Below, in pieces: positions 1 to 64,000 of a DNA stretch of 64,000 bases. The notes under the pieces were generated by a model. It was not told where the DNA came from. It saw only the letters and a list, made by a program, of their open reading frames with translations, and did no database searches. The position numbers and the translations under genes are program-made. This DNA is from Methylophilus rhizosphaerae (lineage in GTDB: Bacteria > Pseudomonadota > Gammaproteobacteria > Burkholderiales > Methylophilaceae), in assembly GCF_900100975.1 (NCBI RefSeq), contig NZ_FNFX01000002.1, forward strand, positions 62,001-126,000, in the 5' to 3' direction. Every line of letters starts with the position of its first letter. Positions within the stretch are counted from its first letter, which is position 1.

Positions 1-1
1 G

Positions 2-1330
2 GATACGTTCGGGACACACTACAGCGAGTTTGAAGTTGAAATCGGTACTGTTTCCGGTGCAGAGCAAGACCGTATCCTGCATGACATCCGGGAAGAACTT
101 GCCGGTGAACTGGAAGATGACGATGACGATGGCAAAGTAGAACTAGGGTTTATCGGTGCCACTTTCGCCATTAATACCTTTTTAACCGAGCGCATTGAAG
201 AAACCATCTCCGGCTATGCTGCCAGCCTGGTCGTCAATATCTACGGCCAGGACCTGGATGCACTGGATAAAGACGCGCAAAAAGTCGCCAATATGCTGGG
301 TGGTATCCGTGGCGTACGTGACGTGATGGTGCAATCTCCGCCGGAAACGCCTGAAATTGCAATCAGGCTCAAACAGGAAAAACTCTCGCTGTGGGGATTA
401 CACCCATTGGATGTGCTGGATACCGTGAAAGCCAGTTATGAAGGCGTACCGGTCAATCATGTGTACATGGGCAACCGTTCCATCGGTGTCAGCGTACTGC
501 TGAATGACGATAACCGTGATGATATTGCGGATATGCGCAATATCCCGATTTTCAACCCGGAAGGCCAGATGCTCAAACTGTCCGACGTCGCCTATATCGC
601 GCAGGAAGGTGGCCGATCGAAAATTCTGCACCTCGGTGCCAAGCGTATCCAGACCATCACGGCCAATATTGCCGGGCGCGACCAGGAAGCTGTCTTACGT
701 GAAATACAAAAAACACTGCGGCAAAAGCTGGCCTTGCATCCCGGCAACTATATGGAGTTTTCCGGTGAAGCCGAAGCCAATGCACAATCACGCCAGGACT
801 TGATTGTGCATTCGCTGGTAGCCGGTGTGGCGATTTTCCTGATGCTATATATTGCTTTTGGCAGCCTGAGAAACCTGTTGCTCACTTTCGCCAACCTGCC
901 CTTTGCATTGATTGGCGGCGTCATCGCGACATTTTTTGCCGGCAGTTGGATTTCGGTAGGGACATTGGTCGGCTTCGTCACCCTGTTCGGCATTACCTTG
1001 CGCAACTCGATTATGATGGTGTCCCACTTTCAGCACCTGGTGGATAAGGAAGACTGTGAGTGGAACCTGGAAACCTGTATCCGCGGCGCATCCGAGCGCC
1101 TGCCCTCCGTGCTCATGACCGCGCTGGTCACGGCGCTGGGCCTGCTGCCTTTGGCCATCGGCAGTGGCGAGCCCGGGCGTGAAATTGAAGGTCCGATGGC
1201 GACCATTATCGTCGGCGGCCTGATTTCCTCCACCATCCTCAATTTGTTGATTTTGCCGACCATCATGCTGCATTTCGGCAAATTTGAGAAAACTGCTGTC
1301 TTTGAGGCTACCCGATCAAGCCAGCAGTAA
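2..1330 (+). CDS. Heavy-metal efflux RND transporter (CzcA/CusA family), C-terminal part
   Basis: The reading frame is open from the window edge, so the gene is truncated at its 5' end and only about 442 residues are visible. The family is the inner-membrane proton/metal antiporter of a three-part CzcCBA- or CusCBA-type efflux system. Visible are part of the second periplasmic pore/docking region, then the last hydrophobic block with the segments around VAGVAIFLMLYIAFGS and ALVTALGLLPLAIGSG, typical of the C-terminal membrane half of CzcA. Which metal it exports cannot be told from this part. The 3' end overlaps the convergent kinase gene by 23 bases, and no terminator lies between them. Confidence 0.85.
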   Translation, partial: DTFGTHYSEFEVEIGTVSGAEQDRILHDIREELAGELEDDDDDGKVELGFIGATFAINTFLTERIEETISGYAASLVVNIYGQDLDALDKDAQKVANMLGGIRGVRDVMVQSPPETPEIAIRLKQEKLSLWGLHPLDVLDTVKASYEGVPVNHVYMGNRSIGVSVLLNDDNRDDIADMRNIPIFNPEGQMLKLSDVAYIAQEGGRSKILHLGAKRIQTITANIAGRDQEAVLREIQKTLRQKLALHPGNYMEFSGEAEANAQSRQDLIVHSLVAGVAIFLMLYIAFGSLRNLLLTFANLPFALIGGVIATFFAGSWISVGTLVGFVTLFGITLRNSIMMVSHFQHLVDKEDCEWNLETCIRGASERLPSVLMTALVTALGLLPLAIGSGEPGREIEGPMATIIVGGLISSTILNLLILPTIMLHFGKFEKTAVFEATRSSQQ

Positions 1331-1958
1331 GAGTCTGCTCGTCCAGGCCATCTTGAAACCGCGTGTATCGGCGCTCATGCACGACCCACGACTTAAAACC
1401 GGGTTGCGGCAGGATTTTCGATAAACCGGCATCGACAATATTCATGGCCTGCAATTCGGCTAAGCGATACGCTGGCTGCTCTTCCAGCAGCCGGTCATCC
1501 GATTTCACCAGCAATAACTGGCTGGCCTCCAGCTGGCTGGCCAGCCAGGCTGCCAGGCTGTCAGAAGTCGTTTCCCAGCTTTCGGGGAGCGTTGTCTCTC
1601 CCCATAATACAGGGTTGAGCGTCATTTCACTCGGTAGCCAGACCAACCCTCGGTGTTGCCAGCCACGCTCTGCAATTTCGAGGGGATTGCGTACCAACGT
1701 CAATGCTGGCTCCATGGCGACAAAGCTCCGTGCCATCTGGTCCATGGCATAAATCGCCAGGGCATGCGCTTGCGTATCACTGAGATGACCATCCGGCAAA
1801 TGGGCTCGAATTTTCTGGAACTCGCGCACGGCATCGGCATACACACCACCGCCTGGCACGATAATCACCTTGCCATCTCCCCAGCGGGCAACCAGTTGCA
1901 ACCACTTCAACAGGCTGTCATGGCGTGTCACGCTTCCGCCCAGCTTGATCACCCACAT
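1308..1958 (-). CDS. Amino acid kinase family protein, MfnE-like (methanofuran-type cofactor biosynthesis)
   Basis: A 216-residue amino-acid-kinase-fold protein. It starts with the nucleotide-binding motif VIKLGGS, followed by the glycine-rich IIVPGGGVYAD. In archaea the family member MfnE phosphorylates (aminomethyl)furan methanol phosphate during methanofuran synthesis, and bacterial methylotrophs carry a homologue next to other H4MPT/methanofuran genes. It is the last gene of a minus-strand operon, 21 bases after pabB. The assignment to MfnE rests on family and neighbourhood; an ordinary small-molecule kinase is the alternative. Confidence 0.75.
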   Translation of the reverse strand: MWVIKLGGSVTRHDSLLKWLQLVARWGDGKVIIVPGGGVYADAVREFQKIRAHLPDGHLSDTQAHALAIYAMDQMARSFVAMEPALTLVRNPLEIAERGWQHRGLVWLPSEMTLNPVLWGETTLPESWETTSDSLAAWLASQLEASQLLLVKSDDRLLEEQPAYRLAELQAMNIVDAGLSKILPQPGFKSWVVHERRYTRFQDGLDEQTLTAGLIG

Positions 1959-1979
1959 GTCATTTTCCCGAGAGTTAAA

Positions 1980-3410
1980 TTAGGTTTTGCATTGTGCAAC
2001 CAGTTTCAGGAATTGGGAAGCCTTATCCAAGGTCTCCTGGTATTCCTTGTCACAATCCGAATCAGCAACGACACCGCCACCGGCAAAAAAAGTCATGGTT
2101 TGCCCACAAACGACCGCAGTACGGATCGCAATATTGGTATCCATGCTGCCATCAAAACCTATATACCCGATGCTGCCACAATAAATACCGCGGCGGTGCG
2201 GCTCCAGCTCTTCGATAATTTCCATCGCACGCAGCTTGGGGGCGCCAGTAATGGAACCACCAGGAAAGCAGCCGCGCAATAAATCCAGGGCATGATAACC
2301 GTTGGCTAACACACCGCGCACAATGCTGACCAGGTGATGCACATTGGTAAACCGTTGCAAGCGGAACAAGGCATCGACCTTCACTGAACCAACCTCACAT
2401 ACTTTGCCGATATCATTGCGCAATAAATCCACAATCATCAGGTTCTCTGCCCTGTCTTTGGCACTATTGGCCAGTGATTGAGCTTCTTGTTCATCCCGCA
2501 GGCTATCTGCATGCCTTGGCCGCGTCCCCTTGATCGGCCGCGTCTCAACCTTATTGTCAGTGACTTGCAGAAAACGCTCTGGCGACATGGAAAGCACCTC
2601 AAATGGCACACCTTTTCCGTCATCGACCTGCAGATAGGCCATGAAAGGTGCCTTGCTAAGTTGCCGGAACTGGTCATAGGCCTGCCATGCATCCCCACTC
2701 ACGCTGACAGCCAAACGCTGGGCAAGGTTGATCTGGTAGCAATCGCCGGCACGAATATAGTTTTTTACTTGCTGGAATGCCTGCGCATACCCGGCTTTAT
2801 CCATATTGTGCCGGATATCGCCATGCACCTGGAATGGCTGTGCTGCTGGAAGCTGCCGTTTTTGCAGCAATTGCTGGTGTAAATCCTGCAAAAACCGGGG
2901 CGATATAAAACGCGTGTGCGAAACCAGCTGGCAACGTTGCAGGTGGTGGTCCACCACAATGGCCCAATCATACATACCCACCAGCAACTCTGGTAATGGC
3001 ATCTCGCTGGCAGCAATTTCCGGCAAGGTTTCTATACTGCGCCCCAAGTCATAGGAAAAATAACCCAACGCGCCGCCGGCAAACGGGATATCAGGTACGC
3101 GCGGTACCGCATGCGGTTGCAACCAACGCTTGATGACCGTAAAAGGATCTTCTTCGCTGCGCTCAACTGTCTGTTGTACATGCACTTCCGTACAAGGCCG
3201 ACGATGGATAATTCTGGCAACAGGATCTGCCACCACAATATCAAATCTGGCGCCCAGGCTGGCCTCTTCATCTGCCGCCATTTGTTTTCCGGTAACCTCT
3301 ACCCGGCCGCTTTCAAGCAGCATCGGCCAGGGGAAATGCCTGAGCTGGCCCAGCCAGTCAGCACCTTCGGCATAAGGTAAATCCAGTTGCATCAATGCCA
3401 TGTTTGCCAT
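1980..3410 (-). CDS. pabB: Aminodeoxychorismate synthase component I
   Basis: This 476-residue chorismate-utilising enzyme aminates chorismate to 4-amino-4-deoxychorismate on the way to p-aminobenzoate, a precursor of both folate and tetrahydromethanopterin. The C-terminal chorismate-binding domain is complete. It includes PIKGTRPR, with the lysine typical of PabB in place of the alanine of anthranilate synthase, and the signatures DLLRNDIGKV and FPGGSITGAPK. The start overlaps the end of the hydantoinase-like gene by 19 bases, which suggests translational coupling. No glutaminase subunit or lyase gene (pabA, pabC) is nearby. Its place in a cofactor operon suggests a role in H4MPT supply as well as folate. 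Confidence 0.9.
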   Translation of the reverse strand: MANMALMQLDLPYAEGADWLGQLRHFPWPMLLESGRVEVTGKQMAADEEASLGARFDIVVADPVARIIHRRPCTEVHVQQTVERSEEDPFTVIKRWLQPHAVPRVPDIPFAGGALGYFSYDLGRSIETLPEIAASEMPLPELLVGMYDWAIVVDHHLQRCQLVSHTRFISPRFLQDLHQQLLQKRQLPAAQPFQVHGDIRHNMDKAGYAQAFQQVKNYIRAGDCYQINLAQRLAVSVSGDAWQAYDQFRQLSKAPFMAYLQVDDGKGVPFEVLSMSPERFLQVTDNKVETRPIKGTRPRHADSLRDEQEAQSLANSAKDRAENLMIVDLLRNDIGKVCEVGSVKVDALFRLQRFTNVHHLVSIVRGVLANGYHALDLLRGCFPGGSITGAPKLRAMEIIEELEPHRRGIYCGSIGYIGFDGSMDTNIAIRTAVVCGQTMTFFAGGGVVADSDCDKEYQETLDKASQFLKLVAQCKT

Positions 3411-4441
3411 AACCTCGCGACAGCATAAGCCGGGAAGCAGACTTCTGCGTCGTCTTTTAATTGTGGTTGATCAGCCATCATCCAGGCAGAAGCCGGGATA
3501 TAAGGCAGATTTAAAGCCTGCGCCAGTTCAGGCAACAGAAAACTGCCTGCGCCCAATCCTGTGAGCGTTTTAGGCTGTACGTTGACCTGCGCCAGGCCAC
3601 ACCGGATAGCCTGCAGCAGGCAGGATACTTGCCTTTGCCTGAAGGCCTGTGCCAGCGAATGCCATGCCTGTGTTTCTGCATCTTCCAGATCATGCCCGAC
3701 CATGCGTGCCAAGCGGCGCATACTGGCGCTGATCGAACGATCCTGCCCGTCAGCCGTATCTGCCATGTCATATTGTGGCGGTAACTCGCCTAGCACGCGA
3801 TAAACGTCAGCAGTGGTGGCAAAATATTCTGCCGCGATATGACGCGCCTGCTGCTGCCATTCAATATACGGACCCAATGCCATGAGGGGGGTGCGCACCA
3901 CGCCGCTATAAAACAGGCCATGTTGCTGCATGCGTGCTGCATCAGTCCAGCCATGGGCAATGACCTGCTGTTTTTCACACAAGGTAATATCGGTTGTCGT
4001 ACTGCCAATATCCACTACCAGCATCACCGCTTCATTGTGCACCGCCAGGCATTGTGCCGAAGCATGCCAGTTCATGGAAGCAATCGCGGCCTCTTGGCTG
4101 CTGACAGTCACTGCGAACGCGGCTCCCTGATCCGGTGAAGCCATATAAAACACGGCATTGGGCATATATTTTTTGACTGTTTCCGCAATCGCGCGTACTC
4201 CTTGCGCCCGATGTTCAAATAAATCCACCAGTTCACCCGTCATGGTCACTGCATGCAGGCAATCCTCTGCTTGCAATTGCCATTGCTGCAGCACGTCGCA
4301 CAAAGTGGACTCAAGCAAATGCAGGCCTCTCCATAGAGCACAAGCCTGCTGCGATACCTTAACAATATGGCCCTGGCTATCCAGCATCACTGCTTTGACA
4401 TGTGCGCCACCAATATCCCAACCAACCACGGGCTGACTCAT
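3392..4441 (-). CDS. Hydantoinase/oxoprolinase-family protein, MfnF-like (H4MPT-linked C1 transfer pathway)
   Basis: A 349-residue ASKHA-fold protein with the phosphate-binding start GWDIGGAHVKAVMLD and an internal VVDIGSTTTDITL motif. This family is annotated as an H4MPT-linked C1 transfer pathway protein; the archaeal relative MfnF joins the furan unit to tyramine-glutamate in methanofuran synthesis. Its start codon overlaps the stop of the upstream ATP-grasp gene in an ATGA arrangement, and its end overlaps pabB, so the three are probably translated as one unit. The family call is firm; the exact reaction is inferred from archaeal work and the neighbourhood. Confidence 0.8.
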   Translation of the reverse strand: MSQPVVGWDIGGAHVKAVMLDSQGHIVKVSQQACALWRGLHLLESTLCDVLQQWQLQAEDCLHAVTMTGELVDLFEHRAQGVRAIAETVKKYMPNAVFYMASPDQGAAFAVTVSSQEAAIASMNWHASAQCLAVHNEAVMLVVDIGSTTTDITLCEKQQVIAHGWTDAARMQQHGLFYSGVVRTPLMALGPYIEWQQQARHIAAEYFATTADVYRVLGELPPQYDMADTADGQDRSISASMRRLARMVGHDLEDAETQAWHSLAQAFRQRQVSCLLQAIRCGLAQVNVQPKTLTGLGAGSFLLPELAQALNLPYIPASAWMMADQPQLKDDAEVCFPAYAVARLWQTWH

Positions 4442-5505
4442 ATGGCCTGTTTCTCGCTTAATTCAACCAAATCAAGCGCCAGCGAAGATTGCGCTGTAAG
4501 ACCGGTCAATCTGTTATCCAATACGGCATCCAGTATCATTCGGGCAGGGTTCTCTGCCAGCAATTTGGAGAGCTCTGTATACGGAGTGGTCAAACGCGGA
4601 TTGATTTCGACCAGCACCAGTTGCTGATCCTCTGCCAGAATCAGGTCAGCTCCCCAATATCCGACAAGCCCTGGCATCGCGCGATGTATGTTTTCTGCCA
4701 TGTTTTGCATCAGTGGTAAATAACGGGAAGCCTGGTTAACGCCTGCGCCCCTGAATTGAAATGCGCCCTCTTCGATCACTATCCATTGCCGGTGCGCCGC
4801 GATCACCTTGACCTGGTCATCTGTAGACACCACAGACATGCTTAATGCTTCACCTGTGATATAAGGTTGCAATAATAGTTTATGATAAACAGAGTTGTTA
4901 CTTGATTGTATTTTATGTTTAAACTCAAATAGTTCTGATTTATTTTTAAAGTAAAAAGTAAACTCACACCCCGCTCCATCATCCGGTTTAACCACAAATC
5001 CGGCTGCTGTAGAGGTCTGCCATGGCAATGGTGAGCCAGGCAAAAATTGCTGCAGATAAATATGGGGAAGCACAGGAATCCCTGCCTGATAGCAAATATC
5101 CGCCATCTGTGATTTGGAGCTTGCCAGACGGATAGCATCACCCGCACAGCCTATCCAGTATTTGCCGGCCTCTGCTACCAATTGCTGCATACGATGCAGC
5201 ACACCACCAGTCTCGGGGGCCACCACCCAACAGGCATCCACATCCCCGGTCGCCAGTTGCTGCTGCCAGATCGCAAACGCATCGTCAGCAGCGCTCACCG
5301 GCATGCTTCGCGCCTGCATTGCAGGCTGCACCCGGGCATCATGACTGGTGATACAATCAATGCCCAGGGAAAATAAGTCAGCAAGCAAGGCATCCCGCAT
5401 CAGCAGGCCTTCCTGCAACAGGCTGGCTGGCAACGGTTCCGATGCCAGCCCCCCTGCACTGACAAATTCACAAACCCAGATTTTCAAGCGAGATTTATTT
5501 TGCAT
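4438..5505 (-). CDS. ATP-grasp ligase, MfnD-like (methanofuran-type cofactor biosynthesis)
   Basis: A 355-residue ATP-grasp protein. The start was placed at the ATG giving MQNKSRLKIWVCEFVSAGG, because the reading-frame extension upstream is hydrophobic, unlike the family, and antisense to the neighbouring gene; a GGAATA stretch lies 5 to 10 bases before this ATG. ATP-grasp features include GFVVKPDDGAGCEF and the metal-binding VEINPRLTTPYTELSK near the C-terminus. The archaeal relative MfnD ligates glutamate to tyramine. First gene of the minus-strand operon; its 5' end overlaps that of the divergent HisA-like gene. The substrate is inferred, and bacterial methylofuran may differ. Confidence 0.75.
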   Translation of the reverse strand: MQNKSRLKIWVCEFVSAGGLASEPLPASLLQEGLLMRDALLADLFSLGIDCITSHDARVQPAMQARSMPVSAADDAFAIWQQQLATGDVDACWVVAPETGGVLHRMQQLVAEAGKYWIGCAGDAIRLASSKSQMADICYQAGIPVLPHIYLQQFLPGSPLPWQTSTAAGFVVKPDDGAGCEFTFYFKNKSELFEFKHKIQSSNNSVYHKLLLQPYITGEALSMSVVSTDDQVKVIAAHRQWIVIEEGAFQFRGAGVNQASRYLPLMQNMAENIHRAMPGLVGYWGADLILAEDQQLVLVEINPRLTTPYTELSKLLAENPARMILDAVLDNRLTGLTAQSSLALDLVELSEKQAI

Positions 5506-6216
5506 ATTATTCCGGTGATCGATTTGATGCATGGCCAGGTAGTACAGGCCATACAAGGGCAACGCCAGCATTACCGCCCCATTCAATCACAATTGACGGA
5601 AAGCCATGCCCTGCTCGATATCGTGGCCGCTATTTTACAAGTTTATCCCTTTGACTGCGTGTATATTGCCGATTTAAATGCAATCACCCGCGATACAAAA
5701 TACCCGCATCATAGAGACCTCATTGCCCAAACCATGCAGGTTTTCCCGCAATTACAATGGTGGGTAGATGCCGCCATACAACACGTGGCAGAATTGCAGG
5801 CCTGGCAACAGATCGGCACCATCCCCATTATTGCGAGTGAAGGGTTAAATGATATCGAGGCTTATCATATGTTGAAGCAATATGCACCAGAAGCGGTGTT
5901 ATCCCTGGACTTCTTTGCAGAGGGCTATCGCGGTCCCGCTGAATTATTGAACAATCCAGGCCTCTGGCCAGCCAACACCATTCTGATGAGCTTACCCGCT
6001 GTGGGTGCCAACCAGGGGCCAGATTTATCCCTGCTACAGCAGATGCAGCAACAGGCCCCGCTGAAGCACTTTTATGCCGCAGGCGGCGTGCGCAACCTGG
6101 CGGATACCCTCGCCCTGCAACAAACCAATGCTGCCGGTGTACTGGTAGCCAGCGCCCTGCATCAGAAGCGAGTCACAACGCGCGATCTCGTACACCTCGC
6201 CAGCCTCCGACACTGA
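5500..6216 (+). CDS. HisA-like TIM-barrel protein of the methylotroph C1-cofactor gene set
   Basis: A 238-residue (beta/alpha)8 protein related to HisA/HisF. It begins HIIPVIDLMHGQVVQA, like the first strand of HisA, and ends with the phosphate-binding strands AAGGVRNLADT and GVLVASALH. It is too divergent elsewhere to be called the histidine-pathway isomerase; similar HisA-related proteins occur beside H4MPT/methanofuran genes in methylotrophs and methanogens. The start codon is read as TTG at 5500, since no ATG fits the conserved N-terminus. That start lies inside the divergent ATP-grasp gene. The reaction is unknown. Confidence 0.75.
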   Translation: MHIIPVIDLMHGQVVQAIQGQRQHYRPIQSQLTESHALLDIVAAILQVYPFDCVYIADLNAITRDTKYPHHRDLIAQTMQVFPQLQWWVDAAIQHVAELQAWQQIGTIPIIASEGLNDIEAYHMLKQYAPEAVLSLDFFAEGYRGPAELLNNPGLWPANTILMSLPAVGANQGPDLSLLQQMQQQAPLKHFYAAGGVRNLADTLALQQTNAAGVLVASALHQKRVTTRDLVHLASLRH

Positions 6217-6224
6217 CTGCATAA

Positions 6225-6253
6225 AAAAAACCGGCCAACAGGCCGGTTTTTTT
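6225..6253. terminator. Bidirectional rho-independent terminator
   Basis: A hairpin with ACCGGCC and GGCCGGT arms around an AACA loop, flanked by A and T runs on both sides. It sits between the convergent HisA-like and phi genes and can serve both strands. Confidence 0.9.
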
Positions 6254-6276
6254 GACAGCAAAGCTTACGTGGAGAC

Positions 6277-6813
6277 TTATTCCAGGTTTGCGTGCAATGC
6301 ACGCATGCCTTCTTCAGTCAGGCCTTTAGCGTGGATCAGTTCAGAAATCGCGCCTTCCAGGAATACCAAAGTAGACAGTTCAAACTGGCCACCCATAGGC
6401 ATACCTTTAACCAATGGGAAGCTGTCATCCTGGCCAATTTGAATCACCAGATCAGCCACATCTGCCATTGCAGAAGTTTTCTTCATGGAAATCACGACTA
6501 ATTTAGCGCCCACTTCTTTCGCTTTCTTCACGAATGGCAACAGGGTTGCAGTACCGCCAGAACCTGAAACCAGCACCAGCAAGTCACCTTTTTTGATGGC
6601 TGGTGTCACCACTTCGCCAATCATGTAAACGCTGTAACCGGAATGCACCAAACGCATTGCAAAAAAGCGTGAAACCAGCAGGGAACGACCTGCGCCACCG
6701 ATAAATGTAGAACCAGCCTCGTCAACCAGTTTCAATAATTCAGCCGCTTTTGACTTGTCAGTCACGTCCAGAATACGCTTCAAGTTATCCAAAATAAATT
6801 GTTGATGATCCAT
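6277..6813 (-). CDS. hxlB: 6-phospho-3-hexuloisomerase
   Basis: This enzyme (Phi, also named HxlB or RmpB) converts D-arabino-3-hexulose 6-phosphate to fructose 6-phosphate, the second dedicated step of the ribulose monophosphate cycle, in the cytoplasm. The 178-residue SIS-fold protein has the expected length and the motifs FIGGAGRSLLVSRFFAMRL, GEVVTPAIKKGDLLV and VSGSGGTATL. It lies downstream of hps on the same strand, but a strong hairpin separates the two, so its level may depend on readthrough or its own promoter. Confidence 0.95.
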   Translation of the reverse strand: MDHQQFILDNLKRILDVTDKSKAAELLKLVDEAGSTFIGGAGRSLLVSRFFAMRLVHSGYSVYMIGEVVTPAIKKGDLLVLVSGSGGTATLLPFVKKAKEVGAKLVVISMKKTSAMADVADLVIQIGQDDSFPLVKGMPMGGQFELSTLVFLEGAISELIHAKGLTEEGMRALHANLE

Positions 6814-6844
6814 TTTCTATCCTGTGTATGCAAAAGTGTTAAAT

Positions 6845-6878
6845 AAAAAACCCGACACATTGCTGAGTCGGGTTTTTA
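6845..6878 (-). terminator. Terminator between hps and phi
   Basis: Arms AACCCGAC and GTCGGGTT around a 10-base loop, followed by a T-rich stretch in the minus-strand direction. It lies downstream of hps and upstream of the phi start. Confidence 0.85.
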
Positions 6879-6917
6879 TTATCGCTTATCAATAATTGCT
6901 TATTGATGGAGGGTTAA

Positions 6918-7550
6918 TTAACCGTGAGCGATAGCAGTGATTTCTGCAGCAGCAGCAGCTGGGTCAGCAGCACCGTAGATAGCAGCACCAGCAACGATGA
7001 TGGAAGCACCAGCGTCACGAACTTGACCGGCTGTAGCAGCTTTAACGCCACCAGCAACAGAGATTTCAACACCCAGGTTCAAACCGGCAACAGCAGCCAG
7101 GTCAGCAAAAGGAGTCTGGCCAGCAGCTTGTTGGTCCAAGCCAGTGTGGATACCGATGATGTGTGCGCCAGCAGCAGCAACTTCTTTAGTACGAGCAACT
7201 TTGTCTTCAACGCTGATCAGGTCAACTTGCGCTTTTTTGCCGTATTTGTTAGCAGCTTTGATTACGCCTTTGATTGTACCGATGTCGGATACGCCCAACA
7301 CTACGCAGATGTCAGCACCTGCTTTGTAGAATGGCTCAGATTCGTACTCACCAGCGTCCATGGTTTTCAGGTCAACCAGAATTTTGTTGTTTGGGAATTT
7401 TGCACGCAGAGTTTCCAGCAGTTTGATACCGTTGTGCTTGATGCATGGTGTACCGATTTCCAGAATGTCAACGTGTGGGGCCACTTTTTCTGCCAAAGCA
7501 ACAGTTGCGTCGAAATCCAATGAGTCTAATGCCATTTGAGTTAATGCCAT
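6918..7550 (-). CDS. hxlA: 3-hexulose-6-phosphate synthase
   Basis: Hps (HxlA, RmpA) performs the aldol condensation of formaldehyde with ribulose 5-phosphate, the entry step of the RuMP cycle. The protein is 210 residues from the chosen ATG, which follows a GGAGAAAAAC ribosome site; the in-frame TTG 12 bases upstream is part of that site and is unlikely to be used. The barrel motifs VDLKTMDAGEYE and ADICVVLGVSD are typical of the family, as is the Ala/Gly-rich C-terminus. Codon use is strongly biased (GCA, GTA, AAC), as in highly expressed genes. Confidence 0.97.
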   Translation of the reverse strand: MALTQMALDSLDFDATVALAEKVAPHVDILEIGTPCIKHNGIKLLETLRAKFPNNKILVDLKTMDAGEYESEPFYKAGADICVVLGVSDIGTIKGVIKAANKYGKKAQVDLISVEDKVARTKEVAAAGAHIIGIHTGLDQQAAGQTPFADLAAVAGLNLGVEISVAGGVKAATAGQVRDAGASIIVAGAAIYGAADPAAAAAEITAIAHG

Positions 7551-7620
7551 GTTTTTCTCCAAAAATTTTAAAGTTTCTAAATGCTATTTCTAGCGTACTA
7601 CCAATTCAAGCTGGTCGCTC

Positions 7621-7649
7621 ATAGTAAGCTGGCAGCCAAAATAAGTCAA
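7621..7649 (-). promoter_or_regulatory. Putative sigma-70 promoter of hps
   Basis: On the minus strand TTGACT and TACTAT are separated by exactly 17 bases, and the start codon lies about 70 bases downstream. The placement and spacing fit a strong housekeeping promoter for hps. Confidence 0.7.
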
Positions 7650-7677
7650 TGTTGCAGGCCAAATTATGCCTGACTGA

Positions 7678-7710
7678 AAATAAAGAACTGGCAGGGCTTG
7701 CCAGTTCTTC
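7678..7710 (-). terminator. Terminator downstream of tal
   Basis: AAGAACTGGCA and TGCCAGTTCTT arms form a long hairpin, followed on the minus strand by TTTATTTT. It ends the tal transcript upstream of the hps promoter. Confidence 0.8.
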
Positions 7711-7729
7711 CTATCATCTCACAGGGATA

Positions 7730-8683
7730 TTACAGTTTTGCTGCTAATGCATCTTCCAGTTTTTTCTGGTCAGCCACGAAACCGCGGATACCTTCTGCCA
7801 GTTTTTCAGTTGCCATCGGGTCCTGGTTCAATTCGAAGCGGAATTCTTCTTCTGTCAGTTTGGCTGGTACTTCTTTGGTTTTTCCACCATCTTTCAGCAC
7901 TTGTGCCAAGGTACCTTCTGTGGATGCCAGTTCTTGCAGCAGGTTAGGAGAGACTGTCAGACGGTCGCAGCCAGCCAATGCAATCAACTCGCCAGTATTA
8001 CGGAAAGAAGCACCCATCACAACAGTTTTATAACCGTGCTCTTTGTAATATTGGTAAATAGCGCGTACGGAAACCACACCTGGATCTGTTTCCTGTGTGT
8101 ATTCTGTGCCTGGGTTTTTCGCTTTGTACCAGTCCAGGATACGGCCTACAAATGGGGAAATCAGGAATACGCCAGCTTCAGCACAAGCACGTGCCTGACC
8201 GAAACCGAATAATAATGTCAAATTACACTGGATGCCTTCTTTTTCCAGTTGCTCACCGGCTTTGATGCCTTCCCAGGTAGAAGCCAGTTTGATCAGTACG
8301 CGGTCTTTGGAAATACCGGACTCTTCGTACAATTTGATCAGTTTGCGGCCTTTGGCAATCATGGCATCGATATTGAAAGACAGACGTGCATCCACTTCTG
8401 TCGAGATACGGCCTGGTACCACTTTAGTGATTTCGGCACCAATCAATACAGCCAGTTTGTCGGCAGCGTTCTCAATCTGCTGTTCTTTGTTACCGCCTTG
8501 CGCTTTAGCGTAGGCAATCGCTGTCTCGATCAGAGGTGCGTACTCAGGAATCTGGCTAGCTTTCAATACCAGAGAGGGGTTGGTCGTTGCGTCTACCGGT
8601 TTTACGCTTTTAATTGCTTCAACATCACCTGTGTCGGCCACAATAGTGGTGATCGCTTTCAACTGATCTAATAAGTTTGCCAT
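7730..8683 (-). CDS. tal: Transaldolase
   Basis: Transaldolase moves a dihydroxyacetone unit from a ketose phosphate donor to an aldose phosphate acceptor; in RuMP organisms it helps regenerate ribulose 5-phosphate, the formaldehyde acceptor. The 317-residue length matches TalB. Visible motifs are [14 protein letters not shown] near the N-terminus and the lysine-bearing strand [13 protein letters not shown]. The start follows a GGAGCAAACGA ribosome site. It is probably a single-gene transcript between its own promoter and terminator, beside hps and phi. Confidence 0.97.
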
Positions 8684-8743
8684 TCGTTTGCTCCTAAAAA
8701 TGCAAGTATTGTTTACGTATCGTTATACATAGAAAACTCAAAC

Positions 8744-8771
8744 ATTATAACTGAATTTACGCGTTCGTTAA
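8744..8771 (-). promoter_or_regulatory. Putative sigma-70 promoter of tal
   Basis: TTAACG and a perfect TATAAT are separated by 16 bases on the minus strand, about 60 bases before the tal start. The rest of the 270-base divergent region up to 8955 shows no obvious gene. Confidence 0.6.
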
Positions 8772-8955
8772 GGGCCGTTCCACTGATGTCGCCATCGCTT
8801 GCCGGTACAGCTTGCCAGGCGACAATCGGTTTTACTGATTAAAATCAATTAATTGTTGCTGGCAAACCAGGCAGCCTTCCCCGCAGCGGCTTTCCATTAC
8901 CCCTCTTTTCGGGCACAATTATTCTTTTTTGCACGTGATCAATCAAGTTTGAGAT

Positions 8956-10107
8956 ATGGGTTCTGTCACCTCTTTAAACAAAGAACAACACAAGACTCGC
9001 TTCGCACAATTACCTGTTGACTGGTATCTCAATCCGGACATCTATGCGCTGGAGCAAGCGCACCTGTTCTCCCTGTTACCGCAATATGTTGGCCATGAGC
9101 GCATGACGCCCAATGCTGGCGACTATCGTTCGCTGGACTGGATGCACAATGCCAAGGCGCTGGTGAACCAGCACGGCGAATATCAGCTGATCAGTAATAT
9201 CTGCCGCCATCGCCAGGCGGTAATGTTATCCGGGCAGGGCAATACACAGCATATCGTCTGCCCGCTACATCGCTGGACTTATGATTTAAATGGCCAACTG
9301 CTGGGGGCGCCGCATTTTGAACAAAACCCCTGCCTGCACCTGGAAAAACAATCGCTCAGCCACTGGCAAGGCCTGCTGTTCAATACTTCGCCTGCATCCA
9401 GCAAATCCAAAGCCGTGTCGATTGCAGATACATTGAAACAGCTCGGATGCAGCCAGGATTTTGATTTTACCGGCTATTATTTTGACCAGGCCATTGTGGA
9501 TCACTATGACTTCAACTGGAAAACCTTTATCGAAGTCTACCTGGAAGACTATCACGTGGGCCCGTTTCACCCTGGCCTGAACCAGTTTGTCGACTGTGGT
9601 GAGCTCCACTGGGAATTCGGTGAGCACTACAGCGTACAAACAGTAGGGTACAAACCGTTGCCAGAATACAGCTTGTCACCGGCATACAAAACCTGGCAGC
9701 AGGCGGTGACCGATTACCAGCAAGGTACGTCGCCTAAATATGGTGCCATCTGGTTTGTGCTCTACCCTTTCCTGATGATCGAGTGGTACCCGAATGTACT
9801 AGTAGTATCGCATCTCATCCCCACCGGCATAGAATCATGTAAAAACGTAGTCGAATTCTACTACCCGGAGGATATCGCCCTGTTTGAACGCGAATACATC
9901 AAGGCACAGCAAGCTGCTTATTCTGAAACCGCGATTGAAGACAAGGAAATCTGCCAGCGCATGCACGATGGCCGCAAAGCACTGTATCTCGCAGGCAAGG
10001 ATGAGCGTGGCCCCTACCAGCATCCGATGGAAACCGGGCTGGAACACTTTCATCGCTGGTACCGTACCCAAATAGAACCTTACTTGCCTGCGCAGTTTGT
10101 GCGCTAG
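8956..10107 (+). CDS. Rieske [2Fe-2S] aromatic ring-hydroxylating oxygenase-type protein, alpha subunit
   Basis: A 383-residue Rieske non-heme iron oxygenase. The N-terminal Rieske domain has C83-R-H85 and C102-P-L-H105. The catalytic domain holds the iron-site motif EVYLEDYHVGPFHPGL, with its two histidines. The architecture resembles choline monooxygenase- and demethylase-type oxygenases as much as aromatic dioxygenases, so the substrate cannot be assigned. No beta subunit or reductase gene is adjacent; the EamA transporter follows after 14 bases, probably in the same transcript. Confidence 0.85.
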   Translation: MGSVTSLNKEQHKTRFAQLPVDWYLNPDIYALEQAHLFSLLPQYVGHERMTPNAGDYRSLDWMHNAKALVNQHGEYQLISNICRHRQAVMLSGQGNTQHIVCPLHRWTYDLNGQLLGAPHFEQNPCLHLEKQSLSHWQGLLFNTSPASSKSKAVSIADTLKQLGCSQDFDFTGYYFDQAIVDHYDFNWKTFIEVYLEDYHVGPFHPGLNQFVDCGELHWEFGEHYSVQTVGYKPLPEYSLSPAYKTWQQAVTDYQQGTSPKYGAIWFVLYPFLMIEWYPNVLVVSHLIPTGIESCKNVVEFYYPEDIALFEREYIKAQQAAYSETAIEDKEICQRMHDGRKALYLAGKDERGPYQHPMETGLEHFHRWYRTQIEPYLPAQFVR

Positions 10108-10121
10108 GTTTTTCACGCGTT

Positions 10122-11015
10122 TTGTTTCTGTTTTCACACCCCAGACACTGGAAGTTAGGCAGCCTGTGGATGCTGGTTGCCGGTGTGGGCTTTGCCATCA
10201 TGGGCGCTTTTGTGAAAAGCGGTGCCCAGCGTTTCAGCAGCACGGAATTAGTGTTTTACCGCTCCGTATGCGGTTTCATCTCTATTGCTGCCATGGTGTA
10301 CTGGCAAGGCAAGCCACTCAGAAGTCCATTGATACGCAAGCAAATGGGGCGTGCATTGACCGGATTTATCGCACTGTTGCTGTTCTTTTATGCCATTGCG
10401 CATCTTCCGTTGGCCACGGCGATCACGCTGAACTACACTTCTCCCATGTTTCTGGCCTTGCTGTCACCGTGGTTGCTGACCAGCGAGCAACCTTTGTCAC
10501 GCTGGCAACAGAACACTTTAAACCTGTGCGTGGTTGGCGGATTTATCGGCGTGACCTTGCTCCTGCATCCAAGATGGGAAGCCGATTTATGGCTGGCTGG
10601 CGCGGTAGGGTTACTTTCCGGCCTGGGAGCGGCACTGGCGTATGTGCATGTCAAACAGTTAGGGGCTGCCGGCGAGCCGGACTGGCGCACCGTATTCTAT
10701 TTCACCCTGGTCTGCAGTATCGCCAGCGGTGGCCTGATGCTGAATAGTCAGGTAACGCCATTACACTGGCAGGATTTACCACTGTTACTGGGCCTGGGCA
10801 TTTCGGCTACCATTAGCCAGCTCGCCATGACCCGCGCCTATCGCACCGGCCAAACGCTGACGGTCGCCAGCCTGGCCTATAGTACGATTGTCTTTGCAAC
10901 GATGATTGGCGTATTCTGGTGGGGGGAGCGCTTGTCGTGGCTGGAATATATCGGCATGGCGCTGATTATACTGAGCGGGGTTGCCAGTTCCCGTGCCAGC
11001 AGTCCGCGCCGTTAA
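10122..11015 (+). CDS. EamA/DMT-superfamily membrane transporter
   Basis: A 297-residue, very hydrophobic protein with about ten predicted membrane segments arranged as two EamA repeats, the usual architecture of drug/metabolite transporters. It is likely an inner-membrane exporter or permease of unknown substrate. The chosen start is TTG at 10122; an in-frame ATG at 10170 is the alternative but would remove residues before the first helix. It lies close behind the Rieske gene and ends 2 bases before the convergent response regulator. Confidence 0.85.
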   Translation: MFLFSHPRHWKLGSLWMLVAGVGFAIMGAFVKSGAQRFSSTELVFYRSVCGFISIAAMVYWQGKPLRSPLIRKQMGRALTGFIALLLFFYAIAHLPLATAITLNYTSPMFLALLSPWLLTSEQPLSRWQQNTLNLCVVGGFIGVTLLLHPRWEADLWLAGAVGLLSGLGAALAYVHVKQLGAAGEPDWRTVFYFTLVCSIASGGLMLNSQVTPLHWQDLPLLLGLGISATISQLAMTRAYRTGQTLTVASLAYSTIVFATMIGVFWWGERLSWLEYIGMALIILSGVASSRASSPRR

Positions 11016-11017
11016 GG

Positions 11018-11650
11018 TCAAGGTTCCAGCAAGCCGCAGCGCATCGCAATCAGTGCAATCTCAGCTGAATTCTGTGCATTCAGTTTCTGCTTGATATTGT
11101 ATAAATGCGTGCCCACGGTACGTGGGCTCAAAAACAGTGTTTCAGCAATTTCATTGGTGGACTTGCCACGTGCCAGTGACATAAACACTTCAAACTCACG
11201 CTCGCTCAGCACATCCACCGGGTTCTGTTCACCCGATAATTGCTGGATAGCCATTTGCTGCGCGACACCCGCTTCTATGTACTTCTTGCCCTGCGCCACG
11301 CTACGGATTGCTTTAATCAGCTCTTCTGCCGCACTACGCTTGGTGACATAACCCATGGCGCCAGCATTCAGGACACGCTTGGGGTGCACGGAGTCTTCAT
11401 GCGCCGACAGTACCAGGATACGCGCATGGTTGTCCTTGGCCAGGATACGTTCAATCGCCTCCATGCCGCCTATACCCGGCATGGTAATATCCATCACCAC
11501 CACTTGCGGATGGTGCTCCACATAAGCGCGAATAGCAGCTTCCCCGCTATCGGCTTCGGCAATTACCTTGATATCCTGATCGGATTCCAGCAGCATCTTG
11601 AAACCCATCCTGACGACCGCATGGTCATCTACCAGCATCACACTAATCAT
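11018..11650 (-). CDS. NarL/LuxR-type response regulator, MoxX-like
   Basis: A 210-residue regulator with an N-terminal receiver (acidic pair in LVDDH, phosphoacceptor D54 in VVMDITMPG) and a C-terminal LuxR-type helix-turn-helix around LSEREFEVFMSLARGKS and LSPRTVGTHLYNIK. It follows its partner kinase after 21 bases. Methylotrophs use MoxX (MxaX), a regulator of this type, to control methanol oxidation genes. That role is inferred from the partner; the sequence only shows the NarL/FixJ family. Confidence 0.9.
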   Translation of the reverse strand: MISVMLVDDHAVVRMGFKMLLESDQDIKVIAEADSGEAAIRAYVEHHPQVVVMDITMPGIGGMEAIERILAKDNHARILVLSAHEDSVHPKRVLNAGAMGYVTKRSAAEELIKAIRSVAQGKKYIEAGVAQQMAIQQLSGEQNPVDVLSEREFEVFMSLARGKSTNEIAETLFLSPRTVGTHLYNIKQKLNAQNSAEIALIAMRCGLLEP

Positions 11651-11671
11651 ACTGTTCTCTTCCTGTTGCAG

Positions 11672-13015
11672 TTAAGCAGATTGTAAAGGTAACCGGATCT
11701 CCAGGGCGGCACCTTGCCCATTCCCTGGCTCTGAAATGACTTTAAACTGGCCATGCAAGGCCTGTACACGTTCGCGTATGCCCAGCAGGCCAAAATGTTG
11801 TGTCTGGTCCACTTCATCTGCCTGCATGCCCACGCCATCATCCTCAATCCTAAGGTGCCAGCCATCCTGGGCTGCCTGTATGCGCACCATGACTGATCGC
11901 GCATCGGCATGTTTGATCGCGTTATTCACCGCCTCCTGCACAATACGGTAAATATTGATATTGACGTTTTCACCCATGGGCTTGAACTCGCCGGAAACAT
12001 GCAACTGAATACTTAACTCGGGATGTTGTGCCTGGTAGCCTGCAATCATGTCGCGCAGTGTCTCTATCAACCCCATATTATCCATCGCGGCAGGCCGTAA
12101 CTGGCGGATGATATTATGCATCCCGTCATAGATATGATTGGCCGCCGCCACGATAGTTTGCGCACTGGCCGCGATGTCCGGCGATTTTTCGCGGGTTTTG
12201 TTGACAATGGCTACTGCAAACGTCTTGATCGCCGTGACGTATTGCCCCAGCTCATCGTGCAGTTCACGCGCCAGGCTACGCCGCTCATCTTCAATATGCT
12301 GCTGGATCAGCTGGGTCAACTGGCGGTTCTGCTCCAGTTGGCGTTCAGCATCCAGTGAGACTGCCATCTGGTTCAGGCTGGCACCTATGCGGTCAAATTC
12401 AGGGACCGAAAATCGCGGCAAGCGTGTGGTCAAATCGCCCTGTTCAATCTGGTTGATCCCACGCAGGATATGCTGCACCGGGCGCAAAGCATGGCTCAGC
12501 AGGCCGTATACCAGCAGGTTCAACAGCACAAAAAAACCAATCCCCATCCAGATCAGTTGCAGAAAACCGGACCAGGCTTCCCGGATCGACCCTTCGGCAC
12601 TGGAAGTAATAATAAGGGTGCCATAGCGTACCCGGCGCGTCACGGTTTCCACCTTGGGCGAAACCAGTTTCACAAACCATTGCGGCGGGTCAATTTCCAG
12701 TTGGAAAGTCGAGTGAGGCGAGACATATAACAACGTATTGGCATAATCGTAAAGCTCTATGCGGCTGCTGCGCACATAGCCCAGGGAGTTGAGGAAATCC
12801 TGCAGCACATAATGGGTCGGGCCAAGGCTGGGATTCATGGCCGAGCTGACAATCACGGTATCCAGCAACTGTACCGTGACGCGCGTGGCAGCTTCGACAC
12901 GTTCACGGATACTGTCACGCGTATCGCGCACCAGCACCACGCCGGCAGCCAGCAAAAAAGCCAGCGAAAGCATGGTCACCAGAAGATTTAATCGGAAACG
13001 TAAACTCATTTTCAA
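11672..13015 (-). CDS. Membrane sensor histidine kinase (HisKA_3), MoxY-like
   Basis: A 447-residue kinase. A membrane helix at about residues 11-29, a periplasmic domain at 30-150, a second helix at about 151-172, a HAMP linker, then the HisKA_3 dimerisation motif RSLARELHDELGQY with H253, and a GHKL ATPase domain (EAVNNAIKHA, DDGVGM). The periplasmic part resembles the LapD/MoxY N-terminal domain. It forms an operon with the response regulator. MoxY of Paracoccus controls methanol dehydrogenase; this similarity suggests but does not prove the same job here. Confidence 0.88.
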   Translation of the reverse strand: MKMSLRFRLNLLVTMLSLAFLLAAGVVLVRDTRDSIRERVEAATRVTVQLLDTVIVSSAMNPSLGPTHYVLQDFLNSLGYVRSSRIELYDYANTLLYVSPHSTFQLEIDPPQWFVKLVSPKVETVTRRVRYGTLIITSSAEGSIREAWSGFLQLIWMGIGFFVLLNLLVYGLLSHALRPVQHILRGINQIEQGDLTTRLPRFSVPEFDRIGASLNQMAVSLDAERQLEQNRQLTQLIQQHIEDERRSLARELHDELGQYVTAIKTFAVAIVNKTREKSPDIAASAQTIVAAANHIYDGMHNIIRQLRPAAMDNMGLIETLRDMIAGYQAQHPELSIQLHVSGEFKPMGENVNINIYRIVQEAVNNAIKHADARSVMVRIQAAQDGWHLRIEDDGVGMQADEVDQTQHFGLLGIRERVQALHGQFKVISEPGNGQGAALEIRLPLQSA

Positions 13016-13094
13016 TTGCTTTAATATGCCGCCATTTAACCGTGATTAGCAGGGCTGTAACAGCGTAAAATCATTAATTACTCCATTTCATCCG

Positions 13095-13913
13095 TCAATC
13101 CTCAATCACCACTGTATTCCAGGTTTTTGGTTTTCCCGGATAAGTCAGCGGCAAATTTTCGAGCGCCTGTAACAAAATACGCGAAATCAGTAAATTACGG
13201 TTGGTTTTGGAGTCAGACGGAATCACATACCACGGCGCATACGCTGTAGATGTTTCACGCAAGGTACGCTCATAAGCTTCCATATACTTATCCCAAAGCG
13301 CGCGCTCTTCCAGGTCTTTGGGGTTGAATTTCCAGAACTTCACCGGCTCATCCAGGCGCTCCTGCAAACGCACCTTCTGTTCCTCTTTGGAAATATGCAG
13401 AAAACATTTGATAATCGTCGTACCGGTCTCGGCCAGCATGCGTTCAAAATCATTAATCTGCTGATAGCGACGGGTAGCCTCCGCCTCATCAATCCAGTCA
13501 TGCACTTTGACAATCAGCACATCCTCATAATGGCTGCGGTTAAAAATCACCAGTTCGCCTTTGCCCGGCACCTGGGTATGGACGCGCCATAAGTAATCAT
13601 GTGCCAACTCATCTTCACTGGGAGCCTTGAAGCAGGCCAGGCGGATGCCCAGCGGATCGCAGGCATTAAACACATGCTTGATGGTACCGTCTTTACCGCT
13701 GGTATCCATGCCCTGTAAAATCAGCAATACCTTATGCTCGCCCTGCGCATGCAGGATATCCTGCCGTTCGTTAATGCTTGCGGTCAGTTGTGCCAGGATG
13801 GCGGCATCTGCCTCTTTGTCACCCGCACGGGCCGATTTGTCATCCGGCTTGAATTGCTTGAGTGAAAACTTTTTTGGGTTGACGCGATAATCACCCGGAT
13901 TCAATTTACCCAT
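13095..13913 (-). CDS. Polyphosphate kinase 2 family protein
   Basis: A 272-residue single-domain PPK2 enzyme, which transfers phosphate between polyphosphate and nucleotides. The Walker A motif GMDTSGKDG is at residues 68-76, and the Walker B/lid region carries FNRSHYEDVLI. Domain length and the lid sequence fit the polyphosphate:AMP/ADP phosphotransferase group. It is 79 bases upstream of the histidine kinase on the same strand. Whether AMP or ADP is the acceptor cannot be decided by eye. Confidence 0.92.
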   Translation of the reverse strand: MGKLNPGDYRVNPKKFSLKQFKPDDKSARAGDKEADAAILAQLTASINERQDILHAQGEHKVLLILQGMDTSGKDGTIKHVFNACDPLGIRLACFKAPSEDELAHDYLWRVHTQVPGKGELVIFNRSHYEDVLIVKVHDWIDEAEATRRYQQINDFERMLAETGTTIIKCFLHISKEEQKVRLQERLDEPVKFWKFNPKDLEERALWDKYMEAYERTLRETSTAYAPWYVIPSDSKTNRNLLISRILLQALENLPLTYPGKPKTWNTVVIED

Positions 13914-14028
13914 TCAGCCTACCGATACCATGATGAAGAGCAACAAGTGTATCTCAGTTGCCTGCCTTTCACTATGTCTGACCCCGCCTTAATCGACTCT
14001 CACGGCATTCCCTGGTGGATACATAAAT

Positions 14029-14056
14029 AAAAACGCCAGCGAATGCTGGCGTTTTT
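14029..14056 (-). terminator. Terminator of typA
   Basis: AACGCCAGC and GCTGGCGTT arms with a four-base loop are flanked by A and T runs, 17 bases after the typA stop. The rest of the interval 13914-14072 shows no gene. Confidence 0.88.
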
Positions 14057-14072
14057 AATCACTTGCCAAGGA

Positions 14073-15881
14073 TTAATCCTTGGAAGAACGTTTACGCTCA
14101 TGCTCGAGCAAATAGCGCTTACGCAAGCGAATAGTTTTTGGTGTAATTTCCACCAACTCATCATCATCAATAAATTCAACCGCAGATTCCAGCGTCAATT
14201 TGATTGGTGTGGTCAAACGTACAGCTTCATCGGTACCGGAAGCACGCACGTTGGTCAGTTTTTTGCCCTTGATCGGGTTCACTACCAGGTCATTATCACG
14301 GCTGTGAATCCCGATAATCATGCCTTCGTACAACTTGTCGCCAGGGCTCACGAACATACGGCCGCGATCTTCCAGGTTCCATAGCGCATAAGCCACCGCA
14401 TCGCCGTTTTCCTGGGAAATCAGCACGCCATTACGACGGCCTGGCATATCGGCTTTCACTGGTGCGTAATCATCGAAAATATGCGCCATCAGGCCGGTAC
14501 CACGGGTCAGGCTCAGGAATTCGCCCTGGAAACCAATCAGGCCACGGGCAGGAATACGGTATTCCACACGGGTACGACCATTACCGTCGGATTCCATGTT
14601 GGTCATTTCACCGCGGCGGCGGCCCAGTTCTTCCATCACCGCACCCTGGTTTTCATCTTCCACGTCCACAGTCAGGATTTCGTATGGCTCACATTTCTCG
14701 CCATTGATTTCGCGGTAAACCACGCGCGGTTTACCCACGGCGATTTCAAAGCCTTCACGGCGCATGTTTTCCAACAGGATGGTCAGGTGCAATTCGCCAC
14801 GGCCGGATACGCGGAACACATCGGTATCTTCCGTATCCTCAACGCGCAAAGCCACGTTAGTCAGCAACTCTTTGGTCAAACGGTCACGAATCTGGCGGGA
14901 AGTCACGAACTTGCCTTCGGTACCGGCGATGGGGGATGTATTCACCATAAAGTCCATGGTCAGTGTCGGCTCATCCACACCCAGGTGCGGCAAACCAACC
15001 GGCTTGTCACGGTCAGCGATGGTAAAGCCAATACCAATATCTTCAATACCGGAAATAATCACGATATCGCCTGCTTCTGCACCTTCTACCGGTACGCGGT
15101 CCAGGCCCTGGAAACCCAGCACCTGGTTAATACGGCCTTGCGCGACCTGTTCATCTTCACGCATCACGGCCACTACCTGGCCTGGCTTGATACGGCCATT
15201 CCTTACACGGCCAACGCCCAGGCGGCCAGTATAGGTAGAATAATCCAGTGCGGAAATCTGCAATTGCAGTGGTGCATCACTGTCACCTTCCGGTGGCTGC
15301 ACATGGCTCAGAATCGTTTCAAACAGCGGACGCATGTTTTCGCTGGGCTTATTCATGTCCAGCGTGGCAAAACCGTTCAATGCAGACGCGTATACCACAG
15401 GGAAGTCCAGTTGTTCGTCATCTGCTCCCAGGTTGGCAAACAGGTCAAATGTCTGGTTAATCACCCAGTCAGTCCGTGCGCCAGGGCGGTCCACCTTGTT
15501 AATCACCACGATAGGGCGCAATCCCAGTGCCAATGCTTTCTTAGTCACGAAACGGGTTTGTGGCATCGGGCCTTCAACCGCATCCACCAACAACACCACG
15601 CCATCCACCATGCCCAATACGCGCTCCACCTCGCCACCGAAGTCGGCGTGGCCGGGCGTATCCACGATATTGATATGCGTGCCTTCGTAATTCACGGCAG
15701 TATTTTTGGCCAGGATGGTAATGCCGCGCTCTTTTTCCAGGTCGCCGCTATCCATCACACGCTCGGTCACTTGCTGATGCGAGGCAAACGTGCCGGCCTG
15801 TTGCAGGAGCTTGTCAACCATGGTGGTTTTACCGTGGTCAACGTGCGCGATAATTGCGATATTTCTGAGATTGCGTGCCAT
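14073..15881 (-). CDS. typA: Ribosome-associated GTPase TypA/BipA
   Basis: A translational GTPase related to EF-G and LepA that acts on ribosomes during stress and low-temperature assembly. The protein is 602 residues from the chosen ATG, which yields MARNLRNIAIIAHVDHGKTT as in other TypA proteins; the upstream in-frame extension of 17 residues is not conserved. G-motifs are AHVDHGKTT, DTPGHADFGGEV and NKVDRPGAR, followed by EF-G-like domains and the TypA C-terminal region with LGRRRGEMTNME. Confidence 0.97.
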   Translation of the reverse strand: MARNLRNIAIIAHVDHGKTTMVDKLLQQAGTFASHQQVTERVMDSGDLEKERGITILAKNTAVNYEGTHINIVDTPGHADFGGEVERVLGMVDGVVLLVDAVEGPMPQTRFVTKKALALGLRPIVVINKVDRPGARTDWVINQTFDLFANLGADDEQLDFPVVYASALNGFATLDMNKPSENMRPLFETILSHVQPPEGDSDAPLQLQISALDYSTYTGRLGVGRVRNGRIKPGQVVAVMREDEQVAQGRINQVLGFQGLDRVPVEGAEAGDIVIISGIEDIGIGFTIADRDKPVGLPHLGVDEPTLTMDFMVNTSPIAGTEGKFVTSRQIRDRLTKELLTNVALRVEDTEDTDVFRVSGRGELHLTILLENMRREGFEIAVGKPRVVYREINGEKCEPYEILTVDVEDENQGAVMEELGRRRGEMTNMESDGNGRTRVEYRIPARGLIGFQGEFLSLTRGTGLMAHIFDDYAPVKADMPGRRNGVLISQENGDAVAYALWNLEDRGRMFVSPGDKLYEGMIIGIHSRDNDLVVNPIKGKKLTNVRASGTDEAVRLTTPIKLTLESAVEFIDDDELVEITPKTIRLRKRYLLEHERKRSSKD

Positions 15882-15910
15882 GTGAACTGCCAAAAGATAG
15901 AAAGGGCGCG

Positions 15911-15919
15911 ATTTTAGCA
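15911..15919 (-). promoter_or_regulatory. Putative extended -10 promoter of typA
   Basis: TGCTAAAAT on the minus strand is an extended -10 element, 30 bases before the typA start. No convincing -35 hexamer was seen at the proper distance. Confidence 0.5.
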
Positions 15920-15950
15920 TACTTTGACCCAAATCTTTTGTGATAAATAT

Positions 15951-15978
15951 TTGACTTTTAAAATAAATTCCTTATACT
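15951..15978 (+). promoter_or_regulatory. Putative sigma-70 promoter of the DEAD-box helicase operon
   Basis: TTGACT and TATACT are separated by 16 bases. Transcription from here would give a leader of roughly 260 bases before the first helicase gene. Confidence 0.7.
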
Positions 15979-15984
15979 GCGCAA

Positions 15985-16242
15985 AGTCTTTAGCGATGCC
16001 GATTCTTTTCTTCCCTGGTCATCGTGTTGATTGTCTGCCCTGACCCATCGGTAACTCGTGTAGTGTGGAAGTTATCATCTTGAAATGACGTCTCAGTTAA
16101 CGTCTCTTCTTTTATCGGTTAGTGGCTAGCCCGAGCGCCGGTAAAAGCTCCTCAGTGTTGTATTAGCGATATCACACGTTAATTCGGTATTGTTTCTTTG
16201 GCTTTGCTTGCGTCCTTTTAATTGTTTTGAAAGGGACATCCT
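15985..16242 (+). other. Long 5' leader of the RNA helicase operon
   Basis: About 260 bases between the predicted promoter and the helicase start contain no gene. Long structured leaders are common in front of cold-shock and DEAD-box helicase genes, where they act in temperature- or self-regulation. I see imperfect repeats (CGTCTCAGTTAACGTCTC) but no known riboswitch. Confidence 0.4.
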
Positions 16243-17844
16243 TTGTCTTTTGCTGATTTAAACTTAGATCCATCCATTCTGCGCGCCCTAACCGAAGCCG
16301 GCTACGAAAGCCCGACCCCGATCCAGGCACAATCCATCCCCGAGGCCCTGCAAGGCCGTGACATCATGGCCTCCGCCCAAACGGGTACAGGCAAAACAGC
16401 CGCATTCACCCTGCCAGCTTTAAACTTGCTGGCAACACAGCACCCGGTACGCAGTCGCGGCCCACGTATCCTGGTGTTAACACCGACCCGCGAGCTGGCA
16501 GCCCAGGTCAATGAAGCTGCCCGTAAATACGGCAAATTCCTGCGTGCTCGCTGCGTCAGTATCGTCGGTGGCATGCCCTACCCACTGCAGAACAAATTGC
16601 TGTCGCAACCGCTGGATATCCTGGTAGCAACCCCAGGCCGCTTTATTGACCACCTGGAGCGCGGCCGTATTGATTTGAGCCGTTTGCAGATGCTGGTGCT
16701 GGACGAAGCTGACCGCATGCTGGACATGGGCTTTATGCCGGATGTGGAACGCATTTGTGACGCCCTGCCCGCTGAACGCCAGACCCTGCTATTCTCAGCC
16801 ACGCTGGATGGGATCATGGATATCGGCAAACGCTTCCTGCGTGACCCGATCACGATTCAAGTGGCAGGCCAGAAAGACAAGCATGCCAACATTGAACAGC
16901 GCCTGCACTTTGTCGATGACATGAACCACAAAAACAAATTGCTGGAACACTTGCTGGTTGAACCAGGCGTTAACCAGGCGATTATTTTCACCAGCACCAA
17001 ACGCCATGCAGACTTGCTGGCTGAAGATTTGTACGCAGCCGGCCACAAAACCGCCGCCTTGCATGGTGACATGACCCAGGGTGCACGTAACCGTACCTTG
17101 ACCAAATTGCGCCATGGCGATGTCAAGGTCCTGGTCGCAACTGATGTCGCAGCACGTGGCATTGATGTGCACGGTATTACACACGTCATTAACTACGACC
17201 TGCCCAAATTTGCCGAAGACTACGTACACCGCATTGGCCGTACCGGTCGTGCCAATAACACCGGTATCGCCATTTCTTTTGCTTCCAACACCGATCGCCA
17301 CTTGCTGCGCAAAATCGAGCAATACACCGGTCATAAATTCCAGCCAGCCGTGATTGCCGGTTTTGAACCTAAACGTGCGGTGCGCATGGATGATGGCGAA
17401 GGCCGACGTAGCAATGGTAAACGTCATGGCAGCGGGAATGGCCGCCCGCAAGGCAAAAGTGGTTTCCGTGGTAACAACCGTGATGGCGGCAATCGTGAGA
17501 ATCGCGAATTCCGTGGCAACCGTGAAAACAGTTCTTTTGGTGACCGCGTGATGCGCGAAGGCCAACCGAACCGGGCACGTGATGCTCGTCAGGGCGAGCA
17601 AAAAACGGACCGCGAAGTCAATGGCAATAGCAAAAGCTACACCAAAGATACAGACTTCCAATTTGCGCGTGCATTGACTGAAGAGTTTGGCCAACGTCGC
17701 CCACGCTCTTCAAACAATCAACCAGCTAACAAGCAGGAACGTTTTGGCAACCCGAATGGTCATCGTGGCAACAATAAACCACGTGCAACAGGCAACAAAT
17801 CATTTGGTGAATCCAGCCCGAAACGCCCTCGTTCATTTGCATAA
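16243..17844 (+). CDS. DEAD-box ATP-dependent RNA helicase, RhlE-like
   Basis: A 533-residue helicase that remodels RNA, probably in ribosome assembly or mRNA decay. The Q motif region (TPIQAQSIP), motif I AQTGTGKT, DEAD motif VLDEADRMLDMG, SAT, and HRIGRTGR are all present. After about residue 375 comes a basic, glycine/asparagine/arginine-rich tail for non-specific RNA binding. The TTG start follows AAAGGGACATCC, which has a clear ribosome site and fits the conserved SFADLNLD start. A second helicase gene follows after 9 bases. Confidence 0.93.
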   Translation: MSFADLNLDPSILRALTEAGYESPTPIQAQSIPEALQGRDIMASAQTGTGKTAAFTLPALNLLATQHPVRSRGPRILVLTPTRELAAQVNEAARKYGKFLRARCVSIVGGMPYPLQNKLLSQPLDILVATPGRFIDHLERGRIDLSRLQMLVLDEADRMLDMGFMPDVERICDALPAERQTLLFSATLDGIMDIGKRFLRDPITIQVAGQKDKHANIEQRLHFVDDMNHKNKLLEHLLVEPGVNQAIIFTSTKRHADLLAEDLYAAGHKTAALHGDMTQGARNRTLTKLRHGDVKVLVATDVAARGIDVHGITHVINYDLPKFAEDYVHRIGRTGRANNTGIAISFASNTDRHLLRKIEQYTGHKFQPAVIAGFEPKRAVRMDDGEGRRSNGKRHGSGNGRPQGKSGFRGNNRDGGNRENREFRGNRENSSFGDRVMREGQPNRARDARQGEQKTDREVNGNSKSYTKDTDFQFARALTEEFGQRRPRSSNNQPANKQERFGNPNGHRGNNKPRATGNKSFGESSPKRPRSFA

Positions 17845-17853
17845 TTTACGACC

Positions 17854-19308
17854 ATGTCAGAGCAAACTACTGTAGATTTTCGCGCATTGGGCCTGGCTGA
17901 GCCTCTGTTAAAAGCCATTGAGGAATCTGGCTATACCACGCCTACCCCTATCCAGGCGCAAGCCATTCCCCTGGCACTGGAGCGCAAGGATTTAATGGCA
18001 GGCGCACAAACCGGCACAGGCAAAACAGCCGCATTTTCATTACCGATCCTGCATACCCTGCTGCCACTGGCAAGCACCAGCACCTCACCGGCGAAACACC
18101 CGATCCGGGCGCTGGTGCTGGCGCCGACAAGAGAATTGGCAATCCAGGTCTATGACAATATCAAAACCTATGCCAAACACACGCCTTTACGCAGCCTGGT
18201 GGTGTATGGCGGTGTCGATATCAAAACGCAAACGCCCATTTTGAAAACCGGGGTTGAAATCCTGGTCGCCACGCCTGGTCGTTTGCTCGACCATGTAGAG
18301 CAGAAAACCCTGTCTTTGAACCAGGTGCAGTTCCTGGTGCTGGACGAAGCTGACCGCATGCTGGACATGGGCTTTATGCCTGACCTGAAGCGCATTCTCG
18401 CGCTCTTGCCGAAACAGCGCCAGAACCTGATGTTTTCGGCCACCTTCTCCGACGAAATCAAGAAACTGGCAGATGCGTTTTTAAACCAGCCGACCTTGAT
18501 AGAAGTGGCACGCAGCAATGCCACTAATGACAATGTCGAGCAAAAAGCCTACCTGGTGAACAGTGACCGCAAACAGCGCTTTCTGGTGCAATTGCTTAAA
18601 CAATACGCCAGCCAGCAAGTGATTATTTTCACCAAAACCAAGCTCTCCGCCAGCAGGCTGGCGCGGGCACTGGAACGGGACGAAATTCCTTGCACTGCCA
18701 TCCACGGCGATAAATCCCAGAAAGAACGCATAGAAGCGCTGGATGCATTCAAGGCTGGCAGTATACATGCACTGGTGGCAACCGATGTGGCAGCACGTGG
18801 CCTGGATATCAGCGACTTGCCTCTGGTGATCAATTACGAGATTTCCACCTCGCCGGAAGATTATGTGCACCGTATTGGCCGTACTGGCCGGGCCGGTGCC
18901 AAAGGTGTGGCGATCTCCCTGATTGACGAAGAGGAAACCAAGTATTTTGATGAAATCGAAAAGCTGATTAAAAAGCAAATTCCCAAAGAAAAAGCATCCG
19001 GCAGTGCTGCCAGTGCAGGCAGCAGCCGTCCGGTAAAATCGGCAAAATCCCTCAAGAAAGAAGATGCCTGGTTTTATCAGCCTTATGAACCTTCCAGTGC
19101 TGCGGCTACCGTGGAGACTCCTAAAGTCATAGCCCCCGTCGCCAAGCCATCCACGGCCAAACGCAAAGTCGTCGCTGCCTTACTGGGCGGATTTGGCTTC
19201 AAGGCGGCACCACGTGCGGCGCAGAATAAAAAACGGGTAGCAGGTAAAGCCCGGGAAAAAGAAGTGCAAGCAACTTCACCGGCTGTCGAGGTTGAAAGTA
19301 GCCAGTAA
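17854..19308 (+). CDS. DEAD-box ATP-dependent RNA helicase
   Basis: A 484-residue helicase, second of a tandem pair. It has AQTGTGKT, VLDEADRMLDMG, SAT and HRIGRTGR motifs in the standard order, and a different C-terminal tail, rich in Ala, Lys and Ser, with low complexity. The cores of the two proteins are similar, so an old duplication is likely, but the tails differ and probably give different RNA or protein partners. It has no obvious ribosome site of its own, so translation may be coupled to the upstream gene. Confidence 0.93.
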   Translation: MSEQTTVDFRALGLAEPLLKAIEESGYTTPTPIQAQAIPLALERKDLMAGAQTGTGKTAAFSLPILHTLLPLASTSTSPAKHPIRALVLAPTRELAIQVYDNIKTYAKHTPLRSLVVYGGVDIKTQTPILKTGVEILVATPGRLLDHVEQKTLSLNQVQFLVLDEADRMLDMGFMPDLKRILALLPKQRQNLMFSATFSDEIKKLADAFLNQPTLIEVARSNATNDNVEQKAYLVNSDRKQRFLVQLLKQYASQQVIIFTKTKLSASRLARALERDEIPCTAIHGDKSQKERIEALDAFKAGSIHALVATDVAARGLDISDLPLVINYEISTSPEDYVHRIGRTGRAGAKGVAISLIDEEETKYFDEIEKLIKKQIPKEKASGSAASAGSSRPVKSAKSLKKEDAWFYQPYEPSSAAATVETPKVIAPVAKPSTAKRKVVAALLGGFGFKAAPRAAQNKKRVAGKAREKEVQATSPAVEVESSQ

Positions 19309-19310
19309 TT

Positions 19311-19340
19311 AAAAAGCCCCGTTGATGCGGGGCTTTTTAA
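19311..19340. terminator. Terminator after the helicase pair
   Basis: AAAAAGCCCC and GGGGCTTTTT arms form an ideal rho-independent terminator, between the convergent helicase and globin genes and usable in both directions. Confidence 0.92.
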
Positions 19341-19362
19341 TTTCAATTTCGTTTGAGTAACA

Positions 19363-19791
19363 TTAACCTTCACGGTTACGCATAAAATCTGCCACGCCAT
19401 ATAACTGGTTGGCGATATGCCGCATCAGGCTGTCTTCAAACTGGCATTGATGCATGGCTTTAATCATGCAATACATCCACTGGTCACGTGCTGATTCATC
19501 AACCGGGAAAGGCATATGGCGCGCGCGCAAACGTGGATGTCCGTAGCGCTCAATATATAACTGCGGCCCACCCGTCCAGCCCATCAGGAACATAAACAGC
19601 TTTTCCCGGGCTTCTGTCAGGTCAGGCCTGTGCAAAGCGCGTAACTCCGCTGCTTTAGGATCACTATCCATAATGTCGTAAAAAGTTTCGACTAGCAGGC
19701 GGATATTTTCCGGGCCTTTTTCCTCGCCACCCAACCAGTCGAATAAAGACTGCTTGGCTGCATTAGGTTCCTGAATCTGGTTAAGTGCCAT
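19363..19791 (-). CDS. Group II truncated hemoglobin
   Basis: A 142-residue truncated globin of the trHbO type, a small cytoplasmic heme protein that binds oxygen or NO. Family features include LFDWLGGEEKGPENIRLLVETFYDIM at the start (helices A/B), MGWTGGPQLYIERYGHPRLRARHMPFP around the distal/proximal heme pocket, and the C-terminal WMYCMIKAM helix. The gene starts 6 bases after the stop of purT on the same strand, so the two are probably co-transcribed. The physiological ligand is not known. Confidence 0.92.
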   Translation of the reverse strand: MALNQIQEPNAAKQSLFDWLGGEEKGPENIRLLVETFYDIMDSDPKAAELRALHRPDLTEAREKLFMFLMGWTGGPQLYIERYGHPRLRARHMPFPVDESARDQWMYCMIKAMHQCQFEDSLMRHIANQLYGVADFMRNREG

Positions 19792-19797
19792 GGCCGG

Positions 19798-20994
19798 TTA
19801 ACCTGCGGCTTTTGGCGTCACCAGCGATGCTGCCTGTTTCGCGCGCTCACGTGCCAACGCTGTATTATCCGCTGTTGCCAACGCCACTCCCATGCGACGG
19901 CGGACAAAAGACTCCGGTTTGCCGAACAAGCGGATTTCACTGTTAGGGACAGTCATCGCCGCTTCCAGGCCATGATAAGTCAATGCATTGCTATCTGCGC
20001 CGCCATAAATCACGGCGCTCGCCCCCACTTCACGCTGGGCCACATCCACCGGTAACCCCAGGATGGCACGCGCGTGCAACTCAAATTCATTCAGGCGCTG
20101 GGTGCACATGGTGACCATGCCGGTATCATGCGGGCGCGGGCTGACTTCGGAAAACCATACCTGCTCACCCTTCACGAATAACTCCACCCCGAACACCCCC
20201 TGACCGCCCAGTGCGTCGGTAACCTTCTTCGTTACTTCCTGTGCATTCTGCAATGCCTTAGGGTGCATGGCTTGCGGTTGCCAGCTTTCGATATAGTCAC
20301 CCTGCTGTTGCAAATGGCCAATAGGTGCGCAGAAATAGGTTTCTACCTGCCCGGCAGCATTTTTTGCGCGCACGGTCAGCAGTGTGATCTCATAATCAAA
20401 ATCAATCTGCCCTTCGACAATCACCACGCCCTGGTTTACGCGCCCACCACTGGCGGCATATTCCCACGCAGCTTTCACTTCGCTGGCTTGCGTAATACGG
20501 GATTGCCCCTTCCCGGAAGAAGACATGGTTGGCTTGATAAAACAGGGGTAACCAATGCCGCCATCAATGGCGGCCTGTAATTCGGCTTCGGAACGGGCAA
20601 AGGCATATGGCGAAGTAGGCAACCCCAACTCCTCGGCCACCAGGCGACGGATACCTTCACGGTTCATGGTCAGCTGCACAGCGCGCACGGTCGGCACCAC
20701 AGTCACGCCAGCGGCCTCTATTTCTGCCAGCGCCTGCGTATTCAATGCCTCAATTTCCGGCACGATGTAATGCGGCTTCACCTCATCAACCAGCGCTTTC
20801 AGTGCCTCGGCATTCGTCATATCAATCGCGTAGGAATGATGTGCTACCTGATGTCCCGGCGCATTCTCATAGCGGTCAACCGCAATCACTTCCACACCCA
20901 GTCGCTGCAAGGCAATAATGACCTCTTTACCAAGCTCGCCGCTGCCCAGCAACATGACTTTGGTGGCGTTCGCGCTTAATGGGGTCCCTATCAT
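19798..20994 (-). CDS. purT: Formate-dependent phosphoribosylglycinamide formyltransferase
   Basis: PurT uses formate and ATP to formylate GAR in purine synthesis, replacing the folate-dependent PurN step. The ATG at 20994 was chosen since it follows a TTGGAGTGCAGGA ribosome site and gives a 398-residue protein, close to the 392 of E. coli; the longer frame adds 26 non-conserved residues. Motifs include [12 protein letters not shown], the ATP-grasp region [13 protein letters not shown] and [14 protein letters not shown]. In a methylotroph, formate is an intermediate of C1 oxidation, so this choice of enzyme makes sense. Confidence 0.95.
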
Positions 20995-21112
20995 TCCTGC
21001 ACTCCAAGGTAAAAGTGCAATGATACCATGCAGCACCTGCTGGGCTGTCAATCGGCATGGATTTTCCTTCACAAAGAAGGGAGAAGATTGGCCTGGATCA
21101 ATTACCCATAAA

Positions 21113-21142
21113 CAAACAGGCCCCGCGATTGCGAGGCCTGTT
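21113..21142 (-). terminator. Terminator of the receptor/regulator operon
   Basis: AACAGGCC and GGCCTGTT arms with an inner CGC/GCG step lie 24 bases after the stop of the NtrC-type gene, followed by a short T-rich stretch on the minus strand. Confidence 0.75.
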
Positions 21143-21165
21143 ATCTTGCCAGCGGTATATTATTT

Positions 21166-22584
21166 TCACACAGAAGAAATACCATGTTTATCCATCCGGT
21201 AGCGCATGGTCATACGGGTAATGCCCAGAATGCGAGCCGCCTTGGATACATTATGCCTGGCCTGCTCCAGGGCGCTGAGCAACATGGCTTTTTCTGCATC
21301 TTCCAGTGTCATGGGTGCGTCGCTGGCACCCAGTGCACTCACAGCCACCTGGCTGGCCTGGGGCAAACCCAGCGCCTGCGCCGAAATCACCGGCTGTGTG
21401 CACATCAACACGGCACGGCTGATCTGATGCCGCATTTCGCGCACATTCCCCGGCCAATGATAATGCTGAATGGCCATCAATGCGCTGGCGTCAAACTCAT
21501 GATGCGGCAAGGCATAGCGCTTCTCTGTCATTTGCCGGAAATAATTCGCCAGCAGCAGGATATCCTGGCCACGATTACGTACAGGCGGCATCTGCATGGT
21601 AATCACATTCAGGCGATAATAGAGATCCGAACGGAAACGCCCTTCACTGGACATCTGGTACAAATCACGGTTAGTGGCAGCGATAATGCGCGCAAGTACG
21701 GGCCGCTCCTTGGTGGAGCCCAAACGCCTGACCATGCGGCGCTCCAGCACATTCAGCAGTTTAGCCTGCAGGCCCAGCGGCAATTCACCGATTTCATCCA
21801 GGAATAAAGTACCATCTTCGGCTGACTCTATCAGGCCGGGGCGGGAAGCGACAGCGTTGGTAAACGCACCTTTTTCATGGCCGAACAGCTCACTTTCCAT
21901 CAGTTCGGCAGGTAAAGACGCACAATCGATATACACGAAAGGCTTGTCATGATTAATACAACTGGCATGCAGATACCGGGCAACCACATCTTTGCCGGTA
22001 CCGGTTTCCCCGGTAATCAGCACCGTTGGCGGTACCGCATCACTGAGTGAGCTCAATTGTGCAATACGGCCGATCTGCTGGCGCACGCTTTGCATGGCCG
22101 CACTTTCGCCGATTAGTTGTATGGATTCGTTAATCACTGCATCACGTTGCCTGGAATATGCCAGGCTGGTTTGCAGCTCAGTGGTTTTCTCATTTTTCTG
22201 GATAATCAGCAGCAGCTCTTCCAGATCAATGGGTTTCTTCAAATAATCCAATGCCCCCAGTTTGATGGCATTGACGGCATCGGTCACTTCCCCAAACGCG
22301 GTCATGACGATGACATTGATATTCTTGGCAATCATGTCAGAAAGCAAATCCAACCCGTTACCATCCGGCAGGCGCATGTCCAGCAATGCCATATCCGGCT
22401 CAAACTGCTTGATCAGCAGTTTTGCATCGTGCAGGGATTCTGCGTGCTCACATTCAAATCCGGCTTTCTGCAAGCGCTTGACTACCGCTCTTGCAAACAG
22501 CACTTCATCCTCCACCAGTAAAATTTTCTTTTTCACTGGTAAAAGCGTCGCCTGGGAATCAGGTGATGAAATTTGTGAGAGCAC
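21166..22584 (-). CDS. NtrC-family sigma-54-dependent response regulator
   Basis: A 472-residue activator: receiver domain with phosphoacceptor D69, AAA+ domain with Walker A GETGTGKD at 192-199 and Walker B FLDEIGE at about 261-267, and a C-terminal Fis-type helix-turn-helix (ARILGITRMTMRYRMDKHG). The sigma-54 contact loop reads GAFTNA (239-244) in place of the classical GAFTGA. The GTG start at 22584 is supported by AGAGGAGG just upstream. It follows the TonB receptor gene by 21 bases, and no sensor kinase is nearby. Confidence 0.93.
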   Translation of the reverse strand: MLSQISSPDSQATLLPVKKKILLVEDEVLFARAVVKRLQKAGFECEHAESLHDAKLLIKQFEPDMALLDMRLPDGNGLDLLSDMIAKNINVIVMTAFGEVTDAVNAIKLGALDYLKKPIDLEELLLIIQKNEKTTELQTSLAYSRQRDAVINESIQLIGESAAMQSVRQQIGRIAQLSSLSDAVPPTVLITGETGTGKDVVARYLHASCINHDKPFVYIDCASLPAELMESELFGHEKGAFTNAVASRPGLIESAEDGTLFLDEIGELPLGLQAKLLNVLERRMVRRLGSTKERPVLARIIAATNRDLYQMSSEGRFRSDLYYRLNVITMQMPPVRNRGQDILLLANYFRQMTEKRYALPHHEFDASALMAIQHYHWPGNVREMRHQISRAVLMCTQPVISAQALGLPQASQVAVSALGASDAPMTLEDAEKAMLLSALEQARHNVSKAARILGITRMTMRYRMDKHGISSV

Positions 22585-22605
22585 GCATCCTCCTCTGTTT
22601 ATTAC

Positions 22606-25044
22606 TTAGTCAGGATCATAACTGGCTACGGATTGTTTTGGTTTAAACTCGTAACGCAAGCCAATCCAGCCCGCACGTGGTGCACCTGGTAGCAAGCTCA
22701 GCACTTTGCTTTCATCACCAAAGGTACCACTTGCATCAAACATGCTTTCTGCCAAACGACCCGCAATGTTGTACTCTTTGTCAAAGATATTAGTTGCTTT
22801 AGCAAATACCTTCCAACCGTTGCCAAAGTTATACTGACTATCCAGATTGACAATGAAGTAACCGCCAAGTTTGCCACGGCCAGTTGCACAATCATCTCCG
22901 CCGTTACAATCAGCAGCATTTGCTCTATGGCTATTATTTTCGTTGCCCAATACATATTGGCTGGAGTAGCCAACTACATTAGCACCTACATTCCAGCTTG
23001 GGGTAACCGCATACTGACCACGCAACTTCAATTGATGTTGTGGAATTCCAGGAATTCTGTCTCCAGGACGGGCTGTGTAAACGCCATCACTGTTCACACC
23101 TGAAGAATTTGACTCGTTGACAAACTCAACATCGCTATCATAAGTAGCACGAACAAAGCTGTAAGAAGCACTCCATTTGAAGTTATCAATAAAGCCATTC
23201 AGTCCCATATCAATACCCTGACGTTTGGTTCTGCCCACGTTTTTGAAGTAACCGGCACCGGTTTGCGAATTGGCTGCGGTAAACTGGATATCATCATGAT
23301 TTACCGCGTGATAAACACCGGCATTCCAGAACACGTTATCCGTCAACTGCCCCCGACCACCCGCCTCATAGGTTTTAGCAACCACCTGGTTCAATGGTGG
23401 ATCGTCCGCCATCGCAGCTGGTAACAGACAAGGCGCTGCCGGATTGGAGCATCCCACTTCAATGGCAGTTGGCGCACGGCTGGACTCACTGTATGAAGTG
23501 TACAGTGTCAACGCTTTAGTCGGCGTATAGGTCAGGCCCACGGTCGGATTCAAACGGGTATAACTATCCTTCGCAGTCAAGCTATTGAAATTGTTCGCCG
23601 CAGATGCGGGACCACGCAAGGTGTCAGTATTATCCACACGCGTAAAGTTCCAGCTGGCGCCTGCGTTCAAATGCCAAAAGTCATTCAGTGACAAGGTATC
23701 ACTGGCGAACAAGCGTGCGGTGTATTGCTTGCCGGTCAAACCGACTGACTGGCGCTGGCCTAAGGCACCGGGGCCATCCAGTATCGGCGCTCTTGTATCA
23801 TCAAACACAGGATCGCTTTCACCAACGGTCGCGCCATCGGCTTCAGCAATATTAATCTGTTCGGATTGTTTAAAACGAATCAGGCTGTAATCATAGCCAG
23901 CACCGACTACAAACTGGTTTTCCTTACCCAGGAAGTCCTGGTTAAATGTGGCCTGCCCTGTCATACCATAAGTGTTCTGACTGGTCTGTGTGCTATTCAT
24001 GACAGCTCCGCTTAAGTCACAATCTCCAGGGCCTGGACATGTCACGCCAGGATATCCTTCCAACTCCTCCCCACCTTCTACTTCAGCATCAAAACCATCC
24101 CCGTTTTTGGTCCTGCGGTTAGACTTCTTATAGTAAACGTTGCCGGATAACAAAGTGTCACTATTCAACCAATGGCTGGCATTCAGAGCCAGAAAGTGTG
24201 AGTAATTATTGGTCTGGTCTGGTCTGGTATTAATTTGGTCACGATCTCCATGCAATAGAAATTCCGGTGTCAAACCGTTCCCAATCAGGTTGTTATCCGC
24301 TCCGATATACGTCAGGTCTAATTTGGTAGTCTCACTCTGCCAGCCAGTTTTGGCAAACAACTGGTTTACATGGGAAGGAGAATATTTTCTCCAGCCATCC
24401 TCGGTTGTATGCTGAAAACCAATCATATAATCAACAGAGCCATCTTTAGACACACCGCCGTATTCTGCCAATGCGCGTTGACGGCCCCATGAGCCGGCTT
24501 CATACTCAAGCGCAGCACCTTGATTATTTCTTCCGCTTTTGGTCTGAATGGCAATCGCACCACCCAATGTGTTCAAACCATATAAAGGGTTGGAACCAGG
24601 AACTAGTTGCATATCACCAATGGCAAAACTGGGTATTTTGTCCCATGAAGTCACATCACCAAATGGCTCGTTTACACGCACCCCATCAATATAAGTTGAC
24701 AAACCTTGCGGGTTGCCCAGTAATGAAGAAGCAGAATAGCCCCTGAAGTTGATTTCAGGCTGCCATGGATTACCCCCCAACTCAGTTACCGTCACCCCTT
24801 GCATATTGTTATTCATATAATCTGCAATCGATACGCCGACCTGATTATTAATGGCTGCTGGATTGGCCATCTGAATATTGGCAGGCACTTTATACAAAGG
24901 CAGACCGATGCCTTTTAGCGGCGTTGTGCTATACACCTCCACCTTATCAATATCCAATGTCTCTTCAGCCTGCACATGCAACGCTTGGGTGGCATAGGCC
25001 GACACAATCGCAAGCAGCAAGGGCTTGACAGCATTTCTGTTCAT
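22606..25044 (-). CDS. TonB-dependent outer-membrane receptor
   Basis: An 812-residue receptor for energised uptake across the outer membrane. A signal peptide (cleavage after HVQA is likely) is followed by the plug domain at about residues 45-170 (VSIADYMNNNMQGV, NFRGYSASSL, IDGVRVNEPFGD, NTLGGAIAIQTKSG) and a long beta-barrel. The barrel ends in a WIGLRYEF strand, but 12 further residues follow, which is unusual because the last strand normally ends the protein. The substrate is unknown; no siderophore or metal genes adjoin. A putative sigma-54 promoter lies upstream. Confidence 0.95.
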   Translation of the reverse strand: MNRNAVKPLLLAIVSAYATQALHVQAEETLDIDKVEVYSTTPLKGIGLPLYKVPANIQMANPAAINNQVGVSIADYMNNNMQGVTVTELGGNPWQPEINFRGYSASSLLGNPQGLSTYIDGVRVNEPFGDVTSWDKIPSFAIGDMQLVPGSNPLYGLNTLGGAIAIQTKSGRNNQGAALEYEAGSWGRQRALAEYGGVSKDGSVDYMIGFQHTTEDGWRKYSPSHVNQLFAKTGWQSETTKLDLTYIGADNNLIGNGLTPEFLLHGDRDQINTRPDQTNNYSHFLALNASHWLNSDTLLSGNVYYKKSNRRTKNGDGFDAEVEGGEELEGYPGVTCPGPGDCDLSGAVMNSTQTSQNTYGMTGQATFNQDFLGKENQFVVGAGYDYSLIRFKQSEQINIAEADGATVGESDPVFDDTRAPILDGPGALGQRQSVGLTGKQYTARLFASDTLSLNDFWHLNAGASWNFTRVDNTDTLRGPASAANNFNSLTAKDSYTRLNPTVGLTYTPTKALTLYTSYSESSRAPTAIEVGCSNPAAPCLLPAAMADDPPLNQVVAKTYEAGGRGQLTDNVFWNAGVYHAVNHDDIQFTAANSQTGAGYFKNVGRTKRQGIDMGLNGFIDNFKWSASYSFVRATYDSDVEFVNESNSSGVNSDGVYTARPGDRIPGIPQHQLKLRGQYAVTPSWNVGANVVGYSSQYVLGNENNSHRANAADCNGGDDCATGRGKLGGYFIVNLDSQYNFGNGWKVFAKATNIFDKEYNIAGRLAESMFDASGTFGDESKVLSLLPGAPRAGWIGLRYEFKPKQSVASYDPD

Positions 25045-25106
25045 AAGAATGATCCTTTTCCCTAAAGTGTTAACTTATTACTTTTTTATAAAAGCACTCT
25101 GTACAC

Positions 25107-25122
25107 AGCAATTATTGTTCCT
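25107..25122 (-). promoter_or_regulatory. Putative sigma-54 promoter of the TonB receptor gene
   Basis: On the minus strand the stretch AGGAACAATAATTGCT has GG and GC with exactly the ten bases between them required for -24/-12 elements, and TTGC at -12 is perfect. It lies 63 to 78 bases before the receptor start. The operon's second gene is a sigma-54 activator, which raises its credibility; the -24 box is only a partial match. Confidence 0.55.
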
Positions 25123-25200
25123 GGAATGCCAATAGGAAAAAGCCATTTAAAATCAATAATGTAAATATTTGACCATACGGGCCAACCACAAAAGTGGCTA

Positions 25201-25244
25201 TTTACAACCAATTTTATGGTTATTTATGGTTGTTTACAACCATA
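25201..25244. promoter_or_regulatory. Palindromic half-site cluster, candidate activator binding sites
   Basis: Four copies of the half-site TGGTTGT (one as TGGTTAT) occur in 40 bases: ACAACCA at 25204, TGGTTAT at 25217, TGGTTGT at 25227 and ACAACCA at 25236. The last two form a perfect 20-base palindrome, TATGGTTGTTTACAACCATA at 25225-25244. They lie about 110 to 145 bases upstream of the transcription start expected from the sigma-54 element, the usual place for enhancer-type sites. They also abut the tilS stop codon; a terminator role is unlikely as no T run follows. Confidence 0.6.
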
Positions 25245-25245
25245 T

Positions 25246-26724
25246 TTATGCGTATGAAGAAGATGGAAGAGGATGCAGCGAAATTTCCAGGCCATAAGCG
25301 TTACGGCCCGGGCGCCAGCCCGCATCTATCGCCAGTGAAGCGAGTGAGACCAGCGTTTGGGAAATGCCAGGTTGCGTAGTGACCACACTGACCAGTGGAT
25401 AAAATGCCCGCTGCCAGGGTGGGATACCCAGCATCTGGAAAATAACTTTCAATTCGCGCCGGGGGCGTTTGGCATCCGGTTGCAACATTTCCCCCCCCGT
25501 TCTGGGAGAAAGCATGAGCGATATTCCGTCAGGCACCGGCATGACGTGCCCATAGCGCTTATGCAAAGTAATGGCTGCGGGACTGACACCCAGACGCGCC
25601 AGGGCAATGCCTTTGCCTTTGCTCACTTTAAACTGTACCTGCCAGCCACCCCAAATCTGCGTACTGCCGCCCTGCCAGATCAATGGCGTCTGTGGCAAAG
25701 CAGAAGGTTTGGATACACAATACAAACGCTGTTGGTAATGATGCAGGTACGCCAGGGATTTACCGGACTGGCTGTGCAAAGGCAGGTGTAAATAGCGATG
25801 CGGTTTTACCGTAGACAATTGTTGCCAGTAATCCTGCAATTGCTCAGTATTTGGCATGCGCAAACCCCGTTGCTGGAACCAGTAACGCAGCAGGTTTTTG
25901 GCACGCACACCGCCCAGGTCACGCAATCGCTGGATATCCACCGACTGGCCCAGCCACTCTTCCCGCGCATCGCACGCAGCCATATCCTGGCTGGCCAGGC
26001 TATCGAGTAACGATTGTGCTTCTGCCATGTGCAGGGTGGTGCGCGCCAGCGCCATATCCAGTTGCGGGTAACGCTCACGCATGACGGGCATCACGGTTTG
26101 CCGCATGAAATTGCGGTCATAGCTGATGTCGCGGTTGCTTTCATCCTCTACCCATTGATACTGGGATGCCTCTGCTTGTTGCAGGATATCGGCTTTGCTG
26201 ACCTGTAGCAGCGGCCTTAGCAGCTTGCGTTCGACATCCCACGCACTCATGGCAGACAAGCCCTTGACGCCTGCGCCCCGCACCAGTTGCAGCAGCATAG
26301 TTTCACTTTGGTCTTGCAGGTGATGGGCTGTCACAATCGCATTGGCAGCCACTTGCTGGCGTCTACGTTCCAGTGCCTGGTAGCGAGCTTCGCGTGCGGT
26401 GGCTTCAACGCCCAGGCCGCTTTGTAAATCCAACTGTACTTTTTCGGCATAAAACGGCAGGCCCTTTTCCAGGCATACTCGCTCGCACAAGGCCAGCCAG
26501 TCATCCGCATTCGGGCTGAGGCCATGATGAACATGCATGGCAGACAAGCTGAACAACCCCTGTGTGGATAGCTGCGCAAGCGCATGCAGCAAGACAATGG
26601 AATCAACACCGCCACTGAGCGCCAACAGCAAATGCGGGGAGGATGAGGATTGTTCTTTTTGCGCAGCCAGGAAAGCACTCAGCCCCTTTTCCAGCTGTGC
26701 CTGTAACAGCGGATTATTTTTCAC
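25246..26724 (-). CDS. tilS: tRNA(Ile)-lysidine synthase
   Basis: TilS joins lysine to C34 of the tRNA-Ile anticodon, so that it reads AUA; it is essential in most bacteria. The 492-residue protein has the PP-loop motif [13 protein letters not shown] near residue 37, the domain sequence [13 protein letters not shown], and a full C-terminal region with [17 protein letters not shown]. Its start overlaps the end of accA by 11 bases, a common arrangement. It is the last gene of this group and no terminator is obvious behind it. Confidence 0.95.
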
Positions 26725-27709
26725 TAGCGGATTTGAATTTACCGTAACCCATCAGGCGCTGGTAACGTGTTTCCAGCAATTGCGGCAGTTTTTTGGCCTG
26801 CAACGTCTTAAGCTGGGTGGCAATGGTATGGCCCACACGTTCCATCACTTCTTCGTAATTGCGGTGTGCGCCACCCAATGGTTCATTGATAATGGAATCC
26901 ACCAGGCCGAGCGATTTCAGGCGATCAGCGGTAATGCCCAGGGTTTCTGCAGCTTCTGATGCCTTGCTGGCACTCTTCCACAAGATAGAAGCACAGCCTT
27001 CGGGTGAAATCACTGAATAAGTGGAATATTGCAACATATTAAGCTGATCGACCACGCCTAATGCCAATGCGCCGCCAGAACCACCTTCACCGATGACAAT
27101 CCCGATAATCGGCGTTTTCAGTTCGGCCATGACGTACAGGTTACGTGCAATGGCTTCAGACTGGCCGCGCTCCTCAGCCCCGATACCCGGATAAGCGCCC
27201 GGTGTATCAATAAACGTGATAATCGGCATACGGAATTTCTCTGCCAGGCGGAACAAGCGCAAGGCTTTGCGGTAGCCTTCCGGGCGCGGCATGCCGAAAT
27301 TACGGTATTGGCGCTCCTTGATATCACGCCCCTTCTGGTGGCCCATGACCATGACAGGGATGCCATTGAAGCGCGCAATGCCGCCGACAATGGCCGGGTC
27401 ATCGGCATAGGCGCGGTCGCCATGCAGTTCCTGGAAATTTGTAAACAAAGCCTGGATGTAGTCCATGGTGTAAGGCCGCTGCGGATGGCGCGCAACCTGT
27501 GAAATTTGCCAGGCACTCAGCTTCTGGTAAGTTTCCTGCAGCAGTTTGTTATTCTTCTTTTGCAGTAAATCCAGCTCCTTGGAGATATCCAGCGCATCAT
27601 GCTCATCATGGGATGACTGCAGGGCTTCAATACGTTTCTCCAGTCCGGCAATAGGCTGCTCGAACTCAAGATAAGTCAGTTTACTAGGCGTTAAACGTTT
27701 TGCACTCAT
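26714..27709 (-). CDS. accA: Acetyl-CoA carboxylase carboxyltransferase subunit alpha
   Basis: AccA forms the carboxyltransferase half of acetyl-CoA carboxylase together with AccD and makes malonyl-CoA for fatty-acid synthesis. The length (331) is slightly above the 319 of E. coli. Typical motifs are [18 protein letters not shown] at the N-terminus, [12 protein letters not shown], and the catalytic crotonase-fold part [23 protein letters not shown]. It lies between dnaE and tilS on the same strand, as in many proteobacteria. Confidence 0.97.
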
Positions 27710-27742
27710 GGTGAATTCCAGTATGAATTCTTAGAAAAAAGT

Positions 27743-30700
27743 TCAGGCATTATAAAGGATTTTGACATTTTCTTTTGACAACCAGCCCTGTAAATTCTGT
27801 AGCAAGTCGTCATGCAGCACCACTTGCCAGTCATCTCCCAGCATCAGGCTGGCCTGCGCTGACTGGTTATGATAATCAATCTTGATCGGGCAACGCTTCT
27901 GGTCTTCTCCCGCATAGCGATACGGCGTTAGTACATTCATCAGGCGCTGCACGTCCGATGTGCCATTACAGCTGAGGGTCAACATCTGCGCAAAGCGGCT
28001 ACGCACGGCAGCCAGGTCATACAATTTCCTGGCACTGACGCGGATGCCACCTGAAAATTCGTCATGACTGATACGACCTTCTACCACCAGCAGTTGGTCA
28101 TCTTTAATCCATTGTGCATGCTGGGTTAACAGTTCAGCGCCGATCACGACATCCACGCGGCCTAATGCATCATCCAGCGTGACAATCGCCATCTTGCCGC
28201 GCTGCGTCATGCGCACGCGCACCCCCATGACGATGCCAGCCAGCAACTTGGGTTGCTCCTGCGGCGCCAAATCACGGAGGTTACCTTTGATAAACGGGCC
28301 AAGCTGGGCCTTGTAACTTAAATAAGGGTGGCCACTCAGGTAAAAACCCAGGGCGGTTTTCTCTTCCTGCAATGCCTGTTCCGGGCTCCATGCATTCACC
28401 GCGGGCAATTGGTGTTCGGTATTGTCCACCCCGCCAAACAGGCAGTCTTGCCCGGCATGCGCAGCGGATTGCTCGGCCGCACTAATCGCGGTATCCAGGC
28501 CAGCCAGTAATGCAGCGCGGTTTTGCTCCAGTTTGTCAAATGCACCTGCCCGAATCAGCGATTCAATCACACGCCGGTTCACTTTGCGCAGGTCCAGCCG
28601 CTGGCAGAAATCAAACAAATCCCGGAATGGCCCCTGCGATGTACGCGACGCAATAATCAATTCGATCGCTGCCTGGCCTGTTCCCTTGATCGCACCCAGG
28701 CCATACAGCACGCGCTGGGCATCCAGTGGCTTGAACTGGAAAATACTGGCGTTAATATCCGGCGGCAGTACTTCCACATGATTGCCGCCGCAATCATCAA
28801 AAAAGGTATGCACGTTGTCGGTGTTGTTCATATCCGCCGACATGGTCGCCGCCAGGAATGCTGCCGGATAATGCGCTTTCAGGTAAGCCGTATGATAGGC
28901 CACCAGGGCATACGCAGCCGCATGTGACTTGTTGAAACCATAACCGGCAAACTTTTCCAGCAAGTCAAACAGCTCGTTAGACTGTTGCAAAGTCAGGCCA
29001 TTTTTGAGCGCACCTTCATTGAAGATTTCGCGCTGCTTGACCATCTCTTCGGGCTTTTTCTTACCCATGGCACGACGCAGCAAATCCGCACCGCCCAGGC
29101 TATAACCAGCCACGACCTGAGCAATCTGCATCACCTGCTCCTGGTATACGGCGATGCCATAGGTTTCCTTGAGGATGGATTCGGTTGACGCGTGCGGATA
29201 TTCCACACGCTGGGTACCATGCTTGCGGCGGCAGAAATCCGGGATCAGGTCCATGGGTCCTGGGCGATACAACGCAACCAGCGCGATAATGTCCTCAAAC
29301 AAGTCTGGCTTGGCCTGTTTCAGCATGTCTTTCATGCCGCGCGATTCCAGCTGGAACACCGCCGTGGTATTGGCGGTTTTCAGCAGGTGGTAACTGCGCT
29401 TGTCATCCAGCGGAATTGTTTCAAAACTTAACGGTGGCAACGCTTCCTGCGCACGCTGGGCATTGGCATTTTCCAGGGCCATATTGAGGATGGTCAGCGT
29501 ACGCAGGCCCAAAAAGTCGAATTTGACCAGGCCCACCGCTTCCACGTCATCCTTATCGTACTGGCTGACCAGGCTTTCGCCATTCGGCTGGCAGTACACA
29601 GGCGAAAAATCAGAAATCTTGCCAGGCGCAATCAATACGCCACCGGCGTGCATGCCGATGTTACGCACAAGGCCTTCCAGGCGGAGCGCCAGGGAAAGTA
29701 ATTCTGCGACCTCTTCTTCTTTTTCGCGTCGCTCCTGTAACTGTGGCTCTTTTTCCAGCGCGGACTCCAGCGTGATGCCAAGCTCCAGCGGAATCAGCTT
29801 GGCGATGCCATCGACAAAGTTGAACGGCAAATCCAGCACCCGGCCCACGTCGCGAATCACCGCCTTGGCGGCCATGGTACCGAAGGTGGCGATCTGCGAC
29901 ACCGACGCTAAGCCATACTTGCGCTTGACGTAATCGATGACGCGATCTCGTCCTTCCATACAGAAGTCAATATCGAAGTCGGGCATGGACACCCGCTCAG
30001 GGTTGAGAAAGCGCTCGAACAGCAAGTTGTATTTGAGCGGATCCAGGTCGGTAATGCCCAGGCTATAGGCCACCAGTGAGCCGGCGCCAGAACCCCGACC
30101 CGGCCCGACAGGTACGCCATTGCTCTTGGCCCAGTTGATAAAGTCGGCCACGATCAGGAAATAACCGGGGAAACCCATCTGGATAATGATGCCGCATTCG
30201 AACTGCAGGCGCTCTTCATACTCAGGACGCTTGGTTTCCCGCACCTGCTCATCCGGATATAAATAGGCCAGACGATGTTCAAGTCCGGCTTTGGACTGGT
30301 CGATCAGGTAGGCATCCAGGCTTTCACCATTCGGCGTAGGAAAATCCGGCAAATAGTTTTTACCCAGGGTCAAGGCAAGGTTGCAGCGTTTGGCGATTTC
30401 GACCGAGTTTTGTAGCGCAACCGGCATATCGGCAAACAAAGCCTGCATTTCTGTCTGTGTTTTCACATACTGTGAAGCTACAAACCGTTTGGGGCGGCGC
30501 GTATCTGCCAGCACATAGCCTTCGGCAATGCAGGTACGCGCTTCGTGCGCCATAAAATCGTCAGGAGTCTGGAACTGTATCGGATGCGTAGCAACCACTG
30601 GCAGCCCAAGCTGTTGCGCAATCGCTGCGGTTTGCTGTATCCATTGCTCCTGTGCCTTTGCTTCAGCACTGCCCGTTTCGTATACACGCTGGACTTCCAG

Positions 30701-31222
30701 GTAATAACGTCCCTGGAATATATGCGCCCAATGCCTGGCTGCCTGCAATGCCTGCGCCTGGTTACCGGATTGCAAGGCCAGCCCGATATCCCCTGCCATA
30801 AAGCCGGACAACATCAGCAAACCTGCATTCTTTTCCTGCAACCAGTCCGGCTTGACTTCCGCACGGTCACGATACTGGTTTTCCAGGTAGGCCTGCGACA
30901 ATAGTTCGCACAGGTTGCGATAGCCCTGCTGGTTTTGTACCAGCAATAACATACGGTACGGTTGGTCACGCTGCACAGTATTTTCTACCCAGACATCGCA
31001 ACCCAGGATGGGTTTTAATCCTTTACCACGTGCCGCCTTGTAAAACTTGACCGCGCCAAACAGGTTGGCAAGGTCGGTCAACGCAATGGCAGGCATCGCA
31101 TCCTGCCTGGCTGCTTTCACGTAGTCATCAATGCGCACCGTGCCATCCACAATAGAATATTCACTGTGGCAACGCAGGTGGACAAATGCAGGTTGAAGGG
31201 TCGGAGTCTGAGGCGCTTCCAT
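27743..31222 (-). CDS. dnaE: DNA polymerase III subunit alpha
   Basis: The replicative polymerase of the chromosome, 1159 residues, matching DnaE1 length. The N-terminal PHP domain begins FVHLRCHSEYSIVDG; the polymerase core has MPDFDIDFCMEGRDRVIDYV with catalytic aspartates, RGSGAGSLVAYSLGITDLDP and GYGFNKSHAAAYA. The C-terminal OB fold and tau-binding part follow. The gene is followed by accA after 33 bases. The interval 31223-31408 to the Tpx-like gene holds no gene that I can see. Confidence 0.98.
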   Translation of the reverse strand: MEAPQTPTLQPAFVHLRCHSEYSIVDGTVRIDDYVKAARQDAMPAIALTDLANLFGAVKFYKAARGKGLKPILGCDVWVENTVQRDQPYRMLLLVQNQQGYRNLCELLSQAYLENQYRDRAEVKPDWLQEKNAGLLMLSGFMAGDIGLALQSGNQAQALQAARHWAHIFQGRYYLEVQRVYETGSAEAKAQEQWIQQTAAIAQQLGLPVVATHPIQFQTPDDFMAHEARTCIAEGYVLADTRRPKRFVASQYVKTQTEMQALFADMPVALQNSVEIAKRCNLALTLGKNYLPDFPTPNGESLDAYLIDQSKAGLEHRLAYLYPDEQVRETKRPEYEERLQFECGIIIQMGFPGYFLIVADFINWAKSNGVPVGPGRGSGAGSLVAYSLGITDLDPLKYNLLFERFLNPERVSMPDFDIDFCMEGRDRVIDYVKRKYGLASVSQIATFGTMAAKAVIRDVGRVLDLPFNFVDGIAKLIPLELGITLESALEKEPQLQERREKEEEVAELLSLALRLEGLVRNIGMHAGGVLIAPGKISDFSPVYCQPNGESLVSQYDKDDVEAVGLVKFDFLGLRTLTILNMALENANAQRAQEALPPLSFETIPLDDKRSYHLLKTANTTAVFQLESRGMKDMLKQAKPDLFEDIIALVALYRPGPMDLIPDFCRRKHGTQRVEYPHASTESILKETYGIAVYQEQVMQIAQVVAGYSLGGADLLRRAMGKKKPEEMVKQREIFNEGALKNGLTLQQSNELFDLLEKFAGYGFNKSHAAAYALVAYHTAYLKAHYPAAFLAATMSADMNNTDNVHTFFDDCGGNHVEVLPPDINASIFQFKPLDAQRVLYGLGAIKGTGQAAIELIIASRTSQGPFRDLFDFCQRLDLRKVNRRVIESLIRAGAFDKLEQNRAALLAGLDTAISAAEQSAAHAGQDCLFGGVDNTEHQLPAVNAWSPEQALQEEKTALGFYLSGHPYLSYKAQLGPFIKGNLRDLAPQEQPKLLAGIVMGVRVRMTQRGKMAIVTLDDALGRVDVVIGAELLTQHAQWIKDDQLLVVEGRISHDEFSGGIRVSARKLYDLAAVRSRFAQMLTLSCNGTSDVQRLMNVLTPYRYAGEDQKRCPIKIDYHNQSAQASLMLGDDWQVVLHDDLLQNLQGWLSKENVKILYNA

Positions 31223-31408
31223 GCGGTTATTTTACCTGCACGCGACTTTTTTGTGCCGGTCAGCCATGGAAATAATCTGATTGACAGACGGCAAACGCCG
31301 GTTCAATAGAGTCTCCAGCGCGCATCTTAACATTTGCAAAATGTACTTAATCCCCTGACCGATATGCACTATGATGTTAGGCACTTTGTTGTTTAAGCCC
31401 ATGTAATT

Positions 31409-31915
31409 ATGCCTAACGCGATTTCGCTGCTGGATGAACCTATCCTTGTTGAAGACAATTTACCAGGCGTCGGTGATACCCTGCCCTTTTTTCAACTGGT
31501 GAATCATTTGCTTGAGGATGTCACGCTGGAGTCTTTTCAGGGCAAGCGCAAGATTCTGCACTTTTTTCCCGGCATAGATACGCCAGTCAGCGCCAATAGC
31601 GTGCGCACATTGGATATACTGGGGCAAACACTCAGCAATACCGTTATCCTGAATATTTCCGCAGACCTCCCCTTTACCATGACCCGTTTCTGCGCCATGG
31701 AAAACCTGGTGCACGGAATTAACCTCTCCGGCATGCGTGGACGTGATATGTTCAAGCATTATGGCGTACTGATCATGTCGAGCAAACTGGCCGGCTTGCC
31801 GGCACGAGCACTTATGGTTGCGGATGAACATGACCACGTACTGCACGTCGAACTGGTGGCAGACCTCACCAGAGAGCCGGATTATGAAGCGGCACTGAAA
31901 GCCTTGTCGCGCTGA
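31409..31915 (+). CDS. Tpx-like peroxiredoxin paralogue lacking the peroxidatic cysteine
   Basis: A 168-residue protein that is clearly a Tpx-type peroxiredoxin by length and motifs (FPGIDTPV, ISADLPFTMTRFC, LAGLPARALMV), lying 91 bases before a normal tpx gene. In Tpx the peroxidatic cysteine sits in PTC; here the sequence reads P-V-S, with Ser61 (codon AGC) in its place. The resolving-type cysteine, C95 in TRFC, is kept. The frame is intact and the rest is conserved, so it is probably expressed, but not as a classical thiol peroxidase. It may bind a partner, act as a regulator, or be decaying. Confidence 0.85.
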   Translation: MPNAISLLDEPILVEDNLPGVGDTLPFFQLVNHLLEDVTLESFQGKRKILHFFPGIDTPVSANSVRTLDILGQTLSNTVILNISADLPFTMTRFCAMENLVHGINLSGMRGRDMFKHYGVLIMSSKLAGLPARALMVADEHDHVLHVELVADLTREPDYEAALKALSR

Positions 31916-32006
31916 TATCCTTATTACTTATAAGGTTGATTGGTATCCTGTGACACGCTAAAGTAGCTACTTGAATTCATTTGAACCCGTTATATTGGAG
32001 AACTCT

Positions 32007-32507
32007 ATGGCAAGCGTAACGCTTAAAGGTAACCCCGTCGCTGTTGGCGGAAAATTTCTGGCTGCAGGTGACACTGCGCCTGCGTTCCAACTGGCAGATG
32101 CCAAGCGCAACCTGGTGGGCCTGGATGCCTATGCCGGCAAGCGCAAAGTGCTGAATATTTTCCCGAGTATCGACACACCGACATGCGCCACCTCCGTACG
32201 TACCTTCAATAAGGAAGCCGGCAATATCAGCAACACGGTAGTGCTGTGTATTTCTGCCGACCTGCCATTTGCGCAAAGCCGTTTCTGCGGCGCTGAAGGT
32301 CTGGAAAACGTGGTGACCTTATCCACTTTCCGTGATACTGCCAAATTTGCCAACGACTACGGCGTATTCATTACTGACAGCAGCCTGGCAGGATTAACCG
32401 CCCGCGCCGTGGTAGTTCTGGATGAAAACAACAAAGTGCTGCACAGCGAGCTGGTCAGCGAAATTGCAAATGAACCAAATTACGCAGCAGCCCTGGCTGT
32501 GCTGTAA
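32007..32507 (+). CDS. tpx: Thiol peroxidase (atypical 2-Cys peroxiredoxin)
   Basis: Tpx reduces hydrogen peroxide and alkyl hydroperoxides with thioredoxin. The start ATG was placed after TTGGAG (6 bases spacing), giving 166 residues [10 protein letters not shown]..., the normal Tpx start; the longer frame adds 12 residues without a ribosome site. Peroxidatic C60 is in [11 protein letters not shown] and resolving C94 in SRFCGAEGL, at the usual spacing, with an extra C81. The upstream paralogue has lost the first of these. Confidence 0.95.
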
Positions 32508-32674
32508 CTTCCCCTCGTAGTACAAAGGCTGTCAATCAAGCTAGATTGGCAGCCGCTTCCGCACTCCCTCCCTGCATTAAAACTGTTGTATTTGTCACAC
32601 TTACTTCACAATATTCGCATCATGGCCTGCTGCTAATACAGAACTGCTGATAAATCCATTGTTAAAATCCGGGT

Positions 32675-33475
32675 ATGAAGAATTCATTATTCAATACCCG
32701 TTTACAGCCTGCTGCATTATTAAAAATGCTGTTACTGGTCATCATCCTCGGCCTGAGCTGGTTGTGGTCACCCAGCCGTGCCATATGGGACAGAGTGGAT
32801 ATAGGCGTATTTTCCCTGCTCAACCATCCCATGGCCGGTCATCTGTTTTTAGCCAAGGGATGGGCTGTATTAAACATGCGGCCAATCGACCTGGTTTCTG
32901 GCCTGCTCTTATTTTCATTGCTATTACGTACCAACTGGACAGTCAAAGCTGAAGAGGTAAAAACTACACTGATCGGCTTTGTATGCCTGCTGTTATGGAT
33001 GCTGCTTTTGCGTATTGCGCTTGTCCATATTCTATCCACCGACTTTTCCTGGTCACGTGCCAGTCCTAGCCTAACCCTGCCGGATGCTGTCAGGCTGAGC
33101 GAATTATTTCCTGACTGGCGGCAAAAATATTTCATGAAAGATGCTTCACCGGTTAGTTTTCCCGGTGACCATACATCGGTGTTACTGATCTGGGCCATGT
33201 TTGTCACGCGCTTTACCTCTGGCTATAAACCCTGCCTGGCCTGGGGGCTGGCGATTTTACTGTCGCTCCCGCGCCTGACGGCGGGTGCCCACTGGTTTAC
33301 GGATGACCTCGTTGGTGGCCTGGGAATCGCCATGGTCGCTTATGCCAGCGCCATGTATACGCCGTTATTATCTATTTATACGCATATTGCAGAAGAGAGG
33401 TTGACGCCTTTGCTGAGGCTCTTTAAGCACCTGCCATTCTTGAAGAACATGAGTTTCTTTCAGTACCTGAAATAA
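32675..33475 (+). CDS. PAP2-superfamily membrane phosphatase
   Basis: A 266-residue integral membrane protein with about six hydrophobic segments. The PAP2 signature is visible in two parts: SFPGDHTSVLL around residue 167 and LPRLTAGAHWFTDDLVGG around residue 200, with the histidines that carry the phosphoenzyme and act as acid/base. Members remove phosphate from lipids, for example undecaprenyl diphosphate, phosphatidate or lipid A. The substrate is not evident. It stands alone, before a terminator shared with fabF. Confidence 0.85.
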   Translation: MKNSLFNTRLQPAALLKMLLLVIILGLSWLWSPSRAIWDRVDIGVFSLLNHPMAGHLFLAKGWAVLNMRPIDLVSGLLLFSLLLRTNWTVKAEEVKTTLIGFVCLLLWMLLLRIALVHILSTDFSWSRASPSLTLPDAVRLSELFPDWRQKYFMKDASPVSFPGDHTSVLLIWAMFVTRFTSGYKPCLAWGLAILLSLPRLTAGAHWFTDDLVGGLGIAMVAYASAMYTPLLSIYTHIAEERLTPLLRLFKHLPFLKNMSFFQYLK

Positions 33476-33496
33476 TCCTGCATCAATCATGAAAAC

Positions 33497-33524
33497 AAAA
33501 AAGCCAGCTAAGCTGGCTTTTTTG
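33497..33524. terminator. Bidirectional terminator between PAP2 gene and fabF
   Basis: AAAAAAGCCAGCT and AGCTGGCTTTTTT are inverted repeats with A and T runs on both sides, placed between two convergent genes. Confidence 0.93.
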
Positions 33525-33547
33525 TTGCATCATTAAAAACGGGAAGC

Positions 33548-34780
33548 TTACACGCGTTTGAACAGCAAACTACCGTTGGTACCACCAAACCCGAAGTTGT
33601 TTTTCAAGGCATACTCAATATTCAAATCACGTGCGGTATTGGCACAGTAATCCAGGTCACAGTCAGGATCCTGATTGAAGATGTTAATCGTCGGTGGGGA
33701 AACCTGATGATAAATAGACAATACCGTAAACACCGATTCCAGGCCACCCGCGCCACCCAGCAAGTGGCCGGTCATGGACTTGGTAGAGTTCACGACCAAC
33801 TTATAGGCATGATCACCAAATGTCGCTTTAATGGCGTTGGTTTCGTTAGTATCACCTAATGGCGTTGAAGTACCATGCGCATTCATGAATTGCACCTGGT
33901 CAGGGTTTACACCTGCATTTTTCAAGGCATTGACCATGGAACGGCGCGGACCATCCATATTCGGTGCAGTCATGTGGTAAGCATCGGCACTTAAACCGTA
34001 ACCGGAGACTTCCGCATAAATACGTGCACCACGTGCTTTGGCATGCTCATATTCCTCCAGCACCAGTACGCCCGCACCTTCGCCGATCACAAAGCCATCG
34101 CGGTCCTTGTCCCAGGGGCGGCTGGCCGTCGCAGGATCGTCATTACGGCTGGACAAGGCGCGCGCAGAAGAAAAACCGCCGACGCTTAATTCGGTAATGG
34201 CGGCTTCTGCGCCACCGGCAATCATGACATCAGCATCGCCGTATTCAATCATGCGCGCGGCTTCGCCTATGCTGTGCGTACCAGTGGTACAGGCAGTCAC
34301 CACGGCAATATTCGGCCCTTTCAGGCCCAGCATGATGGACAGGTTGCCAGAAATCATGTTGATGATGGTGCCAGGAATAAAAAACGGTGAAATCTTGCGA
34401 GGGCCACCTTCATCGTAGCTATCGTTGGTTGCCTCGATTGTCCCCAGGCCACCGATACCGGAGCCGATGGTCACACCAATGCGTTCGGCATTGGCCTCGG
34501 TCACCTCCAGGCCGGAATCACGGAAAGCCTCAATCCCGGCTGCCAGGCCATACTGGATAAACGTATCCATGCGGCGCGCATCTTTTGCCGGAATAAAGTC
34601 TTCAGCATTGAAGCCTTTGACTTCACCGGCAATTTGCGAAGCAAACGGGGCGGGATCAAATTTGGTAATACGGGTAATGCCTGATTGACCAGCGATCAGA
34701 TTGTTCCAGGCGTTCTGGCTACCAATCCCTACTGGAGACACCACGCCCAAGCCAGTTACTACTACTCTGCGTTTCGTCAT
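33548..34780 (-). CDS. fabF: 3-oxoacyl-ACP synthase II
   Basis: FabF elongates acyl-ACP with malonyl-ACP in type II fatty-acid synthesis. The 410-residue thiolase-fold protein has the active-site cysteine in [14 protein letters not shown] and the two histidines in [11 protein letters not shown] and [15 protein letters not shown]. It closes the fab cluster; a hairpin lies between it and acpP. Confidence 0.98.
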
Positions 34781-34787
34781 AATAGAA

Positions 34788-34813
34788 AATCAGCCCTCTT
34801 TCGAGGGCTGATT
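34788..34813 (-). terminator. Hairpin between acpP and fabF
   Basis: AATCAGCCCTC and GAGGGCTGATT surround a TTTC loop. It sits between acpP and fabF; the short T stretch after it suggests partial termination, letting acpP be made in excess over fabF. Confidence 0.7.
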
Positions 34814-34834
34814 AAAAAGAATTGAGTCAATGAA

Positions 34835-35071
34835 TTACTTGAGATTAGCGTTGACGTAGTCAATCGCTTGCTGAACGGTTGTGATTTTTTCAGCTTCTTC
34901 GTCAGGAATTTCGCAATCGAATTCTTCTTCCAAAGCCATTACCAACTCTACAGTGTCCAGAGAATCTGCACCCAGATCATCCACGAAGGATGATGTGTTT
35001 TTAACGTCAGCTTCGTTTGCACCCAGTTGTTCACAAACGATTTTCTTTACGCGTTGTTCGATGTCGGACAT
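34835..35071 (-). CDS. acpP: Acyl carrier protein
   Basis: A 78-residue acidic carrier protein. Ser37 in [21 protein letters not shown] is the site for the 4'-phosphopantetheine arm that holds growing acyl chains. Length and charge pattern are those of the housekeeping AcpP. It lies between fabG and fabF, as in E. coli. Confidence 0.98.
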
Positions 35072-35191
35072 CTAAAATACCCCTTATTGATAAAGTGTCA
35101 TGTTCAGTAAACCGGTATTCTAACAAATGTTGTTCAGAATACAAAAAACAATTGCTCAAAATGATATGACAAATAATATTGTCCTATCAGT

Positions 35192-35932
35192 TTAGGCGCA
35201 GTACATCCCGCCATTGACGTGAATCGTCTCGCCGGTAATATACGCCGCCGCTGGCGATGCCAGAAAAGCCACTGTCGCCGCAATTTCGTAAACCTGCCCC
35301 AAACGGCCGACCGCAATGCGCTCCAGCATTTTGGTTTTAATGTCTTCCGGCAATTCAGCCGTCATATCGGTTTCAATAAAACCTGGCGCCACACAGTTCA
35401 CGGTGATGCCGCGGCTGCCAACTTCCTGCGCCATGGATTTGGTAAAACCGGTCATACCCGCTTTGGCAGCGGCATAATTGGTCTGCCCGGCATTCCCCAT
35501 ATGGCCAACCACGCTGGAAATATTGATAATCCGGCCTGTACGCGCTTTCATCATCGGGCGCAGTACCGCCTGGCTCATGCGGAATACGGATTTCAGGTTG
35601 GTATTCAATACGGCATCCCAGTCCTCGTCCTTCATGCGCATCAACAAGGTATCTTTCGTAATACCGGCATTATTAACCAGAATGCTCACCTCGCCATATT
35701 GTTCGGCAATTTGCTTCAGGACGGCTTCGATCTGTTCAGGTTGTGTCACATCCAGTGCCATGCCAGTGCCATTCACGCCGGCGGCCTTCAGCGCGGTGGT
35801 AATCGCATCTGCACCACTGGCTGAAGTCGCGGTACCAATCACGGTTGCACCCTGTTTACCTAACTCCTGCGCGATGGCTGCACCGATACCACGGCTGGCA
35901 CCGGTCACTAGCGCTACTTGTTGATTCAACAT
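35192..35932 (-). CDS. fabG: 3-oxoacyl-ACP reductase
   Basis: FabG reduces beta-ketoacyl-ACP with NADPH. A 246-residue SDR protein with the cofactor motif TGASRGIGAAIA, LVNNAGI, and the catalytic Ser-Tyr-Lys in INISSVVGHMGNAGQTNYAAAKAG. It sits between fabD (28-base gap) and acpP (120-base gap). Confidence 0.97.
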   Translation of the reverse strand: MLNQQVALVTGASRGIGAAIAQELGKQGATVIGTATSASGADAITTALKAAGVNGTGMALDVTQPEQIEAVLKQIAEQYGEVSILVNNAGITKDTLLMRMKDEDWDAVLNTNLKSVFRMSQAVLRPMMKARTGRIINISSVVGHMGNAGQTNYAAAKAGMTGFTKSMAQEVGSRGITVNCVAPGFIETDMTAELPEDIKTKMLERIAVGRLGQVYEIAATVAFLASPAAAYITGETIHVNGGMYCA

Positions 35933-35960
35933 ATTTCTTCTCCTTCACACTTCACTTTTA

Positions 35961-36884
35961 TTATTGGTTCACAAAAGTTTGTATGGATTCTTCACTTATG
36001 AGTGCCACGCAAGCCATGTCAGCCACGATACGCTTGGCCAGGCCTGCCAATACTTTACCAGGACCACACTCTGCACTGTTCAGTATCTGCTGTGAAGCTA
36101 GTTGCTGTACGGTTTCCACCCAGCGCACCGGGCTATAAAGCTGGCGTACCAGAGCATCCTTGATGTGTGCTGCATCGCTATAAGCGGCAACATCTGCATT
36201 ATGCAACACAGGCACCACTGGCGCTTGCACTGTCACGTTTTGCAGGTAATCGCGTAATTTTTCTGCGGCAGGTTTCATCAAGTCACAATGTGATGGCACG
36301 CTGACAGGCAAGGGTAATGCGCGTTTCGCACCTCTGGCTTTGGCCAGCTCCATGCCACGCTCAATCGCTGCTTTTTCGCCGGCAATCACCACCTGGCCTG
36401 GCGAATTAAAGTTTACGGCCTGTATCACCTGGCCTTGCGCCGCTTCATGACAGACGGCACGCACGGTATCGTCATCCAAGCCTAAAATGGCCGCCATGGC
36501 CCCCTGCCCTTCGGGCACGGCCTGCTGCATGACTTCTGCCCGGAACTTCACCAAAGGCAGCGCATCGGCAAAGCTGATCGCACCCGCCGCAACCAGTGCC
36601 GTGTATTCTCCCAGGCTATGGCCCGCCATTGCGGCAGGTAATTGCCCATCCATGGCCTGATATACACGCCAGGTCGCAATGCCTGCCGTCAGCATAATCG
36701 GTTGCGTATGCTGGGTCAGGTTGATTTCATCATTGGCTTCTGTCGCCATTTTCCAGAAATCCACACTTAATACGGTAGAAGCCTCTTCAAAGGTTTGTTT
36801 CACAACGGCCTGGGACTCAAGCCCCTGCATCATGCCCACAGACTGTGAGCCCTGGCCTGGAAAGAAAAAAGCAAATTTAGACAT
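35961..36884 (-). CDS. fabD: Malonyl-CoA:ACP transacylase
   Basis: FabD transfers malonyl groups from CoA to ACP. The 307-residue protein has the N-terminal FFPGQGSQSVGM and the nucleophile motif GHSLGEYTAL, with the catalytic serine near residue 92, and the histidine in VPSHCDLM. Seventy-nine bases separate it from fabH upstream. Confidence 0.97.
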   Translation of the reverse strand: MSKFAFFFPGQGSQSVGMMQGLESQAVVKQTFEEASTVLSVDFWKMATEANDEINLTQHTQPIMLTAGIATWRVYQAMDGQLPAAMAGHSLGEYTALVAAGAISFADALPLVKFRAEVMQQAVPEGQGAMAAILGLDDDTVRAVCHEAAQGQVIQAVNFNSPGQVVIAGEKAAIERGMELAKARGAKRALPLPVSVPSHCDLMKPAAEKLRDYLQNVTVQAPVVPVLHNADVAAYSDAAHIKDALVRQLYSPVRWVETVQQLASQQILNSAECGPGKVLAGLAKRIVADMACVALISEESIQTFVNQ

Positions 36885-36963
36885 AGATAATTAAATAGTA
36901 ATGAAATCAATGTTAGACAGAGGGTGGAAGTGATGCGCCGAACATATGGGGGCTGCCTGCCGC

Positions 36964-37905
36964 CTAAAACTTGACCAGCGCAGAGCCCCAGGTAAATCCG
37001 CCACCAAAGGCTTCCATCAACAGGGTTTGGCCGCGTTGAATACGGCCATCACGCACCGCAGTATCCAGCGCCAGAGGAATGGAAGCTGCCGAAGTGTTGC
37101 CATGTTTATCCACGGTTACCACTACTTTATCCATGGACATTTCCAGTTTTCTGGCGGTGGCCTGCAGAATGCGGATATTTGCCTGATGCGGAACCAGCCA
37201 GTCAATATCTGATTTTTGCATGCCATTGGCGGCCAGTGTTTCATCCACAATCTGGTCCAGCGTGTTGACAGCAATCTTGAACACAGCATTCCCTTCCATG
37301 ATCACTTTGCTGGAGCCATCAGGGCTGCGTGGTACATGCAGATGGGTTTCGTATTTGCCATCGGCATGAATATGGGTAGACAGGATGCCAGGCTGGTCGC
37401 TGGCCTGCAGGATGACCGCGCCGGCACCATCTCCCCACAGGATACAGTTGCTGCGGTCAGTATAATCACAGAGGCGGGTGAACGTCTCGGCACCAATCAC
37501 CAGCGCGTTCTTGTATTGCCCCGACTGTATGAAATGGTTGGCCGTGGCCAATGCATAAATAAAACCGCTACATACCGCCTGCACATCAAAAGCCGGGCAG
37601 CCGGAAATACCGAGTTTACGCTGCACCATGGTCGCCACACTTGGGAAAACTTTATCCGGAGTAGTGGTAGCGACAATAATCAGGTCAATGTCCTGTGGCT
37701 GGATAGCGGCGGCCTCAATCGCATTGAGCGCAGCCTGGGTAGCCAGGTCACTGGTCAGTTCATCCGTGACACGATGGCGCTGTTTTATCCCGGTGCGTGT
37801 GAATATCCACTCATCGGTGGTATCGACCATTTTTTCCAGATCGGCATTGGTCAATATATGGGGTGGCAGGTAGCTGCCCGTCCCTGCAATACGTGCGTAA
37901 ATCAT
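36964..37905 (-). CDS. fabH: 3-oxoacyl-ACP synthase III
   Basis: FabH starts fatty-acid synthesis by condensing acetyl-CoA with malonyl-ACP. The 313-residue protein has the active-site C112 in [10 protein letters not shown], the histidine in [11 protein letters not shown] and the asparagine in [11 protein letters not shown], and the N-terminal [11 protein letters not shown]. It follows plsX by 58 bases in the conserved order plsX-fabH-fabD-fabG-acpP-fabF. Confidence 0.98.
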
Positions 37906-37963
37906 GGTTGCGATTATGCCTTAAATGGGTAAAAACGCCTAAAACTAATGTGTCAGCGTGGTG

Positions 37964-39016
37964 TTAAGGCTGTTCAGCCGTTGTTAAATGCTCGATTTCG
38001 AGTTGGGATTGGATGCGCTTCAGAATACCGCTTTGCGCTTCTTCCATCGCGACATGAATCGCATGGTAAAAGCCGACACTGTCAGCGCCGCCATGACTTT
38101 TTACCACAATACCGCGCAAGCCCAGGAAGCTGGCACCGTTGTAGCGGCGTGGATCCAGGCGCTTTTTGAACGCTTTCAAAACGGGAAACGCGCCCAGCGC
38201 CATCAGTTTGGTCAGCCAGTTGCGCTTGAATTCCTGGGTCAGGAACTTGCCCATCATATGGGCCAGACCCTCTGTGGTTTTCAAGGCAACATTCCCGACA
38301 AAGCCATCACAGACCACCACATCGGTCGTTCCCTTGAAAATATCGTCACCTTCAACATTGCCATAAAAATTCAAATGACTGCCGCGCAACAGCTCGGCAG
38401 CCTGCTTGGCAACCTCATTGCCTTTGATGTCTTCCGAACCGATATTCAGCAAGCCCACGGTAGGATTAGGCTTGTTGCTGACGCAACTGACCACCATGGC
38501 GCCCATAATGGCAAACTGGTACAGGTGCTCCGCCGTACAATCGGCATTCGCTCCCAAATCCAGCATGAAGGTACTGCCTTTTTCAGAAGGCAAGGTGGAG
38601 GCAATCGCCGGTCTATCAATACCCGGCAAGGTCTTGAGTACAAAGCGTGCGGTTGCCATCAGGGCACCCGTATTACCGGCACTGACACATGCCTGCGCTT
38701 CACCGGTTTTCACCATATTGATAGCCACACGCATGGAAGAATCTTTTTTATTCTTCATCGCACTTTGTGGAGACTCGTCCATCAACACGACTTCCGTGGC
38801 ATGATGCACGCGCAAGCGCGGGCTGGGCGAAGCATGCAAGGTCTTCAGCTCCGCCTCGATAGCGTCTTGCAAACCGACCAGAATAATATTGAGATTAGGG
38901 TTTTCGTTCAGAATACGAACTGCCGCAGGCACAGTCACATGTGGACCGTGATCTCCCCCCATGGCATCAATGGCAATCACCACTTCCTGAGATTGCCCCT
39001 GTTGAGTTGTCATCAT
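37964..39016 (-). CDS. plsX: Phosphate acyltransferase PlsX
   Basis: PlsX makes acyl-phosphate from acyl-ACP for phospholipid synthesis and links fatty-acid and membrane lipid formation. Typical motifs are [14 protein letters not shown] near the N-terminus, GNTGALMA, and [17 protein letters not shown]. The ATG at 39016 follows TGGAAAATAAC; an in-frame ATG at 39028 has no such site and is less likely. About 350 residues, normal for the family. Confidence 0.96.
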
Positions 39017-39105
39017 GTTATTTTCCATGTTTACTTACACGCACTCTGTCTCTGTCATCTCGACACAGGGCCGGAAAAAACGCAGGCTTGCACCAGATAC
39101 ACAAA

Positions 39106-39128
39106 CGCCGCGCATTTTGTGCGCGGCG
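39106..39128 (-). terminator. Hairpin between rpmF and plsX
   Basis: CGCCGCGC and GCGCGGCG are perfect 8-base arms around a 7-base loop, downstream of rpmF. On the minus strand TTTGTGTAT follows, so it may act as a partial terminator or attenuator in the operon. Confidence 0.6.
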
Positions 39129-39158
39129 CCTTGAAGCGTTAATGCTACTGACCAGCGA

Positions 39159-39338
39159 TTACTCGCCCTTTGCAGGCATCACTTTGCGGCCACGGTAGAA
39201 ACCGTTAGGGCTGACGTGATGACGCAAATGCACCTCACCTGTCGTTGGCTCAATAGCCAGAGGCGGATTAGTCAGGAAATCGTGTGAACGATGCATACCG
39301 CGCTTGGACGGTGTCTTTTTGTTTTGTTGAACTGCCAT
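39159..39338 (-). CDS. rpmF: 50S ribosomal protein L32
   Basis: A 59-residue gene, easily missed because of its size. The translation begins [20 protein letters not shown] and ends [14 protein letters not shown], the classical L32 sequence without the zinc-ribbon cysteines. A run of A-rich bases with TTTGGAGTAA precedes the ATG as ribosome site. It lies between yceD and plsX, the conserved order in proteobacteria. Confidence 0.97.
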
Positions 39339-39498
39339 TTTAAATTACTCCAAAATTAACCGCCGCAATTTATAAAGGGCAGTTTAGAAAATCAGAATTG
39401 CTACTAATCCAGCATTATAAAATATTCCAGAGACAACTGCAAATAAATCCTGCAACCGCCGCTTTTGATTTGTTTTTTTGCTTTCACCATTGTACTTA

Positions 39499-40038
39499 CT
39501 ACTTATCAGCGAGCTTGAGGTTTTTAAGTACCGCAAAAGGGTTAGGCTTTTCGCCTGCCGTTTTTTGCAACTCCCCGCACGCTTCTTCATGCATGACAGA
39601 AATAGGCAATGCCATCAGCAATTCATCTTCCACCAGGGATTCCAGCGAAAACTCGCCCGGCTCCAGCCAGTCAATCTCATCATCTTCCAGCAAGGCTTCG
39701 GGTGGCTCATCACAAATCGCATATTCAAACCTGGCATCCACTGCTTGCGGCATGGGCGTAAAACAGCGTTGGCACACCAGTGGCAAGCTGGTATGCACCG
39801 TCAATGACAGCATAGGCAGTTGTACCTCGCCAAAATAGCGCGCAGGTAGCCCTTGCAAACCATAGGCGACCGATACCTCAGCTAGAATCCGCTCATTACT
39901 CACCCCCAATTCGCGCAAAGCCTCTTCCAGCCGCGGTAATGCCGCCAGCCCCAGCACACCTTCACTCTTCTTTTGTTGCCTGGCCAACTCCAGGAATCGC
40001 GCATTCGACAAAAAAATCTCCTTTTGCATATCAATCAT
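39499..40038 (-). CDS. yceD: YceD/DUF177 family protein
   Basis: A 179-residue protein of the YceD family, associated with 23S rRNA accumulation and usually found upstream of rpmF. The pair C-Q-R-C in LVCQRCFTPMPQAVDARFEYAI and the acidic stretch EALLEDDEIDWLEPGEF match the family. The exact biochemical role is not settled. The 160-base gap to rpmF holds no gene. Confidence 0.9.
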   Translation of the reverse strand: MIDMQKEIFLSNARFLELARQQKKSEGVLGLAALPRLEEALRELGVSNERILAEVSVAYGLQGLPARYFGEVQLPMLSLTVHTSLPLVCQRCFTPMPQAVDARFEYAICDEPPEALLEDDEIDWLEPGEFSLESLVEDELLMALPISVMHEEACGELQKTAGEKPNPFAVLKNLKLADK

Positions 40039-40128
40039 TTACTATAGAAAACCGCGTGCAGGCCAGTGCATCAATCGCGGAAAGCTCGCCCGGTCATTTA
40101 TTGCCGACTGTCTAAGCCCCTGGTTTTT

Positions 40129-40137
40129 TGTTATAAT
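40129..40137 (+). promoter_or_regulatory. Putative extended -10 promoter of the pyruvate carboxylase operon
   Basis: TGTTATAAT is a perfect extended -10 element, and the first gene starts about 170 bases later. The leader contains a small hairpin (GCGCT/AGCGC). No strong -35 is visible, as is common for extended -10 promoters. Confidence 0.65.
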
Positions 40138-40307
40138 ACCGGCGCATCACGCGGTGCGCTTTTCGAGAGCGCATACATGGTGCCGGTTTGTATGGCCGAT
40201 CAACTTCCCGGAAGATCATGATGGTATCAAGCCAGCCCAAACGTTGTAAATACAGACACTTGGCTTTGCAAAAACTCTGTCCTTTTTTCTTGCTTTAAGG
40301 GTAATGT

Positions 40308-41726
40308 GTGTTTAAGAAAATTTTAGTCGCGAATCGCGGTGAAATTGCGGTACGCATTGTGCGCGCCTGTTCAGAAATGGGCATCAAATCAGTGGCCATC
40401 TATTCTGACGCCGATCGTCATGCCCTGCATGTCAAAAAAGCCGACGAAGCTTATAACATAGGTGCCGACCCTGTTGCAGGCTACCTGAATGCACATAATA
40501 TTGTGAATATTGCGGTTGCCGCCGGTTGCGACGCGTTACATCCTGGCTACGGGTTCCTGTCTGAAAACCCGGAGCTGGCAGAAGTCTGCGCACGCCGTGG
40601 TATCAAGTTTATCGGCCCGGAAGCGCACGTCATTCGCCAGATGGGTGACAAAATTCAGGCACGTAATGCCATGATTGCGGCGGGTATCCCTTGCGTGCCT
40701 GGCAGTGACGGCAACCTGAAATCCGTGGATGCCGCTGTCGTTCTGGCTAAAAAAATCGGCTATCCGGTGATGCTTAAAGCCACCAATGGTGGTGGTGGGC
40801 GCGGTATCCGCCGTTGCGACAACGAAAAAGAATTGCTCAGTAACTATGACCGCGTGATTTCCGAAGCCAGTAAGGCATTCGGCAAACCGGAAGTATTCCT
40901 GGAAAAATGCGTGGTCCATCCCCGGCATATTGAAGTACAGGTACTGGCCGATGCGCATGGCAATGTGATTCACCTGTTTGAGCGTGACTGCTCCATCCAG
41001 CGCCGCAACCAGAAGCTGATTGAAATTGCCCCGTCACCACAATTATCCCCGGCCCAGCGTGATTACATCGGCGGCCTGGGAGTGAAAGCAGCCAAAGCGG
41101 TCGGTTATGAAAATGCCGGTACCGTGGAATTCCTGCTCGACTCCGACAACAATTTCTATTTTATGGAAATGAACACCCGCTTGCAGGTGGAGCATACCGT
41201 GACTGAAACCATTACCGGTGTCGATATCGTCCAGCAACAGATTCGTGTGGCATTCGGATTGCCGTTGCAGTACAAACAAAGTGAAATTGCTTTCCGTGGC
41301 TACGCCATGGAGTACCGTATCAATGCCGAGGACCCGCAAAAAGATTTCCTGCCGAGCTTTGGTAAAATCACGCGCTACTATGCCCCTGGCGGCCCTGGCG
41401 TGCGTATGGATGCTGCGATCTATAGCGGTTATGTGATTCCGCCCTACTATGATTCCATGTGCGCCAAACTGACTGTTTGGGCATTAGACTGGGAAGGCGT
41501 GATCGAGCGTGGCCGCCGCGCCCTGAATGACATGATCGTTTATGGCGTCAAAACCACGATCCCGTACTACCAGCAGATCATGCTGCACCCGGATTTCCGT
41601 GCAGCTGATTTCAACACCAGTTTTGTGGAACAACATCCCGAGCTGATTGAGTATGACACTGGCTTACCGAAAGAAGTCATTGCGGCTGCCATTGCCGCCG
41701 CCATTGCTGCCCACGAAGGCATTTGA
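40308..41726 (+). CDS. pycA: Pyruvate carboxylase subunit A (biotin carboxylase)
   Basis: A 472-residue biotin carboxylase, which uses ATP and bicarbonate to carboxylate biotin. Motifs are ILVANRGEIAVRI, HPGYGFLSENPE, TNGGGGRGIRRC and FMEMNTRLQVEHTVTE. The GTG start follows AAGGGTAAT. It is followed after 40 bases by a pyruvate/oxaloacetate-type carboxyltransferase gene carrying the biotin domain, so the pair is read as a two-subunit pyruvate carboxylase, as in methanogens and some proteobacteria, rather than the fatty-acid AccC. Confidence 0.85.
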   Translation: MFKKILVANRGEIAVRIVRACSEMGIKSVAIYSDADRHALHVKKADEAYNIGADPVAGYLNAHNIVNIAVAAGCDALHPGYGFLSENPELAEVCARRGIKFIGPEAHVIRQMGDKIQARNAMIAAGIPCVPGSDGNLKSVDAAVVLAKKIGYPVMLKATNGGGGRGIRRCDNEKELLSNYDRVISEASKAFGKPEVFLEKCVVHPRHIEVQVLADAHGNVIHLFERDCSIQRRNQKLIEIAPSPQLSPAQRDYIGGLGVKAAKAVGYENAGTVEFLLDSDNNFYFMEMNTRLQVEHTVTETITGVDIVQQQIRVAFGLPLQYKQSEIAFRGYAMEYRINAEDPQKDFLPSFGKITRYYAPGGPGVRMDAAIYSGYVIPPYYDSMCAKLTVWALDWEGVIERGRRALNDMIVYGVKTTIPYYQQIMLHPDFRAADFNTSFVEQHPELIEYDTGLPKEVIAAAIAAAIAAHEGI

Positions 41727-41766
41727 TTAACCCGCATTGCAGATATTTATTTAGATCGACAAGACT

Positions 41767-43614
41767 ATGAGCAAAATACATGTCACCGAACTCGTTTTAA
41801 GAGATGGTCACCAATCCCTGATCGCGACGCGCATGCGTACCGAAGATATGCTGCCGATTGCCAGCAAACTGGACGAGATTGGTTTCTGGTCTCTTGAAGC
41901 CTGGGGCGGCGCCACTTTTGATGCCTGCGTGCGCTTTCTGAAAGAGGATCCATGGGAGCGCCTGCGCAGTTTACGCAAGGCATTGCCTAATACACGCATC
42001 AATATGCTGCTGCGTGGCCAGAATCTATTGGGCTACCGCCACTACTCTGACGACGTGGTGCACGCTTTTGTGAAACAGGCTGCGGATACCGGTGTGGATG
42101 TGTTCCGTATTTTTGATGCGATGAACGACATCCGCAACTTGCAAACTGCGATTGAAGCCGTTAAGTCAGTGAAGAAACATGCGATTGGTACCTTGTCCTT
42201 CACCACCAGCCCGGTGCATGACGTGGCTTACTTCGTCAATATGGCCAAAGAGCTGGAAGCCCTGGGCTGTGACAGTATTGGCGTGAAAGACATGGCTGGC
42301 CTGCTGACCCCAACCTTGGCAGGTGAGTTGGTCAGGGAACTGAAAGCGGCCATCAGCCTGCCGGTGCATATGCATAGCCATGCCACTTCTGGCCTAGCCA
42401 GCATGGTGATGCTGAAGAGCGTGGAAAACGGTGTGGATATTATCGACACCTGCAACTCCTCCTTCTCTGAAGGTGCCAGCCATCCGACCACAGAAAGCCT
42501 GGTTGCGGCATTACAAGGTACAGAATACGACACCGGCCTGGATTTAGGCAAACTGCAGGAAATCACAGCCTACTTCAAAGAAGTACGCAAAAAATACTGG
42601 CAGTTTGAAAGCGAGTTCACTGGTGTGGATACCCGCGTGCTGGTCAACCAGGTACCGGGCGGCATGATTTCCAACCTGTCCAACCAGTTGAAAGAACAAG
42701 GTGCGCTCGACCGTATGGATGAAGTGCTGGCGGAAATTCCGCGCGTGCGTGAGGATTTAGGCTTCCCGCCGCTGGTGACGCCGACTTCCCAAATTGTGGG
42801 TACACAAGCAGTACTGAACATTTTGACCGGTGGCCGTTACAAATCTATCACCAATGAAGTCAAGAACTACCTGCTGGGCCAATACGGCAAGGCGCCCGCT
42901 GCCGTCAATGCCGAGGTACGTCAAAAGGCGATCGGCGATGCACAGGCTATCACTTGCCGTCCAGCCGACTTGCTGCAACCGGAAATGGCCAAATTGCAAT
43001 CCGAAGCCGAGCGTTTTGCCAATAACGAACAGGATGTGCTGACTTATGCCATGTTCCCGGACATTGGTAAAACTTTCCTGCAGGAACGGAATGCCGGCTC
43101 ACTGCAACCGGAACAGTTGCTCAGCAAGGAAGCAGTCTCCCAACAGGCGGCTGCACGCTTCGCACCGAATGAATTCAATATCACCCTGCACGGTGAAACC
43201 TACCATATCAAATTGACTGGTAGCGGCCATGTAGGTGAGGAGCGTCGTCCTTACTATGTGAAGGTAGATGGCATCTCCGAAGAAGTGTTTGTTGAAACCC
43301 TGAGCGAAATGGAAGTCAGTGATGGCGGTACCTCTACCGGTGGCAAGAAAAAAGCGGCAGCGGTTGCTTCCAGTGGCCGCCCCCGTCCATCCCATCCAGG
43401 CTGCGTAACCACCGCCATGCCGGGCACTATCGTGACCGTCAAAGTCAATGTCGGTGACAAGGTCAACGCAGGCGATGGCGTGCTGGTGATCGAAGCCATG
43501 AAAATGGAAAACGAAATCCAGGCCAGCAAGGCAGGTACGGTAGTGGCGATTCATGTTGCCAAGGGTGACAGCGTCACGCCAGACGAGACATTGATAGAGA
43601 TTCAACCGGATTAA
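41767..43614 (+). CDS. pycB: Pyruvate carboxylase subunit B (carboxyltransferase plus biotin carrier)
   Basis: A 615-residue protein whose N-terminal HMGL-like barrel starts VTELVLRDGHQSLIATRMRT and contains GVDVFRIFDAMND; the C-terminus has a biotinyl domain with EAMKMEN about 35 residues from the end. It carboxylates pyruvate to oxaloacetate, an anaplerotic step. The same architecture serves oxaloacetate decarboxylase pumps, but no OadB/OadG membrane subunits are here and a biotin carboxylase is adjacent, which favours the carboxylase. Confidence 0.88.
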   Translation: MSKIHVTELVLRDGHQSLIATRMRTEDMLPIASKLDEIGFWSLEAWGGATFDACVRFLKEDPWERLRSLRKALPNTRINMLLRGQNLLGYRHYSDDVVHAFVKQAADTGVDVFRIFDAMNDIRNLQTAIEAVKSVKKHAIGTLSFTTSPVHDVAYFVNMAKELEALGCDSIGVKDMAGLLTPTLAGELVRELKAAISLPVHMHSHATSGLASMVMLKSVENGVDIIDTCNSSFSEGASHPTTESLVAALQGTEYDTGLDLGKLQEITAYFKEVRKKYWQFESEFTGVDTRVLVNQVPGGMISNLSNQLKEQGALDRMDEVLAEIPRVREDLGFPPLVTPTSQIVGTQAVLNILTGGRYKSITNEVKNYLLGQYGKAPAAVNAEVRQKAIGDAQAITCRPADLLQPEMAKLQSEAERFANNEQDVLTYAMFPDIGKTFLQERNAGSLQPEQLLSKEAVSQQAAARFAPNEFNITLHGETYHIKLTGSGHVGEERRPYYVKVDGISEEVFVETLSEMEVSDGGTSTGGKKKAAAVASSGRPRPSHPGCVTTAMPGTIVTVKVNVGDKVNAGDGVLVIEAMKMENEIQASKAGTVVAIHVAKGDSVTPDETLIEIQPD

Positions 43615-43641
43615 TCCTCCAGCGTCAGACGTCGCAATGCT

Positions 43642-43674
43642 AAAATCCCCGAATCGTTATTCGGGGATTTTTTT
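43642..43674 (+). terminator. Terminator of pycAB
   Basis: ATCCCCGAAT and ATTCGGGGAT arms followed by TTTTTT. It ends 6 bases before the start codon of the Maf-like gene, so that gene needs readthrough or its own promoter. Confidence 0.92.
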
Positions 43675-43679
43675 ATCCT

Positions 43680-44285
43680 ATGGCTTTATCTATAAGTTCC
43701 CTCATTCTTGCATCATCCTCGCGTTATCGCCGTGAAGTGCTGCAAAAACTGCATCTGCCCTTCACCTGCAGCTCGCCGGATATTGATGAAACGCCGTTAG
43801 CGAATGAAAGCCCAGAACAAACCTCTTTACGCCTGGCTGAAAACAAGGCACGCAAAGTGGCCGAGAGCCATCCTGATGCCTTGATTATCGGCTGCGACCA
43901 GGTTGCAACTGTGGATGGCTTGCAAATAGGCAAACCCGGTAATCATGAAAATGCAGTAAAACAGCTAACCATGCTCAGTGGCAAAGAAGTCATTTTTCAC
44001 AGCGCCCTGTGTTTATATGACAGCACAAACCGGCATATGCAATCCACTATCGTGCCCTATTACGTCAAGTTCAAAACACTCACGCCACAGCAAATCGAAA
44101 CCTATTTACGCCTGGAACAACCTTATGATTGCGCCGGTAGCGCCAAATCTGAAGGCATGGGCATCGCGTTGCTGGAATATATGCGCGGCGATGATCCCAA
44201 TGCGCTGATTGGCTTGCCGCTGATCGCGCTAACCCATATGCTGCAACAAGCCGGTATCGACGTATTATCTTTTCAGCGCACCTAG
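43680..44285 (+). CDS. Maf-family nucleotide pyrophosphatase, YceF-like
   Basis: A 201-residue Maf-type house-cleaning pyrophosphatase; the YceF subgroup hydrolyses 7-methyl-GTP. Motifs include LILASSSRYRREVL, DIDET, IIGCDQVA and AGSAKSEGMGIALLEYM. In many proteobacteria yceF stands divergently next to yceD-rpmF; here pycA-pycB lies between them. The start at ATG 43680 overlaps the tail of a terminator, so expression may be low. Confidence 0.88.
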   Translation: MALSISSLILASSSRYRREVLQKLHLPFTCSSPDIDETPLANESPEQTSLRLAENKARKVAESHPDALIIGCDQVATVDGLQIGKPGNHENAVKQLTMLSGKEVIFHSALCLYDSTNRHMQSTIVPYYVKFKTLTPQQIETYLRLEQPYDCAGSAKSEGMGIALLEYMRGDDPNALIGLPLIALTHMLQQAGIDVLSFQRT

Positions 44286-44370
44286 TCATCAGCGCGTGTT
44301 AACTTTTGAACGGCTACTACGTTACAAAGTCTCAAGCATACATACTAACCACTAAAACGAGAGGATATTC

Positions 44371-45795
44371 ATGCGACTCAGTACCCTGCTATTTTTCACG
44401 CTGGGCAGTGTTTCACTTGCCCAGGCGGAATCTGCGATTACCAGCCCGCAATCAGACCAGACCGGCGTCGCGGTCACCATTTACAACCAAGACCTGGCCC
44501 TGGTGAAAGACAGCCGTAAACTAAAACTCGGCAATGGCTTGTCTGCGCTCTCTTTCAGGGATGTCAGTGCACAGATCAAACCTGAAACAGCCTTATTGCG
44601 TAGCTTGCTGCCAAACAGCAGCTTGCAGGTACTGGAGCAGAATTTTGATTTTGACTTACTCAGCCCACAAACCTTACTGGAGAAATTTGTCGGCCAGCAA
44701 GTCAGCGTGATTAAGACCAACCCAAGCACAGGCGCTGAAACTGAAGAAACCGCGACTGTGCTTTCAGCACAAAATGGCGTGGTACTCAAATTAGGTAACC
44801 GGATTGAAACAGGAATACCTGGCCGTATCGCTTATCCCAATGTGCCCGGTCAGCTCAGGGACAGACCCACCCTGACTACACAAGTGCAATACAAAGGCGC
44901 AGAACAAGCGGACGTGGAGCTAAGCTACCTCACCGGTGGCCTGAACTGGAAAGCAGACTATGTGGCCGAACTCAGTGGCAAGGAAGACAGCATAGACCTG
45001 TCCGGCTGGGTAACCCTGAACAACACCAGCGGCACCTCCTACCCGAATGCCAAGGTGCAACTGGTGGCTGGCGACGTCAACCGCGTGCGCGAAGCCATCC
45101 GCCCCAAAACCATGATGATGCGCTCTGAGGCCATGGTCGCCGACGCGCCTATGCCAACCGAGCAAGGTTTGCTGGAATATCATTTGTACACCCTGCCACG
45201 CGCCACCACCATTGCTGACAACCAAACCAAGCAAGTCGCATTGCTTTCTGCCCAGCATATTCCTGCCCGTAAAGAACTGGTACTCACTGGCTCAGACTAT
45301 TATTACCAGGGCCAATACCGCGACGCAGAGAAAAAACAGAAAGTGCAGGTGTTTGTCGAGTTTGAGAATAAAGAAAATAGCAAGCTGGGCATTCCTTTGC
45401 CTAAAGGTACTATGCGCGTTTACAAAAAGGACAATGATGGCACTGCACAGTTTGTCGGTGAAGACCAGATCGACCACACTGCCAAAAATGATACCGTACG
45501 CTTAAAACTTGGCAATGCATTCGATGTCACCGCCGACCGTGTACAGACAGACTTTAAAAACCTGACCAAAGAGAAGCAGAATGCGCTGTATGAAAGCGCT
45601 TATGCCATTACCCTGCATAACGCCAAGAAAGAGGCAGTGAGCGTCACGGTCAAAGAGCCTATCAACGGCGACTGGAAGATTCTGAATGCCTCACATCCGC
45701 ACGAGAAAACTTCTGCGCATCAAGCCACATGGAAGATCAATATCCCTGCCGAAAGTGATGTAACCTTGAAATACCGTGTGCAAGTGAAATATTGA
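44371..45795 (+). CDS. Secreted DUF4139 domain protein
   Basis: A 474-residue protein with a signal peptide (cleaved after AQA near residue 19). It has the DUF4139 pattern: a beta-rich N-terminal part (VTIYNQDLALVKDSRKLKL), then LTGGLNWKADYVAEL and SGWVTLNNTSGTSYPNAKVQLVAGDVN, and a C-terminal part with ITLHNAKKEAVSVTVKEP. The family is predicted to be periplasmic or outer-membrane associated, with unknown function. It is a single gene with an AGAGGATATTC ribosome site. Confidence 0.85.
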   Translation: MRLSTLLFFTLGSVSLAQAESAITSPQSDQTGVAVTIYNQDLALVKDSRKLKLGNGLSALSFRDVSAQIKPETALLRSLLPNSSLQVLEQNFDFDLLSPQTLLEKFVGQQVSVIKTNPSTGAETEETATVLSAQNGVVLKLGNRIETGIPGRIAYPNVPGQLRDRPTLTTQVQYKGAEQADVELSYLTGGLNWKADYVAELSGKEDSIDLSGWVTLNNTSGTSYPNAKVQLVAGDVNRVREAIRPKTMMMRSEAMVADAPMPTEQGLLEYHLYTLPRATTIADNQTKQVALLSAQHIPARKELVLTGSDYYYQGQYRDAEKKQKVQVFVEFENKENSKLGIPLPKGTMRVYKKDNDGTAQFVGEDQIDHTAKNDTVRLKLGNAFDVTADRVQTDFKNLTKEKQNALYESAYAITLHNAKKEAVSVTVKEPINGDWKILNASHPHEKTSAHQATWKINIPAESDVTLKYRVQVKY

Positions 45796-45819
45796 TAGTC
45801 GAATGTAATACAAACGTTG

Positions 45820-45846
45820 TCAGCGTTGTGCTTTCCAGCAACGCTG
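45820..45846. terminator. Possible hairpin between convergent genes
   Basis: CAGCGTTG and CAACGCTG arms with a ten-base loop lie between the DUF4139 gene and the MerR gene. There is no T run, so termination is uncertain. Confidence 0.35.
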
Positions 45847-45862
45847 GCAATTTCACACTGGC

Positions 45863-46261
45863 TTAATGGCTGCCCAGCGTCTCTATCAACTTGCAATCCG
45901 CCGCAATATCACTCTGGCAAGTCACAATCTGTTGTAACACCAGTTGCATGGCCTGCAGATCCTTGATCTTCTGTTCCACATCCCGCAAATGCGTTTGCGC
46001 TAACTGGTCCGCCTCGCAACACGGTCGTTCCGGGTGATCGGCCAGTTCCAGCAATGTCGCAATCTCCGCTATACCGAAACCCAGCTCACGACCGCGACGG
46101 ATAAACTGCAAGCGTTGCACGGCTGCATGATTATAATAGCGGTAACTGTTGCTCGCCCGTAACGGTGTTTTCAGCAAACCAATCTTTTCGTAATAACGTA
46201 TCGTTTCCACATTCACGCCCGCTGCCCGGCTCAGCGCGCCTATCGTATAGTGTTCTTCCAT
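45863..46261 (-). CDS. MerR-family metal-responsive transcriptional regulator
   Basis: A 132-residue MerR protein: N-terminal winged helix-turn-helix (YTIGALSRAAGVNVETIRYYEKIGLL), dimerisation helix, and a metal loop. The cysteines C81, C82, C115 and C123 resemble those in the sensory sites of ZntR and MerR, so a soft divalent metal (Zn, Cd, Pb or Hg) is likely; which one is unclear. It is divergent to a cation transporter, with a MerR-type operator between. It probably represses and, on metal binding, activates that gene. Confidence 0.92.
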   Translation of the reverse strand: MEEHYTIGALSRAAGVNVETIRYYEKIGLLKTPLRASNSYRYYNHAAVQRLQFIRRGRELGFGIAEIATLLELADHPERPCCEADQLAQTHLRDVEQKIKDLQAMQLVLQQIVTCQSDIAADCKLIETLGSH

Positions 46262-46264
46262 GGC

Positions 46265-46295
46265 TTGACCCTGTAGTAACTACAGAGTTTATGAT
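46265..46295 (+). promoter_or_regulatory. MerR-type promoter/operator of the cation transporter gene
   Basis: TTGACC and TATGAT are separated by 19 bases, the over-long spacing typical of MerR-controlled promoters. The spacer contains a perfect dyad, CTGTAGTAACTACAG at 46271-46285. This is what MerR/ZntR/CadR-type regulators bind and untwist. Confidence 0.92.
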
Positions 46296-46322
46296 ACAAG
46301 TCACTGTATTGAAAGGATAGCC

Positions 46323-46943
46323 ATGAGCGCACATTGTTGCCCACCGAGTGCCCCACAACCCAATCATCCGCAACCACAAAATTACCGCCGCGCCTTATGG
46401 ATTGCGTTGCTGGTGAATTTTGCCATGTTCATAGTAGAAATTGCCTCAGGCCTGCACGCCAACTCTGTTTCATTGTTGGCCGACTCGCTGGACTTTTTTG
46501 GTGATGCCGCCAATTATGGTTTGAGTTTATGGGTGTTAGGCATGCATTTATCCATTCGAGCCAAAGCTTCACTAGTCAAAGCCATCTCCATGGCAATCTT
46601 TGGCCTGTGGATATTGGGCAGCGCCCTCTCGCACCTGCTTTCGGGTGTCATTCCAGCGCCGGAAACCATGAGCATGATTGGCGTGCTGGCATTACTGGCA
46701 AACCTCGGCGTGACCTGGTTGCTATACGCTTACCGCGACGGCGACAGCAATATGCGCAGTGTCTGGTTATGTACGCGTAACGATGCCATTGGTAATGTTG
46801 CCGTTATCCTGGCGGCCTTAGGAGTGTTTGGGACAGGCTCTGCATGGCCGGATTTACTGGTCGCCACTATTATGGCGAGCCTGGCCTTGCACGCGGCATG
46901 GCAGGTGATCATTCAGGCTAGGGTCGAATTAAAAACGCATTAA
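46323..46943 (+). CDS. Short cation-diffusion-facilitator-like transporter
   Basis: A 206-residue protein with about six membrane helices, related to the membrane part of CDF metal/proton antiporters. The metal-site pattern is visible as LLADSLDFFGDAANY in helix 2 and CTRNDAIGNVAV in helix 5. It lacks the cytoplasmic C-terminal domain of full CDF proteins, and has an N-terminal S-A-H-C-C motif that could bind metal. The upstream MerR promoter implies induction by toxic metal and an export role. Confidence 0.85.
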   Translation: MSAHCCPPSAPQPNHPQPQNYRRALWIALLVNFAMFIVEIASGLHANSVSLLADSLDFFGDAANYGLSLWVLGMHLSIRAKASLVKAISMAIFGLWILGSALSHLLSGVIPAPETMSMIGVLALLANLGVTWLLYAYRDGDSNMRSVWLCTRNDAIGNVAVILAALGVFGTGSAWPDLLVATIMASLALHAAWQVIIQARVELKTH

Positions 46944-47007
46944 AAGCAGCATGTCTTTTGATGCATAGCATGGGATAATTCGGCTTTGCATAATTCCCTG
47001 GTTCACT

Positions 47008-47721
47008 ATGGCTGGCATTTTATATTTCATCCCCGTTCCCTTGGCTGAAGGCACAACTCCACAACAAGTACTTCCAGCCGAAGTGGTAGAACGCATGCAT
47101 AGCCTGCGCCACTTTATTGTCGAGAACGAAAAAACCGCTCGCCAGTTCCTCTCGGCCAGCGGTCATCCGGTACCTATTCGCGAATTAACCTTTAGTGTGC
47201 TGAATAAAGACACACCACCAAAAGACCTGCCCTCCTTATTGCAGCCACTGCAACAAGGCACAGATATTGGCTTGATGAGCGAGGCTGGCTGTCCAGGCAT
47301 TGCCGATCCGGGCGCTGCATTAGCCGCCGTCGCGCACCACAAAGGCATACGCGTAGCCCCTTTAATCGGCCCCAGCAGTTTGCTATTGGGGTTAATGGCC
47401 AGCGGCCTCAATGGTCAACGTTTTACGTTTCTGGGTTACTTGCCCAGCGATAAAGCCGAACGCATCAAAACCATCAAAGGCATTGAGTTTGACTCGAGGA
47501 AACAGCAGGCCACACAACTGTTTATCGAAACGCCCTACCGCAACCAGCATATGCTGGAAGACCTGGTTGCCAACCTGCAGCCGCAAACCAAGTTGTGTGT
47601 AGCCTGCAATATCACAGCACAGAATGAATTGATTGTGACAAAAACTGCAGCTGAGTGGAAGAAATCACCTTTGCCGGATGTCCATAAGAAACCGACAGTA
47701 TTCCTATTACTTGCAGCCTAG
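47008..47721 (+). CDS. RsmI-like tetrapyrrole-methylase-family SAM-dependent methyltransferase
   Basis: A 237-residue protein of the fold shared by RsmI and the cobalamin methyltransferases. It has the first-strand LYFIPVPLAEG, GLMSEAGCPGIADPGA and VAPLIGPSSLLLGLMASGLNGQRFTFLGYLP, typical of RsmI (16S rRNA C1402 2'-O-methylation). It is shorter than RsmI (about 286) and the first motif deviates, so it is probably a paralogue with another RNA or unknown substrate. Confidence 0.8.
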   Translation: MAGILYFIPVPLAEGTTPQQVLPAEVVERMHSLRHFIVENEKTARQFLSASGHPVPIRELTFSVLNKDTPPKDLPSLLQPLQQGTDIGLMSEAGCPGIADPGAALAAVAHHKGIRVAPLIGPSSLLLGLMASGLNGQRFTFLGYLPSDKAERIKTIKGIEFDSRKQQATQLFIETPYRNQHMLEDLVANLQPQTKLCVACNITAQNELIVTKTAAEWKKSPLPDVHKKPTVFLLLAA

Positions 47722-47734
47722 TTTTTGCCGTAAC

Positions 47735-47764
47735 AAAAAGCCCCGATTCTAACGGAGCTTTTTC
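47735..47764. terminator. Terminator after the RsmI-like gene
   Basis: AAAAAGCCCCG and CGGAGCTTTTT arms, one mismatch, with T and A runs on both sides. Confidence 0.8.
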
Positions 47765-47767
47765 TAT

Positions 47768-48112
47768 TCAAATAAAACGGCAACGAATGATTACGAAAAT
47801 CAATCCAAAACCGGCCAACATCATTGAGTAACTCTCAGCTTCAAGTACTGCTGATGCTGAAAGAGAAATACGAGGCTCCTGTATAACAGAGCCACAGACG
47901 ACAATGCCTCCAAACGATATTACCTGAATAGTGTCTCCATTGTTGCTGATGCCGTCGATTAAAGACACCTCGCCATTTTGGACCCTATTCGAAACACTAC
48001 AGCTTGGTGAAGGGTTTGAGATGCTTAAGCCGGCACCGTTACCTAACTTAATAGCAGTAGAGTTGCTTTTAAGGGTTTCATCGTCAGTCCTGCTTTTAGT
48101 TTTTCTTAACAA
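47768..48112 (-). pseudogene. Remnant of a PEP-CTERM surface protein
   Basis: A 114-residue frame with no ATG start (only TTG, no ribosome site). Its C-terminus, VLEAESYSMMLAGFGLIFVIIRCRFI split as LEAESYSMMLAGFG then LIFVIIRCRFI, is a PEP-CTERM sorting tail: the Pro-Glu-Pro box has become L-E-A-E, followed by the usual MMLAGLGL-type helix and basic end. The body looks like a beta-rich fragment. In-frame stop upstream at 48137. It is read as the decayed 3' end of a PEP-CTERM/exosortase substrate gene. No exosortase is in the window. Confidence 0.6.
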
Positions 48113-48157
48113 AAGAAAATACCAGAAATGTGATGATTAAAAGGTGATGATTTAATG

Positions 48158-48190
48158 AAAAAAGACCAAGCCGCCTGAGTTTACTTGGTC
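48158..48190 (-). terminator. Terminator of the SDR/aldo-keto reductase operon
   Basis: GACCAAG and CTTGGTC arms with a 13-base loop, followed on the minus strand by six T, 27 bases behind the aldo-keto reductase stop. Confidence 0.82.
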
Positions 48191-48216
48191 CTTTCTCGAT
48201 GTAAAACTTAAGCCTA

Positions 48217-49080
48217 TTAAGCCAACGCCTTATAGGCGTTTGCCAGCAGTTCAAAATCCTCATCAGCTAAATGAATATTCATCGCCTGCATATTTTCTTC
48301 AAAATGCTTAACCTTGCTAGTGCCCGGAATTGGCAATATCATTGGACTGCGTTTCAATAACCACGCAATGGCAATCTGGTTAGGTGTAGCTTCATATTTC
48401 TGTGCAGCCAAACCTAACGTATCCAATTTACCAGCCAGTGCATTCTTGGCTAATGGGTACCACGGAATAAAAATAACGTTATTGGCAGTACAATAATCCA
48501 ATTCCTGCTCATATTGCCGATTGAGCAAATTGAATTGGTTTTGCACCGTATCCACCTTGAAGTATTTTTGCGCCTCTTTAATATCTTCAACGTTCACTTC
48601 ACTTAAGCCAATGTGCTTTATCAGACCTTCATTTTGAAACTCTGCAACCGCCTGGAACTGCTCATCTCTTGGCACTTTGGGGTCAATTCTGTGCAATTGC
48701 CATAAATCGATCTGCTCTAAATTTAACCTACGCAGACTCATCAGCAATGACTGACGCAAATATTCCGGCCGACCTACTGGTGCCCATAAATTCGGGCCTT
48801 GCCTGGTTAAGCCAGCTTTGGTTGCAATCGTGAGCCCTTTGTATAGATGCAAAGCGTCACGAATCAACTCTTCGCTGACATTCGGGCCATAACTATCTGC
48901 GGTATCGATAAAGTTAACGCCCAACTCAGGCAGCCTACGCAGCAATTCAAGACAATGCGCCGGATCATTTGGTTGCCCCCACACCCCTGCCCCAGTAATA
49001 CGCATAGAGCCAAAACCAATTCGGTAAAGCTGGCGATCGCCCAAAGCAACGTGGGTTTGTATCGTGTTCAGTTCAGACAT
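48217..49080 (-). CDS. Aldo/keto reductase
   Basis: A 287-residue NAD(P)H-dependent (alpha/beta)8 oxidoreductase. The catalytic tetrad can be traced: Asp and Tyr in FIDTADSYGP, Lys in IATKAGL, His in LWQLHRID. The C-terminal cofactor motif reads ILPIPGTSKVKHFEEN. It follows the SDR gene by 22 bases. Substrate unknown; small aldehydes are plausible. Confidence 0.92.
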   Translation of the reverse strand: MSELNTIQTHVALGDRQLYRIGFGSMRITGAGVWGQPNDPAHCLELLRRLPELGVNFIDTADSYGPNVSEELIRDALHLYKGLTIATKAGLTRQGPNLWAPVGRPEYLRQSLLMSLRRLNLEQIDLWQLHRIDPKVPRDEQFQAVAEFQNEGLIKHIGLSEVNVEDIKEAQKYFKVDTVQNQFNLLNRQYEQELDYCTANNVIFIPWYPLAKNALAGKLDTLGLAAQKYEATPNQIAIAWLLKRSPMILPIPGTSKVKHFEENMQAMNIHLADEDFELLANAYKALA

Positions 49081-49102
49081 AAGAGCAACCTTTTCCTAAA
49101 TG

Positions 49103-49900
49103 TTATGAAGCAAGACCATAGCGGCTGCCAGGTTTTGCATTGGCAAACTTTGGAGTCAATGCACGGCGTGCAGTTTCCCATTGTTCCCAATCCTGATTAT
49201 CTTGCAATGGTGGAATCGTCACCAGTTCGCCATTATCCAGGCCAGCCAGTGCAGCATCTACCAAGTCCTCTGCGCTCATTGTGGTTGGCGCTTCTTTCAC
49301 TTTTGCGTAACCAGCCACATCCCAGAACTCGGTGGCAGTGCCGCCAGGCAATACGGTTTGAATACGCACACCTTTGTCAGCCAGGTCTTTTTGCAGAGAA
49401 TGACCAAAACTGAGCACATAAGATTTTGAAGCGCTGTAAACGCCGTTGAGCAATTCAATCGCAATGCCAACAACAGACGCAATATTGATAATTGTGCCAC
49501 TACCTTTTGCCGCAAATACCGGCGCAATTGCATAAGTCAAACGTGTCAACGCAGTGATATTCAAATCAATCATTGCTGTCATTTCATCCACATCCGCATC
49601 CAGAATAGAAGCCACAGAACCAATACCAGCATTATTTACCAGCATAGTGATGTCTTTATGTTCCTTCAGGATTTTCTCGAGTTCGCCCAGCGCTTTCTTG
49701 TCATTCAAATCAGCGCCTATGCTCGTGACCTTCACACCAGTTTCTTTGGTCAATCGTTCAGCCAGCGTATTCAGGCGATCAATATTTCTGGCCACTAAAA
49801 TCAAGTCGTAGCCTCTTTTTGCCAAACGGTCAGCATATACCGCACCAATGCCTGTCGATGCGCCAGTGACTACTGCAGTGCCTTTATTCGTAGATGTCAT
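49103..49900 (-). CDS. Short-chain dehydrogenase/reductase
   Basis: A 265-residue classical SDR: cofactor motif TGASTGIGAVYADRLAKRG, NNAGIG, catalytic Ser in NIASVVG and Tyr/Lys in VYSASKSYV. It is first in an operon with the aldo-keto reductase and divergent to a GlxA-type regulator, which probably controls both. Substrate unknown. Confidence 0.93.
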   Translation of the reverse strand: MTSTNKGTAVVTGASTGIGAVYADRLAKRGYDLILVARNIDRLNTLAERLTKETGVKVTSIGADLNDKKALGELEKILKEHKDITMLVNNAGIGSVASILDADVDEMTAMIDLNITALTRLTYAIAPVFAAKGSGTIINIASVVGIAIELLNGVYSASKSYVLSFGHSLQKDLADKGVRIQTVLPGGTATEFWDVAGYAKVKEAPTTMSAEDLVDAALAGLDNGELVTIPPLQDNQDWEQWETARRALTPKFANAKPGSRYGLAS

Positions 49901-49986
49901 GTTATTTCTCCAGATAAAAATGTGTGTTGGTTTGTATTACGAAGCGCATTTTGATCTTGAGACAAAATATCATCAATGACATATAT

Positions 49987-50047
49987 ACAATGTTTTATGC
50001 CATTACTGCAATTTTCACTTTATTTTTAATTAGACATTGTTTTATGC
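49987..50047. promoter_or_regulatory. Direct repeats in the SDR/GlxA-type divergent region
   Basis: ACAATGTTTTATGC at 49987-50000 and ACATTGTTTTATGC at 50034-50047 differ in one of 14 bases and are 47 bases apart. They lie in the 244-base AT-rich region between divergent genes. AraC-type regulators bind direct repeats, so these are candidate sites for the adjacent regulator. Confidence 0.5.
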
Positions 50048-50144
50048 TAACCATATTAATCATTAGCTATTAACCATGAGTGGAATGAATGGCATATTTG
50101 ATACTTATAAAATAATTTATGCCACTCAAGAATAAAGGAAATAT

Positions 50145-51095
50145 ATGCATACGATAGGTTTGTTGGTCTTTCCAAACTTTCAAGCACTAGGCCTAGCGGT
50201 TTCAGCCGTCTTTGAATATGCCAACCTGATGCATCCTGAAAAAACCTACCATTTCCGCCTGGTGTCAGAACATGGAGGCCCGGTTATGACTTCGCAAACA
50301 TTTTCGGTCAATACCGAACGGCTCACTGACTCCACTTACGACACACTGATTGTAGGCGGCGATAATGATTGCAAACTGCCCTCTCCTGAGCTGCTGAACT
50401 ATCTACGTGAATCACCCAAACATATCAGGAGAATCGCAGCCATTTGTACTGGCGCATTTATTCTGGCAGAAGCAGGATTACTGGATGGCAAACGCGCCAC
50501 CACGCACTGGCTGCATTCAAATGCATTCAGGAAGTTCTACCCAAAAGTACAACTAGATGAAGACAAGATTTTTGTGACTGATGGTCAGATCTGGACTTCG
50601 GCGGGCTTAACCGCAGGCATTGATCTGGCATTAGCAATTGTAGAAAAAGACCTTGGTCTGGATGTAGCCAGGCAAATCGCCCGTAAATTAGTCATTCATC
50701 AGCGGCGTGGCGGCGGCCAATCCCAGTTTTCAACGCTATTAGAGCTAGACGCAAAATCTGATCGCGTGCAAATGGTGCTTTCCTATGTCAAAGAAAATCT
50801 GAAAGCTGATTTATCCGTTGAATCCTTGGCAGAAGTCGCAAACCTGAGCCCGCGCCAGTTTAGCCGTGTGTTTACCGAAGAAACAGGCTTGCCACCGGCT
50901 AAAGCTGTCGAACGGCTACGTGTAGAGTCAGCAAGGTTAATGATGGAAACAGGCCACCATCAAATTGAAATCATCGCCCGCGAAACAGGATTTGGTGACC
51001 GTGAACGTATGCGGCAGGCGTTTCTAAGGGCTTATGGGCAGTCACCACAATCTATACAGAGAATTTCGGCGGGTAGTGCTCGGCCGTCAATGTAA
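50145..51095 (+). CDS. GlxA-family AraC-type transcriptional regulator with DJ-1/PfpI domain
   Basis: A 316-residue regulator. The N-terminal DJ-1/PfpI-like domain (IGLLVFPNFQALGL, AAICTGAFILAEAGLLDGKRATTHW, with the elbow cysteine) is fused to a C-terminal AraC double helix-turn-helix (VESLAEVANLSPRQFSRVFTEE and ETGFGDRERMRQAFLRAYGQSP). It probably controls the divergent SDR/aldo-keto reductase pair in response to a small metabolite. ATG preceded by AAAGGAAATAT. Confidence 0.92.
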   Translation: MHTIGLLVFPNFQALGLAVSAVFEYANLMHPEKTYHFRLVSEHGGPVMTSQTFSVNTERLTDSTYDTLIVGGDNDCKLPSPELLNYLRESPKHIRRIAAICTGAFILAEAGLLDGKRATTHWLHSNAFRKFYPKVQLDEDKIFVTDGQIWTSAGLTAGIDLALAIVEKDLGLDVARQIARKLVIHQRRGGGQSQFSTLLELDAKSDRVQMVLSYVKENLKADLSVESLAEVANLSPRQFSRVFTEETGLPPAKAVERLRVESARLMMETGHHQIEIIARETGFGDRERMRQAFLRAYGQSPQSIQRISAGSARPSM

Positions 51096-51134
51096 TTAAG
51101 TATGGTGGCGAATAGCTGAACCAATCAAAAATGA

Positions 51135-51632
51135 TTAGGATTTATCAGCCTTGAGAAGCCGACGGATAGCAATTACAACCACACCGAATATAGCAGCCAG
51201 TATGCAAAAGAGATGTAACTCCCCAAGCGAAAAGAAGCGATATAGCGAATTAGCATTGCTAAAGGGTGAAAGTGGAGCGATATCAGCATGCATCACACTA
51301 TCGAACACAATGTGAGAATAACTGCCCATCCCGGCTCCCAGCCAGATAGAAAGTGAGCTTAAGTTTTGCCATTGAAATAAATTAGGCAACTTGATTTTTG
51401 AAGCCAAATTTAACGCGCCAAAGAAAATAAGTGTAGTCACAACCATGACGATGGTTGCGCCGATGTAAGTATGAAAAAACCGATGTAAAGGATATTGCCC
51501 AGTGACCATGTAATATAGCGGCTCAATATCAATCAACACATTGGCTGAACAAAAAGCTAAGAAACTTACCCGCTTAGGTGCAATCGCATGAATGGCTGCA
51601 CCTGGGCCGAAATGAAAAGGGGTTATGGGCAT
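51135..51632 (-). CDS. Small membrane protein, DUF4184/YdjM-like (cassette gene)
   Basis: A 165-residue protein with four hydrophobic segments. The start MPITPFHFGPGAAIHA and later HIVFDSVMHADIAPLSPF recall membrane-bound metal-dependent hydrolase-like families with conserved His/Asp. The ATG is 2 bases after an attC site, the position expected of a cassette gene. Its own downstream attC is not recognisable; only the short inverted repeat AATC...GATT at about 51123-51137 is seen. It may be the last cassette of the array. Confidence 0.75.
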   Translation of the reverse strand: MPITPFHFGPGAAIHAIAPKRVSFLAFCSANVLIDIEPLYYMVTGQYPLHRFFHTYIGATIVMVVTTLIFFGALNLASKIKLPNLFQWQNLSSLSIWLGAGMGSYSHIVFDSVMHADIAPLSPFSNANSLYRFFSLGELHLFCILAAIFGVVVIAIRRLLKADKS

Positions 51633-51634
51633 TT

Positions 51635-51705
51635 GTCTAACCTAATGCTAAGTTAAAAGGCAATCATACGCAGTATAGGCATCCCTGTTGAAAGACCAGT
51701 TAGGC
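51635..51705 (-). repeat. attC-like recombination site A
   Basis: On the plus strand the 71-base site runs from GTCTAAC to GTTAGGC, perfect matches to RYYYAAC and GTTRRRY and nearly complementary to each other. The inner arms pair only partly. It lies between two cassette genes. Confidence 0.75.
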
Positions 51706-51730
51706 TGATGTGCAAAAAGATGTGCGCCTT

Positions 51731-52366
51731 TCACAAATTGTGTGTCCAGCCTATTGCTGTTAGTTGATAGTTAACCGTTGGATGCGAAAAACTGACGTAA
51801 ATTTCTGGGCCTTGAGTTAGCATAATTTCTATAACTCCGGAAGGACCTGAGTACTCAAGCATGGCAGCGTCTTCTGGATAATAGGAAATTCGAATTAGTA
51901 AGGGCGCACCATGAAGCTCACTCCATAAACGGAACTGCAATTTTATAAAGCTTGCTGTTGGTGGGAAATAAGAGCTTACATCGATTTTTTGGCGGGGCGT
52001 CCATTGGAGTGAATGGTGTTGGCGATCTGAATGGGCAACTCGTTCGCCTGGCTTTGAGTTTGGACGCAACCACAGTTTTGGACCTTGCGTGAATATTTGA
52101 ACCTTAAGCATAAGAAACCCATACTTAACTCCCTCTTTTGAACGAGAAGGATTGGTTCGGTAGTCATAGACATGATCCTTCCCCAATTCTGCTATGTGGT
52201 TAGTGACTAAATTGCGGAGCGTTATTACTTCTCCTGGTCCAATCGACTCAATGAGCCAGTCGTCAAAACTATCTGGCATGACAAGTCCTAGTTCGTTCAG
52301 GTTGCATGCCGGCGGCTCAATTTGAAATCGCATGCCAATGTTTTTTTGGAATTGCGCCCAATTCAC
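51731..52366 (-). CDS. Hypothetical protein (cassette gene)
   Basis: A 211-residue soluble protein with no signal peptide or membrane helix that I do not recognise. The second half (DVSSYFPPTASFIKLQFRLW, LIRISYYPEDAAMLEYSG, VIEIMLTQGPEIYVSF) is beta-rich. It is flanked by attC-like sites on both sides, which supports it being a real mobile cassette gene. Confidence 0.7.
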   Translation of the reverse strand: MNWAQFQKNIGMRFQIEPPACNLNELGLVMPDSFDDWLIESIGPGEVITLRNLVTNHIAELGKDHVYDYRTNPSRSKEGVKYGFLMLKVQIFTQGPKLWLRPNSKPGERVAHSDRQHHSLQWTPRQKIDVSSYFPPTASFIKLQFRLWSELHGAPLLIRISYYPEDAAMLEYSGPSGVIEIMLTQGPEIYVSFSHPTVNYQLTAIGWTHNL

Positions 52367-52392
52367 TCAGAGCATCCTTTAGTGTGTTTACA

Positions 52393-52451
52393 GACTAACG
52401 TTTGAATTAAGAGGCGCGCTTTAGCGCGTCCGCTTCAATGATAGGTTAGAG
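52393..52451 (-). repeat. attC-like recombination site B (59 bases)
   Basis: GACTAAC to GTTAGAG, exactly 59 bases, with a central near-palindrome GGCGCGCTTTAGCGCGTCC. The stop codon of the upstream gene lies inside the GTTAGAG end. Near-copy of site C. Confidence 0.82.
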
Positions 52452-52820
52452 CGAAGCAAGATATGCAGAATAACATTTAGCAACATTCTTAGCTCCAAAA
52501 CAACGAAATCTAAACTCTCCACCATCATGCTCAATAACAACAATGCCAGTCAGCCATCCAAATTCTCGACGTACCGAGCGGATTTTATTTATCGGGACCT
52601 GTGCTTTTATGGAGCCTGAATGTAGCATTCTATTCAGCGCATTGGCACTAAAAAATACACCTTTATCAGTAAGCTCTACAACCCCACCAACCCAAATGCC
52701 GCCATGATTTTTTCTGTACCTTTCAACTATATCTAGAGCAACAACGCCAACTTTTTCTGAAGGTCTATATTGCGCACTAAATTTATTGGCAAGTTTTCGA
52801 ATTCTGAATTCTTGTGTCAT
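52446..52820 (-). CDS. Hypothetical protein, PH/GRAM-like (cassette gene)
   Basis: A 124-residue protein with a predicted compact beta-barrel like PH or GRAM domains: VELTDKGVFFSANALNRML, QVPINKIRSVRREFG, GIVVIEHDGGEFRFRCFGAK. No catalytic motif is seen. The start is 5 bases after attC site C and its stop TAA is within site B, the standard cassette arrangement. Function unknown. Confidence 0.75.
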   Translation of the reverse strand: MTQEFRIRKLANKFSAQYRPSEKVGVVALDIVERYRKNHGGIWVGGVVELTDKGVFFSANALNRMLHSGSIKAQVPINKIRSVRREFGWLTGIVVIEHDGGEFRFRCFGAKNVAKCYSAYLASL

Positions 52821-52825
52821 ACAGG

Positions 52826-52885
52826 CTCTAACGTTTGATATGAGGGGCGCGTTTTAGCGCGTCCCACTTGATGGATGCGTTAGCC
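52826..52885 (-). repeat. attC-like recombination site C (60 bases)
   Basis: CTCTAAC to GTTAGCC with the central GGGCGCGTTTTAGCGCGTCC, near-identical to site B in the inner part. It begins right before one cassette gene and ends 10 bases after the stop of the next. Confidence 0.82.
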
Positions 52886-52895
52886 ATGGTTTACA

Positions 52896-53174
52896 TTAAT
52901 TTGATTGATTTTGATATGTCAGAAGGCAATAGTACGGCGGATTTTTTTCATTTTTTAGAAATTCACAGCCTCGTTTGATCTCATCGGTAATTAAGTTACA
53001 GGCATTTAATGAATTACATGGCGGATGAGTGGCTGGACTAACGTTGATACACCAATTAACTAATATTTGAGATTGTTTTTTGCCTAGTTCGGCAGCACAA
53101 CTCTTTTCCTCAGCACTTGCATTGTAAGTAAGCATAAAAGAGAAAAGAGCAATCAATATACTAAGAAATTTCAT
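52896..53174 (-). CDS. Small secreted cysteine-rich protein (cassette gene)
   Basis: A 92-residue protein with a clear signal peptide (cleavage after ASA, residue 21) and six cysteines in the mature part (C26, C42, C53, C59, C70, C83), suggesting three disulfides and a periplasmic or exported location. I recognise no family. It follows a degenerate attC-like end by 16 bases. Cys-rich exported proteins are common among integron cassettes. Confidence 0.75.
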   Translation of the reverse strand: MKFLSILIALFSFMLTYNASAEEKSCAAELGKKQSQILVNWCINVSPATHPPCNSLNACNLITDEIKRGCEFLKNEKNPPYYCLLTYQNQSN

Positions 53175-53190
53175 AAATATCCTAGTTAAT

Positions 53191-53238
53191 GACTAACGTA
53201 AGATATACACCGAAATAGATGTATAACTTGTAAATAGT
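53191..53238 (-). repeat. Possible degenerate attC site D
   Basis: GACTAAC, the same end as site B, is followed by AAGATATACA and, after ten bases, TGTATAACTT as an inverted repeat, but the far end reads TGTAAATAG instead of GTTAG. It may be a worn attC or the relict edge of the array. Confidence 0.45.
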
Positions 53239-53355
53239 AAAAACTGATTTCGCATCATCGTTGTATTATAAGTATTTGATCTAAAAATAACTCTACTCTC
53301 TCTTAAACACATTACCCCGCAGCGGTTATATCGCAATCGCTGTAAGCACTTAGTA

Positions 53356-54291
53356 TTACTTAATTTGCTTATTCGCAACGCCAAATGGAATATGTACCAT
53401 TGGAATATCTCCAGCAGAAGATTTCAAATGGCTACGCTGATCATCAAAAAACATATGCGGCTTTAACACCGAGAGAATTCTGGCTTTTTCCATCCCTCCC
53501 AGGAAAAATGACTCATCGGCGGAAACGCCCCACTCTTTTAGCGTCGTGACGACTCGTTCATGTGATGGCGCATTGCGGGCTGTAACAATGGCGATGCGGA
53601 GTATTTTTTTATAATCGGGATTTTCTTGCAGCAGTTTATCTTCCAGCTGTTGCATATAAGATAGTTTTTTAAACAGGTCAGCCAAAGGCCCGGCTTGGTG
53701 CGGGATAGCTTGCTTCTCGACCTCATGCGCTTCAAGCTCGCCTAGGTCATTATTCTTTTTGAATACAGTTTCAGCTTCGTCATCGGCAATCACACCATCA
53801 AAGTCAAACGCTATTCTCAACTCAGTGTCAGCTTCATCATCATAGACTTTTGATGGCAGAACCACGCCTGCTGGATAATCTAAATCAATCGCACTTTGTA
53901 CATCTTCTTCATTAGCGCTCAAGAATAGTGATGTATTGAACGCTGGAATATATTCATGCGGAGACCTGCCGGTCATAAAACTGGCGCGGGTGATGTCCAG
54001 CCCGTAATGCCTGATTGATCTGAAAACTCTAAGCCCGGTTTCTGGTGAGTTTCTGGATAGCAGCACAACTTCTACTGGCAACTCTTCAGGAAATGCCTCG
54101 TTAATTGCCAGAAATCTGCGGATAAAGGGAAATGCCACGCCTTTGGGAAATGGAACATCAAGATTTTCTTCTTGATGTCTCCGGTATTCCTCTACGCCTT
54201 GCGTCTTATAAACCTCATGTGATTCTGTTAAATCAAATAAGGCGCTGGAAGCAACACTAATCACTAATTTTTTATCGATTGGATAAGCCAT
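53356..54291 (-). CDS. 5'-nucleotidase (PF06189 type)
   Basis: A 311-residue protein of the cytosolic 5'-nucleotidase family, which removes phosphate from nucleoside monophosphates. The haloacid-dehalogenase-type motif IAFDFDGVIADDEAE lies near residue 160 and the family N-terminus PIDKKLVISVASSALFDL is present; the C-terminus has FFLGGMEKARIL and MFFDDQRSHL. The gene is 39 bases downstream of mutL on the same strand. Confidence 0.9.
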   Translation of the reverse strand: MAYPIDKKLVISVASSALFDLTESHEVYKTQGVEEYRRHQEENLDVPFPKGVAFPFIRRFLAINEAFPEELPVEVVLLSRNSPETGLRVFRSIRHYGLDITRASFMTGRSPHEYIPAFNTSLFLSANEEDVQSAIDLDYPAGVVLPSKVYDDEADTELRIAFDFDGVIADDEAETVFKKNNDLGELEAHEVEKQAIPHQAGPLADLFKKLSYMQQLEDKLLQENPDYKKILRIAIVTARNAPSHERVVTTLKEWGVSADESFFLGGMEKARILSVLKPHMFFDDQRSHLKSSAGDIPMVHIPFGVANKQIK

Positions 54292-54329
54292 AATCTATTA
54301 TTTTTATTTAGTTTTTATACAGGCTAAAT

Positions 54330-56210
54330 TTATTGCCCCCGCATAAACATCTTATCCAGATCATTCAAACTCACCTGAAACCAGGTTGGTCTGCCGTGGT
54401 TGCACTGCCCGCTTCTTTCGGTGATTTCCATATCCCGCAGTAAGGCATTCATTTCAGTAATGGTGAGTTGCCGATTGGCTCTTACTGCCGCATGGCAAGC
54501 CATGGTGCCTAATATTTCATTTTGCCGTTCAAGCAATACGCGGCTGGCGCCGTATTCATTTAAATCGCGCAGTACCGCGCGCGCCAAGGCGACGGCATCT
54601 GCATCTTGCAGCATGGTCGGGATGGCACGAATGGCAATGGTGGTTGGGGATAACGTGGCCAGGTCGAAACCGAGTTGTTGCAGGGTATCGCTGCCGTTCA
54701 GGCTTTGCAGCGTGGCAACCTCAATTTTTTCGGCATGAAAGCTGATCGGGATCAGCAGAGGTTGTGTAGCAATAGCTCGTTCGCTTAAAGCATTTTTCAG
54801 GCGCTCATACATGATGCGCTCATGCGCAGCGTGCATATCGACCACGACCATGCCTTGTGCATTCTGGGCGAGGATGTAAATACCGTGCAACTGCCCTAAT
54901 GCAAAACCCAGTGGATATTCTTGTGGCAATGGTGCCTGCTCAGGCGCCAGCACCGCTTCAGAAATCGAGGACGGATTTAAATAATTTTCGGCAATATAAT
55001 CCCCTGCAATATTTGCGGCTGTGTCGGCAGGCTGTAAGCCTCCATACAGCTGTCCATAAAACTGCTGTGCCAGCGCCGTACCATTGCTGATCTGGTTGGT
55101 CTGGTAGCCGTTGTCGAATACCGAGCGATTTTGCAAAGGCATTTCGACCTGCTCACGAGGCATGGTAAAGCTGGGCGTAAACGGGTTGAATGGTGCCTGT
55201 ACGGGCTGGCTGGCCTGAATTTCGGCAGAAGTCTTGCCCAGGGCTTTATGCAGGCTATGGAAAATAAAACGATGCACCGCTTGAGATTCGCGGAAACGCA
55301 CTTCGGTTTTGGCCGGATGTACATTGACGTCAACCAGTGATGGATCAAGTTCCAGAAACAATACAAATGCCGGATGTTTATCGCCATGTAAGACATCCTG
55401 GTAGGCTTGTTTGATGGCATGCGCAATCAGTTTGTCGCGCACAAAACGGCCATTCACAAACACGTATTGCGTATCGCGGCTATGGCGCTGATAGGTGGGT
55501 GATGCGGTCATGCCCCACAAACGCAAACCGGCACTTTCTTCATCCAGCCAGACGCTTTGTGAGGCAAACTCATTGCCCAGTACATCGGTGATGCGTTGCT
55601 GTGGCGTATTTGCCGCCAGTCGCATCACCGCTTTGCCGTTATGCTGCAATAAAAAGCCAATGTTAGATCGTGACAGTGCAATGCGCGTAAAGGCATCTTC
55701 ACAATGACCGAACTCGGTATTCTCAGTTTTGAGGAATTTGCGCCGCGCCGGGGTATTGAAGTACAAATCATGCACTTCGACGATGGTCCCGGCATCCAGC
55801 GCCGCCGGACTGACCGGTTGACCATGTGCGCCCTCCGCAGAAATTTGCCAGGCATGGCTGGCGGCTTGCTGGCGACTGGTAATTACGGTACGGGAAATGG
55901 AGGCGATACTCGCCAATGCCTCGCCACGAAAACCCAGACTACCGACCTGTTCCAGGTCTTCCAGGCTTTGGATCTTGCTGGTGGCATGACGGGTCAGCGC
56001 CAGTGCCAGTTCGTCTTTGGCAATACCATGGCCGTTATCGGTGACTTTCAATAACTTGGTGCCGCCTTGCTGTAGCGCTACCTGAATCTGTGTACTGCCG
56101 GCATCGACACTGTTTTCCAGTAATTCCTTAAGTGCAGACGCCGGGCGTTCCACCACTTCACCGGCGGCAATTTGGGAGATCAGTTGATCGGATAAAAGTT
56201 TAATTTGCAT
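54330..56210 (-). CDS. mutL: DNA mismatch repair protein MutL
   Basis: MutL couples mismatch recognition by MutS to strand incision. The 626-residue protein has the GHKL ATPase (ISQIAAGEVVERPASALKEL, TDNGHGI, GFRGEALASI), a low-complexity linker, and a C-terminal dimerisation domain. The motif DMHAAHERIMYE matches the DQHA(X)2E(X)4E endonuclease motif, so this MutL may nick DNA by itself and not need MutH. Other ends: the divergent helicase starts 122 bases away. Confidence 0.97.
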   Translation of the reverse strand: MQIKLLSDQLISQIAAGEVVERPASALKELLENSVDAGSTQIQVALQQGGTKLLKVTDNGHGIAKDELALALTRHATSKIQSLEDLEQVGSLGFRGEALASIASISRTVITSRQQAASHAWQISAEGAHGQPVSPAALDAGTIVEVHDLYFNTPARRKFLKTENTEFGHCEDAFTRIALSRSNIGFLLQHNGKAVMRLAANTPQQRITDVLGNEFASQSVWLDEESAGLRLWGMTASPTYQRHSRDTQYVFVNGRFVRDKLIAHAIKQAYQDVLHGDKHPAFVLFLELDPSLVDVNVHPAKTEVRFRESQAVHRFIFHSLHKALGKTSAEIQASQPVQAPFNPFTPSFTMPREQVEMPLQNRSVFDNGYQTNQISNGTALAQQFYGQLYGGLQPADTAANIAGDYIAENYLNPSSISEAVLAPEQAPLPQEYPLGFALGQLHGIYILAQNAQGMVVVDMHAAHERIMYERLKNALSERAIATQPLLIPISFHAEKIEVATLQSLNGSDTLQQLGFDLATLSPTTIAIRAIPTMLQDADAVALARAVLRDLNEYGASRVLLERQNEILGTMACHAAVRANRQLTITEMNALLRDMEITERSGQCNHGRPTWFQVSLNDLDKMFMRGQ

Positions 56211-56332
56211 CCCATCATTCTAAAGGAAACTCGGAAATAAATGGCTATGCGGACAAATTTCTGCATTCTGTCCGCCCTGCACTTTACCCCGCTCGTTCGG
56301 TTATTTCGAGCTTCCTTATCTGTTTTGCTAGA

Positions 56333-57865
56333 ATGCCTGATATGCCTCTTTCCGCTTTCGACAGCTACTTGTGCCGCTTCACCCTTGCCCGCCAGCTTAA
56401 CCGTCAGCATCATTTTTATGTCGGCCCGACCAATTCCGGTAAAACTTACCAGGCACTGGAAACACTACGCAAAGCCGCATCTGGTGTTTATCTTGCGCCA
56501 TTACGCTTGCTGGCAATGGAAGTACGTGACCGGTTAATGCAGGCGGGCGTGCCGTGTAACCTGGTCACAGGCGAAGAGCGCGTGATGGTAGCTGGTGCAA
56601 AACATACCGCCTCTACGATTGAAATGCTGAGGCCTGACCTGGCGGTAGACGTTGCCGTGATTGATGAAATCCAGATGCTGATGGACCCGGACCGTGGCAG
56701 CGCGTGGACAGCCGCGCTGGTTGGCGTACCCGCCAAACAGGTATTTATCTGTGGTGCCAATAGCGTGACCGAAAGTTGTACCCGCGTACTGGACGCACTG
56801 AATGAACCTTATACCCTCACTTATTTGCAGCGCATGACGCCGCTGGTGATTGAAGATGCCAGTATTTGTGGCGAACGTTACCATGCAGCCAAATTACAGA
56901 AACAATTACAGGCAGGTGATGCGATTATTGCGTTTAGCCGCAAGGATGTGCTCACGCTGACAGCGCGTATCCGACAATGGGGATTTCAGATAGCGACTAT
57001 CTACGGCGCTTTATCACCTGAGGTACGCCGAGGTGAATCCTCGCGCTTTGCCAGTGGCGAAGCACAAATACTAGTCGCCACGGATGCAATTGGCATGGGA
57101 TTGAACTTGCCCATCCGTCGGGTGATTTTTGCCAATATCCATAAATTTGACGGCGTGGCACCGCGGCCCCTGAATGCCACCGAAATGCGGCAAATTGCCG
57201 GACGCGCCGGACGGCATGGTTTATATGAAACAGGCTTTGTCACCGTGCTGGAAGATGACGAACAGTGGCATTTGAATGAAATGCTGAATTGCGATGACAC
57301 AGTAGCGCCCTTTGCCTTGCCTATCGCGGGGAATGGTGATGATATTGAAGCACTTAGTCAGCGCATTCCGACTTGGCGACTGGCAGAGTGTATGGAATAT
57401 TTACACACACAGTATCAACGGCAATTAGGGACACAAGCATTACAGTGGCAAATCACGCCTTTGCAACATCAGCAGGCACTGCTGATTGATGAAACAGCGC
57501 CACAAATGGCCATGCGTGACAAATACCGGTTGATGTGCGCGCCGCTGGCGATACAAGTGCCGATTGCACGGGATTACTTTGTGCAGTGCATACAAGCCAT
57601 TTATCACCACCAACTACGCCCTTTGCCAATGCTGCCGGAATGGCTGAAAGGCCAACAGGCACAATACCTGGAACAGGCTGAGTTGATTTGCCAGCATTTG
57701 AGTTTATATAGCTGGCTGGGATATCAGTATCCGCAGATTTTTCCAGATGGAGAATTGGTAAATGAGGCAAGGAAAATGCTCAATGTTTATATCAGCCGGG
57801 CGCTGAAAGTACAGGCGGGATATGGGAAGACACAAAGAGAGACGGAGTTAGCGCAACGGCGATAA
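56333..57865 (+). CDS. Suv3-like SF2 RNA helicase
   Basis: A 510-residue helicase similar to mitochondrial Suv3, the RNA-degradosome helicase. Walker A GPTNSGKTYQALETL, Walker B VAVIDEIQML, and motif VI QIAGRAGRHGLYETGFVTVL are visible, as is IYGALSPEVRRGES and VATDAIGMGLNLPIRRVIF. Suv3-type helicases occur in alpha- and some beta-proteobacteria. No ribonuclease partner gene is adjacent. The ATG at 56333 has a weak ribosome site; another in-frame ATG lies 9 bases downstream. Confidence 0.88.
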   Translation: MPDMPLSAFDSYLCRFTLARQLNRQHHFYVGPTNSGKTYQALETLRKAASGVYLAPLRLLAMEVRDRLMQAGVPCNLVTGEERVMVAGAKHTASTIEMLRPDLAVDVAVIDEIQMLMDPDRGSAWTAALVGVPAKQVFICGANSVTESCTRVLDALNEPYTLTYLQRMTPLVIEDASICGERYHAAKLQKQLQAGDAIIAFSRKDVLTLTARIRQWGFQIATIYGALSPEVRRGESSRFASGEAQILVATDAIGMGLNLPIRRVIFANIHKFDGVAPRPLNATEMRQIAGRAGRHGLYETGFVTVLEDDEQWHLNEMLNCDDTVAPFALPIAGNGDDIEALSQRIPTWRLAECMEYLHTQYQRQLGTQALQWQITPLQHQQALLIDETAPQMAMRDKYRLMCAPLAIQVPIARDYFVQCIQAIYHHQLRPLPMLPEWLKGQQAQYLEQAELICQHLSLYSWLGYQYPQIFPDGELVNEARKMLNVYISRALKVQAGYGKTQRETELAQRR

Positions 57866-57929
57866 GAAGGTAATTCTAAACTCACAAGAAAGTAAGCAAA
57901 TGGTTAGATTGCTTTTTGCCTCTCGGCGA

Positions 57930-57963
57930 CCTTCTTTCTTATGCTTGTCCATAAGAAAGAAGG
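57930..57963. repeat. Perfect 14-base inverted repeat
   Basis: CCTTCTTTCTTATG and CATAAGAAAGAAGG surround a CTTGTC loop. It follows the helicase gene by 64 bases, without a T run, and adjoins the first copy of the structured repeat described next. Confidence 0.85.
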
Positions 57964-57976
57964 CAAAGAACAAGAC

Positions 57977-58135
57977 ACCCTAGCTTCCACTTGTTCCCTC
58001 CGTTGCTCATCACCGTGGGCGGCCAACGAAACTCGCCCTAGCGGCTTGCACAAAACGCAAGCCACCGCGGAACTCAAACAGACGCTGGCCGAAGGCTCCC
58101 ACGCTGCCTGTGCTACTCGGCGTGTCAGATAGGGA
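57977..58135 (+). repeat. Structured intergenic repeat, copy 1
   Basis: Diverged copy of an element found again in inverted orientation at 58313-58471. Shared blocks are ACCCTAGCTTCC, CTTGTTCCCT, GAAACTC and CTACTCGGCG...GTCAGATAGGG. A central hairpin GGCTTGC/GCAAGCC with loop ACAAAAC sits at 58043-58063. Not coding in any convincing frame. Confidence 0.75.
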
Positions 58136-58312
58136 CCCATGAAAAACACACGCATTTACCTAGGTGTATCTCTTTTCATTGCATCACGCTCAAACATCGT
58201 GGAAACAATAACGGAAATATGTTTTCTTGAAGTGGTTTAGAAGTTTAGAACTCACTTAGCGCCCGCCACCGATTATGTACAACCAATATCTCATCGTGGT
58301 GGGTTTAAACGA
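58136..58312. other. Unique non-coding stretch between the repeat copies
   Basis: AT-rich sequence of about 180 bases between the inverted copies; no gene, promoter pair or known RNA was recognised. Confidence 0.5.
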
Positions 58313-58471
58313 CCCCTATCTGACGCGCCGAGTAGCGCAGGCAAAATAAGGGAAAAGGGAGCGACTGTCCGAATCCCGCAGTAGCTCACGTCTTGTGTGA
58401 GCTACCAGGTTGAGTTTCGTGACCGCTTATTTTGACGAGCAACGCAGGGAACAAGCGGAAGCTAGGGTGCC
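58313..58471 (-). repeat. Structured intergenic repeat, copy 2 (inverted)
   Basis: Inverted relative of the copy at 57977. The central hairpin is GTAGCTCAC/GTGAGCTAC (58381-58405) with the loop ACAAGAC when read in the copy 1 direction. The stem differs from copy 1 but stays paired, and the loop is nearly the same. Confidence 0.75.
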
Positions 58472-58629
58472 CTTTGCTTTGGTTACTTTACTTTGGGCAA
58501 GCAAAGGAAAGTCACTCGCCTAAAGGCGAAATAAAATGGTGAATATCCAAGAAATACCTATTTAGGACTTACAGCAAGTGCGGCACTCCCTCTTCGATTG
58601 TACCCAAGCTAAGCATCAACCTCGCCTGG

Positions 58630-58649
58630 ATTCCGGTCTACGCCGGAAT
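58630..58649. repeat. REP-like palindrome
   Basis: ATTCCGG and CCGGAAT around TCTACG, followed by GACGG; this resembles short palindromic repeats dispersed in many beta-proteobacterial genomes. A second hairpin, GCCTGC/GCAGGC, lies at 58679-58696. The rest of 58472-58746 shows no gene. Confidence 0.6.
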
Positions 58650-58746
58650 GACGGCATGGAGAGTTGACTCCTGCATAAGCCTGCCGTTCCGCAGGCACCG
58701 AGTATGCCCTGCGAAACCCCTGCTACACCCTACGACGGAATGATGT

Positions 58747-60081
58747 TTATTTCTTCGAGAACGAAGGATTCGTCGCCACATACGACTTTACCCCTGACAA
58801 AATCGCATTTACCAGCTTATCCTGGTAACCGTCATCATTCAGTTTCGCCTCTTCCTCCGGGTTGCTGATAAACGCCGTCTCTACCAGAATAGAAGGGATA
58901 TCCGGCGATTTCAGTACCGCAAACGCCGCCTGTTCCACATATTTGGAATGCAGGGTATTGATTTTGGCGATGCGTCCCAACACAGCCTTACCCATGCGGA
59001 TACTGTCATGAATGGTGGCTGTTTGTGATAAATCCAGCAAGGTGCGCGCCAGGTCCATATCCTTGGTATCAATGGCAACGCCGCCAATCAAGTCTACCGC
59101 GTTTTCCTTTTTCGCCAGGTAGCGTGCACCGGCACTGGTTGCGCCACGCTCGGACAAGGCAAATACCGAAGAGCCTCGTGCCGTACTATTCACAAATGAG
59201 TCGGCGTGAATGGAAATAAACAGGTCAGCCTTGGCCGCACGCGCTTTTTTAACGCGATCTCCCAGTGGCACAAAATAGTCGCCATCACGGATCAGGATGG
59301 CTTGCATATTGTCTTCAGCATCAATCTGCTGCTTGAGTTTGCGTGCAATAGCCAGGGTGATATTTTTCTCATGGCTGCCTTTGGAGCCCCTGGCACCAGG
59401 ATCCTCGCCGCCATGGCCGGCATCCACCGCAATGGTAATCAGTTTTTGGCCTGGTTTGGCTTGTTTTGCTGGCTGCTCGATTGGTTTATCTATGGATTTT
59501 TCTGCGGGTTTATCAGCAGGCTTCTCCGCGCTGGCATTAACTGCCGGAGGCTCAGCCTTCGGCTCGCTGGCCTCAGCAGGCTTTTCCTCCGGCTGGTTAG
59601 CCTGTGCGTTCTGCAACTGTTTCGAATATGTCAGTGCCGGTGAACCCATGGGTGGCTCCGTGCTGGTGGCGGGGGCAATACTGATCGCCAGGCGTTGTTG
59701 CGAACTGCCTGCATTCATATCCGTCACCAGCGGTTTGATATCGGATTTAATATCAAACACCAGGCGGGTAGTTGTTTCTGTAAAGGGCGCGATACGCAGT
59801 TTGGCAAGGTAGGGATGCTGGGCATCCAGTTGCGGCGGCAGCGCTTTAAGTGTGGGACTGATGGCGACATCATCCATGTCGATCACTACGCGGAAAGGGT
59901 TATCCAGCGTGAAAACCCGGTATTTGATCGGTTGATCAAGCAATAGCTCAAGGTGTGCCTGGCTCCCCTGCTGCTGCAAATTTGCCAGGATAACTTCAGT
60001 AGCGTGCGTCATGGCACTGGAAATGAATAACAGCATTGCCAGTATCCAGGACTGGTGACGATTAATGCGGCTTACTGGCAT
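58747..60081 (-). CDS. amiC: N-acetylmuramoyl-L-alanine amidase (AmiC type)
   Basis: A periplasmic peptidoglycan amidase for daughter-cell separation. The 444 residues comprise a signal peptide (about 1-27), an AMIN domain (about 30-125), a Pro/Ala/Lys/Glu-rich linker with KPAEK- and KPADK-type repeats (about 150-210), and the zinc Amidase_3 domain. Zinc ligands are the His in VDAGHGGEDPG, the Glu in GSHEKNITL and the His in SIHADSF, with the catalytic Glu in LVETAFISNP. It overlaps the end of tsaE by 10 bases. Confidence 0.95.
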   Translation of the reverse strand: MPVSRINRHQSWILAMLLFISSAMTHATEVILANLQQQGSQAHLELLLDQPIKYRVFTLDNPFRVVIDMDDVAISPTLKALPPQLDAQHPYLAKLRIAPFTETTTRLVFDIKSDIKPLVTDMNAGSSQQRLAISIAPATSTEPPMGSPALTYSKQLQNAQANQPEEKPAEASEPKAEPPAVNASAEKPADKPAEKSIDKPIEQPAKQAKPGQKLITIAVDAGHGGEDPGARGSKGSHEKNITLAIARKLKQQIDAEDNMQAILIRDGDYFVPLGDRVKKARAAKADLFISIHADSFVNSTARGSSVFALSERGATSAGARYLAKKENAVDLIGGVAIDTKDMDLARTLLDLSQTATIHDSIRMGKAVLGRIAKINTLHSKYVEQAAFAVLKSPDIPSILVETAFISNPEEEAKLNDDGYQDKLVNAILSGVKSYVATNPSFSKK

Positions 60082-60530
60082 AGACCTTCCAATGACAGCG
60101 CTTGCCGGCTGGTGATATGCAATATACGTCCATGCGGCAAAATATCAAATTGAATCTCAATATCGGCATCGGGTAACAAATGACCGGCTTTTTCCGGCCA
60201 TTCGACCAGGCAGATACTGGTGGCATTGAAGTAATCCCGGAAGCCGGCGGCTTCCCACTCTTCCGGATCCTGAAAGCGGTACAGGTCAAAATGGTAACAT
60301 GATCCCACCGCTAAATTATAAGGTTCGACAATGGTATAGGTCGGGCTCTTGACTTTGCCGGTATGGCCCAAGGCATGCAGGATACCGCGCACCAGCGTAG
60401 TCTTGCCGGCACCCAGGTCGCCATGCAGGTAAATCACCTGTCCTGGCTGCAATTGCCTGGCTAACACCCCTGCGGCATGGATGGTGGCTGCTTCGTCTTT
60501 TAAAATCTGTGTAGAATACGTTTCTGTCAT
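60072..60530 (-). CDS. tsaE: tRNA threonylcarbamoyladenosine biosynthesis ATPase TsaE
   Basis: TsaE is the ATPase partner of TsaB/TsaD in making t6A at tRNA position 37. It has the Walker A GDLGAGKTTLVRGIL and family motif KSPTYTIVEPY. The ATG at 60530 gives 152 residues starting MTETYSTQ; a longer frame from 60551 adds 7 residues with no better support. Overlaps amiC downstream, the usual tsaE-amiC order, and is divergent from queG. Confidence 0.93.
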   Translation of the reverse strand: MTETYSTQILKDEAATIHAAGVLARQLQPGQVIYLHGDLGAGKTTLVRGILHALGHTGKVKSPTYTIVEPYNLAVGSCYHFDLYRFQDPEEWEAAGFRDYFNATSICLVEWPEKAGHLLPDADIEIQFDILPHGRILHITSRQALSLEGLCQ

Positions 60531-61626
60531 GTCACACTGTTCACATCCCATCCCTATTCATTTGCCTGACCATCAGGCCGCCGGCAATATGGCAGCGACA
60601 ATCAAGGGCTGGGCGCGCGAATTGGGGTTTGGCAACCTCGGCATTACTGATACCGATTTATCTGCCGCAGAACCAGGCTTATTAAGCTGGCTGGACAAAC
60701 ACTACCATGGCGACATGGATTATATGGCAAAACACGGCACTAAGCGAAGCCGCCCGGCAGAATTGGTACCGGGGACATTGCGTGTGATATCAGTCAGCCT
60801 GGACTATATGCCAGAACATGCCGAAAATAGCTGGCAAGTGCTGGAAAACCCGGACAAAGCCTATATTGCCCGTTATGCCATGGGGCGCGATTACCACAAG
60901 GTGATGCGGCAGAAACTGCAACAGTTATGCTCCCGCATTACCGAACATTTCGGTAATTTTGAATACCGGGTGTTTGCCGATAGCGCACCGGTGCTGGAAG
61001 TCGCACTCGCGACCAAGGCCGGCGTAGGCTGGCGTGGCAAGCATACTTTGCTGCTGAACCGCCAGCAGGGCTCGTGGTTTTTCCTCGGGGAAATCTACAC
61101 CAACCTGCCCTTGCCAATAGACCCGCCTACCAGTTCGCATTGTGGCAGTTGCAGCGCATGCATTGATATTTGCCCCACCCAAGCGATTGTCGCGCCTTAT
61201 GAGCTGGATGCGCGCCGCTGTATTTCGTATTTAACCATTGAACATAAAGGCAGTATTCCGCCGGAGTTGCGGCCGCTAATTGGCAACCGGGTATATGGTT
61301 GTGATGATTGCCAACTGATTTGTCCCTGGAACAAGTTTTCGGTTTCCACTGAGGAAAGCGATTTCTCTGTGCGCAATGGCCTGGATAGCGCAGACCTGGT
61401 GACATGTTTTACCTGGACAGAAGCAGAGTTCCAGCAACGCATGGCCGGCAGCGCCATTTATCGCATCGGTTATCTGCAATGGCTGCGCAATGTCGCAGTA
61501 GGCTTGGGGAATGCGCCTACCTCCCCCGCCGTCGTCAGTGCATTGCGATCACGGCAACAGGATGAAAACGAATTGCTCAGAGAGCATGTGCAATGGGCAT
61601 TAGCCCGGCATGGCATCGCCAGCTAA
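60529..61626 (+). CDS. queG: Epoxyqueuosine reductase
   Basis: QueG reduces epoxyqueuosine to queuosine in tRNA using cobalamin and two [4Fe-4S] clusters. Motifs: LGFGNLGITDTDLS, the cluster cysteines in CGSCSACIDICPTQAI and CDDCQLICPWN, and the active-site region RVFADSAPVLE. The ATG at 60529 was preferred; a frame from 60481 would run further into tsaE, and an ATG at 60589 would shorten the conserved N-terminus. The start codon overlaps that of divergent tsaE. Confidence 0.93.
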   Translation: MSHCSHPIPIHLPDHQAAGNMAATIKGWARELGFGNLGITDTDLSAAEPGLLSWLDKHYHGDMDYMAKHGTKRSRPAELVPGTLRVISVSLDYMPEHAENSWQVLENPDKAYIARYAMGRDYHKVMRQKLQQLCSRITEHFGNFEYRVFADSAPVLEVALATKAGVGWRGKHTLLLNRQQGSWFFLGEIYTNLPLPIDPPTSSHCGSCSACIDICPTQAIVAPYELDARRCISYLTIEHKGSIPPELRPLIGNRVYGCDDCQLICPWNKFSVSTEESDFSVRNGLDSADLVTCFTWTEAEFQQRMAGSAIYRIGYLQWLRNVAVGLGNAPTSPAVVSALRSRQQDENELLREHVQWALARHGIAS

Positions 61627-61630
61627 TCCG

Positions 61631-62560
61631 CTATCCTGCCAGTAAGGCAGCACCCAGGATACCAGCCTGGTCGCTGGCGCACGACAAGTGTACTTGAGTT
61701 TTGCCACGCAATACCGGAATCAGGTCATGCTCCAGCCGCTGCGTAAATGCCGCCTGCAGTAATGGCCAGGCCGCAACCACACCACCACCGATGACCACAT
61801 GCTCCACATCGACAATTTTCAACAGGGTGGCCAGCGCTTGCGCCAGTTTTTCACCTGCAAAAACGTATATCGCACGGGCTATCGCATCGCCTTGCTCGGC
61901 TAGCACGGCAATCTCTCGTGCAGTCAATCTCTGGCCGGCCTGCTCTGCGTATGCATTGCTAATGCTGGTGGCAGAGGCATATTGTTCCACGCAGCCGCGA
62001 TTGCCACAACCACATAAACGGCCTCCCGGTTCCACAATGATATGCCCGGCCTCAAACGCATAGCCGTGTTGCCCGACCCATACCTGACCGTTGGTCACTA
62101 GTCCAGCACCAACACCTGTGCCCAAGCCTAAATACAGCATGCCGCCTGCGGGTTGCCCCAATCGGCAATATTCGCCATAGGCAGCTGCGTTAGCGTCATT
62201 TTCCACGCGCACATTAAAACCCAGCAGTTGTGTTAAATCCGCCCCCAGGTTCACATTCAGTAAACCAGGTAAATTGGGAGATTGCGCCAGCACGCCGGTT
62301 TGCGGGTCAATAAATCCAGGAAAGCCAATACCAATTGCCTGAATACCGGGGTATTTCTGCAGTAACGGTTTAATCGCCTGGGCAGTTTCCTGTAGTATTT
62401 TCTGCCAGGCCTGCTCTGGCGGGTATTGCTTGCAAATCGCAGAGTAATTGGCCTGGAAACGGGTTTCTTCCAGCAAGGTCAGGTCAGAAAATACCCCCAG
62501 CCTTAAATTCGTTCCACCGACATCCAGTCCCAAACGTAACTCGGCCCCCCCATCAGACAT
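61631..62560 (-). CDS. ROK-family sugar kinase
   Basis: A 309-residue ROK kinase, probably glucokinase-like, phosphorylating glucose released by amylomaltase. It has the phosphate motif LGLDVGGTNLRLGVF, catalytic Asp in VENDANAAAYGEY, and the zinc-binding signature EAGH...CGCGNRGCVEQYAS. Start MSDGGAEL is chosen since a longer frame adds 4 residues. It overlaps the end of malQ, so the two are an operon for glycogen/maltodextrin use. Confidence 0.9.
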   Translation of the reverse strand: MSDGGAELRLGLDVGGTNLRLGVFSDLTLLEETRFQANYSAICKQYPPEQAWQKILQETAQAIKPLLQKYPGIQAIGIGFPGFIDPQTGVLAQSPNLPGLLNVNLGADLTQLLGFNVRVENDANAAAYGEYCRLGQPAGGMLYLGLGTGVGAGLVTNGQVWVGQHGYAFEAGHIIVEPGGRLCGCGNRGCVEQYASATSISNAYAEQAGQRLTAREIAVLAEQGDAIARAIYVFAGEKLAQALATLLKIVDVEHVVIGGGVVAAWPLLQAAFTQRLEHDLIPVLRGKTQVHLSCASDQAGILGAALLAG

Positions 62561-64000
62561 ATACCCGGCCACTTTCTTTAATCATTTGTTTAAACACTTG
62601 TTGTTTCTCATCCGTTAATTGTGACCACTCCATACGCCACGCCCAGTTGCCCTGGGTTGTGCCCGGCGTATTCATGCGGGCTCGACTATCCAGCCCCAGA
62701 ATATCCTGCATGGGCACCACCGCCAGGCAGGCAGCACTTTGCAATGCAAGTTGTATCAATGCTTGCGGCATCTCTGGCGATACCTGCTGCAGATAATGCT
62801 GCACATGGGCCCGTATATGTTCAGGCGCCGCCAGATACCAGCCCAATGTCGTATCGTTATCGTGCGTGCCGGTATAGGCGACGCTATTTTCCTCGATATT
62901 CTCCGGCAAGTATGGATTATCTTCGCCACCACCGAAAGCAAATTGCAGAATTTTCATGCCGGGCAAACCATAGATATGGCGCAGGGCATCCACTTCTGCC
63001 GTAATAATCCCCAGGTCTTCCGCTACCAGGCTGACTTGCGGGAAAGTACGGGTAATTGCCTGCAATAAGGCATCACCAGGCGCCTCCTGCCAGCAGCCAT
63101 GGATCGCTGTCGGTTCGCTGGCAGGAATCTCCCACGCGGCTTGCAGCCCACGGAAATGGTCGATACGGACAATATCAAATAACGTTGACAAGGTATCCAC
63201 ACGGCCCAGCCACCAGGAAAAACCATAGGCCTGCATCCGTGCCCAGTTGTAATGCGGGTTACCCCAGCGCTGCCCAGTTTCCGAGAAGTAATCTGGCGGC
63301 ACCCCGGCAACCACTGTCATATCCAGTGACTCATCCAGTTTGAACCATTCGGGGTGTGCCCATACATCGGCGCTGTCATAAGCAACAAAAATGGGGATAT
63401 CCCCAAACAATTTGACCCCGTGCTGATTGGCATAGCGCTTTAGCTGCGCCCATTGCTGGAAAAACAGGTACTGGGTAAATTTAATCAGGGTCAATGTTTC
63501 CTGATGTATGGCAGCATAAGTCTGCAACACCTGGTCGTCATGCAGACGATATGTCTCTGGCCACTGATGCCAGCCTTGATGCTGGTGCTGTTCGCGCAGG
63601 CTCAGGAACAAGGAAAAATCTTCCAGCCAGTATCGCTGGGCCTGGCAAAACCTGGCAAACCCTGACCAGCTTAAGCCGTGATTATCTACCGTTGAAACAC
63701 CATTGGACTGTACACGCGGCATCACTCTGGCAATCACGGCAGGCAGAGGCAAATCCACCTCATTAGGCAGGCACCAGCCCTCTTTGAGTAGTTGTTGTGT
63801 GCTAATCATGCCGGGATGGCCAGCATGGGCAGATACGCTTTGGTAAGGCGACTGGTCATCATGTGGCATATTCACAGGCAAGGTTTGCCAGATGGCGACG
63901 CCCATTTCCACCAGCGTATCAATAAAGCGATAGGCATCCGGCCCCACCTTGCCTTCAGGTAAGGAAGTGATGTGCATAAGTACACCGGCTTGTCTGGCTT
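62553..64000 (-). CDS. malQ: 4-alpha-glucanotransferase (amylomaltase), N-terminally truncated by the window
   Basis: The frame stays open to the window edge (upstream residues read RQAGVL before MHITSLPEG), so the 5' end is outside. MalQ transfers glucan chains and releases glucose. The GH77 catalytic residues are visible: Asp in DIVRIDHFRGL, Glu in LVAEDLGII, Asp in GTHDNDTTLGW, and the family signature TSLPEGKVGPDAYRFID. The gene overlaps the ROK kinase by about 8 bases. Confidence 0.95.
   Translation of the reverse strand, partial: ARQAGVLMHITSLPEGKVGPDAYRFIDTLVEMGVAIWQTLPVNMPHDDQSPYQSVSAHAGHPGMISTQQLLKEGWCLPNEVDLPLPAVIARVMPRVQSNGVSTVDNHGLSWSGFARFCQAQRYWLEDFSLFLSLREQHQHQGWHQWPETYRLHDDQVLQTYAAIHQETLTLIKFTQYLFFQQWAQLKRYANQHGVKLFGDIPIFVAYDSADVWAHPEWFKLDESLDMTVVAGVPPDYFSETGQRWGNPHYNWARMQAYGFSWWLGRVDTLSTLFDIVRIDHFRGLQAAWEIPASEPTAIHGCWQEAPGDALLQAITRTFPQVSLVAEDLGIITAEVDALRHIYGLPGMKILQFAFGGGEDNPYLPENIEENSVAYTGTHDNDTTLGWYLAAPEHIRAHVQHYLQQVSPEMPQALIQLALQSAACLAVVPMQDILGLDSRARMNTPGTTQGNWAWRMEWSQLTDEKQQVFKQMIKESGRVYV

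Follow-up and report, generated by a model that had tools for sequence, protein, structure and literature searches.

Integrase-less cassette arrays are already known as relics of integrons. The part of PMC9024848 that deals with such arrays (CALINs) counts 2961 of them and says that they have been proposed to be degraded integrons. Decay of the integrase gene intI is common, and a section of PMC2426708 classes nearly a third of these genes as pseudogenes. In Xanthomonas, according to the relevant portion of PMC12444791, an ancestral integron lost its integrase in some lineages and arrays were left behind at several loci, with CALINs elsewhere. Excerpts of three papers bear on the Methylophilaceae and on Methylobacillus flagellatus: PMC11089894 mentions Methylophilaceae attC sites, a chromosomal integron with cassettes in M. 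flagellatus KT, found through its intI gene, is described in PMC2426708, and the portion of PMC10872708 on streamlined Methylophilaceae reports no bona fide integrons among the small insertions studied.

The array described here lies in a 64,000-nucleotide stretch (the window; G000:C8:62001-126000) of the draft genome of Methylophilus rhizosphaerae, which comprises 2.76 Mb in 10 contigs and is 99.99% complete. M. flagellatus KT presumably belongs to the same family (Methylophilaceae). With at least two attC sites in one orientation, no integrase nearby, and no functional intI as found in a complete integron, the array is formally a CALIN under the IntegronFinder definition, as given in parts of PMC9024848 and PMC12444791. 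It differs from an array so defined in keeping an attI-like head and in belonging to a genome that as a whole has no integrase over the cut-off. It resembles the Xanthomonas case, as far as the latter is set out in the portion of PMC12444791 cited above, in the loss of an integrase beside a surviving array, whereas the genus of the window genome keeps intI in 20 of its 21 other genomes. The integron of M. flagellatus KT was recognized by a gene that the window array does not have. The reading to which we assign a probability of roughly 0.78 is that the array is a decapitated sedentary chromosomal integron. What is new is the attI-like head on such an array, together with a genome that contains no integrase over the cut-off against the great majority of its congeners and that carries a second array with an intI stub.

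The array occupies 51.1-53.2 kb of the window, and its four small genes lie between a 5'-nucleotidase gene (53356-54291; PF06189 match in the family search) and a convergent gene for a GlxA/AraC-type regulator (50145-51095). These two labels come from family searches, and the labels mutL, rsmI, AKR, SDR, mutT/thiE, VOC, metY, Dam, and RelE were assigned by eye. All genes and all attC sites are on the minus strand and alternate. The attI-like head (53193-53229) is followed by cassette 1, which contains a 92-aa gene (52896-53174) with a signal-peptide-like start and six cysteines, as seen by eye, and ends in attC site C (52826-52885, 60 nt). Cassette 2 consists of a 124-aa gene (52446-52820), the product of which is weakly PH-like, and site B (52393-52451, 59 nt), with the stop codon of the gene inside the R'' box of B. 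Cassette 3 consists of a 211-aa gene with a GTG start (51731-52366) and the weak, atypical site A (51635-51705), which measures 71 nt from box to box and is matched by the covariance model at 51640-51705. Cassette 4 is a YdjM-like gene of 165 aa (51135-51632). The genes that follow sites A, C, and B start 2 nt (51632), 5 nt (52820), and 26 nt (52366) after them, respectively. An earlier note on this DNA, made from the sequence by itself, had described three attC-like sites of 59-71 bases separating four minus-strand genes, with gene ends and starts abutting the sites, and this layout is borne out. The head is an addition to that description, as is the state of the other end, where the attC model matched no site 3' of the last gene in the window. 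Since the YdjM-like copy has no attC after it, the far end of the array is eroded.

A scan of the window for strict consensus boxes with pairing arms missed A, B, and C and returned four other candidates; box patterns alone are thus no test for attC, and a covariance model was instead built from relatives. Its training set comprised 44 attC sites taken from arrays elsewhere in the family, with the genome under study excluded, and these sites were hand-picked for diversity from 119 candidates, 110 of which lie outside L107 and the own-genome stretch L108. In the whole window, only three matches were obtained at an E value of ≤10, all on the minus strand, namely, B (62 bits; E, 3.9e-14), C (60.7 bits; E, 8.7e-14), and A (17.2 bits; E, 0.029), with the scores of B and C somewhat flattered because the training arrays had been found using site B as the query. 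When the search was limited to positions 50400-53700 (3.3 kb, filters off), A reached an E value of 0.0015, and the next match was its own reverse strand, at 0.2. Folded as single-stranded DNA, the bottom strand of B had a z score of -3.11 (0 of 200 shuffles as good) and that of C one of -2.85 (4 of 200), but that of A folded no better than shuffles (z score, +1.5; 188 of 200 as good). The model search and the folding, both proposed in the earlier note as checks, speak strongly for B and C, and the model match of A is weak. Perfect ends, RYYYAAC and GTTRRRY, are found in A only, as had been noticed earlier; the same ends had also been ascribed to B and C, but each of their boxes breaks the consensus at one base (CTCTAAC/GTTAGTC in B and GGCTAAC/GTTAGAG in C). 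A search of the window against Rfam at the gathering threshold matched nothing, and we know of no attC family in Rfam. On the strength of model scores and folds, B and C are assigned as attC sites with certainty, and the perfect boxes, place, and score of A make it a probable third.

The head was recognized with a weight matrix for which other genomes supplied 29 attI sites, corresponding to 23 unique 25-mers. The matrix gave one strong match in the window, on the minus strand, with a score of 22.7 bits and the predicted recombination point in a GTTAG motif, the G of which is at 53197; the second-best match scored 9.3 bits. The best score in 200 windows simulated at first order was 18.2, and that in 60 block shuffles was 21.4, so that neither set reached the score of the window. 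Across the control loci (L001-L012 and L073-L104; 164 kb), the sole comparable match was at the same place, in a locus (L073) that overlaps the window, and the next scored 11.9. The GTTAG columns of the profile are also present in attC, and when these five columns were left out, the score was 13.1, which is the best in the window and not above the simulated maxima (mean, 13.9). Alignment provides a second line of evidence. Positions 53198-53229 are identical at 28 of 32 bases to the attI of an array in another genome of the genus (G021; L116), which was outside the training set, and none of 300 shuffles was as good; of seven heads, this one alone aligns with the window leader, the other six showing no alignment beyond that of shuffles. 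A promoter and terminator scan found fewer sites than in shuffles and no promoter-like site at the head. Judged from the profile and this alignment, 53193-53229 is probably an attI site. With an attI-like site at its head, the array looks like a decapitated integron, not like cassettes that landed by chance. Heads can thus be found with a clade-specific attI profile on arrays that would otherwise be listed only as CALINs.

The absence of an integrase gene, claimed in the earlier note for the window, extends to the whole genome. With TIGR02249 (integron integrase), nothing scored over the cut-off in the genome under study, where the best match (75 bits) is presumed to be of the Xer type, and all 14 control genomes were below the cut-off too. 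In contrast, 67 of 149 related genomes, a set that includes the one under study, have a match over the cut-off, and within the genus, the only other genome without one is G018, which is 80% complete and split into about 390 contigs. This genome is also the exception among the 22 genomes of the genus with regard to attC, model matches being found in the other 21 among the matches listed. At the window locus, tblastn with seven IntI proteins found no intI remnant (best E, 0.57). The genome contains a second array, at C10:545313-548965 (L108:7314-10966), with seven attC sites and an attI match of 19.4 bits, and the stretch beyond this attI (L108:6799-7027) aligns by tblastn to the N termini of all seven IntI proteins tried, over 39 to 61 residues with 44 to 60% identity and E values between 0.003 and 4e-8, and contains an in-frame stop. 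This N-terminal stub indicates that the integrase of the lineage appears to have decayed. The stub adjoins a mutT/thiE-like gene, as seen by eye.

Other arrays of the genus were compared in 17 fetched stretches (L107, L108, and L110-L124) of 9 to 19 kb each, so that an intI gene may lie farther off. An attI match of at least 14 bits is present in 13 of the 17 and not in L107, L118, L120, and L122, with L120 and L122 reaching a contig end. Ten of the 13 attI-bearing stretches also have an intI match. The remaining three are L108, with its stub, and L113 (from G012) and L116, with attI at L113:8247 and L116:10267, respectively. Part of the intI leader survives in L113, with weaker traces of it in L116, and both G012 and G021 have intI matches elsewhere in the genome. 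With attI and no intact intI in L108, L113, and L116, it seems that arrays of the genus have lost intI on more than one occasion while retaining attI.

G003, the nearest congener available, has a nucleotidase 90% identical to that of the window and keeps the anchors of the locus at ~81% DNA identity, an rsmI-like gene on one side and the nucleotidase and a mutL-like gene on the other (by eye, except for the nucleotidase). Synteny breaks at window positions 47715 and 53357, different genes lie between the anchors, and no attC was matched at this locus (L105). No part of window positions 47716-53356, including the AKR-like, SDR-like, and GlxA/AraC genes, has a blastn match there. G003 also has an intI gene without stops but with no attC in the surrounding 14 kb (L106), and on another contig it has a large array with many attC sites of ~110 bases and no attI match (L107).

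The earlier claim of a cassette array without an integrase therefore stands: the model matches, the lack of intI in the genome, and the intI genes and attC sites of the same type in congeners support it, as do the relatives of two cassette genes that adjoin attC elsewhere and the cassette-free locus of the closest relative. The search of related Methylophilaceae suggested at that time thus found both intI in congeners and a locus without these cassettes. Neither of the outcomes named in advance as speaking against an array, that is, no attC model match or the same four genes in fixed order without sites, was encountered in the genomes searched.

In integrons, the integrase captures cassettes at attI by way of folded attC strands. 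At the window locus, an integrase would once have inserted cassette circles at attI in the form of folded bottom-strand attC hairpins, with the newest cassette lying nearest 53197. The intI gene would then have been deleted, as at the second array, where an N-terminal stub is left, and the last cassette would have lost its attC. The cassettes may now be stably inherited as ordinary genes, movable only by an incoming integrase. Because the genome has no integrase over the cut-off and the stub is decayed, the array is probably frozen. The genome would represent a clean case of how integrase-less arrays may arise, with attI and a decaying integrase stub in one array, an attI-like head only in the other, and intI kept in congeners. 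This makes it possible to date the loss of the integrase and lets one ask whether selection keeps frozen cassettes.

Several other explanations have to be weighed against the loss of intI from a resident integron. That the hairpins are chance structures between unrelated small genes, with no link to integrons, would fit the poor fold of site A and the failure of the strict consensus scan to return any of the three sites, but with E values of 4e-14 and 9e-14, chance is ruled out for B and C, and relatives of the cassette genes are found in real arrays; the probability of this explanation is negligible. The cassettes may also have been placed in an ordinary chromosomal site of the attG type by an integrase acting in trans, at a locus that was never an integron and where the attI resemblance is accidental. 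Insertion at attG is described in parts of PMC12901181 and PMC12444791, no intI remnant is present at the window locus, and the closest relative has no integron there. However, the attI profile matches at the exact head of the array, and this head is identical to the attI of G021 at 28 of 32 bases, which makes such an origin quite improbable.

It is unlikely, but somewhat less so, that a piece of an integron, head included, arrived with foreign DNA by homologous recombination or on a mobile element and that an integrase was never present at the locus. The neighboring DNA at 48.2-51.1 kb, which contains aldo-keto reductase-like and short-chain dehydrogenase-like genes (by eye) and the GlxA/AraC-type regulator, belongs to the segment without a blastn match in the G003 locus; 60 other genomes contain no close relative of the regulator gene (best, 45%), and attC sites occur at several separate places in several genomes of the genus among the matches listed. 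On the other hand, no mobile-element gene was seen by eye in the list of open reading frames around the array. The arrays of the genus that have an attI head and no integrase of their own could, in an equally unlikely reading, be nonautonomous satellite integrons. Those of G012 and G021 would then keep attI and be served in trans by a single intI elsewhere in the genome, and the window array would have been left without a helper once no integrase remained in its genome. If so, shedding of the integrase gene while attI is retained would have occurred repeatedly and might be favored by selection. A resident integron that lost its own intI remains the preferred reading.

None of the products of the four cassette genes matched PHROGs or PADLOC at an E value of ≤0.1, and NCBIfam gave a single chance-level match for the four. 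Two of the genes, the YdjM-like and 124-aa genes, were found beside attC in arrays of other species, and the 92-aa and 211-aa genes were not. The 92-aa gene has relatives at six loci in five genomes, with identities of 54 to 63% in G031, G050, and G079 and weaker similarity in G102 and G126, and partial relatives on three plasmids. No attC was matched by the model at the six loci at an E value of ≤1, and none was seen by eye in the flanks of the four loci that lie within the family.

Searches of the other 148 genomes, plasmids, and phages found no match to the 211-aa gene. Its one relative, with 58% identity, lies in the terminal part of an IMG/VR contig (L152:4001-4627), at a locus where the model found no attC. 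The relative starts with MNWSQFQKN, against MNWAQFQKN in the window, which supports the GTG start. A Dam-like methylase gene, as judged by eye, lies near it. The structure predicted for the 211-aa protein had a pLDDT of 53, and sequence searches found no solved structure for this protein or the 124-aa protein at an E value of ≤1.

The 124-aa gene has a relative in G008 that is 75% identical over the first 59 residues and starts a few bases after an attC of 82 bits. Past residue 59, this copy runs into other sequence and is thus truncated. At L139:1501-2140 of the same genome, the truncated gene (to about codon 59) is followed by what looks by eye like a toxin-antitoxin pair of the ribbon-helix-helix/RelE type. 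Further relatives occur in Pseudomonas (50%) and on two plasmids. The 124-aa protein had no Pfam match at an E value of ≤1, and the earlier suggestion that it is PH-like is upheld only in tendency: the top Foldseek matches of the structure predicted from three sequences are mostly PH/PTB domains, but the best E value is 4e-3, none is ≤0.001, and the pLDDT is 47. The protein may thus be called weakly PH-like on the basis of the model.

The 165-aa protein matches PF04307 with 21.4 bits (E, 1.9e-4), which is below the curated cut-off of 29, and relatives of its gene are found in 8 genomes besides its own, of 149 searched, with none on viral contigs. At three of the eight loci, the model matches an attC directly 3' of the relative, which is 79% identical in G059 (where the site is weak, with an E value of 0.0075), 69% in G037, and 55% in G045; no attC was matched at the other five. 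In these three cases (L130, L131, and L132), which represent three genera, the attC site that follows the YdjM-like gene is a different one each time, as if it had been swapped.
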